Source: Candidatus Avelusimicrobium aviculae (lineage in GTDB: Bacteria; Elusimicrobiota; Elusimicrobia; Elusimicrobiales; Elusimicrobiaceae). From it: a stretch of DNA of 33,127 nucleotides. The position numbers and the translations under genes are program-made. The notes below the pieces were generated by a model, which had not been told where the DNA came from, searched no databases, and saw only the letters and a list, made by a program, of their open reading frames with translations. The DNA lies in assembly GCA_944324655.1 (NCBI GenBank), contig CALUXF010000018.1, positions 1 to 33,127 on the forward strand, read 5' to 3'. This document shows positions 1 to 33,127 of the stretch, piece after piece (the stretch's first letter is position 1; the number at the start of each line of letters is the position of its first letter).

Positions 1-129
1 CAGCAAATGCTGCAAGCGGCCGAAGCCCTTAACTTTGAGCTGGCCGCCGAACTGCGTGACCGCCTGTTTGAACTGCGCCAAATGCAGGTACAAAGCGCGG
101 AAAAGAAAAAACGCGCTAAGGCAGAATAA
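1..129 (+). CDS. uvrB: UvrABC system protein B, C-terminal end (partial)
   Basis: Only the last 42 codons are in the window; the reading frame is open from base 1 and stops at TAA 127-129. The residues (QQMLQAAEALNFELAAELRD and onward) match the UVR domain that ends UvrB, a short helical hairpin that binds UvrC during nucleotide excision repair. A Lys/Glu-rich tail follows. UvrC also carries a UVR motif, but internally, so a UVR motif placed at the very C-terminus favours UvrB. The gene converges on the next one and their 3' ends overlap by 14 bases, with no terminator between them. The main part of the protein lies upstream of the window, so the assignment rests on this domain alone. Confidence 0.8.
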   Translation, partial: QQMLQAAEALNFELAAELRDRLFELRQMQVQSAEKKKRAKAE

Positions 130-1156
130 CCTGCATGTCAAAGCCGGCCAGCCGGGCCGCGCGGGGTGTTTTCCAGCGCAGTACGCCGGGACGGTAAAAA
201 ATATAATTGGTTGCTTGGTGAAAAGGTTCCGAGGCGTATTGGAAAAACCCGTTAAAGAAGGGAATAAAGTGTATCACAAAACTTTCTTCCTGAGTAAAGC
301 GCTGGGATACGGAATACGGCTCCCAATAATCCACATGGGCCGCTCCGGCGTGAATAATAAAAAGGGCATCCGGGTATTTTTGGCGCCATTTTTTTATTAT
401 GCTTATCCAGTGTTCGTTGCGGGTTTTTAAACCCATTAATGTAGCTTGGACCGGCATGTTGTACTCTTCGCTTAATACGGTTGCTTTCATGGGGCAGCTC
501 TCTTTTAAACCTACCCAAGAAATGCCGGCTTTTTCCAGCGGGAGAATATATTGTTTAAAAAGGGGATCTTTTTCCGGGTCAAAGCCCCATTCTTCCATAA
601 ATTCTGAAAATACAATGATTTTCTTATCCGGATGCCGCACGGCGAAGGATTTTAACGTTTCCTGCAGCGTTTGGGTAATTTGGGGATGGTGGTATTCCCC
701 CATAAAAATATATTTTTTATCCGCCGGAATTAATTTTGCCAGGTCTTGCGCGGACAGCAAACTCGGTGTTTGTATGTTATTATTGGACAAGAAAGCATTA
801 GCTTGTAATAATTGGCGTGAGTGTCGTTCATAAATGACGCGTTGTATCATAAACTGCTTGTTTTCTTCCAGCGTCCATCCGTTCACCATATCCATTTTGT
901 ACATCCCAATCGGTTCCTTGATGGAATAGGAACGGTTAAACATTGGGGTGAAGTAAGACGTTTCCCCAAAAGCTTTGTGTACGGCTTGGGCGCGGGAAAT
1001 GTTTTTTTCCAGCACTTTTTCTATATTGCCTTGGTATTTTTTGGTTGTTTGGCGCAGGGTTTTTTCCGCTCGTTTTAAAGCCATGTGCCAGTGTTGGGCG
1101 TGCAGCGGGGAGGAAAAAAATAAAACGGCAAAACATAACAGGGAAATCTTTCTCAT
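116..1156 (-). CDS. Exported TIKI/ChaN-like protein, paralogue 1
   Basis: 346 residues. A Sec signal peptide (about 1-20, ending PLHA before QHW) predicts export. A helical, Lys-rich region (about 25-60) is followed by the core: GEYH at 153-156 after KKYIFM, SEF at 184-186, RN at 246-247 and GAAH at 271-274. The paired GExH/GxxH motifs with a Glu and an Arg-Asn between them are the pattern of the TIKI/TraB/ChaN/EreA superfamily, some of whose members are metal-dependent proteases or haem-binding proteins. The C-terminus ends with an AGFD motif shared by the paralogues. A good Shine-Dalgarno (GAGGAG) precedes the ATG. It is the second gene of a two-gene minus-strand operon, 13 bases after paralogue 2. 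The substrate is unknown; superfamily membership is inferred from motifs only. Confidence 0.75.
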   Translation of the reverse strand: MRKISLLCFAVLFFSSPLHAQHWHMALKRAEKTLRQTTKKYQGNIEKVLEKNISRAQAVHKAFGETSYFTPMFNRSYSIKEPIGMYKMDMVNGWTLEENKQFMIQRVIYERHSRQLLQANAFLSNNNIQTPSLLSAQDLAKLIPADKKYIFMGEYHHPQITQTLQETLKSFAVRHPDKKIIVFSEFMEEWGFDPEKDPLFKQYILPLEKAGISWVGLKESCPMKATVLSEEYNMPVQATLMGLKTRNEHWISIIKKWRQKYPDALFIIHAGAAHVDYWEPYSVSQRFTQEESFVIHFIPFFNGFFQYASEPFHQATNYIFYRPGVLRWKTPRAARLAGFDMQVILP

Positions 1157-1169
1157 GTGTAAAAACTCC

Positions 1170-2222
1170 TCACTTGGGCAAGGGCAATATCACCTGTACG
1201 TCAAACCCGGCCATACGGGCAAATTCCGGTTTTTGCCAAATCAAGGTACCGGGGCGTAAATATTTCCCGCGGGTAACCATATGAAATTTTTCAAAATTCC
1301 GCATATATTTAGGATGAGGAATAAACTGCATAACGAAACTTTCCTGTGGGTTGAAAGAAGTGGATACAGAATACGGTTCCTGATAGTCTGAATGTAAACT
1401 GCCTGAATGGATAAAGAAAACAGCGTCTGGGTATTTTTGCCGGAAATTTTTTAATATGGAAGTCCAATGTTCGTTACGGGTCCTAATCCCCTGTAAAATG
1501 GCGGATAAGGGAATACCGAGCTCTCTCCCCAGCATCTGGATTTCTAATGGAACGTATTCTTCTAGCCCCTCCCAAGGAATTCCATTTTGGATGTATAGGC
1601 TAAAGGGGGTATTGTCGGCAAGTGCTGTTATGATGATGCGGTCTGCGTCGTCATCTATAAACTCGCTAAAAACAATAAGCTTTTTTTCTGGATGCTGGCG
1701 GGCGTATGCTACGATTGTTTGCTGAATGGCAAGGCTTAAAAAGTCTTCGTGGTATTCCCCCATAAAAATATATTTTTTATCCGAGGGTATTAAGCGGGCT
1801 AATTGCTCCGGTTTAGTTTCAGTCCCCTGTGTTAGAAAATCTTGCCACTTTTCTTTATTTTTTAATACTATCCTAACGTATTGTGCGTATAGAATACGTT
1901 GTACAAGCCAGTCTTGGTTTTCTTTTAACTTCCAGCCGGCGGCCAGTAAGCTGGTTTTGTGCGGGTTTTCAAGCAGGCTAAAAGTTTTTATAAAAGTATT
2001 CTGTTTGCCCGCAGGTTTTAAAGCGGTGTGTACGGCTTTGGCTTGAGTAATGCTTTTTTCCAGCGCTTTGTTTAAATTGCCATTGTATTTGCGGGAGGCT
2101 TTTTCGGCCGCTTTTTCGGCGCGTTGAATAGCCTTGTCCCAATGCTGGGCAAACAAGGGGGAATGATTGGAACCCAATACGCAAGCGCACAGTAAAAAGA
2201 AAAAGGTAAATTTCCGCATCAT
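1170..2222 (-). CDS. Exported TIKI/ChaN-like protein, paralogue 2
   Basis: About 350 residues with a signal peptide ending PLFA before QHW. It is the closest relative of its downstream neighbour: both have a mature N-terminus of the form QHWxxAxxRAEK and the string DKKYIFMGEYH. Catalytic-type motifs are GEYH (about 155-158), SEF (186-188), RN and GSLH (274-277), and the tail carries AGFD. Two adjacent ATGs (2222 and 2219) and an upstream TTG (2234) are possible starts; none has a clear Shine-Dalgarno, and the ATG pair best fits the signal peptide. It is the promoter-proximal gene of the pair and diverges from birA across about 120 bases. Function is unknown beyond the superfamily inference given for the family. 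Confidence 0.75.
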   Translation of the reverse strand: MMRKFTFFFLLCACVLGSNHSPLFAQHWDKAIQRAEKAAEKASRKYNGNLNKALEKSITQAKAVHTALKPAGKQNTFIKTFSLLENPHKTSLLAAGWKLKENQDWLVQRILYAQYVRIVLKNKEKWQDFLTQGTETKPEQLARLIPSDKKYIFMGEYHEDFLSLAIQQTIVAYARQHPEKKLIVFSEFIDDDADRIIITALADNTPFSLYIQNGIPWEGLEEYVPLEIQMLGRELGIPLSAILQGIRTRNEHWTSILKNFRQKYPDAVFFIHSGSLHSDYQEPYSVSTSFNPQESFVMQFIPHPKYMRNFEKFHMVTRGKYLRPGTLIWQKPEFARMAGFDVQVILPLPK

Positions 2223-2327
2223 AAAATTATTCAAGCATTTTGTTTTTTACGGTAACAGGGTCTTTGGTCCCATGCCTGTCGCTTCTTTAGGCCTAGGGGA
2301 TACATACGGGCACAGGCTTTTTAAAAT

Positions 2328-2336
2328 TGGTAAAAT
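2328..2336 (+). promoter_or_regulatory. Extended -10 promoter of birA
   Basis: TGG followed by TAAAAT (2331-2336) forms an extended -10 element. The box ends six bases before the birA ATG at 2343, so the expected transcription start falls at or next to the start codon. No clear -35 box is seen. A near copy of this whole segment precedes the gene at 4713-5528. Confidence 0.5.
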
Positions 2337-2342
2337 ATAATT

Positions 2343-2933
2343 ATGTTAGAAACCCAAATACCCGTACAAACGGTAGAAAAAGTAATCGGGCTGGAAGTAG
2401 TGGACAGTACCAATAATGTGGCCAAAGAATTGGCCGAACAGGGGGAAGCCGCCAATACCATGGTGTTGGCTTGCCGCCAAACAAGCGGCCGCGGCCGGTT
2501 TGAACGCAGCTTCAGCGCCGAAGAAGGCGGCGTTTATTTTACCCTTATTTTACGCCCGCGCGTTTATCCCTCCCGCAACCAAAGCTTTAGCATAAAAGCG
2601 GCGCAAGCGGTAAGTGAAGCGTTAAACGCTTTGTTTCATATTAAAACCAAAATCAAAGAACCCAATGACGTGTTGGCGTGGGAACCGAACTCCCGCAGTT
2701 GGAAAAAGATTTGCGGTATTTTAATAGAAGCGTCCGCCTCGGAAACCAAGACGGACTGGATGCTGGTGGGCATTGGTATTAATGTAAATAATAAAATACC
2801 CGCCTCTTTAAAAGACAGCGCCGTCAGCTTAAAACAGCTGCTGGGGCAAGACATCATGAAAGAAGTGGTGCTGGAAGAAGTGTTGGAACATTTTTGGCGC
2901 CGTTACGCGGAGTGGGAAAGTTCCGTTTGTTAA
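2343..2933 (+). CDS. birA: Biotin--[acetyl-CoA-carboxylase] ligase, catalytic domain only
   Basis: 196 residues. This is the BirA/LplA-fold ligase that makes biotinyl-AMP and transfers biotin to the carrier lysine of biotin-dependent carboxylases in the cytoplasm. Seen: DSTN (21-24), the biotin/ATP loop QTSGRGRFERSF (46-57), KEPNDV with the catalytic-type lysine (about 105-110; KWPND is usual), GILIEA and GIGINVN (143-149). There is no N-terminal winged helix, so it is monofunctional and not a repressor. The usual C-terminal SH3-like domain is largely missing: the protein stops about 45 residues after GIGINVN, short for the family. A short insert (AWEPNSRSWKK) sits between PNDV and GILIE. No Shine-Dalgarno precedes the ATG, but an extended -10 box ends six bases upstream. 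A terminator follows. Confidence 0.9.
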   Translation: MLETQIPVQTVEKVIGLEVVDSTNNVAKELAEQGEAANTMVLACRQTSGRGRFERSFSAEEGGVYFTLILRPRVYPSRNQSFSIKAAQAVSEALNALFHIKTKIKEPNDVLAWEPNSRSWKKICGILIEASASETKTDWMLVGIGINVNNKIPASLKDSAVSLKQLLGQDIMKEVVLEEVLEHFWRRYAEWESSVC

Positions 2934-2947
2934 TTTAGCAGACAGTA

Positions 2948-2981
2948 AAAAACCCCGCCTAAAATTTAGGCGGGGTTTTTG
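2948..2981. terminator. Bidirectional intrinsic terminator between birA and the response regulator
   Basis: A GC-rich hairpin (CCCCGCCTA pairing with TAGGCGGGG) is flanked by A-runs on the left and T-runs on the right. It can end the convergent plus-strand birA and minus-strand response regulator transcripts. Confidence 0.9.
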
Positions 2982-2993
2982 TATGGGTTTAAT

Positions 2994-3362
2994 TTAAAAA
3001 TCCCCAATGGCTTGTTTTACTTTGACCACCAGGTCTTTGAGGACAAACGGCTTGGCGCAAAAATCTTTTACTTGCGGGAAGCCCTCAAACATTTTTTGGG
3101 ATTCTACCAAAGCGGAAGTGATAATCACCGGGATAGAGCCCAGCTGCTCGTCTTCATTTAACACTTTAATGATGGAAACCCCGTCCATACCCGGCAACAT
3201 TACGTCTAATAAAATTAAATTCGGGTGGAATTCTTTTATCATAGCCACCGCCTCACGTCCGCTTTGGCAGGATTTTACTTCATATCCCTCGCGCATAAGC
3301 ACCAGCATCAGCAGTTCTACGATAGATGTTTCATCTTCAATAATTAAAACTCTTTTTTTCAT
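2994..3362 (-). CDS. Single-domain response regulator (CheY-like receiver)
   Basis: 122 residues, a complete receiver domain with no output domain. Seen: the acidic pair E9-D10, phospho-acceptor D53 in LILLDVMLPGMDG, the switch Thr/Ser (T82-S83) and K104 in AKPF. It would be phosphorylated by a histidine kinase and act through protein contacts. No kinase gene is nearby, so its partner is unknown. The frame is open further upstream, but the ATG at 3362 begins the domain at the usual point (MKKRVLIIED) and follows a GGGGTGA Shine-Dalgarno. It diverges from tilS, and the two probable -10 boxes overlap. Confidence 0.9.
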   Translation of the reverse strand: MKKRVLIIEDETSIVELLMLVLMREGYEVKSCQSGREAVAMIKEFHPNLILLDVMLPGMDGVSIIKVLNEDEQLGSIPVIITSALVESQKMFEGFPQVKDFCAKPFVLKDLVVKVKQAIGDF

Positions 3363-3392
3363 AGCAATCACCCCATAATAACTGTAATATTT

Positions 3393-3400
3393 ATTATACT
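3393..3400. promoter_or_regulatory. Overlapping divergent -10 boxes (response regulator / tilS)
   Basis: On the minus strand TATAAT covers 3393-3398, about 30 bases before the response regulator ATG. On the plus strand TATACT covers 3395-3400, seven bases before the tilS ATG. The boxes share bases, so polymerase could occupy only one at a time. Neither has a strong -35 box. Confidence 0.4.
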
Positions 3401-3407
3401 TTTTTAT

Positions 3408-4151
3408 ATGACAAAAAAAAGTTTTGAAGCGTCCGTTTTGCCGCGCATGCGTGCGTTTTCCTCTCAATTTATTAAACGCGCAGATAGTGTACTGGTGGGG
3501 TTTTCCGGCGGGCCGGATTCGGTTTGCTTGCTTCATTTTTTAAATTATCTGTCTAAAGAAAAACATTTTGAATTAGCCGCCCTGCATGTAAATCATTCTT
3601 TGCGCGGGGCGGACGCTTTGGCGGACCAAAAGTTTTGTAAAAATTTTTGCGCCGCATTGGATATTCCTTTTTTTACTCAAAAAATTGCGGTGCGCCCATT
3701 GGCAAAAAAGTGGAATTTAAGCATAGAACACGCCGCGCGTAAAGGGCGTTACCAGGCCTTTGCCGCCGTAGCCAAAAAATGGGGGGCGAGCAAAGTGGCG
3801 CTGGGACACCATTTAGATGACCAAGCGGAAACGGTATTGCTCAATATCCTCCGCGGGACTAAAGCCAAAGGGCTTTGCGGCATTCCCGCGCGCCGGCCGC
3901 TGGCGGAGGGGGTGGAAATCATCCGCCCGCTTTTATGTGTTACCCGGGCGGAAGTGGAAGCGTATTTAAAAAACAATTTCCTTTCATTCGTGACGGACCA
4001 AACCAACTCGGACGACGCTTACACCCGTAACTGGATACGACACCGCTTGCTGCCTCTTATGAAAGAAAAACAACCCCAGATACAAGCGCATTTAGCGGCA
4101 ATGGCGCAGGAATTACAAGATTTATTTGAAGGAAAAAATGCCGGCAGATAA
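3408..4151 (+). CDS. tilS: tRNA(Ile)-lysidine synthase, short form
   Basis: 247 residues. TilS uses ATP to attach lysine to C34 of the tRNA-Ile with anticodon CAU, changing its decoding from AUG to AUA. Seen: the PP-loop motif SGGPDS (33-38), HVNHSLRG, the HHLDDQAETVLLNILRG segment and the C-terminal part of the core (DQTNSDDAYTRNWIRHRLLP), all typical of TilS. It ends after the N-terminal catalytic domain; E. coli TilS is far longer with extra C-terminal domains, so this is a minimal form like those of several other phyla. There is no clear Shine-Dalgarno; TATACT ends seven bases before the ATG. Its 3' end overlaps the next gene by 14 bases, so the two are probably translationally coupled. 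Confidence 0.93.
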   Translation: MTKKSFEASVLPRMRAFSSQFIKRADSVLVGFSGGPDSVCLLHFLNYLSKEKHFELAALHVNHSLRGADALADQKFCKNFCAALDIPFFTQKIAVRPLAKKWNLSIEHAARKGRYQAFAAVAKKWGASKVALGHHLDDQAETVLLNILRGTKAKGLCGIPARRPLAEGVEIIRPLLCVTRAEVEAYLKNNFLSFVTDQTNSDDAYTRNWIRHRLLPLMKEKQPQIQAHLAAMAQELQDLFEGKNAGR

Positions 4152-4707
4152 TACCCAATACCAACAAGTTTTTTCACACCTTCAAGCTTTTCCGGCCGGT
4201 GCGGAAATTTTTGCCCGCTGCCGGTTTGAAAACTGCCGTTTCCCCGGCGCCCGGCTGGATAAATTGACATTTGAAGATTGCGTTTTTTGCGGGTGCGATT
4301 TGTCTTTGGCCCGCGTGCAGGGCACAGCGTTTAAAGAAGTGCTGTTTGAAGAATGCAAAATGCAAGGCTTGCCGTTGTATAGTTGCGCGCGCTGGCTGCT
4401 GGCGGTGCGGTTTAAAAACTGTGTGATGCGTTTTGTTTCTTTTGCCAATCTGCCTCTTAAAAACACGGTTTTTGAAAATTGTGATTTAAGGGAAGCTTCT
4501 TTCTCCCATACGCTTTTGCAGAAAGCGGTTTTTTCCCGCTGTGATTTAACCCGCGCTTCTTTTGTTCGCGCGCATTTGGAACAGGCGGATTTTACCACTT
4601 CCGTGGGTTTGGCGTTAGATCCGCAAGCCAATTATTTGCGCGGGGCGCGTTTTAGCGTGTATTCCTTGCCCGGCTTGCTTGCCAAATACGGGATAGAAAC
4701 AGAATAA
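4138..4707 (+). CDS. Pentapeptide-repeat protein, Qnr/MfpA-like
   Basis: 189 residues built almost entirely of pentapeptide repeats of the A(D/N)LxF type, for example FENCRFPGARL, FEDCVFCGCDL, FENCDLREASF and FSRCDLTRASF, spaced by five residues as in a right-handed beta-helix. Length and the closing segment (a DFTTS stretch, LDPQAN, then a short terminal helix) resemble the Qnr/MfpA group, which mimics DNA and binds gyrase; that role is inferred here. The ATG at 4138 is chosen over an upstream TTG because AGGA lies at the right distance. The start lies inside the end of tilS, so expression is likely coupled to it. It converges on the next gene with five bases between and no terminator. Confidence 0.85.
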   Translation: MPADNTQYQQVFSHLQAFPAGAEIFARCRFENCRFPGARLDKLTFEDCVFCGCDLSLARVQGTAFKEVLFEECKMQGLPLYSCARWLLAVRFKNCVMRFVSFANLPLKNTVFENCDLREASFSHTLLQKAVFSRCDLTRASFVRAHLEQADFTTSVGLALDPQANYLRGARFSVYSLPGLLAKYGIETE

Positions 4708-4712
4708 ATTCC

Positions 4713-5528
4713 TTATCTTTTAGCCGGAGGTTTCCGGCGCGGTTTGGTATGGCGTTTGGCGGACAGGTCTTTATAGCTCATATCGTCGCGTATGCCAAAG
4801 CGTGTGAGGCAAAAGTCATATTTTACGGGGTCATGGGGGCAAAAGCGGGCAAAAGAACGGGTAATTTCCAGGGCGGCTTTCATATCCGCTTGTTTGCGTG
4901 CCGTTAAGCCCAGCATATGTCCCAGGCGGTGCATGTGCACGTCCAGCGGAACAATCAGCTTGGCGGGAGAAATTTTTTCCCAGCCGCCGGGGTCCACCTC
5001 ATCTTGGCGCACCATCCAGCGCAAAAATAAATTAAGACGTTTTAAAGCGGAGTTTTTGTCCGGATCCGGCACTAAGGAGGATATTTCCCCTCCGCGGCGC
5101 AGCTGCCTGGCAAACGCGCGCAGAGCGGGCAGGATGTTTTCCTCCTCTGTTTTATAGTAGTGCAAAAAACAGTCTTCCAGGGTGCTGTATTTCTCCAATA
5201 TGTATTTGATATTTACCAGCAGTGCGCAGAGTTCCCGGGAGGTGGTAAAGCGGTATTTAAAGCCGGAAAATGTTTTTTTAAAATCCGCGGTGCAGTGTTG
5301 GGTAATAAAGGCATAAGGACCGCCTGGCATTGCGGACAGCAGGGCTTGCACGTTTTTAATGATTTGTTTTACATTTCCATAAGCAAAACAGGCCCCCAGC
5401 AAGGCGGCAATTTCGCGGTCCTTTAGGTCTGGGTATTCGTAGAGAAATTGAAGAGGGTCCGGCGTAGCCAGCGCGCGTTTATTATAACGTTTATACAGAC
5501 GGTCAAAAAAGGCCTTGTCTTTTTGCAT
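4713..5528 (-). CDS. TIGR02757 (DUF2400) family protein
   Basis: 271 residues. The pattern YxNxxFxxxDPLxFLYEYP near the N-terminus, DREIAALLGACFAYGN, and late PLDVHMHRLGHMLGL with FCPHDPVKYDFCLTRFGI matches the TIGR02757 family. Its alpha-helical fold recalls helix-hairpin-helix DNA glycosylases, but no activity is established that I know of. The tail is basic (about 20 residues rich in Lys, Arg and Pro). The ATG has no Shine-Dalgarno; an extended -10 box (TGG-TAGAAT on the minus strand, 5543-5535) ends six bases upstream, suggesting a leaderless start. It diverges from murE with only 34 bases between starts. Confidence 0.85.
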   Translation of the reverse strand: MQKDKAFFDRLYKRYNKRALATPDPLQFLYEYPDLKDREIAALLGACFAYGNVKQIIKNVQALLSAMPGGPYAFITQHCTADFKKTFSGFKYRFTTSRELCALLVNIKYILEKYSTLEDCFLHYYKTEEENILPALRAFARQLRRGGEISSLVPDPDKNSALKRLNLFLRWMVRQDEVDPGGWEKISPAKLIVPLDVHMHRLGHMLGLTARKQADMKAALEITRSFARFCPHDPVKYDFCLTRFGIRDDMSYKDLSAKRHTKPRRKPPAKR

Positions 5529-5534
5529 AACTAA

Positions 5535-5543
5535 ATTCTACCA
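5535..5543 (-). promoter_or_regulatory. Extended -10 promoter of the TIGR02757 gene
   Basis: On the minus strand TGG-TAGAAT runs from 5543 to 5535, six bases before the ATG at 5528. The 22 bases ending at this start codon match those ending at the birA start codon at 19 positions, which is strong evidence for a shared promoter type. Confidence 0.55.
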
Positions 5544-5562
5544 ATTTGATAACATATGTATT

Positions 5563-7023
5563 ATGAGTTTAAGCAAAGTGCTGGGGCTGGCTTATTTAAA
5601 TAACCTGCCGGTGGCGGATTTAACTTTTGATTCCAAGGCTGTCCGGCCGGGGGCTGTCTTTTTTGCGTTAAAAGGTTCCCGGGTGGACGGCAATTTATTT
5701 ATTGAAGACGCCGTTTCCCGCGGGGCGGTGATGGTGGTTTCTTCACAGCCCGCCGCCAAAGATTACGGGGTATTATATTACCAGTCAGACGATATAGAGC
5801 GGGACATGGCGGATGCCGCCTGTGAATTTTACCAACGCCCTTCCGACCGTTTAAAAATAATAGGCATTACCGGCACAAAAGGGAAAACTTCCATCGCTTA
5901 TTTGGTGGAAAGCGTACTGACGCATGCGGGGAAAAAAGTCAGCGCGCTGGGTACGGTAAATTACCGCATCAACGGCAAAGTGCAATGCACCGCCCCCAAT
6001 ACTACGCCGGCGGCGCTTCCCTTGTTTAAGCTGATGCACAAAATGGTGCTTAAAGAAAGCGAGTTCTTGGTAATGGAGGTTTCCTCCCACGCGCTGGACC
6101 AAAAACGCGTGCGCCGTATTGATTTTGATACTGCCGTATTTACCAATTTACAACGGGACCATTTGGATTATCACCTTACGTTTGAAAATTATTTTCAGGC
6201 CAAACGCAAATTATTTGAAAACCTGACCAGCCTGCAAAACCCCAAATCCGGCCGCTGCGCCGTTATTAACGCGGATGACGAGTACGGACGCCGTCTAATT
6301 CAAGAGGTGCAAAACAGAGCGCAAGTGCTTACTTACGGGTTGGAAAATTCCGCCGATTTTATTGCCGAAAACATACAAGAATCTTTAGACGGCACCACAT
6401 TTACCGTTAACGGGCGGCTTTGTAAAATTCATTTATTGGGGCGGCATAATGTGTATAACGCTTTAGCGGCGTATGCCGTATGCGTGCGGCAGGGGCTGGA
6501 CCCTGAAACCGTGATAGAAGGATTAGCCGCGTTGCCCGGGGTGCCGGGCCGTATGGAACGGGTGCGCGGCGGGCAAGATTTTTACGTGTTTGTGGATTTC
6601 GCTTATACGGATGAAGCCCTTAACCGCGCTTTTGATACGGTGGAACACTTTAAAAGGGGGCGTATTATTACCGTGTTTGGCTGCGGCGGCGAGCGGGACC
6701 GAACCAAACGCCCGCTGATGGGGGCAACCGCCTGCAAACGAAGCGATTTGGTCTTTATCACGAATGACAACCCCCGGCGCGAAGATCCGCAGCAAATTTT
6801 TGCCGATATTTTACAAGGAACAAAAGGGTATTCCAATTTTGTGGTGGAGCCGGACCGCGCCCAGGCCATTTGCCGCGCGTTGGACGCCGCCCAAAAGGAC
6901 GATGTGGTTATTATTGCCGGCAAGGGGCATGAGGAACAGCAAATTATTGGCGCGGAAAAAAAACATTTTTCAGACAAAGAAACCGTGCTGGCATATTTAG
7001 GGAGCAAAAACCGTGTTTCATAA
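5563..7023 (+). CDS. murE: UDP-MurNAc-L-Ala-D-Glu:meso-diaminopimelate ligase
   Basis: 486 residues. MurE adds the third residue of the peptidoglycan stem peptide in the cytoplasm using ATP. Seen: an N-terminal uridine-binding domain (TFDSKAVRPGAVFFALKG), the P-loop GITGTKGKTS (about 105), NTTP, the central EVSSHALDQKR segment, and in the C-terminal domain DNPR (402-405), the motif that selects meso-DAP rather than lysine. This agrees with the dap genes nearby. The frame is open upstream to 5515, but the ATG at 5563 begins at the normal family start. Its last 11 bases overlap murD, so the pair is an operon. murF and mraY, which often sit between murE and murD, are absent here. Confidence 0.96.
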   Translation: MSLSKVLGLAYLNNLPVADLTFDSKAVRPGAVFFALKGSRVDGNLFIEDAVSRGAVMVVSSQPAAKDYGVLYYQSDDIERDMADAACEFYQRPSDRLKIIGITGTKGKTSIAYLVESVLTHAGKKVSALGTVNYRINGKVQCTAPNTTPAALPLFKLMHKMVLKESEFLVMEVSSHALDQKRVRRIDFDTAVFTNLQRDHLDYHLTFENYFQAKRKLFENLTSLQNPKSGRCAVINADDEYGRRLIQEVQNRAQVLTYGLENSADFIAENIQESLDGTTFTVNGRLCKIHLLGRHNVYNALAAYAVCVRQGLDPETVIEGLAALPGVPGRMERVRGGQDFYVFVDFAYTDEALNRAFDTVEHFKRGRIITVFGCGGERDRTKRPLMGATACKRSDLVFITNDNPRREDPQQIFADILQGTKGYSNFVVEPDRAQAICRALDAAQKDDVVIIAGKGHEEQQIIGAEKKHFSDKETVLAYLGSKNRVS

Positions 7024-8404
7024 GAATAAATATAAAAAAGCGTGTGTGATTGGCATTGGCCGCAGCGGGCGCGCCGCCGCCGTGCTGCTTAAAAAACAAG
7101 GTTTTGACGTATTAATCAGCGAAGAATCATTTATAGAGCATGCCGATTCTTTTAATCTTCCCTCCGGCGTTTTGGTGGAAACGGGCGGACATACCAAAGC
7201 GGTTTTTGAAAGTGATTTTATTGTAAAAAGCCCCGGTATTTTCCCGGCAAGCCCCGTGTTGCTGGAATGTAAAAAAAGGGGAATTCCCGTCTTTAGCGAG
7301 TTGGAAACCGCCCTGGCTTTTGCCCCTAAGGGCATTACCGTTTTTGCCGTTACCGGCACAAACGGCAAAACCACCACCACCGCTTTATTGGGTGAAATTT
7401 TGGACGAACACTGCCGGCGGGAAGGAAAAGGCCGCCAAACCTATGTATCCGGCAATATCGGCACGCCGGTTTCCAGCGTGGTGCAACAGCTTAAAAAGGG
7501 GGATTTTTTAATAATAGAAGTGTCCAGCTATCAGCTGGAAGACAGTACATACTTCCGCCCTAAATACGCCTGTATTCTAAATGTAACGCCGGACCATTTG
7601 GACCATCACGGCGGAATGAAAAATTATATTAAAGCCAAAGCCAAAGTGTTTAAAAACCAGCGGGAAGGCGATGTGTTGGTGTTAAACGGGGCGGACGCGG
7701 CCTGCGCGCAAATATCCGGCAAGGCAAAAGGGGAGTTGCTGGCTTTTTCCACCCATCCCAACCATTTATTGAAAACCGATGTGTTTTTTGACGGAGACGA
7801 AATCATCTTTAGCGAAGGACACCAACTGCGCCCGCCGCATTTAAAAGGAATTCACAATGTGGAAAACGCCATGGCCGCCGCCTTAATGGCTTTTGCGGCC
7901 GGGGTGGCTCCCGCTACCGTGCAAGCGGTTTTTGAGCGCTTCCACGCCATGGAACATCGTATTGAACAATTTGCCCACCACGGCGGCGTGGTGTATGTAA
8001 ACGATTCCAAAGCCACTAATGTGGATTCTACCGTTACCGCTTTAAAATCATTTGATAAAAACCGCAATATATGGCTTATTTTGGGCGGGCGTGACAAAGG
8101 GGCTTCTTACGCGCCGTTAATTCCGCTGTTGCGGGAGCGCTGCAAACGGATTTTATCTATTGGGGAAGCCATGGATAAAATAGACGGTGAGTTGGGAAAA
8201 CTTTTCCCCATTACGCGCTGCTGGGACTTGCCCCGCGCGGTGGACTATGCTTTTGAAAACGCCGTCAGGGGAGACATTGTGCTTCTTTCCCCGGCGTGCG
8301 CCTCTTTTGACCAGTTTAAAGATTTTGAGGAGCGCGGCCGCGTGTTTAAACAACTAGTGAATACACGCATTTTCGCTTCCCGTATGGATGGCAAGAAAAA
8401 ATAA
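7013..8404 (+). CDS. murD: UDP-MurNAc-L-alanine:D-glutamate ligase
   Basis: 463 residues. MurD adds D-Glu to UDP-MurNAc-L-Ala, the step before MurE. Seen: an N-terminal Rossmann-like domain (VIGIGRSGRAAAVLLKKQG), the P-loop VTGTNGKTTTT (near residue 115), the EVSSYQLE segment, NVTPDHLDHHGGMKNY, and a C-terminal domain with VNDSKATNVDST and LSPACASFDQF, both diagnostic of MurD. The start is a GTG at 7013 with GGAG eight bases upstream and inside the end of murE, so translation is probably coupled. A strong terminator follows and separates it from the convergent murC. Confidence 0.96.
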   Translation: MFHKNKYKKACVIGIGRSGRAAAVLLKKQGFDVLISEESFIEHADSFNLPSGVLVETGGHTKAVFESDFIVKSPGIFPASPVLLECKKRGIPVFSELETALAFAPKGITVFAVTGTNGKTTTTALLGEILDEHCRREGKGRQTYVSGNIGTPVSSVVQQLKKGDFLIIEVSSYQLEDSTYFRPKYACILNVTPDHLDHHGGMKNYIKAKAKVFKNQREGDVLVLNGADAACAQISGKAKGELLAFSTHPNHLLKTDVFFDGDEIIFSEGHQLRPPHLKGIHNVENAMAAALMAFAAGVAPATVQAVFERFHAMEHRIEQFAHHGGVVYVNDSKATNVDSTVTALKSFDKNRNIWLILGGRDKGASYAPLIPLLRERCKRILSIGEAMDKIDGELGKLFPITRCWDLPRAVDYAFENAVRGDIVLLSPACASFDQFKDFEERGRVFKQLVNTRIFASRMDGKKK

Positions 8405-8428
8405 TTTCTAAGAAATAAACGGCAAATA

Positions 8429-8456
8429 AAAACCCCCGCTTAACGGCGGGGGTTTT
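8429..8456. terminator. Bidirectional terminator between murD and murC
   Basis: The hairpin CCCCCGC/GCGGGGG has a loop of six bases, an A-run on the left and a T-run on the right, so it can stop both converging transcripts. Confidence 0.9.
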
Positions 8457-8459
8457 AAA

Positions 8460-9875
8460 TTATTTGCTGTAAGCCATACAACAGTTGCCCAGCAGGCAGT
8501 CTTTACAAGTACCTGGTTTTTTGTGTTCACGCAAAGCGTCCACAATTTTGCGGGCAAAGTCCGTCAGGGTGGGGTCCCGCGCGCCCAACACAAGTATCAC
8601 GTCCCCCGGTTGGGCGCTGGCGGCAATATCGGCCAGCAGGCGTTCACGGCAGGAATCATATGTTACTTTTACGCCCCGTGCGCGCAGTCCTTCGTAAATG
8701 GTTTGGCAGCTTACGCCCGGGGGGATTGTGCCGCCGGGGTAGTATACTTCCGTCAGCCACAGGTGGTCGTCCGTGCCGATGTGTTTGGCAAAACTTTCCA
8801 CAAACTCTGGCGCCAGTAATTTAACGGAAGCAAAAGCATGGGGTTGGTAAAAAGCCAAAACCCGTTTTCCGCGCAGGTGGGCGGCGTCTATCGTGGCTCC
8901 CAATTTGTGCGGGTTGTGGGCAAAATCATCAATTACTTCTATTTTATTGTACGTTCCCACGCTGGCAAAGCGCCGCGCGATGCCCGTAAATTTATTTAAA
9001 GCTTTGGCGCAGGTTTCCAAATCAACGCCCATTTCCAAGGCGGCGGCTACCGCCGCGGTGGCGTTGGCCACGTTATGCAGCCCCGGAATATGCAGGCGGA
9101 ATTCCTGCCCGTTAATCGTAAAGTCGGAACCAAACCCGTCTGCTTTAATGGCGGAGGGATGTATGTCCCCGCGGGTAAGGCCAAAGGTTTTGGCGTCTCC
9201 GGCAATTGCCGTCAGGTTGGGCTCTTCGGCATTGATAATGGCTTTTTTGCAGTGGCTGATAAATTGTTTAAAGTAGCCTTGCAAGACGTCAATTTCTTTG
9301 TGGTCTTTTTGCAAATTTAAGCAAATGCCCAAATGCGGGCGGTATTGCACGATAGAGCCGTCGCTCTCGTCTGCCTCAATAACCAGGATGTCGCTGTCTC
9401 CTTTGTATACATTGCCAAAAACGTCTTGGTCTTTTTGTAAGGAAAGAATGGCAGCCCCCGTGATGACAGACGGGCTTAACCCCGCAAAAGCCAAAATATC
9501 GTATACCATGGCGGTGGTGGTGCTTTTGCCGCTGGTGCCGGATACGGCAATGGTGCGGTGCTCTCCCACGTGTTTGGCAAGAAGGTCTGAACGGTGGATA
9601 ATTTTAATACCCAGCTTTTTGGCTTTTTTAATTTCCGGGTTGTCTTCTTCTATGGCGGAAGAAAGAACCACCAGTTCGGTTGTTTCGTCAATGCCGCTTC
9701 CGTCTTGAGGGAATAGGGCTATGTTTAATTTTTTTAAATAATCCCAAAGGGCCAAATCCGTATATCCCTTGCTGATTAGGCGGTCAGAACCGGTTACGGT
9801 GTCTTTTCCCATCGCGTGCAGCTGCGCCAAGGCGCTCATACCCACGCCGCCAATTCCTACGAAGTGAATTTTCAT
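8460..9875 (-). CDS. murC: UDP-N-acetylmuramate--L-alanine ligase
   Basis: 471 residues. MurC adds the first stem-peptide residue, L-Ala, to UDP-MurNAc. Seen: the glycine-rich start HFVGIGGVGMSALAQL, SSAIEEDNPE, a P-loop with the variant GTSGKSTTT (GTHGKTTT is usual), EADESDGS, GLHNVANATAA, the FTGIARRF segment, DDFAHNPHKL and QPHAF. These favour MurC over the related recycling ligase Mpl, although the P-loop and QPHAF are atypical. The tail has a cluster of cysteines (CKDCLLGNCC), an odd feature that could bind metal or be incidental. It is the last gene of dapA-asd-dapB-murC; its ATG overlaps the dapB stop by four bases (ATGA). Confidence 0.87.
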   Translation of the reverse strand: MKIHFVGIGGVGMSALAQLHAMGKDTVTGSDRLISKGYTDLALWDYLKKLNIALFPQDGSGIDETTELVVLSSAIEEDNPEIKKAKKLGIKIIHRSDLLAKHVGEHRTIAVSGTSGKSTTTAMVYDILAFAGLSPSVITGAAILSLQKDQDVFGNVYKGDSDILVIEADESDGSIVQYRPHLGICLNLQKDHKEIDVLQGYFKQFISHCKKAIINAEEPNLTAIAGDAKTFGLTRGDIHPSAIKADGFGSDFTINGQEFRLHIPGLHNVANATAAVAAALEMGVDLETCAKALNKFTGIARRFASVGTYNKIEVIDDFAHNPHKLGATIDAAHLRGKRVLAFYQPHAFASVKLLAPEFVESFAKHIGTDDHLWLTEVYYPGGTIPPGVSCQTIYEGLRARGVKVTYDSCRERLLADIAASAQPGDVILVLGARDPTLTDFARKIVDALREHKKPGTCKDCLLGNCCMAYSK

Positions 9876-10546
9876 TTTTGCTTTTCCTTAAGTTTAAATT
9901 TAGCGTAATCAGACATGGTGTAGAAGCCCGCTTCTCTCTGCATAAGCCACAGGGCGATATGCAGGGCGGAATCGGCAAACAAATCCCGGTTTAAGGCTTT
10001 GTGCTCCAGGGTGATTGCGTCCAACGCACAGCCAAAAGTAACGCGGTGCGTACCTACGGTTTCCCCTATGCGTTCATAGGTTACCTTTTCCCAAGGCTGG
10101 TGAAGGGCGTCCGCCAGTTTTTTAGCGGTGCCGCTGGGGGCGTCCTTCTTATGCACGTGGTGTATTTCGTGCATGGCAATTTCATAACCCGGGAACATGC
10201 GCGCGGCGGTTTTGGCCAGTTCGGTAAAGAAATACACGCTCAGGCTTACGTTCGGCGCGTAGAACACGGGGATTTTATCTTCTTCCTGCATTTGGAAAAG
10301 GAAAGTTTCCGGCAAGTTGGTGGTGCCGGTTAAAAAGGGTTTTTTCTTCTCTCGCGCCAGGTAGAAAGCTTCCTGCGCTCCTTGCGGGGAGGAAAAATCA
10401 ATCACGCAGTCAAACCGGGCGGGCAGCGCGTCCCCCGCTTCGTGCAAAGCGGCCACGCTAAGGCCCAAGGAAGGCGTACTTTCTATAATGCGGGCCATGG
10501 CTTGCCCCATTTTTCCCTTGCCGCCGTTTATTAAAATGGATTTCAT
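9872..10546 (-). CDS. dapB: 4-hydroxy-tetrahydrodipicolinate reductase
   Basis: 224 residues. DapB reduces the DapA product with NAD(P)H in the DAP/lysine pathway. Seen: the nucleotide-binding loop NGGKGKMGQAM (GxxGxMG), VIDFSSPQG, LTGTTN, APNVSLSV and the catalytic segment HEIHHVHKKDAPSGTA with His129-His130 and Lys133. It is a little shorter than the typical 240-270 residues but complete in motifs. The ATG overlaps the asd stop by one base (TAATG) and has GGAG upstream. It supplies meso-DAP for MurE encoded just beyond murC. Confidence 0.95.
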   Translation of the reverse strand: MKSILINGGKGKMGQAMARIIESTPSLGLSVAALHEAGDALPARFDCVIDFSSPQGAQEAFYLAREKKKPFLTGTTNLPETFLFQMQEEDKIPVFYAPNVSLSVYFFTELAKTAARMFPGYEIAMHEIHHVHKKDAPSGTAKKLADALHQPWEKVTYERIGETVGTHRVTFGCALDAITLEHKALNRDLFADSALHIALWLMQREAGFYTMSDYAKFKLKEKQK

Positions 10547-11421
10547 TAAAATTTCTCCAAGAGCAGTTCCACAATTTGCCGTGCGTTCATGGCGGCGCCT
10601 TTTAACAGGTTGTCAAAGGTGATAAAGTAGTGGATGATATTGGGTTCATATAAATCCCGGCGCAGGCGGCAGGCATAGGTGGTTTCCTGGCCGCTGGCTT
10701 GTTTGGGGGTGATGATGTCGTCCGTATATTTTAAATTGGGGAAAGTGTTCATAAGTTTTTTAATTTCGTCCAAATCGACCGGTTTGTCCAGCTTGACGGT
10801 TACGCCTAAGGAGTGGGAATTTTCCACCGCTACGCGCACTGTATGCGGATAGACTTTTACATGCGGCAGGTCTAAAATTTTGCGGGTTTCAAAAATGCCT
10901 TTTAGTTCCTCGCTGGTATAACCGTTAGGCTGTATGGAGCCTATTTGCGGCACGCAGTTGTTGGCGTATAAAGAGCCGGGGGTGTGAAAGTCTTCCAGCA
11001 GTTTTTTCCCGCCGCCGCTGATGGCTTGGTAAGAACAAAAGAAAATTTCCGAGGGCGTATAATGCCCGCGCAGGGCGGCCAGCGTCATTACTAAGCCGGT
11101 GGTGGTGCAGTTGGGGCTGGCGATGAGGCGCGTGTCTGCGGTAATGGTTTGGGGATTGATTTCCGGTATTACCAGGGGAACGTCTTTCTCCAAGCGAAAT
11201 TCGGAAGACATATCCACTATAAAACGCACTTTGTCTTTTAATTGTTGCGCCAATACGCGTGAGTCCGGGTTATCCGTACACAATACGGCTATATCCAGGG
11301 GAGTAATGTCGTCTTTTCTGCCAAAAGTTTTGGTTTCAAACGGGGTTTTGATTTTTTGAAATTCGGCCAGCAGTTTTTGCCCTACCATGCCGTTAATGCC
11401 AATAATACCTACGGTTTTCAT
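10546..11421 (-). CDS. asd: Aspartate-semialdehyde dehydrogenase
   Basis: 291 residues. Asd reduces aspartyl phosphate to aspartate semialdehyde, feeding DapA and also the threonine/methionine branch. Seen: the NADP loop GINGMVGQKLL, nucleophile Cys105 in SPNCTTTGLV, SGGGKKLLED, PQIGSIQPNGYT, ETRKIL and catalytic-type His203 in VENSHSLGV (VxxGHS is usual). The protein is shorter than common Asd forms (330-370), mainly in the N-terminal half, but no motif is lost. AGAGGA lies upstream of the ATG. It sits 11 bases after dapA and overlaps dapB by one base. No aspartokinase gene is in the window. Confidence 0.94.
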   Translation of the reverse strand: MKTVGIIGINGMVGQKLLAEFQKIKTPFETKTFGRKDDITPLDIAVLCTDNPDSRVLAQQLKDKVRFIVDMSSEFRLEKDVPLVIPEINPQTITADTRLIASPNCTTTGLVMTLAALRGHYTPSEIFFCSYQAISGGGKKLLEDFHTPGSLYANNCVPQIGSIQPNGYTSEELKGIFETRKILDLPHVKVYPHTVRVAVENSHSLGVTVKLDKPVDLDEIKKLMNTFPNLKYTDDIITPKQASGQETTYACRLRRDLYEPNIIHYFITFDNLLKGAAMNARQIVELLLEKF

Positions 11422-11432
11422 GAAGAGTCCTC

Positions 11433-12317
11433 TTAAATAAAAAGATTGGCGTCTGCTTTTTCAAGCAAAGCGTCTATTTTGCTTTTGGTTTCTTTTGCTA
11501 TCGGGCCCAAAGGCAGGCGCACCGTTTCCCCGCACACGTTCAAACGCGCCAGGATGTATTTTACGCAAGTGGGGTTGGTTTCAAAATAACACGCTTTAAT
11601 AAGAGGATAAAGCGGTTTGTAAATTTCCCACGCTTTTTGCGTGTCACCCTTCTGGAAAGCTTTGTATACGGCTACGAACGCCGGGGCAAAGATGTTTGCC
11701 GCCGCACTGATGATGCCGCTGGCCCCAATAGAAAGAAAAGACAGGAACATATCGTCATTTCCGCACAGATAGTTTACTGTATCCGCGTGTTTGACGGCAA
11801 AATCCGTTACCGCGGCCATATCGTAATCTGATTCTTTCACCGCGCGGATTTGGGGCACCTGCTCCAGCAATTGGTTCATCACCGCGGCAGGCACTTTTAA
11901 GCCGGTTCTGCCCGGAATGTGATACAGCACAATGGGCGTACCCAGCTGGGCAACCGCCTGATAATGGGCGATGAGCCCGGCCGGATTGGGTTTATTGTAG
12001 TAAGGGGTTACTACCAAAACGCCGTCCGGCTTGTAACCCAACGCCATGCGGGTGTTTTCCAGCGTGGTTACCGTGTTGTTTGTGCCGGTGCCAATGATGA
12101 TTTTTACCCGTCCGTTAATTTTATTTACGGCAAAATCCAATAAATCTTGTTTTTCTTTTGCGGTCATGGTGGCCGCTTCCGCGGTGGTTCCCAGCAGAAC
12201 CAGTCCGTCCACTCCGGCTTTTATTTGCGTTTCCAGCAAAGCCCCTAAGGCGGGGTAATCAATATTGCCGTTTGCGTCAAACGGCGTAATGAGCGCGGTA
12301 TAAACCCCGGTAAACAT
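11433..12317 (-). CDS. dapA: 4-hydroxy-tetrahydrodipicolinate synthase
   Basis: 294 residues, normal length. DapA condenses pyruvate with aspartate semialdehyde, the committed step to DAP and lysine. Seen: the TIM-barrel family features GTTAEAATM (44-52 region), TPYYNKP, Tyr132 in VLYHIPGRTG, Schiff-base Lys161 in AVKESDYD and a late LPLGPI. First gene of the minus-strand dapA-asd-dapB-murC operon. A strong Shine-Dalgarno (GGAGGAGG) precedes the ATG. No lysine riboswitch (L box) is present: the untranslated leader is only about 40 bases if the upstream -10 box is right. Confidence 0.96.
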   Translation of the reverse strand: MFTGVYTALITPFDANGNIDYPALGALLETQIKAGVDGLVLLGTTAEAATMTAKEKQDLLDFAVNKINGRVKIIIGTGTNNTVTTLENTRMALGYKPDGVLVVTPYYNKPNPAGLIAHYQAVAQLGTPIVLYHIPGRTGLKVPAAVMNQLLEQVPQIRAVKESDYDMAAVTDFAVKHADTVNYLCGNDDMFLSFLSIGASGIISAAANIFAPAFVAVYKAFQKGDTQKAWEIYKPLYPLIKACYFETNPTCVKYILARLNVCGETVRLPLGPIAKETKSKIDALLEKADANLFI

Positions 12318-12366
12318 AAACCCTCCTCCGTGCGACAGCGCGGGTTTTTAAAATTTGGATAAAAAT

Positions 12367-12375
12367 ATTCTAGCA
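12367..12375 (-). promoter_or_regulatory. Extended -10 promoter of the dapA operon
   Basis: On the minus strand TGC-TAGAAT runs from 12375 to 12367, about 50 bases before the dapA ATG. It belongs to the same TGn-TAnAAT type seen before other genes here. No clear -35 box. Confidence 0.45.
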
Positions 12376-12385
12376 ATTTAAATTG

Positions 12386-12391
12386 TATAAT
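12386..12391 (+). promoter_or_regulatory. -10 box of sppA
   Basis: A consensus TATAAT directly preceded by AAATTG lies 29 bases before the sppA ATG. It is 11 bases from the opposing dapA -10 box, so the divergent promoters are closely packed. Confidence 0.45.
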
Positions 12392-12420
12392 GAATTAAGA
12401 TTTTACCGGAGAGGATTTTT

Positions 12421-13638
12421 ATGACCATGAATACCGAAGATTGGAAAGACGCTTTTCCCACGTCTCCCAACCAAGACAAATTAGAAAAAACCTGGGAAAA
12501 GCGCTTGCTGGAAAATGAACAGACAGCGTCTACTTTAGGGCTTCCCGCCCCGTTAAAGCCGCAGCCTTTGCCTATTCCGCAGGATGCGGCGCATCCGTCC
12601 CGTTTGCAAGAAAAAGAGAATACCCCGCAGCAAAAGCCGTCCTCCCAGCCTCATAAAGGGGTTTCGTTCTCCGGGCGCAGTTTTTGGAGCACGCTTTTAC
12701 TGTTGGCGTTTGTGGTTTCTTCCGTTTGCGGGGTGATGCTGGTGTTAAAGCCCGGCGTTTCCTGCCCGGAAGTGAAAGACACGGCTGAAAAAACGGCTTT
12801 GGTGGGAAATTTAAACAAAAAAGCCCAACCGGGCATTGCTTGGATAAAAATCCGCGGGGTTATCGCGGAAAGCAATGACTCCAGCCCTTTTTCCCGCAAC
12901 CAAGGGGCTTCCGCCATTGCCAAAAGCATTCGTTCCGCGGCGGCGGATAAAAACGTAAAAGCCATCGTGTTGGATATCAATTCCCCCGGGGGGACGGTCG
13001 CTTCCGTTCAAAATATTTACGGGGAATTGCAAAAAGCCAAGCAACAGGGTAAAAAAATTGTGGCGCTGTTTCGCGATGTGGCAGCCAGCGGCGGATTCTA
13101 TGTGGCTATGGCCGCGGATAAAATTGTGGCCGAGCCCGGTACGATTACCGGTTCCGTGGGGGTTATTATGCAAACCAGCAATTTGGAAGGCTTGTTTGAT
13201 AAGCTGGGCATTAAAATAACGCCTATTACTTCCGGAAAATATAAAGATATGGGTTCTTATGCCCGCTCGATGACTGAAGCTGAAAAAGCGTTGCTTCAGG
13301 ATATGGTAAGCGAGACGTACGGCCAATTTTTTGCCGCCGTCAAAGCCGGGCGCCCCAATGTGAAGCCAGAGGATTTAACCGAATATACCGACGGCCGCGT
13401 ATTTACCGGTGAACGGGCTTATAAACTGGGCTTTATTGATAAATTGGGCGGGGAAGAGGAAGCCCGCCTGCTGGCCGGGGAATTGGCGGGGTTGGAAGAC
13501 CCTAAAATCCTCACTCAGCGCGGAGAGGGATTAAGAGAGTTCTTCTTCTCTTTGGGCAGCGGTATGGACAGCCGCGCCCTGGCTAAACAGCTGGAAAGCC
13601 TTACCACCCCCAGCGTATCTTATTTGTGGATGAACTAG
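12421..13638 (+). CDS. sppA: Signal peptide peptidase SppA (short form)
   Basis: 405 residues. SppA is a membrane-bound Ser/Lys protease that degrades leftover signal peptides. An unusual hydrophilic N-terminal tail of about 85 residues, rich in Pro and Gln, precedes one membrane segment (about 88-110). The protease part has DINSPGGT, nucleophile Ser223 in VAASGGFYV, GSVGVIMQ and the lysine-bearing SGKYKDMGSYA (271-281). The size matches the single-domain 36K type of Gram-positives, not the double-domain E. coli form. GGAGAGG lies before the ATG at 12421; a second in-frame ATG at 12427 is possible. Clearing signal peptides fits a genome with many exported proteins. Confidence 0.9.
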   Translation: MTMNTEDWKDAFPTSPNQDKLEKTWEKRLLENEQTASTLGLPAPLKPQPLPIPQDAAHPSRLQEKENTPQQKPSSQPHKGVSFSGRSFWSTLLLLAFVVSSVCGVMLVLKPGVSCPEVKDTAEKTALVGNLNKKAQPGIAWIKIRGVIAESNDSSPFSRNQGASAIAKSIRSAAADKNVKAIVLDINSPGGTVASVQNIYGELQKAKQQGKKIVALFRDVAASGGFYVAMAADKIVAEPGTITGSVGVIMQTSNLEGLFDKLGIKITPITSGKYKDMGSYARSMTEAEKALLQDMVSETYGQFFAAVKAGRPNVKPEDLTEYTDGRVFTGERAYKLGFIDKLGGEEEARLLAGELAGLEDPKILTQRGEGLREFFFSLGSGMDSRALAKQLESLTTPSVSYLWMN

Positions 13639-13645
13639 AGGCCTT

Positions 13646-14206
13646 ATGCACCATTTGTTACAAGCCTACTTTCTATATATGAAAGACCCGCGGGAAGGAT
13701 TGGAACGTTTGTTTGCTTCCCGCGCGTATGGGGCGGCTTTGCTGGGGTACTTGGCGGCCGCACTGTCTACTGTATGTATTTTTAACGCGGGGGACGGCAT
13801 TGGCCTGTTTTCTTTCCTGTTTAAAACCGCTGTTTGGTTTGTAACGGAAATTTTGTTGGGTGTGGTCATGTCCTCCTGCGCGGCCTTGTTTTTGGATTTT
13901 TCCGGAAAGAAGGCTTCCCCTGCGGAACTGTTCATTTTAATAGGAACGGCCGGCTTTATTAAAGGGCTGTTGATCGCCGCCAGCGTAATCGCTTTGGCGG
14001 CACCGGCGGTGTCCTTTATTGTGCCGCTGATGGTGCTGGCCGTTTTAGGGCTGCAGTTAGGGTATTTGCTTCGCAACATCAGCCGTATGTGGCAAGTAGG
14101 TGGCTGGCGGGCATGCGGAGCCGTGTTCTTTTGCGCGGTACCTTCCGTTGCGGGTGCGGCGCTGGCCGGGATATTTTTCATTTGGGGTTTGGTTTTGCTG
14201 TTTTAA
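13646..14206 (+). CDS. Yip1-like multi-pass membrane protein
   Basis: 186 residues, almost all hydrophobic, with about five predicted membrane segments (roughly 30-50, 60-85, 95-120, 125-147, 160-185). The short amphipathic start (YMKDPREGLERLF) followed by helices resembles bacterial Yip1/DUF1282-type proteins, but no catalytic motif is present and the function is unknown. It starts seven bases after the sppA stop with AGAGG upstream, so it is cotranscribed with sppA. A terminator follows. Confidence 0.65.
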   Translation: MHHLLQAYFLYMKDPREGLERLFASRAYGAALLGYLAAALSTVCIFNAGDGIGLFSFLFKTAVWFVTEILLGVVMSSCAALFLDFSGKKASPAELFILIGTAGFIKGLLIAASVIALAAPAVSFIVPLMVLAVLGLQLGYLLRNISRMWQVGGWRACGAVFFCAVPSVAGAALAGIFFIWGLVLLF

Positions 14207-14228
14207 TGGGTTTTGTCTCCCATGTTAT

Positions 14229-14257
14229 CCCGCCGCGGAAACGGCGGGATATTTTTT
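14229..14257 (+). terminator. Terminator of sppA and the Yip1-like gene
   Basis: The hairpin CCCGCCG/CGGCGGG (14229-14235 with 14242-14248) has a six-base loop and is followed by ATATTTTTT. Confidence 0.85.
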
Positions 14258-14290
14258 GCATAAAATACCAAACAAAAGAAAAATTGTTTA

Positions 14291-14315
14291 TGGTATAATA
14301 TACTTACCGGTAGGT
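14291..14315 (+). promoter_or_regulatory. tetR promoter with probable TetR operator
   Basis: An extended -10 box (TGG-TATAAT, 14291-14299) is followed at once by ACTTACCGGTAGGT (14302-14315), an inverted repeat with six of seven half-site bases matching around a CG centre. The position across the transcription start suits self-repression by the TetR protein encoded downstream. Confidence 0.5.
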
Positions 14316-14339
14316 AGACCACAAACCGGCGGTTTTATT

Positions 14340-14990
14340 ATGAAACAAAACGAACATCCAAAAACAGACAAACAAGACCGGGAGCGGCGCATGCGCCACG
14401 CCATTAAAAAAGCGGCTTTTTTTCTAATGGCGGAAAAAGGGATTGACCAAGTATCCATGCGTGAAATTGCCGAAAAGGTAAAAGTAACCAAGCCGGTATT
14501 GTATTATTATTTTAAAAACAAAGAGGACCTTTGCCGCAGCATCGTAGACGAGCACGAGGAGCGTTTTTTTGCCATGATGGAAGACGCCTACTCCAAGGGG
14601 CATAATTTAGAGGAAGTATTAAATTTATTATTGCAGGCGCACATGGAATTTTTCCGAAAAAGCCCGGTAAACTCTAAATTTGTCATGCAAATGATTGCTT
14701 ATACTCTTAACCGCAAATTCCCGGCGGAGCAAAGAAGACCTTTGCCTGAAGTTGTATTAGGGAAATACTTAGCCCAAAAGGAAGGGGTGCATCATTTGCC
14801 CGCCGGAGCGGCGCAGGATATCAGCCGGTTAATTTCCGCCTTGTTTTTTAAGGTAATGCTCAATGCCTATGTGAATACTTATGTTCATGGGGGCGCTGTT
14901 CCCGCCACATATGACGAAGAAGTCATTTCCCGCACCGTGCGGATCATTTTATTAGGTGTTAAAAGATATTATGAAGATAAGAAAAAATAA
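14340..14990 (+). CDS. TetR/AcrR-family transcriptional regulator
   Basis: 216 residues. The N-terminal helix-turn-helix (about 20-65) is typical: IKKAAFFLMAEKGIDQVSMR, EIAEKVKVTKPVLYYYFKNK, EDLC. The C-terminal two-thirds is a variable all-helical ligand domain. The frame runs open far upstream through the previous gene, but the ATG at 14340 places the domain normally. The gene overlaps tolC by 20 bases, and a palindrome lies over its own promoter, so it probably represses itself and the downstream efflux operon until a ligand binds. The ligand cannot be told from sequence. Confidence 0.92.
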   Translation: MKQNEHPKTDKQDRERRMRHAIKKAAFFLMAEKGIDQVSMREIAEKVKVTKPVLYYYFKNKEDLCRSIVDEHEERFFAMMEDAYSKGHNLEEVLNLLLQAHMEFFRKSPVNSKFVMQMIAYTLNRKFPAEQRRPLPEVVLGKYLAQKEGVHHLPAGAAQDISRLISALFFKVMLNAYVNTYVHGGAVPATYDEEVISRTVRIILLGVKRYYEDKKK

Positions 14991-16374
14991 TGTGAAAAAA
15001 TGGGTTGCCGCGGCTGTACTGGCCGCCGGTTATGCGCCAATGTGTTTTGGCGCGATGGCCCCCACACCAGCGTCTAACTTATTTGCGGAACAAGACGTGG
15101 GCGGGGAGAAGATTACCATTTCCGATGCCATTAAAATGGCTTTGTCGGACAGTTATCAGGTAATTGACGCCGAAAAGCTGAAAGCCATTTATGAAGAACA
15201 ATTGTCGGAGGCCCGCTCAGGCTATTATCCTAAATTATCTTTAGACGCTTCTTATTCCCGCGCCATTAAAAAAGCGCAGTTTGCCATTGGCGGCGGGGCC
15301 ATGATGGAAGTGGGCAAAAACAATACTTATGCGGCGGGGCTGAATTTAAGCCAGGTGTTATGGAGCGGCGGACAAATCCGCGGGGGAGTAAATTTAGCCA
15401 AAGTAGGAGCGCAGGAGGGGGTGTATAATTTAAAGCACGTGCGCGATTTGGTGACCCAGCAGGTAGTTAAATTCTGCTATGACATTATTTACGCTTCCGC
15501 CTATATCCGCGTGCAGGAAGAATATTTAAAAATCGCCAAACAGCATTTGGCGGAAACCCAAGCCAAATATAAACAGGGTTTAGCCAGCAGTTTGGACGTG
15601 CTCACCCAAAAAGTAAAGGTGGAAAATATTGAACCTACCGTTATTCAAGCCAAGAAAAACTTTGAATTGGGTAACTTGTATTTGCGTCAAATTTTAAACA
15701 GAGACCCGGAAGACAAAATTTATCTTACCTGGTCCCGCAAGGATTTAACGCTTCCACAAGTTCCTTCTTTGGATGTGTTGTATCAAAAAGCCATGGAATA
15801 CCGCCCGGAGCTGATTCTGTCTAGATTGGCGGTGGACGCGGCGCATTACAACATAAATATCGCCAAAGCCGGACATATGCCGGTATTGGCTTTAAATGCG
15901 GATTATACATATAACGGATTGACGGAACAGGGTTTTCCCAATGAAAAGCAAGACCGCTATTGGTCTTCCACCGCCGGCGTAACGCTGAGCATTCCGCTTT
16001 TTGAAGGGTTTAAAGTCAGCTCACAAGTGGCGCAGAAAGAATTGGCGTACGAGCAGGCCGTAGCCGCTTATCAAAATAAACTCAAAAATGTGCGTATTCA
16101 AGTAAAAGAAGCGTGGCTGAATTTGGACGAAGCCCGCAACCGCATAGAAGCCACCAAAGGGGTGGTGGAGCAGGCGCGTGAAAACTTGGAAGCGCAAATG
16201 AAACGTTACCGTGCGGGTTTAACCAGCCAGCTGGAGTTAAACGACGCTATTGCCAACGTGAACGATTCCGACTTGCAATACGTGCAAGCCGTGTATGACG
16301 GCGCGATCGCGCTTTCTGATTTAAAATTTGCCGTAGGGGTAGAGGTTGAAGTGTATGAAAAAGAAAACAAGTAA
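14971..16374 (+). CDS. TolC-family outer membrane efflux protein
   Basis: 467 residues. This is the trimeric outer-membrane channel of a tripartite pump. A signal peptide (about 1-32, ending CFGA) leads into the duplicated coiled-coil/beta pattern of OEP proteins: long helices with SGYYPKLSLDASYS, LNLSQVLWSGGQIRG, then in the second half AGHMPVLALNADYTYNG and TLSIPLFEGFKVSSQV. The start is uncertain: ATG 14971 has a distant AGGTG, and a GTG at 14992 just after the tetR stop would give a shorter signal peptide. It overlaps tetR upstream and the adaptor gene downstream by 20 bases each, so the operon is tightly coupled. Confidence 0.93.
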   Translation: MKIRKNNVKKWVAAAVLAAGYAPMCFGAMAPTPASNLFAEQDVGGEKITISDAIKMALSDSYQVIDAEKLKAIYEEQLSEARSGYYPKLSLDASYSRAIKKAQFAIGGGAMMEVGKNNTYAAGLNLSQVLWSGGQIRGGVNLAKVGAQEGVYNLKHVRDLVTQQVVKFCYDIIYASAYIRVQEEYLKIAKQHLAETQAKYKQGLASSLDVLTQKVKVENIEPTVIQAKKNFELGNLYLRQILNRDPEDKIYLTWSRKDLTLPQVPSLDVLYQKAMEYRPELILSRLAVDAAHYNINIAKAGHMPVLALNADYTYNGLTEQGFPNEKQDRYWSSTAGVTLSIPLFEGFKVSSQVAQKELAYEQAVAAYQNKLKNVRIQVKEAWLNLDEARNRIEATKGVVEQARENLEAQMKRYRAGLTSQLELNDAIANVNDSDLQYVQAVYDGAIALSDLKFAVGVEVEVYEKENK

Positions 16375-17257
16375 AAAAATTCAAATAGTTATTGTCTTAT
16401 TGATGATAGCCATGGCGGCTTTTGTGTTTTTAAAACCTAAGGCGGGTTCCCCGATGGATGCGGTGGCCTTGGACGTTTTTGCCGTGCGCCCGGAAACGGT
16501 GCAAAAGCGGGATTTAAAACACCAGCTTTTAATGTCCGGCAGTATTAAGGCGTGGGAAGAAGCCACCTTGTACCCCCGTGTGGAAGGGAAGTTGTTGCAA
16601 AACTTGCTGCGCGAAGGGGATCCTGTAAAGAAAAACCAAACCGTCTCTTTGATTGAGCGCGATGAAGTGGGCGCCGTGTATGAACCGGTGGTCGTTCCGT
16701 CTACCTTAACGGGGGTCATCGGCCGGGTGTATTTGGACCCGGGCGCAAACGTAACCATTTCCACCCCGGTGGCTTTGGTGGTTAACCAAGAACGCGTGCG
16801 CGTAGCGGTGGACATACCGGAACGCTACATCGGGGAAATTTATAAAGGCCAGCCGGCCACCCTGCGTATTGACGCTTTGCCCGGCAAAGAATTTGAAGCC
16901 CGCCTGCAAATCATCAGCCCGGTGGTGGACGCCAACAGCCGCGCGGTAGCGGTGGAATTCTGGGCCGATAACCCCAGAGACATCTTAAAATCCGGTATGT
17001 TTGCCAAAGTGGATATTACACTGGCGGAAAAGAAAAACGCTGTTTCCATTGCCAAGAAGAGCCTGTATACCGAAAACGGCGAAAGCTATGTATTTGTTCC
17101 CGCTTCTGACGGGAAGACCGCCCAGAAGAAAGCGGTAACAGTGGGTTTTGAAAATACCAATTATTTGGAAATTACCGAAGGCCTGAAGGAAGGGGACGTT
17201 ATTTTAGAATTTGCCTACGGTCTGCAGGATGGAAGCAAGATTGATATGGGTAAATAA
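16355..17257 (+). CDS. RND efflux periplasmic adaptor (HlyD/AcrA family)
   Basis: 300 residues, short for the family (usually 360-400). It links the inner-membrane pump to TolC. Seen: an N-terminal membrane anchor (about 10-27), a first lipoyl half (LYPRVEGKLLQNLLREGDPV), a second lipoyl half (LTGVIGRVYLDPGANV), a beta-barrel (VAVDIPERYIGEIYKGQPAT) and a membrane-proximal domain. Only about 25 residues separate the lipoyl halves, so the alpha-helical hairpin that normally reaches TolC seems to be missing. The ATG at 16355 overlaps tolC by 20 bases; an upstream TTG is less likely. It is followed 11 bases later by the RND gene. Confidence 0.9.
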   Translation: MKKKTSKKIQIVIVLLMIAMAAFVFLKPKAGSPMDAVALDVFAVRPETVQKRDLKHQLLMSGSIKAWEEATLYPRVEGKLLQNLLREGDPVKKNQTVSLIERDEVGAVYEPVVVPSTLTGVIGRVYLDPGANVTISTPVALVVNQERVRVAVDIPERYIGEIYKGQPATLRIDALPGKEFEARLQIISPVVDANSRAVAVEFWADNPRDILKSGMFAKVDITLAEKKNAVSIAKKSLYTENGESYVFVPASDGKTAQKKAVTVGFENTNYLEITEGLKEGDVILEFAYGLQDGSKIDMGK

Positions 17258-17268
17258 AGCGGGGTTAT

Positions 17269-20200
17269 ATGGAAGAAGAAAAACAAAACGCAGCGCAGCA
17301 ACAGCCTGCCGGCCCGGCTAAAAAAGGCGGGTTAACGTCTATCTTTATTCACCGCCCGGTAGCCACTATTATGATGTGTGTGGCCGTGGTGGTATTGGGG
17401 CTAATGTCTTATTCCGGCATGGGCGTGGGGATGTTCCCCAATATTGACGTGCCCTATGTATTGGTGCAGACCACCTTGGCCGGCGCCAATCCGGAAGAGG
17501 TAGAAACCTCTATTACCAAAGTAATTGAAGAATCCGTCAACCAGGTGGAAGGGATTGATGAAATTAAATCCCAAAGCATGGAAGGGGCGTCTTTGGTCAG
17601 CATTAAGTTTGACATGGACAAAGACCGCGACGTGGCCGCTCAAGAAGTGCGCGATAAAGTGGAGCTGATTAAAAACGATCTCCCGGAAGGAACGGAAGCG
17701 CCTATCGTGCAGAAACTGGATATGGACGCTATTGCCGTATTAAACGTAGTGGTGTCCGGCGACCGCGATATTGTGGACTTAACCGAAGTAGCCAAAAAGA
17801 AAGTAAAAGAAAACATTGAGAACATCCGCGGTGTGGGTTCTGTAAACATCGTGGGCGGACGCGAACGCGAAATTCACGTCATCGTCAATCCGTTTAAACT
17901 GTTTGCTTTGAACTTGCCTATCAGCGACGTATCCCGAGCCCTGTCCGAGCAGAATGTGGAAATTCCCGGCGGGCGCGTGGAACAGCAGCACCAGGAATAC
18001 AACTTGCGTATTTTGGGCCGTATCCCCACGGTAGAGGCTTTTAATGACGTGTTTATTGCCAAACGCAAAGGCGCGTCCATCAAAATTTCCGATATCGGCT
18101 ACGCGGAAAATTCCGGCGAATACGAACGCGAATCCACTTGGCTGAATAAGCGCCGTTCTGTTACGTTGGAAGTGACCAAACAGTCCGGTACCAACACGCT
18201 GGCGGTGGTGCAAGGGGTAAAAGACAAGCTGGATTTAATTAAGCCCACGCTGCCCAAAGACATCAGCATTTCACTTATGATGGACCAATCCGGCAACATT
18301 AAAGCTTCCGTGCACACGGTGCTGGAACACTTGGTGCTGGGCGGTTTCTTGGCGGGGGTCATGGTGCTTATTTTCATGGGGTCTTTGCGCTCCACGTTTA
18401 TTTCATTCTTGGCTATGCCTATTTCCATCATCGGTTCGTTCATTTTTATGAAAATGAGCGGTTTTACCATTGATACCATGACGCTGTTGGGTTTAACCGT
18501 AGCCGTAGGTATCGTGATTGACGACGCCATCGTGATGTTGGAAAACATTTTCCGCCATATGGAAAAATACGGCAAAACCCCTATGCGCGCCGCGTTGGAC
18601 GGTTCGCGTGAAATTACTTCTACGGTTGTGGCCACCACGCTTTCCATTTTGGTTATCTTCTTGCCGTTGGCGTATATGAGCGGTATTATCGGCCGCGTGG
18701 TAAACAGCTACGGTATGACGGTGGTGTTCGCTATCGCCTTGTCCGGGGTGGTGGCGCTTACGTTGACGCCTATGCTTTGCGCCAAAATGTTAAAACAGGG
18801 GCAGGGCAAAACCAAACTGGACCATGTGGTAGACGGCGTAAATAAAAAATTGGTGGATTGGTACATCCCGCTGTTAGACTGGTCTATCCACCACCGTAAA
18901 ATCATGGTGGCAGTGGCGGTGTTCTGTATAGCTATGCTTTTCCCCATGCTGGCTAAAGTAGGGGGGGAATTTATCCCGGTGGACGACAGCGGTAAGGTGC
19001 AAGTAACCGTGGAAGCCCCTGTGGGTACCAGCTACAGCGATACCTTGGATATTTTGCGCCAAATTGAAAAAGATATTTTACGCTTGCCGCATGTAAAAGA
19101 CACGTTGGTAGTGGCCGGGGTGGGCAGCAACAGCTTTGCCGACTCTAACCCCGCCAACAAAGGCTATGTCCGCTATGAATTGGAAGACCGTGAAAAACGC
19201 GAAGGGTTAACCACCAACGATTATTTGGAAGTAACCCGCCAAATGATGAAAAAATACAAAGGCCTGCAAACCACTTCTTATATTGTGAGTGACGGTCCTT
19301 CCGCGGGTTCTTATGAAATCCAGTACGTGCTTTCCGGCCCGGATTTGGACCAGCTTGCCAATTATGGTAACACCATGATTGCCCAGCTTTCCAAAGATCC
19401 CCGGTTTATTGATTTGGACTTGTCTTTGGACTTGTCCAAACCGGAATACCGCGTAGTCATCAACCGTGACAAAGCCTATAATATGGGTGTTAAAGTGTCT
19501 GATATCGCTTCGGCGCTGCGCACCATGGTGGGCGGCGAGGACGACATCACCAAATATAAAGAAGGGGATGATTTGTACGAAGTCCGCGTGCGCGTGGGCG
19601 AGGAATACCGCGACACCAAAGAAGCTATTGCCGCTTTGATGATTCCGGCTGATAACGGCGATGACGATATCGTGCGTTTGGACTCGGTAGCCACTATTGA
19701 GGAAGGCACCGGCCCCAGCCAGATTGACCGCTTTAACCGCCAGCGCCAGGTAACCGTACAGGCCAACCTGAACGGGATTGACCAGCGCAGCGCTTTGGCT
19801 ATTATAGAGAAGGCTTTCAAGGATCTGCACGCCGGGGTGGAATATACCGGAGGTGTAACGGGGGCTTCTCAAGAAATGGGCAAGATGTTCATGTCCTTCT
19901 TAATGGCTTTCTTCTTGGCCTTCTTGTTTAAATACATGATTTTGGCCGCCCAGTTTGAAAGCTATACCCACCCGGTAGCCATTATTGTGTCTTTGCCGCT
20001 GACGGTTCCTTTTGCCGTACTTTCGCTGTTGCTTACTGGGCAAACCATGAATATATATAGTTTGCTGGGTATATTCATGTTGGTGGGCGTAGTCAGCAAA
20101 AACGCTATTTTGCAAACGGACTATACCAACCAGCTGCGTGCCCGCGGCTATGGCCGCACGGAAGCCATTTTGCAGGCCAACCGCGTCCGCTTGCGCCCTA

Positions 20201-20469
20201 TTTTGATGACCACGCTCACCCTGATTATGGGTGTGGCCCCGATGATTATTTCCAACGGGGCAGGCGCGGAGGAACGCCGCAGTTTGGCCATCGTTATTGT
20301 GGGCGGGCAGGCGCTGTCCTTATTGGTTACCCTGCTGATGACGCCTGTAACCTATATTCTGTTGGACGAATTTGGTGATTGGCTGAACCTGAAGCTTTTT
20401 GGCATTCCGATACCAGAAGACAAAAATAAGGATGTGATTTTGTCAGAAGTACCGCCAGAAGAGGATTAA
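17269..20469 (+). CDS. RND-family multidrug efflux transporter (AcrB/HAE1 type)
   Basis: 1066 residues, full length. It is the proton-driven inner-membrane pump of the tripartite system. Seen: TM1 after a short Gln/Ala-rich N-terminal tail (FIHRPVATIMMCVAVVVLG), the porter domain with VEEVETSITK-type segments and DMDKDRDVAAQEVRDKVE, and in TM4 the proton-relay acidic pair D418-D419 in IVIDDAIVMLENI. The second half repeats the layout, ending RLRPILMTTLTLIMGVAPM and the last two TMs. A cytoplasmic acidic tail closes the protein. GGGG lies before the ATG. It is the last gene of the tetR-tolC-adaptor-RND operon, with a terminator 20 bases downstream. Drug versus metabolite export cannot be decided from sequence. 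Confidence 0.95.
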   Translation: MEEEKQNAAQQQPAGPAKKGGLTSIFIHRPVATIMMCVAVVVLGLMSYSGMGVGMFPNIDVPYVLVQTTLAGANPEEVETSITKVIEESVNQVEGIDEIKSQSMEGASLVSIKFDMDKDRDVAAQEVRDKVELIKNDLPEGTEAPIVQKLDMDAIAVLNVVVSGDRDIVDLTEVAKKKVKENIENIRGVGSVNIVGGREREIHVIVNPFKLFALNLPISDVSRALSEQNVEIPGGRVEQQHQEYNLRILGRIPTVEAFNDVFIAKRKGASIKISDIGYAENSGEYERESTWLNKRRSVTLEVTKQSGTNTLAVVQGVKDKLDLIKPTLPKDISISLMMDQSGNIKASVHTVLEHLVLGGFLAGVMVLIFMGSLRSTFISFLAMPISIIGSFIFMKMSGFTIDTMTLLGLTVAVGIVIDDAIVMLENIFRHMEKYGKTPMRAALDGSREITSTVVATTLSILVIFLPLAYMSGIIGRVVNSYGMTVVFAIALSGVVALTLTPMLCAKMLKQGQGKTKLDHVVDGVNKKLVDWYIPLLDWSIHHRKIMVAVAVFCIAMLFPMLAKVGGEFIPVDDSGKVQVTVEAPVGTSYSDTLDILRQIEKDILRLPHVKDTLVVAGVGSNSFADSNPANKGYVRYELEDREKREGLTTNDYLEVTRQMMKKYKGLQTTSYIVSDGPSAGSYEIQYVLSGPDLDQLANYGNTMIAQLSKDPRFIDLDLSLDLSKPEYRVVINRDKAYNMGVKVSDIASALRTMVGGEDDITKYKEGDDLYEVRVRVGEEYRDTKEAIAALMIPADNGDDDIVRLDSVATIEEGTGPSQIDRFNRQRQVTVQANLNGIDQRSALAIIEKAFKDLHAGVEYTGGVTGASQEMGKMFMSFLMAFFLAFLFKYMILAAQFESYTHPVAIIVSLPLTVPFAVLSLLLTGQTMNIYSLLGIFMLVGVVSKNAILQTDYTNQLRARGYGRTEAILQANRVRLRPILMTTLTLIMGVAPMIISNGAGAEERRSLAIVIVGGQALSLLVTLLMTPVTYILLDEFGDWLNLKLFGIPIPEDKNKDVILSEVPPEED

Positions 20470-20489
20470 CCTCTTGGAAAAACAGTCTA

Positions 20490-20520
20490 AAGCCGGGTTT
20501 ACTATAAACCCGGCTTTTTT
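20490..20520 (+). terminator. Terminator of the efflux operon
   Basis: The hairpin AAGCCGGGTTT/AAACCCGGCTT (20490-20500 with 20506-20516) has a five-base loop and ends in a T-run. Confidence 0.92.
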
Positions 20521-20884
20521 ATTGTAGGCGGAAGATAGTGGAAGTTTTCGTTTTAGGACTACTGTTTTTACACTCGCTTTGTGGGGTTCTCTTTTTGCAA
20601 CGCTTTTTGTCTGCAAAAGAGGGAACAAAAAAGCTATAAAAGAACACATGGTTTGATTATATTTTACAGATAGTTTGATTATTTCGGGCAAAATAAATTT
20701 AAAATGTTAAACAAATGAGCAATGTTTTCATTAATACATTCTTAATAAAACCCTGTTTTTAATACGGATTTCTTATAATATTCTATTTCATTGGGTACAT
20801 ACGCATTAACTCTGAGAACAAAGCATTATCCCCCTATTTCCGACCTTTGTTTCGGTTTTGTATCAATTATGATATATTTAACTT
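20521..20884. other. AT-rich intergenic region before the GNAT gene
   Basis: About 360 bases without a convincing gene. GC content falls sharply toward the acetyltransferase gene. TTTGATTAT occurs twice (20652-20660, 20674-20682), and the longer form TTTGATTATTT (20674-20684) reappears inverted at 21405-21415 beyond the gene. A TATATT box (20873-20878) ends six bases before the GNAT start codon. A minus-strand open frame here (20443-20691) has no recognisable features. Confidence 0.5.
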
Positions 20885-21331
20885 ATGCAAATTAAAGAAA
20901 TAACTACGAATAAAAAGGATTATATGGATATTCTATTAATCGGCGATGAAGATAAAGCAATGATTAACAAATATCTGGAATCGTCAAAACTTTTTGCTTT
21001 GTACGATAATGATATCTTGACATCAATCTGTGCTGTTATGGAGATTGATAAGGAAACCGTTGAAATAAAAAATCTTGCAACTTATACGCAGTATCAAAAT
21101 AAAGGCTATGCCTCAGCATTGATTAATTTTGTCTGTAATAAATATAAAACAAATTTTAAATATTTAATCCTTGGAACCGGAGAAAATAACAATACCTTGA
21201 AATTCTATAAAAAACAAGGTTTTCAAGAAACTCACAGACTAAAAAACTTTTTTATTGATAACTACCCGCACCCAATTTTTGAAAATGAAAAGCAGTTGGT
21301 AGATATGATTTATTTAAAGAAAATTTTATAA
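20885..21331 (+). CDS. GNAT-family N-acetyltransferase
   Basis: 148 residues. The GNAT fold moves an acetyl group from acetyl-CoA to an amine. Seen: the beta4-alpha3 acetyl-CoA loop YQNKGYASALINFV (about 76-89, matching the QxxGxA pattern) preceded by VEIKNLATY, and the late beta5 segment LILGTGENNNTLKFYKKQGF, with the conserved Asn/Tyr/Gly arrangement. The substrate is unknown. Base and codon use is far more AT-rich than in neighbouring genes (Lys AAA, Asn AAT, Ile ATA), which suggests recent acquisition. There is no Shine-Dalgarno, only a TATATT box six bases before the ATG. It stands alone between two terminators. Confidence 0.85.
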   Translation: MQIKEITTNKKDYMDILLIGDEDKAMINKYLESSKLFALYDNDILTSICAVMEIDKETVEIKNLATYTQYQNKGYASALINFVCNKYKTNFKYLILGTGENNNTLKFYKKQGFQETHRLKNFFIDNYPHPIFENEKQLVDMIYLKKIL

Positions 21332-21389
21332 TATTCCAACCTTAAGAAAAAACTTCCGATTTTGTTTTAAAATTTTTAAAAGTTTGCGG

Positions 21390-21607
21390 AACTGGACTGT
21401 TCCAAAATAATCAAATTATCCGTATAGTTCAAATTTGGTGCGTATCTCACTGATAATATACAAATCTCAATCTATCCGTACAGTCCAGAAAAAGTCCAGT
21501 TTTCCAGTTTGATTTTTTTGGAACACTTAATTTTTCCGACCCGAAAACGCCCACACAAAGCCAACTTTACCAAAATAATCTATCTAGCCGTACAAATCAA
21601 ACTGGAC
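21390..21607. repeat. Cluster of short direct and inverted repeats
   Basis: A non-coding AT-rich stretch. AACTGGAC occurs at 21390-21397 and 21600-21607 and inverted (GTCCAGTT) at 21494-21501. TGTTCCAAAA (21399-21408) pairs exactly with TTTTGGAACA (21516-21525). CCAAAATAATC occurs at 21402-21412 and again near 21570-21580, each followed by a variant of TATCCGTATA. A third TCTATCCGTACA lies near 21471-21482. No gene or known element is recognised. Confidence 0.6.
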
Positions 21608-21617
21608 AAAAAACTAC

Positions 21618-21646
21618 AAAAGCCCGCTCTTTCAAGCGGGCTTTTT
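21618..21646. terminator. Bidirectional terminator between the repeat cluster and tRNA-Cys
   Basis: The hairpin AGCCCGCT/AGCGGGCT (21621-21628 with 21635-21642) has an A-run on the left and a T-run on the right. It can stop the GNAT transcript and the minus-strand tRNA-Cys transcript. Confidence 0.85.
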
Positions 21647-21671
21647 ATAAGTAAAAAGGGAAAATAAAAAA

Positions 21672-21742
21672 GGTGCGGGCGGGAATCGAACCCGCGAATA
21701 TGAGTTTTGCAGACTCACGCCTTACCACTTGGCCACCGCACC
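21672..21742 (-). tRNA. tRNA-Cys (GCA)
   Basis: 71 bases on the minus strand. The acceptor arm GGTGCGG pairs with CCGCACC, the T arm contains GGGTTCGATTCCC, and the anticodon loop CTGCAAA gives GCA. No CCA is encoded. It is oriented against the tRNA-Gly/Thr/tuf cluster. Confidence 0.95.
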
Positions 21743-21840
21743 GTATACATCAAAAATTTTGAACATAACTATTATATCAAAAAAAATACCGTCTGCAAAT
21801 AATTTTATCACAAGGTTAATGCGACCGGTAAAATTGGGTC

Positions 21841-21868
21841 TTGAAATTTTGAATAAGGTTTTTATAAT
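21841..21868 (+). promoter_or_regulatory. Promoter of candidate small RNA 1
   Basis: TTGAAA (21841-21846) and TATAAT (21863-21868) are separated by 16 bases, the best -35/-10 pair in the window. The predicted start is near 21875, with no open reading frame following. Confidence 0.65.
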
Positions 21869-21874
21869 AGCAGT

Positions 21875-21981
21875 ATGGGAGTGCCAAACCAGACCCGTTT
21901 TTGGGTGAGCCTCTTGTAGGGGAAACGGCCTCCCTATTTTTATTTTATTAGCGGACGCGTTATGGGCGCGTCCGCTTTTTT
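21875..21981 (+). ncRNA. Candidate small RNA 1 with three-way junction
   Basis: About 107 bases between a good promoter and a strong terminator, with no coding potential. By hand it folds as a three-way junction: GGGAG (21877-21881) with CTCCC (21930-21934), GCC (21883-21885) with GGC (21927-21929), hairpin ACCC/GGGT (21893-21896, 21903-21906) and hairpin CCTC/GGGG (21910-21913, 21919-21922). The terminator stem is GCGGACGCG/CGCGTCCGC (21951-21959, 21967-21975) plus six T. It lacks the SRP, RNase P and tmRNA signature sequences, and I do not recognise a family. A free-standing riboswitch-like or regulatory RNA is possible. Confidence 0.5.
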
Positions 21982-22043
21982 GCGTATAAAAGCGCGGCAG
22001 CGAGCCTTTTTCTTAACCAGGGCATGCGGCAGGCTTCATTATT

Positions 22044-22143
22044 TGGTACAATAAAAGCAGTAATAAAAGCGGATGGAACGGATCCGTCCCGCACAGGCAG
22101 CGGTTTCAGAACCAGGGAAATCTTCCTTTGGGAGTTTTTTTTT
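22044..22143 (+). ncRNA. Candidate small RNA 2 (promoter to terminator)
   Basis: An extended -10 box TGG-TACAAT (22044-22052) predicts a start near 22059. The transcript would contain a hairpin GGA-ACGGATCCGT-CC and end at a terminator-like stem CCAGGGAA with TTCCTTTGG (22112-22131, one bulge) followed by nine T (22135-22143). It is about 80 bases, non-coding, and has no recognised family. It may instead be only a long leader of the tRNA operon, though the tRNA-Gly has its own -10 box just after. Confidence 0.3.
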
Positions 22144-22151
22144 GGTATAAT
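22143..22151 (+). promoter_or_regulatory. Extended -10 promoter of the tRNA-Gly/Thr/tuf operon
   Basis: TGG-TATAAT ends 16 bases before tRNA-Gly. It is the consensus form of the extended -10 element seen elsewhere in this window. The -35 region is poor. Confidence 0.6.
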
Positions 22152-22167
22152 AAAGTGCTGTCTTATT

Positions 22168-22238
22168 GCGGGCGTAGTTCAATGGTAGAACACTAGCCTT
22201 CCAAGCTTGATACGTGGGTTCGATTCCCATCGCCCGCT
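22168..22238 (+). tRNA. tRNA-Gly (TCC)
   Basis: 71 bases. The acceptor GCGGGCG pairs with CGCCCGC, the T arm holds GGGTTCGATTCCC, and the loop CTTCCAA gives anticodon TCC. No CCA is encoded. The order Gly-Thr-tuf recalls the glyT-thrT-tufB arrangement of other bacteria. Confidence 0.95.
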
Positions 22239-22263
22239 TTTTAATCCCAAGTAAAGGGAATTT

Positions 22264-22336
22264 GCTGGGGTAGCTCAGTCGGTAGAGCATTTCCATGGTA
22301 AGGAAAAGGTCGTGGGTTCGATTCCCACTCCCAGCT
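22264..22336 (+). tRNA. tRNA-Thr (GGT), copy 1
   Basis: 73 bases. The acceptor GCTGGGG pairs with CTCCCAGC-type 3' bases, the anticodon stem TTTCC/GGAAA encloses ATGGTAA, giving GGT. No CCA is encoded. Confidence 0.95.
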
Positions 22337-22376
22337 TGTTTTGAAATCATTAGTTAGGACCCGGCAGTATTACTAT

Positions 22377-22449
22377 GCTGGGGTAGCTCAGTCGGTAGAG
22401 CATTTCCATGGTAAGGAAAAGGTCGTGGGTTCGATTCCCACTCCCAGCT
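22377..22449 (+). tRNA. tRNA-Thr (GGT), copy 2
   Basis: Identical over all 73 bases to the copy 41 bases upstream, while the spacers around them differ. This indicates recent duplication or gene conversion. It is followed 59 bases later by tuf. Confidence 0.95.
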
Positions 22450-22508
22450 TTGGTTTTGGAACAACTAAACAATAAGAAGTAAACATTAGAAACAGGAGAA
22501 CTAGACAA

Positions 22509-23699
22509 ATGGCAAAGGAAAAATTTTCCAGAAGCAAACCGCACGTTAACGTCGGTACCATTGGCCACGTAGACCACGGTAAGACCACGTTAACCACCGC
22601 TATCACCAAAGTGTTGGCCAAAGAAGGCAAAGCCAAAGCCATGGCTTATAGCGATATCGCCAAAGGCGGCGTAGTCCGCGACGCTTCCAAGATCGTAACC
22701 GTCGCCGTTTCCCACGTGGAATACGAAACCGATAACAGACACTACGCTCATATCGACTGCCCCGGCCACGCCGATTACATTAAAAACATGATCACCGGTG
22801 CCGCCCAGATGGACGGTGCTATCTTGGTGGTTTCCGCTGTTGACGGCCCGATGCCTCAGACCCGCGAACACGTGCTCTTGGCCAAACAGGTAAACGTACC
22901 GCGGTTAGTGGTATTCCTCAACAAAGTGGACCTCGTAGACGATAAAGATTTGTTGGATTTGGTGGAAGAAGAAATCCGCGATTTGCTGGGCAAATATGAA
23001 TTTGACCGCGACAACACCCCGATCGTACGCGGCAGCGCTTTGAAAGCTATCGAAGAAGATCAAAGCGAATTGGGTGAGCCCTCTATCCACAAATTGATGG
23101 AAGCTTTGGATACCTGGATTCCTGAACCGAAACGCGATACCGATAAACCGTTCTTGATGGCTGTAGAAGACGTATTCTCCATCACCGGCCGCGGTACCGT
23201 AGCCACCGGCAGAATTGAACGCGGCAAGGTGCACGTGGGTGATCCGTTGGAAATCATCGGTTTCCGCGACACCATGAACACCGTAGCCACCGGTATTGAA
23301 ATGTTCCGCAAATTGCTGGACGAAGGTATCGCCGGCGATAACGTAGGTATCTTGTTGCGCGGTATTGAAAAAACCCAGGTTGAAAGAGGCCAGGTATTGG
23401 CTGCTCCCAAATCTGTAACCCCGCACAAACATTTCATCGGGCAAGTTTACATCTTGAAGAAAGAAGAAGGCGGCCGCCACACCCCGCTGACCCCTGGTTA
23501 TAAACCGCAGTTCTACTTGAGAACCACGGACGTAACCGGTGAACTTACTTTCAAACAAGACATGATCATGCCCGGCGACAACGCCGAAATTGAAGTGAAA
23601 CTCATCACTCCCGTAGCCATGGAAGAAGGCTTGCGCTTCGCCATCCGCGAAGGCGGCCATACCGTAGGCGCCGGCGTCGTCACCAAGATTATTGAGTAG
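22509..23699 (+). CDS. tuf: Elongation factor Tu with divergent switch I
   Basis: 396 residues. EF-Tu is the GTPase that brings aminoacyl-tRNA to the ribosome. Seen: G1 GHVDHGKT (19-26), G3 DCPGHADY with His87, G4 NKVD, G5 GSALK, then the two beta-barrel domains ([16 protein letters not shown] and the final [14 protein letters not shown]). The effector loop is odd: the usual PEExxRGITI is replaced by [13 protein letters not shown] (53-65), although the Mg-binding-type Thr (T64) is kept. AGGAGA lies before the ATG. Codon use is the most biased in the window, as expected for a highly expressed gene. It follows two tRNA-Thr genes and leads to rpmG, tRNA-Trp, secE and nusG. Confidence 0.96.
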
Positions 23700-23720
23700 T
23701 AAAATTGTTTAGTTCACTGT

Positions 23721-23752
23721 TGCAGGGACATTGGTAACACAATGTCCCTGCA
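23721..23752 (+). promoter_or_regulatory. Perfect hairpin after tuf
   Basis: A 13-base-pair perfect stem (TGCAGGGACATTG with CAATGTCCCTGCA) closes a six-base loop 22 bases after the tuf stop. No T-run follows, so it is not a standard intrinsic terminator. It may be an mRNA processing site or 3' stabiliser between tuf and rpmG. Confidence 0.6.
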
Positions 23753-23778
23753 GATATCCTTAAAAGTGAACTTCATGC

Positions 23779-23793
23779 GGGGGCAAAGCCCCC
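23779..23793 (+). promoter_or_regulatory. GC hairpin before rpmG
   Basis: GGGGGC-AAA-GCCCCC forms a six-pair stem with a tight three-base loop, 23 bases before the rpmG ATG. There is no T-run. It may act as a transcript-stability or regulatory element together with the hairpin upstream. Confidence 0.4.
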
Positions 23794-23815
23794 AGACTAT
23801 CTAAGGAAAATTAAG

Positions 23816-23974
23816 ATGGCAACTGAAAGAATCACCATTGCGCTGGCCTGCACGGAATGCAAAAACAAGAATTACTATCAGGTCCGCGGCAAAAAGAAAG
23901 AATATAAGCTGGAACTGAACAAGTTCTGCAAAAAGTGCGGCAAGAGCACCAAGCACAAAGAAAGCAAGGCTTAA
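23816..23974 (+). CDS. rpmG: 50S ribosomal protein L33
   Basis: 52 residues, normal for L33. Seen: the ITIALACTECKNKNYY start, and two CxxC pairs (CTEC, CKKC) that mark the zinc-binding form, with a Lys-rich tail. A Shine-Dalgarno-like AAGGAAAA lies about ten bases upstream. The gene sits between tuf and tRNA-Trp, its usual place in many bacteria. Confidence 0.96.
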   Translation: MATERITIALACTECKNKNYYQVRGKKKEYKLELNKFCKKCGKSTKHKESKA

Positions 23975-23981
23975 TTTTAGT

Positions 23982-24056
23982 GGGAGCGTCGGTTAACTGG
24001 TAAACCACCGGTCTCCAAAACCGGGACTGAAGGTTCGAGTCCTTCCGCTCCTGCCA
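23982..24056 (+). tRNA. tRNA-Trp (CCA)
   Basis: 75 bases with the 3' CCA encoded, unlike the other tRNAs here. The acceptor GGGAGCG pairs with CGCTCCT (first pair G-U), the anticodon stem CCGGT/ACCGG encloses CTCCAAA, giving CCA. It lies seven bases after rpmG. Confidence 0.95.
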
Positions 24057-24084
24057 GTTTTATTTAAGAACAACGGATAACTTT

Positions 24085-24273
24085 ATGAACAAAGCAATCA
24101 GTTTTCTGAAGCAATCGGTAGCCGAGCTTAAAAAATCCACCTGGCTGACGCGCAAAGAAGTAGTGCAGTCCACCATTTTGGTAGCCATAGTGGTGGCTAT
24201 TTTAGCCGCGTACGTCAGCATTATAGACTTTGGCCTTACCAAAGTGCTGGGGCTCATCGTTGGAGGACGCTAA
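24085..24273 (+). CDS. secE: Preprotein translocase subunit SecE
   Basis: 62 residues, the short single-membrane-span form. SecE clamps SecY in the inner-membrane translocon. Seen: the amphipathic helix with SVAELKKSTWLTRKEVVQST (11-30) and one TM (31-55). Its stop overlaps the nusG start by one base (TAATG), so the two are coupled, the standard secE-nusG pair. Confidence 0.95.
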   Translation: MNKAISFLKQSVAELKKSTWLTRKEVVQSTILVAIVVAILAAYVSIIDFGLTKVLGLIVGGR

Positions 24274-24806
24274 TGTCTGAAGAAAAATGCTGGTACGTCG
24301 TGCATACCCAAACCGGTCATGAAGACAAAGTAAGAGAAAAAATTCTCTTAAATGTGGATTCCCAAAACTTTGGGGACCGCATCTTTAACGTTTTGGTTCC
24401 TACCGAAGAAGTAGTAGAAGTAAAACAAAACAAGAAAATCTTACGCAAACGCAAATTCTTCCCCGGTTATGTGTTGGTGCAGATGTTGTTAACCAGCGAA
24501 GCATACTGGTTTATCCGCAATATCAGCGGCGTTACCGGCTTTTTGGGTGATCCCAACCCGGTTCCGTTGCCGGAAGAAGAAATTGCCGGTATTGTGGAAC
24601 TGACCGATAATACCAGCGGCAAACCGAAACACATGGTAGAATTTGAACGCGGCGAAAGCGTACGCATTACCGAAGGCCCGTTCAAGCACTTTATTGGCGT
24701 GGTGGAAGAAGTAAACGAGCAAAGAAACAAACTGAAAGTGATGGTAACCGTGTTTGACCGCGCCACCCCTGTGGAAGTAGATTTCCTGCAGGTGGAGAAA
24801 AACTAG
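24273..24806 (+). CDS. nusG: Transcription termination/antitermination factor NusG
   Basis: 177 residues. NusG binds RNA polymerase through its N-terminal domain and ribosome S10 or Rho through the KOW domain. Seen: WYVVHTQTGHEDKVREKI (7-24), RKFFPGYVLVQM, the VTGFLGDPNPVPL segment and the C-terminal KOW domain (GESVRITEGPFKHFIGVVEE). GGAGG inside the end of secE serves as its Shine-Dalgarno. It leads directly to rplK. Confidence 0.96.
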   Translation: MSEEKCWYVVHTQTGHEDKVREKILLNVDSQNFGDRIFNVLVPTEEVVEVKQNKKILRKRKFFPGYVLVQMLLTSEAYWFIRNISGVTGFLGDPNPVPLPEEEIAGIVELTDNTSGKPKHMVEFERGESVRITEGPFKHFIGVVEEVNEQRNKLKVMVTVFDRATPVEVDFLQVEKN

Positions 24807-24847
24807 TTTTACCGCAGTAAGCAGTAAAAATATGGAGTAACAAAAAA

Positions 24848-25282
24848 ATGGCAAAAGAGAAAAAAATTAAAGGATACATTAAATTGCAGATTCCTGCCGG
24901 TGCTGCCAACCCGGCCCCGCCTGTGGGGCCTGCTTTGGGTCAGCATGGCGTGAACATTATGGAGTTCTGCAAACAGTTCAACGCCAAAACGGCTAAATTG
25001 GAAAAAGGGGTAAAGATTCCGGTCGTTATCACTGTGTATGAAGACCGCTCTTTTACTTTCATCACCAAAATGCCGCCCATGGCTGTACTTATTGTAAAAG
25101 AACTCGGCGTGGCCAAAGGTTCCGGCCAGCCCCACAAAGACAAAGTAGGCAAGATTACCCAAGCGCAGTGCGAAAAAATCGCCGCGCAGAAATTGCCTGA
25201 CTTAAACACCAAAGACATCAAACAAGCCGCGGAAATGGTAAAAGGCACCTGCCGCAGCATGGGTGTTGACGTAGTAAAATAA
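24848..25282 (+). CDS. rplK: 50S ribosomal protein L11
   Basis: 144 residues, normal length. L11 forms the base of the GTPase-associated centre with 23S rRNA. Seen: [20 protein letters not shown] (about 11-30), [12 protein letters not shown], and the C-terminal rRNA-binding part with [14 protein letters not shown] and [14 protein letters not shown] precedes the ATG. It lies 41 bases after nusG and 58 before rplA. Confidence 0.97.
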
Positions 25283-25340
25283 ATTTTGAAGGTAAAAGGG
25301 AGGGCCGTCCCGGCCCGCTTGTACCTAAAGGAGATTTTAA

Positions 25341-26015
25341 ATGGGAAAAAGAATTGAAGCAGCTAGAAAAGCATATGATAAAGCCAAAGTATATACCTTG
25401 GCGGAAGCCGCTCAAATCGTAAAAGACAATGCCAAAGCCAAATTTGACGAAACCGTTGAATTGCACGTCAGCTTAGGTATTGATACGAAAAAAGCGGACC
25501 AAATGGTTCGTGCTGCCGTAGTATTGCCGCATGGTACGGGCAAAACCAAACGCATTGCCGTTATTGCCAAGGGCGAACACGCCCAAGAAGCCCAAAAGGC
25601 CGGTGCCGACCGCGTAGGCGCGGAAGACATTGTGGAAGAAGTAATGAAAGGCAAAATTGACTTTGACGTTTTAGTTGCCACCCCGGATACCATGAAAGAC
25701 TTGGCCAAAGCCGCCAAAGTGTTGGGCCCCCGCGGGCTAATGCCTACCCCCAAAACGGGTACCGTTACGTTTGACGTAGCCAACACAATTAAAGACTTAA
25801 AGGCCGGCCGCGTAGACTTTAAAGCCGACGCTTACGGTATCGTACACACCATTATTGGCAAGGCTTCTTTTGACGCCGCCAAATTGGCTGAAAATGCAAA
25901 AGCTGTGATGGACACGATCCTTCGTGTAAAACCGAACACCTCTAAGGGCGTTTATGTAAAGAGCGTTTCTTTAAGCTCCACCATGGGCCCCGGCGTGTTT
26001 GTAACCACCAAATAG
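25341..26015 (+). CDS. rplA: 50S ribosomal protein L1
   Basis: 224 residues, slightly short of the common 230-235. L1 forms the mobile stalk by the E site and often represses its own operon's translation. Seen: RIEAARKAYDKAKVYTLAEA at the start, VVLPHGTGKTKRIAV, ATPDTMKDLAKAAKVLGPRG, LMPTPKTGTVT, and SLSSTMGPGV at the end. AAAGGAGA precedes the ATG. A terminator follows at once: rplJ, rplL and rpoB, which usually come next, are not in the window. Confidence 0.97.
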   Translation: MGKRIEAARKAYDKAKVYTLAEAAQIVKDNAKAKFDETVELHVSLGIDTKKADQMVRAAVVLPHGTGKTKRIAVIAKGEHAQEAQKAGADRVGAEDIVEEVMKGKIDFDVLVATPDTMKDLAKAAKVLGPRGLMPTPKTGTVTFDVANTIKDLKAGRVDFKADAYGIVHTIIGKASFDAAKLAENAKAVMDTILRVKPNTSKGVYVKSVSLSSTMGPGVFVTTK

Positions 26016-26032
26016 TAACTCTCTTTTGCACT

Positions 26033-26059
26033 AAAACCCCTCCCGTAAGGAGGGGTTTT
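26033..26059 (+). terminator. Terminator after rplA
   Basis: AAAACCCCTCC (26033-26043) pairs with GGAGGGGTTTT (26049-26059) around a five-base loop, ending in T-rich sequence. It separates the ribosomal operon from the TIKI/ChaN-like array. Confidence 0.92.
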
Positions 26060-26208
26060 GTTATTTATAATAAACTAGCCCAATTTTGGATTATTTAACG
26101 GGATTTTTGTCACAGCGCCGCGTCTTTTCAAACAGTGTTTTAGGGCAGTACCATAAGACCCAGCGGTAGATGGGCCCAATGGCCCTGGCTGTATTTATAC
26201 AGATTATC

Positions 26209-26214
26209 TATCAT
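26209..26214 (+). promoter_or_regulatory. Possible -10 box of the TIKI/ChaN-like array
   Basis: TATCAT ends six bases before the ATG at 26221, in the same spacing as the birA and TIGR02757 boxes. No -35 box and no Shine-Dalgarno are seen, so the call is weak. Confidence 0.3.
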
Positions 26215-26220
26215 AATAAT

Positions 26221-27300
26221 ATGAGCCATTATAAAATAACTCCGTGCGGTATTAAAAAAGGATGTTGGCTGGCATTGGTATTTTATTTTAGTTGTTGTTC
26301 TTTTTTGTATGCGCAGGAGTGGGCCCAAATGCACAAAGTGTTAATGCGTCAAGGGGAAAATATGGCTAAAAATGGGATAAAAGCACAAAAAGAGCTAGCC
26401 CGTACCTATGCCGCTATAGATGCGGTAGCCCCGTTTATGCATTTTTCTTCCCAAGATATCTTGCCCTGGAGTTTTAGGGTGCAGGCCCGGGCGGATAACG
26501 CGTTTGAACAAGCGGCCGTTTTGCGCAACAACCGGTTGGAATTGGCGGCCCGCCTGCTTGTGGACCATGCGGTACGCCGCATGCGCGCGCAGCATAAGGA
26601 AATACAAGCCTCTTTGCGCTATGCGCGTTCGGCGGATTTAGTGTCTTTGATACCGTCGTCCGCCAAGTTTATTTTTCTGGGGGAAACGCATCATCAGCCT
26701 GTTATAGAGAAACAGATTTTGTATATTTTAGCGCGTTATCATAAACGCTATCCGGAAAAGAAAATCATGTTGCTTACGGAGTTTGTGTTAGATACCAATG
26801 TTTCCCTTTTGCCCAGAGAAATGGATGAACGTATTACCAGCAAAAGAAATTTTTTTAATTTGTTAATGAAGTGGCGTATTCCTGTTTTTGGGCTGGAGGA
26901 GCCTTTGGCGCATAGTCAGGCGGCCCATGAAATATTTACGGAAAAAACCGGTACGGCTTTTTTGTCTTCAACGGCTTTAGCCGTGCGTACGCGCAATCAA
27001 CATTGGGTAAAACAGATAAAAGCCATGCATGAAACCTACCCGGATATGGTATTTTTTATCTATGCCGGGCTGGGGCATACGGAATACAACCTTCCCGCTT
27101 CTGTGGCGGCGGCTTTCCCGGAGAAAGAAACCTTTGCGATAGATTTCTTTGTGGGCCGGCGTTCCCGTTTTACTCCTTTTGACAGAGCTTTTGGCGGTTT
27201 GTTTTCCGGCCCGGGGGTTTGGTATTGGAAGGACGCTAAATATGCGCGTTTGGCGGGGTTTGATGTAAGCGCCGTCCTTCCCGCTGGAGAGGTAAGATGA
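26221..27300 (+). CDS. Exported TIKI/ChaN-like protein, paralogue 3
   Basis: 359 residues. The signal peptide (about 1-31) ends FLYA before QEW. Family motifs: GETH (154-157) after KFIFL, TEF (186-188), GLEE, RN (258-259 region, RTRNQHW) and GLGH (283-286), with AGFD near the end. With paralogue 7 it forms a subtype sharing an NNRxxLAARxxxxHAxxR helix ahead of the core. The ATG at 26221 is chosen because upstream codons would add residues before the signal peptide. First gene of the five-gene array; its stop overlaps the next start by four bases (ATGA). Substrate unknown. Confidence 0.75.
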   Translation: MSHYKITPCGIKKGCWLALVFYFSCCSFLYAQEWAQMHKVLMRQGENMAKNGIKAQKELARTYAAIDAVAPFMHFSSQDILPWSFRVQARADNAFEQAAVLRNNRLELAARLLVDHAVRRMRAQHKEIQASLRYARSADLVSLIPSSAKFIFLGETHHQPVIEKQILYILARYHKRYPEKKIMLLTEFVLDTNVSLLPREMDERITSKRNFFNLLMKWRIPVFGLEEPLAHSQAAHEIFTEKTGTAFLSSTALAVRTRNQHWVKQIKAMHETYPDMVFFIYAGLGHTEYNLPASVAAAFPEKETFAIDFFVGRRSRFTPFDRAFGGLFSGPGVWYWKDAKYARLAGFDVSAVLPAGEVR

Positions 27301-28454
27301 AAAAGTGGTTTTTTATATTCTTATTATGTGCGGTGTTGTTCCCGGCTGAGGCGCATTCCCAAGCTGTTTGGAAAAAAGCTTTTTGGAAAAAAATCTTTTC
27401 CGCTGAAGAAGAATCCGCCCGCAGAGCTATCACCGTGAAACAAGCCAATAAATTGCTGCTGGAGCGTAAAAGGCTTTCTTTAAAGAAAGCGCAGCAGGTT
27501 TGCTTGGGGGAGATAGGGGAATGTATGCTGGATGGGGAGGCGCCTATTCACCGCATTAAAGGGTGGCCGTTTTCTTTTTCCCAATCCGGGCCGTATGAAG
27601 ATAACGAGCTGTTTCAAACTTTGTCCCGTTCCGCAAAGAGGAACTATTTTATAGCGGCGCATAACCGCGCCGTATCCAGAACGGCGGTCGCACGGAGAAA
27701 TGCGCTTAAACGAATGAATGAAGCCAAAGAAGATTTAATGAAAGGGTTTTATAGTCCAACCGCCGTATATCCGGGCAGAGAGCTGGTTTCCATCGTGCAG
27801 GAAAAACATAAATATATTTTTTTAGGGGAAACGCATGGGTTTCCCGTCATTCAGGAGGCCATAAAAGATTTTTTGCAAGAATATCGCCTCCGCTTTCCCA
27901 AGCGGAAAATAATTCTGCTAACGGAGTTTCTGCCCAACACGCAAACAGCCGCCTACCGTTGGAAATTGAGAAAATTCCCGCAATATTATTCCATTTGGCA
28001 AATAGCGGATATTCTTAAAATACCCGTGGTGGGGTTAGACCCTGTATGGCTGCTTAATAAAAATTTTCCTGTTATGTGGGTAAATAAACCCAATGGAACG
28101 ACGGAAAAAGAAAAGATGTGGTTTTCCCCTGAAGTGCTGCGTGTGCGCAATTTGATATGGAAAAAGGAGATAGACCGCTTGCGCTCCCAATATCCGGACG
28201 CCGTATTTATCTTTCATACGGGGGCAACCCACGTAACGTATACGGAATCTTTTTCTTTAAGCGTGTTGTTTCCTAAGGACGAAACTTTTGTGGCTACTTT
28301 CCAACCGTATGAAATTTATAATAATCAGCCTGCCCGGAGTGATTTGCTGGACGCGTTTAACCCGGAACAATTTGCGTCAAAACGTTTTATCGTATGGCCT
28401 AACCCGGATATGGCCCGTATTGCCGGGTTTGACGCGCGCTTTAAATTACAATAA
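27297..28454 (+). CDS. Exported TIKI/ChaN-like protein, paralogue 4
   Basis: 385 residues. The signal peptide (about 1-21) ends EAHS before QAVW. After a longer basic N-terminal region come GETH (177-180) following KYIFL, TEF (209-211), GLDP, RN (284-285) and GATH (309-312), then AGFD. It belongs with paralogues 5 and 6: a Trp-Lys-Lys start to the mature protein, an NYxxxxHNR helix near residue 115, and an extra stretch after the TEF motif (FPQYYSIWQIADIL). GGAGAGG lies before the ATG, inside the end of paralogue 3, so the two are coupled. Superfamily assignment is by motif only. Confidence 0.75.
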   Translation: MKKWFFIFLLCAVLFPAEAHSQAVWKKAFWKKIFSAEEESARRAITVKQANKLLLERKRLSLKKAQQVCLGEIGECMLDGEAPIHRIKGWPFSFSQSGPYEDNELFQTLSRSAKRNYFIAAHNRAVSRTAVARRNALKRMNEAKEDLMKGFYSPTAVYPGRELVSIVQEKHKYIFLGETHGFPVIQEAIKDFLQEYRLRFPKRKIILLTEFLPNTQTAAYRWKLRKFPQYYSIWQIADILKIPVVGLDPVWLLNKNFPVMWVNKPNGTTEKEKMWFSPEVLRVRNLIWKKEIDRLRSQYPDAVFIFHTGATHVTYTESFSLSVLFPKDETFVATFQPYEIYNNQPARSDLLDAFNPEQFASKRFIVWPNPDMARIAGFDARFKLQ

Positions 28455-28456
28455 CT

Positions 28457-29626
28457 ATGCATAAAATAACAAAATTATTTATTGTTTTGCTGCCCGTGTT
28501 TTCTTTGTTATTTTTTGATATAAGCTATGGGGAGCCCGGCCCATGGAAAAAGCTGTTGCCCGCTTATAAAAACTTTTTTAAAAAGAGCGCGGCTTCCCAG
28601 CGCGCCAAAGTACTGCAGCCCAAACAGATAGAAAAAATATTAAATAAAAGAGTATGGCGAGCGAATAAAAAAATCTATCATAAGGGCGGCCTGATAGAAA
28701 TAGGAGGGTTATTATTTGTTAATGAATACCCCTTGGTGTTTTTCAAGGAGTGGCAGCCGGAATTGGGCCAAGCCTTGTTTCAAGATCAACCTTGGCTGCT
28801 GGCTGCCGGACCGCGCGCTCAACAGAATTATGTTATTTCTTTGCATAACCGTTTAGCGGCTACTCTTCTTAAAGAACGCGCCCAATTAAGAAAAGACCTC
28901 CAAAAAAATTCAGCCAGATTGCAAAGTGAAATTCTCCCCCTGACCCAGGAACCTTTTGCCTTGCAAGCGGCTAAGAGGATTCCCCCTAATACCCAACAAA
29001 TTTTAATAGGAGAGGGACACGGCGTGGAGAAGATATCCCAAGAAATACTGTCTTTTATCCAGGCGGTGCAAGCCCGGAATCCAGGGCGGCAAATTGTCTA
29101 TCTGACGGAGTTTATCCCCCAAAATGTAGACCTTGATTATTTATTGTCTATTATGCGTCTGTTGCCAAAAGATGCTCATTATTATCATATTTTTGATTGG
29201 CTGAAGCGTTGCGATATTCCCATTATAGGGCTGGAGCCCAGTTGGGTATGGATGTTCCAACCCCCGCAAGTATCTGTGGGAAACTTATTTCAACTAAAAC
29301 CATACGAAGTGTCTTTGTGGGAGAGTTTAGGCGGCGTTTATTTGCGCAACCAATCCTGGCTGCGGGTAATAGCCTCCGCCCGAAAGAGCTATCCCCATGC
29401 GTTGTTTATTATTCACGCCGGCTATGGACATACAGACTATAACGCCCCGTTTAATATATCCAAGATGTTTGCCCCCCAGGAAACATTTGTATTAAGAGTA
29501 TTGAAAAACGAGGGAAGTATATTTCATGCCTTTTCCGGCGGTAAATATAGTTACCCGCTGTTGGGTTGGAAAGACAAACAACTGGCCTATTTGGCGGGCT
29601 GTGACGCGCAAATAAAGGTGGATTAA
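28457..29626 (+). CDS. Exported TIKI/ChaN-like protein, paralogue 5
   Basis: 389 residues, the longest of the family. The signal peptide (about 1-25) ends SYG before EPGPW. Motifs: GEGH (185-188) after QQILI, TEF (217-219), GLEP, RN (297-298) and GYGH (322-325); the usual AGFD tail reads AGCD here. It shares NYVISLHNRLAA exactly in style with paralogue 6 (NYLVSLHNRLAA), pointing to duplication between them. It starts two bases after paralogue 4 with no separate Shine-Dalgarno, so translation probably depends on the upstream gene. Confidence 0.75.
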   Translation: MHKITKLFIVLLPVFSLLFFDISYGEPGPWKKLLPAYKNFFKKSAASQRAKVLQPKQIEKILNKRVWRANKKIYHKGGLIEIGGLLFVNEYPLVFFKEWQPELGQALFQDQPWLLAAGPRAQQNYVISLHNRLAATLLKERAQLRKDLQKNSARLQSEILPLTQEPFALQAAKRIPPNTQQILIGEGHGVEKISQEILSFIQAVQARNPGRQIVYLTEFIPQNVDLDYLLSIMRLLPKDAHYYHIFDWLKRCDIPIIGLEPSWVWMFQPPQVSVGNLFQLKPYEVSLWESLGGVYLRNQSWLRVIASARKSYPHALFIIHAGYGHTDYNAPFNISKMFAPQETFVLRVLKNEGSIFHAFSGGKYSYPLLGWKDKQLAYLAGCDAQIKVD

Positions 29627-29656
29627 GCCTTGTTTATATAGAAGAGAAAAGAAAAA

Positions 29657-30811
29657 ATGCAGAAAAAATGGATTTTTTTATTTGTTGTTTGTCTGTTCAC
29701 GCTCCCCGCATTAGGGCAAGCGCAGGGCTCGTTTTGGAAAAAGCTTTCTCTTTATTATAAGCGCGGAGAAGCAAAGTCTCAATCGTTCCAACGCGGCCAA
29801 GTGTTAAAAAGGTCTTCTTTAAAACAAATTTTGTTGGAGCGGGCAAAAAAATCGCGAGAGAGATTCTATCTCAAAACCCCGGCGGACCAGCTGCCTCTTT
29901 TAGTGGATGATACGGAGATGCCGGCCGTGGATGTTGATAATTGGACGGACCAACTGTCTGGCATGTTGTATCAAAGATACCCCTCCTTAAAGAAAGCTTC
30001 CGATACGTCTTTTAAAAATTATTTGGTCTCTTTGCACAACCGCTTAGCGGCGGGAACGGTTCAGCGGCGCAAACAAATTCGGGCGGATATACGGGCCAAC
30101 GTACGGCAACTGATGGAAAAACGGGAAGTGTTTTCTGCTGGAAATATTCCCCGGCAGGCGGCCGCTATGGTCTCTCCTCAAGTCAAACAAATCTTAATAG
30201 GGGAGGAACACAATTCGCAACAAGTGTCTTTTGCCGTGTTGGATTTTATAAAAGAAATCCAGGCCCGGGATCCCAAACGTCCTATTATTTATTTTACGGA
30301 AATGCTTCCGCGGGATTCCTGCGTAGCCGCCACCCTGCTGCTGATGCATGTTTCCGGACAAGATAAGAATTACTACGATATTTTTTCTTGGCTGTATCAT
30401 AATGGGGTGGGCATTAAAGGGTTGGAAATTGAGGAAATTTGGTCAGAGGCGGATATTCTTTTGCAAGATGCCCAAGGGCAACTATATCCCGTTCCGTTAT
30501 GGAAGAGTTTAAGCGGCATTTATTTGCGTAATACGGCGTGGCTGCAAACCATTCAAAATTACCGCAAAAAATATCCCGAGGCTTTATTTATTATTCATGC
30601 CGGGGCATGGCATACGGGGTATATCATGCCGTTTAGTTTGGCCAATGCGTTTAACCCAACAGAAACATTTGTGGTCCATTTTATAGCTTCCCGCTCTGCT
30701 TTGTTGGATATTTTATCAGATAATCAGGTGCGAGCGCCGGTATTGGCGTGGAAAGATAAAAATTTAGCCCATATAGCGGGTTTTGACGTGCAAATAACAA
30801 CGGGCTTATAG
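29657..30811 (+). CDS. Exported TIKI/ChaN-like protein, paralogue 6
   Basis: 384 residues. The signal peptide (about 1-22) ends ALGQA before QGSFW. Motifs: GEEH (182-185) after KQILI, TEM (214-216; TEF in the others), GLEI, RN (291-292) and GAWH (316-319), with AGFD near the end. Closest to paralogue 5. It lies 30 bases after paralogue 5, the widest gap in the array, with a purine-rich GAAGAGAAAAG upstream of the ATG. The His and Glu of the putative active site are kept despite divergence elsewhere. Confidence 0.75.
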   Translation: MQKKWIFLFVVCLFTLPALGQAQGSFWKKLSLYYKRGEAKSQSFQRGQVLKRSSLKQILLERAKKSRERFYLKTPADQLPLLVDDTEMPAVDVDNWTDQLSGMLYQRYPSLKKASDTSFKNYLVSLHNRLAAGTVQRRKQIRADIRANVRQLMEKREVFSAGNIPRQAAAMVSPQVKQILIGEEHNSQQVSFAVLDFIKEIQARDPKRPIIYFTEMLPRDSCVAATLLLMHVSGQDKNYYDIFSWLYHNGVGIKGLEIEEIWSEADILLQDAQGQLYPVPLWKSLSGIYLRNTAWLQTIQNYRKKYPEALFIIHAGAWHTGYIMPFSLANAFNPTETFVVHFIASRSALLDILSDNQVRAPVLAWKDKNLAHIAGFDVQITTGL

Positions 30812-30812
30812 T

Positions 30813-31922
30813 ATGAAAGACAACTTTTTTTGCAGAGGTGCTTTATTGTATCTTGCTGTGCTGTTGCTGTTTCCCGGTTTGGCGGAAGGGCAGGGCTGGC
30901 TTGCGGGCAAATGGCGCAATTTACGCCAGATGAATAAAATGCTGGCCGGGAAAGAGAGCAATTCCCAGTTAACGCACCTTTTATATAAACGAGTTGTGCT
31001 TGCTAGAAATTTACACTATCATTGGCAAAGCCGTCATACGGATGACTTTTTGTTTATGGAAAATCAGTTTAAGTATCTGCTCCCGGTATATTCGGTGGGG
31101 GAGCCGGACGCTTGGCAGGAGTTGGACACACGTATAGATAATGCGTGGGTTTATTCCAATAACCGTTATATGCTTGCAGCCCGCGTGCGGTTGGAGCATG
31201 CTTGGTCCCGCTTGCGGCACTTTATGCCGAAAATGGAAAAAGAGCTGCGTATTTCTTTTCAGGAAAACATGCCGTGTATTCCGGATTCGGCTAAATATGT
31301 GTTTTTGGGGGAAGCGCATGGCCTGGAAGAAATACGGAAATTATTTTTAAACGTGATTTTGACATATCAAAAACAGCACCCGGAAAAGCAAATCATTGTA
31401 CTGACGGAATTCCAGCATGACAAAGGATTGCAATTTACTCCCTTTAACGAGGAAGAGCGCTTTAAAGATTTTAAAAAATTTTTTGATGTCTTGGCTTGGC
31501 ATTATATTCCTTTTGCAGGTTTAGAAGAAGTTCATTCTTCCGTGGATGATCGTCAATTTGTTGGGAGAAATGGCTATACCTATCCCGCCCAGCGGACGGG
31601 AGAGGGAATGCGTCTTCGTAATATGTATTGGGAAAAACGGATACGGGCTTGGGAACGCAAATATCCCCAAGCGGTGTTTTTTATTTATGCGGGCAACGGG
31701 CATGTGGACTATCAAGCGCCCTTTTCTGTTTCCAGGCAATTTCCGCCGGGGAAAACCTTTGTTTTTAGTGTATATAAAAATCCGCAGTTTAACCACATTT
31801 TTCACGCGGCTAGCCAAGCCCGTTTTGTACTTCCCGGCGCTTTACTTACTTGGAATAACCCCCGCTGGGGCCGCATTGCGGGGTTTGATGCGGCTTATAT
31901 CCTTCCTTCTCCAACAGATTAA
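30813..31922 (+). CDS. Exported TIKI/ChaN-like protein, paralogue 7
   Basis: 369 residues. The signal peptide (about 1-26) ends LAEG before QGW. Motifs: GEAH (166-169) after KYVFL, TEF (198-200), GLEE, RN (269-270, RLRNMYW) and GNGH (294-297), then AGFD. It resembles paralogue 3 in the helix before the core (NNRYMLAARVRLEHAWSRLR). It starts one base after paralogue 6 and ends the array. The protease gene 65 bases downstream has its own promoter-like box, so cotranscription is uncertain. Confidence 0.75.
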   Translation: MKDNFFCRGALLYLAVLLLFPGLAEGQGWLAGKWRNLRQMNKMLAGKESNSQLTHLLYKRVVLARNLHYHWQSRHTDDFLFMENQFKYLLPVYSVGEPDAWQELDTRIDNAWVYSNNRYMLAARVRLEHAWSRLRHFMPKMEKELRISFQENMPCIPDSAKYVFLGEAHGLEEIRKLFLNVILTYQKQHPEKQIIVLTEFQHDKGLQFTPFNEEERFKDFKKFFDVLAWHYIPFAGLEEVHSSVDDRQFVGRNGYTYPAQRTGEGMRLRNMYWEKRIRAWERKYPQAVFFIYAGNGHVDYQAPFSVSRQFPPGKTFVFSVYKNPQFNHIFHAASQARFVLPGALLTWNNPRWGRIAGFDAAYILPSPTD

Positions 31923-31960
31923 AAACGGTTTTTGTCTTTGCTAAACAGCTTCTTTGCTTT

Positions 31961-31969
31961 TGCTATAAT
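31961..31969 (+). promoter_or_regulatory. Extended -10 promoter of the trypsin-like protease gene
   Basis: TGC-TATAAT ends 18 bases before the ATG at 31988. It is a consensus extended -10 element; the -35 region is poor. Confidence 0.5.
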
Positions 31970-31987
31970 AAAGACGAAGAAGCCAAT

Positions 31988-33004
31988 ATGAAATTATTTT
32001 TTACATTATTATTTATTTTTGGTTGTTTGCCCGTTTGGGGGCAGGTGGGGGTTATATCCGTTACAGATGCGTCCCAATATACCTCTGCGGAAGATTTTTA
32101 CCATACTTTTGAATACCAAATCCAGCCTTTAGGTAAAAATACCGGTTGGAAAAAATGCCAAGCCACCCGCATTGGTAAACGCTGGTTTGCCACGGCGGCG
32201 CATTGTGTGTTGCCCTGCGCCCAAAGCGGCTGCAATATTTATATGGATTTGTTGGATGAGGACTATACCGCCTTGGCGATGGTAAAATCTACCCCTAAAA
32301 AACCCGCGGTGTTTATTCATCCGGATTATAAAATAGAAATCCCCGCCTTGGACGATTTTGCCCTTATCCGTTTGGATTTGCACCGCGCTTCTTATTCCTA
32401 CTTTCGCCGGGTTCCAAATGTAAAACCCGGGGAGCCCGTCTCCAAGCAAACTTTTGACCGGTTCCTAAATAAAAACCGCCGGGCGGCCTCTAAATTGCGC
32501 CGCGTGCTCAGCGGGGATTTGCCTCCTATTCTTACTTTTGATGATGCTACCTACCAATTAGACAGGAAACTTTCTGTTATTTCTATTTTTGACGGGGTAC
32601 GTGATGTTAAACCCAATCCTAACGCGGCTTATTATGTAAATGATTTAGGGTTTGGATATACTAAAAATTTTGGTATACGCAATGGCATGAGCGGCTCCGG
32701 CGTGATGAGTAATACAGGAGAGTTGGTGGGGATGGTGTCTGCTAATTTATACGTCAATACGGATCAAACAGACCTTAAAACAGGCAAAACAAAAGCAATG
32801 GCGTATGATTTCTTCCTTTTCAGCGCTTTTAATAAACCCATGCGTTCTTTTATGGAAAAAGTAATGGGCAGCGATTATTACCAATTGGATTTTAAAGATG
32901 CCTATCCTCAATTCGTCCGTAAAGGGTCCAAAGCGGATCATACGGTTATCCGGTCTATTGTAAAGGAAATCAGAAAAAAAGCCTCCTCTAAAAAAGCCAA
33001 ATAG
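31988..33004 (+). CDS. Exported trypsin-like serine protease
   Basis: 338 residues. A signal peptide (about 1-18) ends PVWG before QVGV. The chymotrypsin-fold triad is visible: His72 in FATAAHCV, Asp123 in LDDFALIRLD and Ser235 in GMSGSGV, followed by ELVGMVSA. Four cysteines near His72 (C57, C73, C77, C82) could form disulfides after export. The S1-family match is clear, but GMSGSG rather than GDSGG at the nucleophile and an insertion of about 80 residues between Asp and Ser set it apart from digestive trypsins. The last 30 residues are strongly basic. It follows the TIKI/ChaN-like array and could act on the same compartment or process those proteins; that link is inference. Confidence 0.87.
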   Translation: MKLFFTLLFIFGCLPVWGQVGVISVTDASQYTSAEDFYHTFEYQIQPLGKNTGWKKCQATRIGKRWFATAAHCVLPCAQSGCNIYMDLLDEDYTALAMVKSTPKKPAVFIHPDYKIEIPALDDFALIRLDLHRASYSYFRRVPNVKPGEPVSKQTFDRFLNKNRRAASKLRRVLSGDLPPILTFDDATYQLDRKLSVISIFDGVRDVKPNPNAAYYVNDLGFGYTKNFGIRNGMSGSGVMSNTGELVGMVSANLYVNTDQTDLKTGKTKAMAYDFFLFSAFNKPMRSFMEKVMGSDYYQLDFKDAYPQFVRKGSKADHTVIRSIVKEIRKKASSKKAK

Positions 33005-33026
33005 TTTGATCCTTTTTATGGAAATG

Positions 33027-33076
33027 CAAGTCAAGCAAGGTAGTTTTAACACTTGCTTGACTTGTTTTTTTTTTTT
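33027..33076 (+). terminator. Terminator of the protease gene
   Basis: CAAGTCAAGCAAG (33027-33039) pairs perfectly with CTTGCTTGACTTG (33052-33064) and is followed by twelve T. Confidence 0.93.
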
Positions 33077-33127
33077 GATACAGTGGGGATTAACAGGTTA
33101 GGGTTTTTAGAAGTATCTGTTTGGTAA

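Follow-up and report, generated by a model that had tools for sequence, protein, structure and literature searches.

The question raised by this locus was what occupies a gene-free gap beside the tRNA genes in a stretch of 33,127 nucleotides, here called the window. The window belongs to the family Elusimicrobiaceae (Elusimicrobiota), and its relatives come from the gut and rumen. The gap covers 425 bases (21743-22167) and is bounded by a tRNA-Cys gene on the minus strand and by an operon in the order tRNA-Gly, two tRNA-Thr, tuf. An earlier note placed a candidate new small RNA in it, with a clear promoter, a junction folded by hand and a strong terminator. The gap was indeed free of genes: it contained no tRNA and no plus-strand reading frame of at least 60 aa in a program-made list, and the sole frame of that length reaching into it was on the minus strand (22039-22350) and overlapped the tRNAs. 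The promoter, three-way junction, U-rich tract and terminator followed one another at 21841-21981. The features were as follows.

21671-21742, minus strand: tRNA-Cys(GCA), divergent neighbour, outside the RNA
21834-21844, plus strand: upstream promoter element TTGGGTCTTGA (consensus TWRGGYCTTGA), overlapping the -35 box
21841-21868, plus strand: sigma-70 type promoter, TTGAAA-16-TATAAT
21875, plus strand: predicted transcription start, 7 bases past the -10 box and 2 bases 5' of P1
21877-21934, plus strand: three-way junction RNA body, 58 bases, from RNA folding and homologues
21877-21885, plus strand: P1 5' strand, GGGAG(U bulge)GCC, pairing with 21927-21934
21893-21906, plus strand: P2 hairpin, ACCC-GUUUUU-GGGU, with a U-rich loop, from RNA folding and covariation
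21910-21922, plus strand: P3 hairpin, CCUC-UUGUA-GGGG, from RNA folding and covariation
21927-21934, plus strand: P1 3' strand, GGCCUCCC, from the covariation alignment
21935-21947, plus strand: U-rich tract directly 3' of P1, a possible first termination or processing site
21950-21981, plus strand: intrinsic terminator, hairpin 21950-21976 and U tail to 21981
22168-22238, plus strand: tRNA-Gly, first gene 3' of the gap
22264-22336 and 22377-22449: two tRNA-Thr(GGT) genes, in tandem before tuf

The two tRNA-Thr(GGT) genes scored identically in Rfam, and a single tRNA-Thr was visible in the stretch examined for several diverged relatives. Two promoter-like TATAAT boxes lay at 22040-22165, the second preceded by a small hairpin, and this arrangement recurred at similar positions in relatives, which suggests tandem promoters for the tRNA-tuf operon.

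Promoter and Transcript Ends

The promoter was confirmed with 11 of 12 consensus positions matched, and it was the top of 8 matches (shuffles yield 6.5). The promoters of the homologues were conserved as CTTGA ... TATAC/TATAG/TATAA, and the upstream element was almost invariant in front of them. In the source genome (1.62 Mb, 53 contigs), TWRGGYCTTGA had 3 exact sites, the same number as the reversed control pattern (2 + 1); a shared promoter regulon was therefore not supported. A second TTAGGTCTTGA promoter-like site in this genome (contig C4, position 60386) was followed by a leader of about 190 bases and then by ATG, and no Rfam match to this leader reached the gathering score.

The two letters before P1 were conserved as TA, with T in 54 of 55 rows and A in 50 of the 52 rows that carry a letter. 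Hence, the predicted start of transcription was placed two bases before the helix. The same position bears on the reading of the element as a short peptide gene, in which an ATG at 21875-21877 opens 14 codons (ATGGGAGTGCC...), continuing to a TAG in the window. However, an ATG is possible in at most 18 of 55 rows (those with T before the first G of P1), single-base insertions and deletions shift the frame, and the ATG coincides with the predicted transcription start, so that no room is left for a ribosome-binding site. A peptide gene is scarcely credible.

The strong terminator described in the earlier note held in the window, where the hairpin contained 12 pairs and was followed by the U tail. 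The terminator sequence was not conserved among the homologues. At least five T residues were found within 10 bases after P1 in 56 of 57 homologues, whereas a canonical terminator, defined as a hairpin with an energy of -8 kcal/mol or lower and T residues after it, no more than 75 bases downstream, was found in 43 of 57. Hence, the length of the main RNA may be about 68 nt (21875-21942) instead of about 107 nt; its end may lie directly after the junction, with the hairpin terminator as a backup.

Three-Way Junction and Covariation

The closing stem with two inner hairpins that had been folded by hand was also predicted by RNA folding. In the junction alone (69 nt), the folding energy was not exceptional (z -1.32; 23 of 200 shuffles equally stable). 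The whole unit gave a z value of -3.69, and 0 of 200 shuffles were as stable, with the terminator contributing most. These single-sequence statistics are not decisive for the junction; its support beyond chance comes from conservation and covariation. The minimum-energy structure was a three-way junction in 46 of 48 distinct sequences; under a stricter rule, in which the closing pair spans at least 40, the junction appeared in 45 of 48 sequences versus 298 of 2400 dinucleotide shuffles (12%). The P3 loop was GUAAA or GUUAA in other members.

Covarying pairs in homologues, the check proposed in the earlier note, were found. The strongest count comes from A5, an alignment fitted to the model (57 sequences, 55 distinct), in which double-sided compensatory changes occurred in 11 of 17 modelled pairs, in all three helices and in 43 cells. 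This number of pairs was equalled by 0 of 500 shuffles. Moreover, in a sliding test of A5 the best values occurred at slide 0, and shifted partners weakened every measure. The changes affected 5 of 8 pairs in P1, 2 of 4 in P2 and 4 of 5 modelled pairs in P3, with 95, 88 and 82% of the cells paired, respectively; the outer modelled pair of P3 formed in fewer than half of the A5 rows. The signal was weaker on A4, the sequence-only alignment, where 4 of 17 pairs were double-changed and 14 of 500 shuffles reached the same value; the covariation score of A4 was above all 500 shuffles. On reading this alignment, P2 was seen to be shifted by one column in one clade.

A tree-aware null model was also applied (400 simulations). 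The summed G was 215.7 compared with a mean of 50.0 (sd 23.1, maximum 135.4). The double-changed cells (43 versus a mean of 14.1, maximum 51) and the summed fraction paired (15.23 versus 14.37, sd 0.64, maximum 15.83) were not above every simulation.

Homologues and Their Distribution

Blastn gave homologue matches in 9 other genomes of the 61 searched, one of them false; the match at G018:C9 was to the terminator region inside another sequence and was rejected as a homologue. This short reach made a covariance model necessary. The first model (9 sequences) had matches in 50 genus genomes at E ≤ 0.1, and the model R2 (48 sequences) had matches in 57 of 66, with best E values from 7.8e-29 to 3.6e-9. 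A search with one DNA pattern of the element gave 18 matching contigs, which were Elusimicrobiota MAGs or labelled 'uncultured bacterium', one from roe deer rumen.

The element was without a match in 9 of the 66 genus genomes (G005, G012, G014, G017, G020, G026, G063, G066 and G085), and tRNA-Cys itself was detected in only two of these nine. In G020 the contig breaks off on the 5' side of tRNA-Cys. G017 has the region but not the element, so that a genuine absence, relocation or strong divergence has occurred at least once.

Ten hits outside the genus (L061-L065 and L114-L118) were read as inverted repeats, GC-rich terminators or coding-like sequence, and two extra places within it (L119 and L120) were rejected on the same reading; the promoter and the tRNA-Cys context were missing from all of them. 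The out-of-genus hits judged false are those examined, which included only part of the weakest hits. One true diverged copy (L127; 17.2 bits) was present in one genome of a second genus. It escaped the strict genome search and came to light only when tRNA-Cys loci were scanned with the filters off. Its promoter, GGGCCTTGACA...TTATACT (TATACT), had the same placement, divergent from tRNA-Cys, and its fold had the same shape, in which a closing stem of 11 pairs carries two inner hairpins. Among the remaining 12 tRNA-Cys loci outside the genus, no match was convincing (best 13.1 bits, at L124).

Neighbouring Genes

The neighbours were compared at 58 loci (57 in the genus and L127). The tRNA-Cys gene was the divergent upstream neighbour in 53 of them, at 90-170 bases from the modelled element. 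A co-oriented tRNA-Gly lay downstream in 39 of 58 loci, all among those with tRNA-Cys upstream, as in the window. This arrangement, together with the riboswitch-like order of a junction and then a terminator, speaks for a cis-acting leader (riboswitch or attenuator) of the tRNA-Gly-Thr-Thr-tuf operon, with the hairpin at 21950 as its terminator. However, the element was oriented away from tRNA-Gly in four loci (L029, L033, L035 and L089), tRNA-Gly-Thr lay beyond tRNA-Cys, on its other side, in three (L088, L090 and L127), other co-oriented reading frames stood just downstream in four (L038, L042, L043 and L045), and a convergent frame followed in one (L048). Furthermore, promoter-like TATAAT boxes belonging to the tRNA genes themselves lie downstream of the element. 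A constant co-oriented downstream gene was thus not found across the 58 loci, and the leader reading is largely refuted and very improbable. Because the promoter and junction were kept while the neighbours varied, the element is best read as a separate gene; a leader does not account for this pattern.

At one further locus (L037), no upstream tRNA was seen in the stretch and tRNA-Cys lay downstream. The reading frames after the element in L038, L042, L043 and L045 had an FTLIE-type N-terminus and were pilin-like by eye only; similar frames were seen upstream of tRNA-Cys in L122 and L134.

Comparison With Known RNA Families

The earlier note had asked for an Rfam search, and no known family matched the element at the gathering score, either in the window or at 20 other loci; the whole window and the further loci yielded only tRNAs above threshold. 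Chance-level matches to suhB, EF3314_EF3315 and anti-hemB (E 0.34-0.44) were seen at the element in one of the 20 loci scanned (L052). The best sub-threshold match was BjrC1505 (RF02356), an alphaproteobacterial sRNA, with 23.8 bits and an E value of 0.018. It is likewise a small RNA from an intergenic region, and it too has hairpins and a terminator, but a good part of the agreement came from the terminator, the phylum is different and the family was not matched at the element in the 20 other loci. Membership was rejected, given a gathering score of 50 bits.

Three-way-junction riboswitch aptamers are known for purine, TPP and other ligands. The element resembles them in having a compact junction, about 60 nt long, with a terminator hairpin after it, but it has no Rfam riboswitch match and no constant downstream gene, and its covarying helices are not accompanied by a large conserved core. 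Bacterial sRNAs that do not depend on Hfq and carry a promoter and terminator of their own are a known general kind. The element is similarly free-standing, with its own promoter and a U-tract end, and is intergenic between tRNA genes; it differs in having a conserved multi-helix junction and no conserved exposed seed, and in its unrelated lineage and sequence.

It was also considered whether the element is a cryptic housekeeping RNA, namely SRP RNA, 6S, tmRNA or RNase P RNA. SRP RNA (RF00169 and RF01854, E ≤ 0.001) and 6S RNA (RF00013) were not found in the source genome, and a phylum-wide search under strict filters (334 Elusimicrobiota genomes, E 0.01) gave no match to the small bacterial SRP RNA (RF00169), which speaks for this reading. 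The lack of matches across the phylum points to loss or strong divergence; one published report describes few SRP protein homologs for Elusimicrobiota (PMC7987157). However, cmscan gave none of the four families at the element at E ≤ 10 or at the 20 other loci at E ≤ 0.5, in agreement with the earlier statement that their hallmarks were missing. No match to RF00013 and no long hairpin with a central bubble, as in 6S, was present; the element folds as a three-way junction and has no GNRA-capped SRP helix. Its length also falls short of that of RNase P RNA, tmRNA or 6S. Moreover, SRP RNA was undetected phylum-wide, whereas the element occurred in one genus and in one genome of a second genus only. 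The chance that it is one of these RNAs is slight.

Among the papers listed in a literature search, no title or abstract describes an sRNA from Elusimicrobiota. The proposal of a candidate new small RNA was supported by the lack of an Rfam family and by the covarying pairs in homologues; judged from sequence, the element represents an sRNA family of gut Elusimicrobiaceae that is new and absent from every catalogue searched.

Mode of Action

The region 21841-21981 is very probably a real and independent structured RNA gene, as far as sequence comparison can tell. At the level of sequence it has its own promoter and terminator, is untranslated and has a conserved structure with compensatory changes, with the weaker signal on A4 noted above. 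Transcription of the small RNA would start at its own sigma-70 promoter, in the direction opposite to tRNA-Cys, and would end either in the U tract (about 68 nt) or at the hairpin terminator (about 107 nt).

A search for Hfq (PF17209) gave no match in any of the 66 genus genomes, with controls positive in 5 of 14, and a diverged chaperone may have been missed; the signature of an Hfq-dependent sRNA was thus not found. The paired columns had a mean information content of 1.49 bits versus 0.86 bits for the unpaired columns. No conserved unpaired run longer than about 3 bases was present in the alignment, and the only near-constant unpaired letters within the junction were A21886, the U-rich P2 loop and two letters of the P3 loop.

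These data bear on whether the RNA is a trans-acting antisense sRNA, in which the C-rich 3' strand of P1 (GGCCUCCC, then U) would open and pair with Shine-Dalgarno regions without Hfq. The C-rich sRNAs of Firmicutes are a model for such pairing, and Hfq-free sRNAs of the C-rich antisense type are known. In addition, among all paired parts the GGGA/UCCC of P1 varies least, the most frequent pair occupying 52-54 of 55 rows. However, changes on both strands of P1 keep the pairs and lose the CUCCC motif in L047, L054, L086, L088 and L127, and a conserved unpaired seed is lacking. An antisense role is rather unlikely, and recognition of the shape by a protein is favoured over it.

Protein binding is preferred because Hfq was not detected, no seed is conserved and the helices are kept better than the sequence, which makes a shape-recognised protein-binding RNA the likeliest kind. 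Judged by this conservation pattern by itself, protein binding is a tentative proposal at somewhat less than even odds. The RNA would act through its three-dimensional shape without Hfq, more likely by binding a protein as a decoy or scaffold than by an exposed antisense seed. A further reading, in which the RNA scaffolds a ribonucleoprotein specific to this lineage, as an analogue but not a homologue of 6S or SRP RNA, in a genus where Hfq escaped detection, as did 6S and SRP RNA in the source genome, is improbable. The reading as a whole, a free-standing structured RNA gene for which protein binding is the foremost option, is given a probability of roughly 0.6.

Most genomes of this gut genus, in which Hfq is not detectable, retain the covariation-supported RNA gene at nearly the same place. 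It offers transcriptomics and pull-down work a defined target, and its alignment can seed a new Rfam entry.

What the first reader, a model, noticed from the sequence alone, without database searches (positions are those of the whole stretch)
26221..31922. Tandem array of five exported TIKI/ChaN-like putative metal-dependent hydrolases
Five consecutive genes (plus two at the left edge) encode signal-peptide proteins of 346-389 residues sharing GExH, a Glu in T/S-E-F/M, RN-xx-W and a final GxxH, with little identity elsewhere. This pattern is that of the TIKI/TraB/ChaN/EreA superfamily (known), in which some members cleave proteins such as Wnt and others bind haem. All seven copies keep every motif residue, so selection appears to preserve activity while the rest diversifies. 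Such an expansion beside an exported protease looks like an undescribed secreted system. The function and the metal dependence are inference.
Basis: partly seen in the sequence, partly recalled or inferred. Interest (0 to 1): 0.82.

Follow-up and report, generated by a model that had tools for sequence, protein, structure and literature searches.

The report
Expanded exported TIKI-fold hydrolase gene family
A gut bacterium of the Elusimicrobiaceae carries about 16-18 (relatives up to about 30) fast-evolving, exported relatives of the TIKI/ChaN/erythromycin-esterase enzymes, often as overlapping tandem genes, with every known catalytic residue kept, which points to an undescribed set of secreted hydrolases whose substrates are unknown.

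Summary
In detail: five tandem genes (26221-31922, +) plus two at the left edge (116-2234, -) encode exported paralogs sharing GExH, [TS]EF/M, RNxxW and GxxH. They belong to a large family. The window's genome holds 16-18 members, one congener about 27-30, and 55 of 90 Elusimicrobiaceae genomes have at least one; none was found on plasmids or phages. Two AlphaFold2 models (pLDDT 71 and 92) find TIKI-superfamily structures (RRSP, EreC, HopBA1, PMT, ChaN). Profile comparison links the family to ordinary ChaN of the same order (probability 94.6%; controls at most 0.45%). The motif matches the 2His/2Glu site plus transition-state Arg of EreC; each residue is kept in 97-100% of 150 members. EreC and RRSP, which share this site, are metal-independent, so 'metal-dependent' is probably wrong. 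The family lacks ChaN's Asp/His/Trp signature and lipobox, so it is not plain ChaN. Array genes overlap like operons, are syntenic across species, evolve fast (49-83% identity beside 98-100% identical housekeeping genes) and are under purifying selection (dN/dS 0.1-0.25). An S1 protease follows directly in at least 21 genomes but also exists without them. Substrate and activity are untested.

The parts
26221..27300 (+). array gene 1, 359 aa, signal peptide + helical N-lobe + TIKI-type core (E155 H157 E187 R258 N259 H286)
   Evidence: Pfam PF04187 5.8e-5 sub-threshold; AF2 model 1 pLDDT 71 with core >90
27297..28454 (+). array gene 2, 385 aa, overlaps gene 1 by 4 bases
   Evidence: ortholog 72% in L046
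28457..29626 (+). array gene 3, 389 aa
   Evidence: ortholog 58% in L046, 48% in L047
29657..30811 (+). array gene 4, 384 aa; residues E183 H185 E215 R291 N292 H319
   Evidence: AF2 model 2 pLDDT 92.3 pTM 0.86; Foldseek top hit RRSP 5w6l
30813..31922 (+). array gene 5, 369 aa
   Evidence: ortholog 70% in L046
116..1156 (-). family member at the left edge, 346 aa
1170..2222 (-). family member at the left edge; likely ATG start near 2222 (the listed ORF begins with TTG at 2234)
31988..33004 (+). exported trypsin-like (S1) serine protease with its own promoter-like sequence 31942-31969; recurrent direct downstream neighbour of family genes
26150..26189 (+). conserved leader element CCATAAGACCCA-N-TGGGCCCAATGGCCCTGG just upstream of the array
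   Evidence: TGGGCCnAAnGnCCCTGG upstream of 8 array-first genes from different species, 0 expected in shuffles; once in this genome
26032..26060 (+). terminator-like hairpin (12 pairs) ending the rplK-rplA unit before the array
   Evidence: conserved in L046-L048

Best explanation
The array encodes a lineage-specific, expanded family of Sec-exported TIKI-superfamily hydrolases. After signal-peptide removal each protein has a helical N-terminal lobe and a parallel beta-sheet core. A Glu-His (GExH), a second Glu ([TS]EF), an Arg (RNxxW) and a second His (GxxH) form one active site. As proposed for EreC, the first His would deprotonate a water held by the Glu and the second His, the water would attack a carbonyl (peptide or ester bond), and the Arg would stabilise the oxyanion; no metal is needed. 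The variable N-lobe and loops would set substrate choice, so tandem birth-and-death paralogs would give a panel of specificities acting in the periplasm or outside the cell. Shown here: homology, fold class, residue conservation, export-type N-termini, operon-like packing, synteny, purifying selection with fast divergence. Inferred: catalysis, metal independence, role of the N-lobe. Unknown: substrate (peptide or protein judged somewhat more likely than ester) and final location.
For: 150 members, 143 with the whole GExH/E/RN/GxxH set; A2 alignment of 126 members, 16-51% identical to its first sequence, invariant at H185 E215 R291 N292 G316 H319. Model 2 (pLDDT 92) hits RRSP, PMT, HopBA1, ChaN, BcR135, EreC; model 1 hits EreC, BcR135, HopBA1, ChaN. 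hhalign against ordinary ChaN: probability 94.6, E 6.6e-8, aligning all motifs; reversed and permuted controls at most 0.45. EreC catalytic set E47 H50 E78 R261 H289, metal-independent; RRSP 2His/2Glu all essential, metal-independent. Spacing: first His to second Glu is 29-30 residues in 101 of 104 members (28 in EreC and RRSP); Arg to second His is 28 in 80 of 104 (28 in EreC). Signal-like N-terminus in 143 of 150. 60 of 80 intergenic gaps are at most 20 bases, 23 are -4. dN/dS 0.12-0.25.
Against: No enzymatic data for any member. The superfamily includes members without shown hydrolysis (ChaN binds haem; PMT lacks the site), and ordinary ChaN also keeps the 2His/2Glu motif. Foldseek TM-scores are low (0.28-0.39 by query length) and SRP-type GTPases are interleaved, so the structural evidence is fold-class only. 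Sequence profiles of the family find no TIKI-type PDB chain directly.
Confidence: 0.58

Rival explanations
1. Haem (or metal-cofactor) binding and uptake proteins: an expanded, diverged ChaN set that catches haem in the gut rather than hydrolysing anything.
For: Closest sequence relatives are ChaN (69 of 104 cores hit PF04187 at E<0.01; hhalign 94.6%). Ordinary ChaN is in most genomes of the sister family but none was found in the window's genus.
Against: The ChaN signature GExHD....H is lost (Asp 11 of 104, His 7 of 104 against His in 28 of 28 ChaN) and ChaN's conserved Trp, 28 residues before the second His, is an invariant Arg here. N-termini look like signal-peptidase-I sites, not lipoboxes. 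Up to 30 diverged copies in a 1.4 Mb genome is hard to explain by one small ligand.
Confidence: 0.15
2. Pseudo-enzymatic binding or inhibitor proteins, such as immunity or decoy proteins in an interbacterial conflict, in which the conserved residues are structural.
For: Tandem arrays of fast-evolving exported paralogs without a fixed partner gene are typical of conflict systems (general knowledge); members are found in only part of the genus.
Against: Catalytic residues are the best conserved positions while the rest diverges to 16-51% identity; flanking ORFs vary in layout from array to array (not annotated); no PADLOC or PHROG match for the family.
Confidence: 0.12
3. Antibiotic-type esterases (EreA-like detoxification) exported to the periplasm.
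For: Foldseek top hit of model 1 is EreC, and the E/H/E/R/H set matches.
Against: Chromosomal, old, vertically inherited family with orthologous arrays; no matches on plasmids; many copies and diversification do not fit a single drug class.
Confidence: 0.05
4. Metal-dependent Tiki-type proteases.
For: Animal Tiki is reported as metal-dependent (cited in PMC6254334) and shares the superfamily.
Against: TraB/PrgY/gumN (Tiki's Pfam family) matches only 3 of 104 members and weakly; the residues match EreC and RRSP, both metal-independent.
Confidence: 0.1

Closest known systems
ChaN / Cofac_haem_bdg (PF04187, DUF399)
   Same: Closest by sequence; GExH, second Glu, Asn, AGxxHxxY align in order; ordinary ChaN occurs in most sister-family genomes
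   Different: Lacks HD....H, the Trp 28 before the second His and the lipoprotein signal; has about 110 extra N-terminal residues, largely helical in the model; multi-copy
Erythromycin esterase family (EreC, BcR135; PF05139)
   Same: Fold hits; same catalytic set including the Arg 28 residues before the second His
   Different: No Pfam match; E-x-H rather than the E47..H50 spacing; second His 117-155 residues after the first instead of 239; exported tandem family
RRSP, Ras/Rap1-specific endopeptidase domain
   Same: Top fold hit of the better model; steps E-H, H-E and H-H of 2, 28 and 128 residues against 2, 30 and 129 in gene 1
   Different: Part of a large toxin acting in host cells; no sequence similarity detected; no comparable delivery part here
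Tiki / TraB / PrgY / GumN (PF01963)
   Same: Same superfamily; exported or surface peptidase-like members known
   Different: Only 3 of 104 members match, at E about 0.003 or worse
HopBA1
   Same: Fold hit with the highest target-normalised TM-score among superfamily hits, 0.56-0.57
   Different: Injected effector of a plant pathogen; unrelated setting

Membership tests
TIKI superfamily | Parallel beta-sheet core with 2His/2Glu residues at strand ends | tested here: met
   fold hits; in model 2 E183/H185 at the end of strand 178-183, E215 in strand 210-218, H319 after strand 310-316; residues. Geometry not measured.
TIKI superfamily | Statistically supported homology to a known member | tested here: met
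   hhalign A3 vs Elusimicrobiota ChaN 94.6%, E 6.6e-8, six controls at most 0.45%
ChaN (PF04187) | Score over Pfam gathering cut-off across the domain | tested here: not met
   Window members 15.7-25.4 bits against 27.7 where matched, only over parts such as positions 7-67 of 213; a few relatives pass marginally
ChaN (PF04187) | GExHD....H signature and Trp before Asn/Asp | tested here: not met
   +6 His 7/104, +1 Asp 11/104, Arg in place of Trp
ChaN (PF04187) | Lipoprotein signal | tested here: not met
   3 of 150 with a lipobox-like string inside the hydrophobic stretch, 142 with AxA-type sites (heuristic)
ChaN (PF04187) | Binds haem | not testable with these tools
   Needs purified protein
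Erythromycin esterase | E47/H50/E78/R261/H289-type site | tested here: met
   Residue order and most spacings match, except the E-H step (+2, not +3) and the H-to-H distance
Erythromycin esterase | Pfam PF05139 match | tested here: not met
   No PF05139 match at E up to 1 for the seven window proteins
Erythromycin esterase | Macrolide hydrolysis | not testable with these tools
   Needs purified protein
Tiki/TraB (PF01963) | Pfam match | tested here: not met
   3 of 104 members, best 0.0026
Tiki metalloprotease | Metal dependence | not testable with these tools
   Needs EDTA/metal assays

The most novel reading that the evidence does not exclude
Gut Elusimicrobiaceae have evolved, from a ChaN-like ancestor, a previously undescribed arsenal of up to about 30 secreted metal-independent TIKI-fold proteases or esterases, each with its own substrate, diversified by tandem birth-and-death against changing host, diet or competitor molecules.
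Probability: 0.35. Interest if true: 0.75.

Novelty: new variant of a known kind. Interest (0 to 1): 0.52.

Why it matters
TIKI-superfamily enzymes are few and functionally scattered (Wnt cleavage, Ras cleavage, macrolide hydrolysis, haem binding). A family of many natural paralogs with a fixed active site and variable remainder is a natural experiment on how this fold changes substrate. It also gives poorly understood, mostly uncultured gut bacteria a strongly expanded candidate secreted enzyme set; in one relative it fills roughly 2-3% of the genome (estimated from copy number and gene length). A genome whose size matches, from memory, the cultured Elusimicrobium minutum carries three members, so a test in a cultivable organism may be possible.

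Tried and rejected
PDB sequence searches with family profiles gave only chance hits such as quinolinate synthase. NCBIfam, PHROGs and PADLOC gave nothing useful for the family. Phage or plasmid origin: no tblastn match. The idea that the window's copies are recent tandem duplicates was rejected: 15 copies need 12 label changes on the tree against 14.5 shuffled, and arrays are orthologous between species. A strict S1-protease partnership was rejected because S1 is almost universal in the genus. Adaptive evolution gene-wide was rejected (dN/dS 0.1-0.25), although synonymous sites near saturation and uncertain orthology limit this. The leader element as an Rfam riboswitch was rejected, and its RNA fold is no better than shuffles. 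Weak matches outside the family with the full-length profile (E about 1e-4) were not trusted, as that profile includes the signal peptide. Paper searches found nothing on this expansion, within an open-access library only.

Full report
Observation. The five genes and two left-edge genes exist as described. In the seven-way alignment GExH, E187, RNxxW and GxxH are invariant, together with other residues such as A345-G346 and D348 near the C-terminus. One four-base overlap and gaps of 1-30 bases join the five genes. The first gene most likely starts at 26221, where its ortholog starts, not at 26170.

Extent. The window is contig 18 of a 1.62 Mb, 53-contig, 95% complete assembly. A profile of the seven finds 18 matches in that genome; a core-only profile finds 16. 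Copy number varies from 0 to 27-30 in the same genus. Of 90 family-level genomes 55 have a match: 49 of 66 in the window's genus, and six in two other genera. One of these, a single 1,643,562-base contig, carries a tandem trio with GExH, [TS]EF and RNxxW. I recall that length as the chromosome of Elusimicrobium minutum Pei191, but did not verify it. Named hits in genome contigs are uncultured Elusimicrobium, Elusimicrobiaceae or Elusimicrobiales MAGs, plus a few titled only 'uncultured bacterium'. No match was found in plasmid or phage collections.

Family anatomy. From 224 ORF hits I kept 150 distinct full-length members. R258 is 150/150, E187 149/150, G154 and both His 147/150, E155 and N259 146/150, G346 149/150 and D348 137/150. 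143 of 150 keep the full set. By a simple heuristic 143 of 150 have a signal-like hydrophobic N-terminus and 142 an AxA-type site; lipoboxes are essentially absent. Runs of up to 11 consecutive members occur. Of 80 gaps, 60 are at most 20 bases and 23 are exactly -4.

Fold and homology. AlphaFold2 on gene 1 with seven sequences gave pLDDT 71 with a confident core. On gene 4 with 126 sequences it gave pLDDT 92.3 and pTM 0.86. PDB hits of model 1 are EreC, BcR135, HopBA1 and ChaN; of model 2 RRSP, PMT, HopBA1, ChaN, BcR135 and EreC. SRP-type GTPases are interleaved and TM-scores are low, so this shows fold class rather than close similarity. Independent sequence support comes from Pfam (PF04187 in 69 of 104 cores at E<0.01) and from hhalign against 20 ordinary ChaN proteins of the same order: probability 94.6%, E 6.6e-8, motifs in register, against at most 0.45% for one reversed and five permuted controls.

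Active site. The RRSP paper shows that two His and two Glu (3902, 4030, 3900, 3930) are all essential and that activity survives EDTA (PMC6254334). The EreC paper proposes E47, H50, E78, R261 and H289 with a water nucleophile and calls the family metal-independent (PMC7979712). Here the order is E-x-H, 29-30 residues, E, then R, usually 28 residues, H. The Arg-to-His distance equals that of EreC. All 20 ordinary ChaN of the order, and at least six of eight ChaN lipoproteins annotated in other bacteria, have Trp-Asn/Asp at that place, and all 28 have a His six residues after the first motif His, which only 7 of 104 family cores have. The family is therefore ChaN-related by descent but carries the EreC-like Arg. 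I infer hydrolase function and probable metal independence; neither is shown.

Evolution. The array lies between rplA and the S1 protease in two near relatives (L046, L047), with six genes instead of five, and after rplA in a third (L048), where one copy appears split. EF-Tu, NusG and L1 are 98-100% identical to L046 and L047 while array orthologs are 49-83%. dN/dS is 0.12-0.25 where computable, against 0.033 for the RND pump gene; in most pairs the N-terminal arm changes faster than the core. On a tree of 155 cores the window genome's copies are scattered, so most duplications predate the species; one relative (G003) shows partial lineage-specific expansion.

Context. The S1 protease gene is directly downstream, same strand and within about 110 bases, of a family member in at least 21 genomes (my count). 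Yet S1 homologs occur in 83 of 90 genomes, including ones without the family, and the gene has its own promoter-like sequence. Other neighbours vary. A strong terminator-like hairpin closes the rplK-rplA unit. A conserved element TGGGCCnAAnGnCCCTGG lies before the first gene of related arrays in eight species, with none expected in shuffles, and its longer form occurs once in this genome. Its function is unknown.

Verdict. Real, large and apparently undescribed family expansion of a known fold. The most likely reading is a panel of secreted, metal-independent hydrolases of unknown substrate. Novelty: new variant of a known kind. Limits: MAG data, no structure coordinates, no biochemistry, open-access literature only.

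Noticed in passing
window 26143-26220: Conserved leader before the array: CCATAAGACCCAGCGGTA-ATGGGCCCAATGGCCCTGG, followed in five species by ATCATAATAnTATG at the start codon. Core found upstream of related arrays in 8 species; possible operator or promoter of an almost leaderless transcript; no Rfam match.
   Followed up: partly
window 24848-26060: rplK-rplA is closed by a strong terminator-like hairpin and followed by the hydrolase array; the usual rplJ-rplL-rpoBC neighbours do not follow within the window.
   Followed up: no
family alignment, residues 345-348 of gene 1 (window c.27253-27264): A near-invariant A-G-[FAC]-D close to the C-terminus (G 149/150, D 137/150) is not part of the known 2His/2Glu site and has no explanation.
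   Followed up: no
L048 7751-8925: One array member in this relative is split into two overlapping ORFs (205 and 187 aa), a possible frameshift or decayed copy.
   Followed up: no
G090 C1 458412-461042 (L151, L152, L156): Tandem trio of family members in a single-contig 1,643,562-base genome, probably the cultured Elusimicrobium minutum (from memory of the size).
   Followed up: partly
window 22264-22336 and 22377-22449: Two neighbouring tRNA-Thr genes with the same anticodon (GGT) and equal Rfam scores.
   Followed up: no
L015 1297-2493 and 2805-3317 (G000 contig 17): A strongly diverged member (AV.H in place of GE.H) and a short fragment lie together, looking like decaying copies.
   Followed up: no
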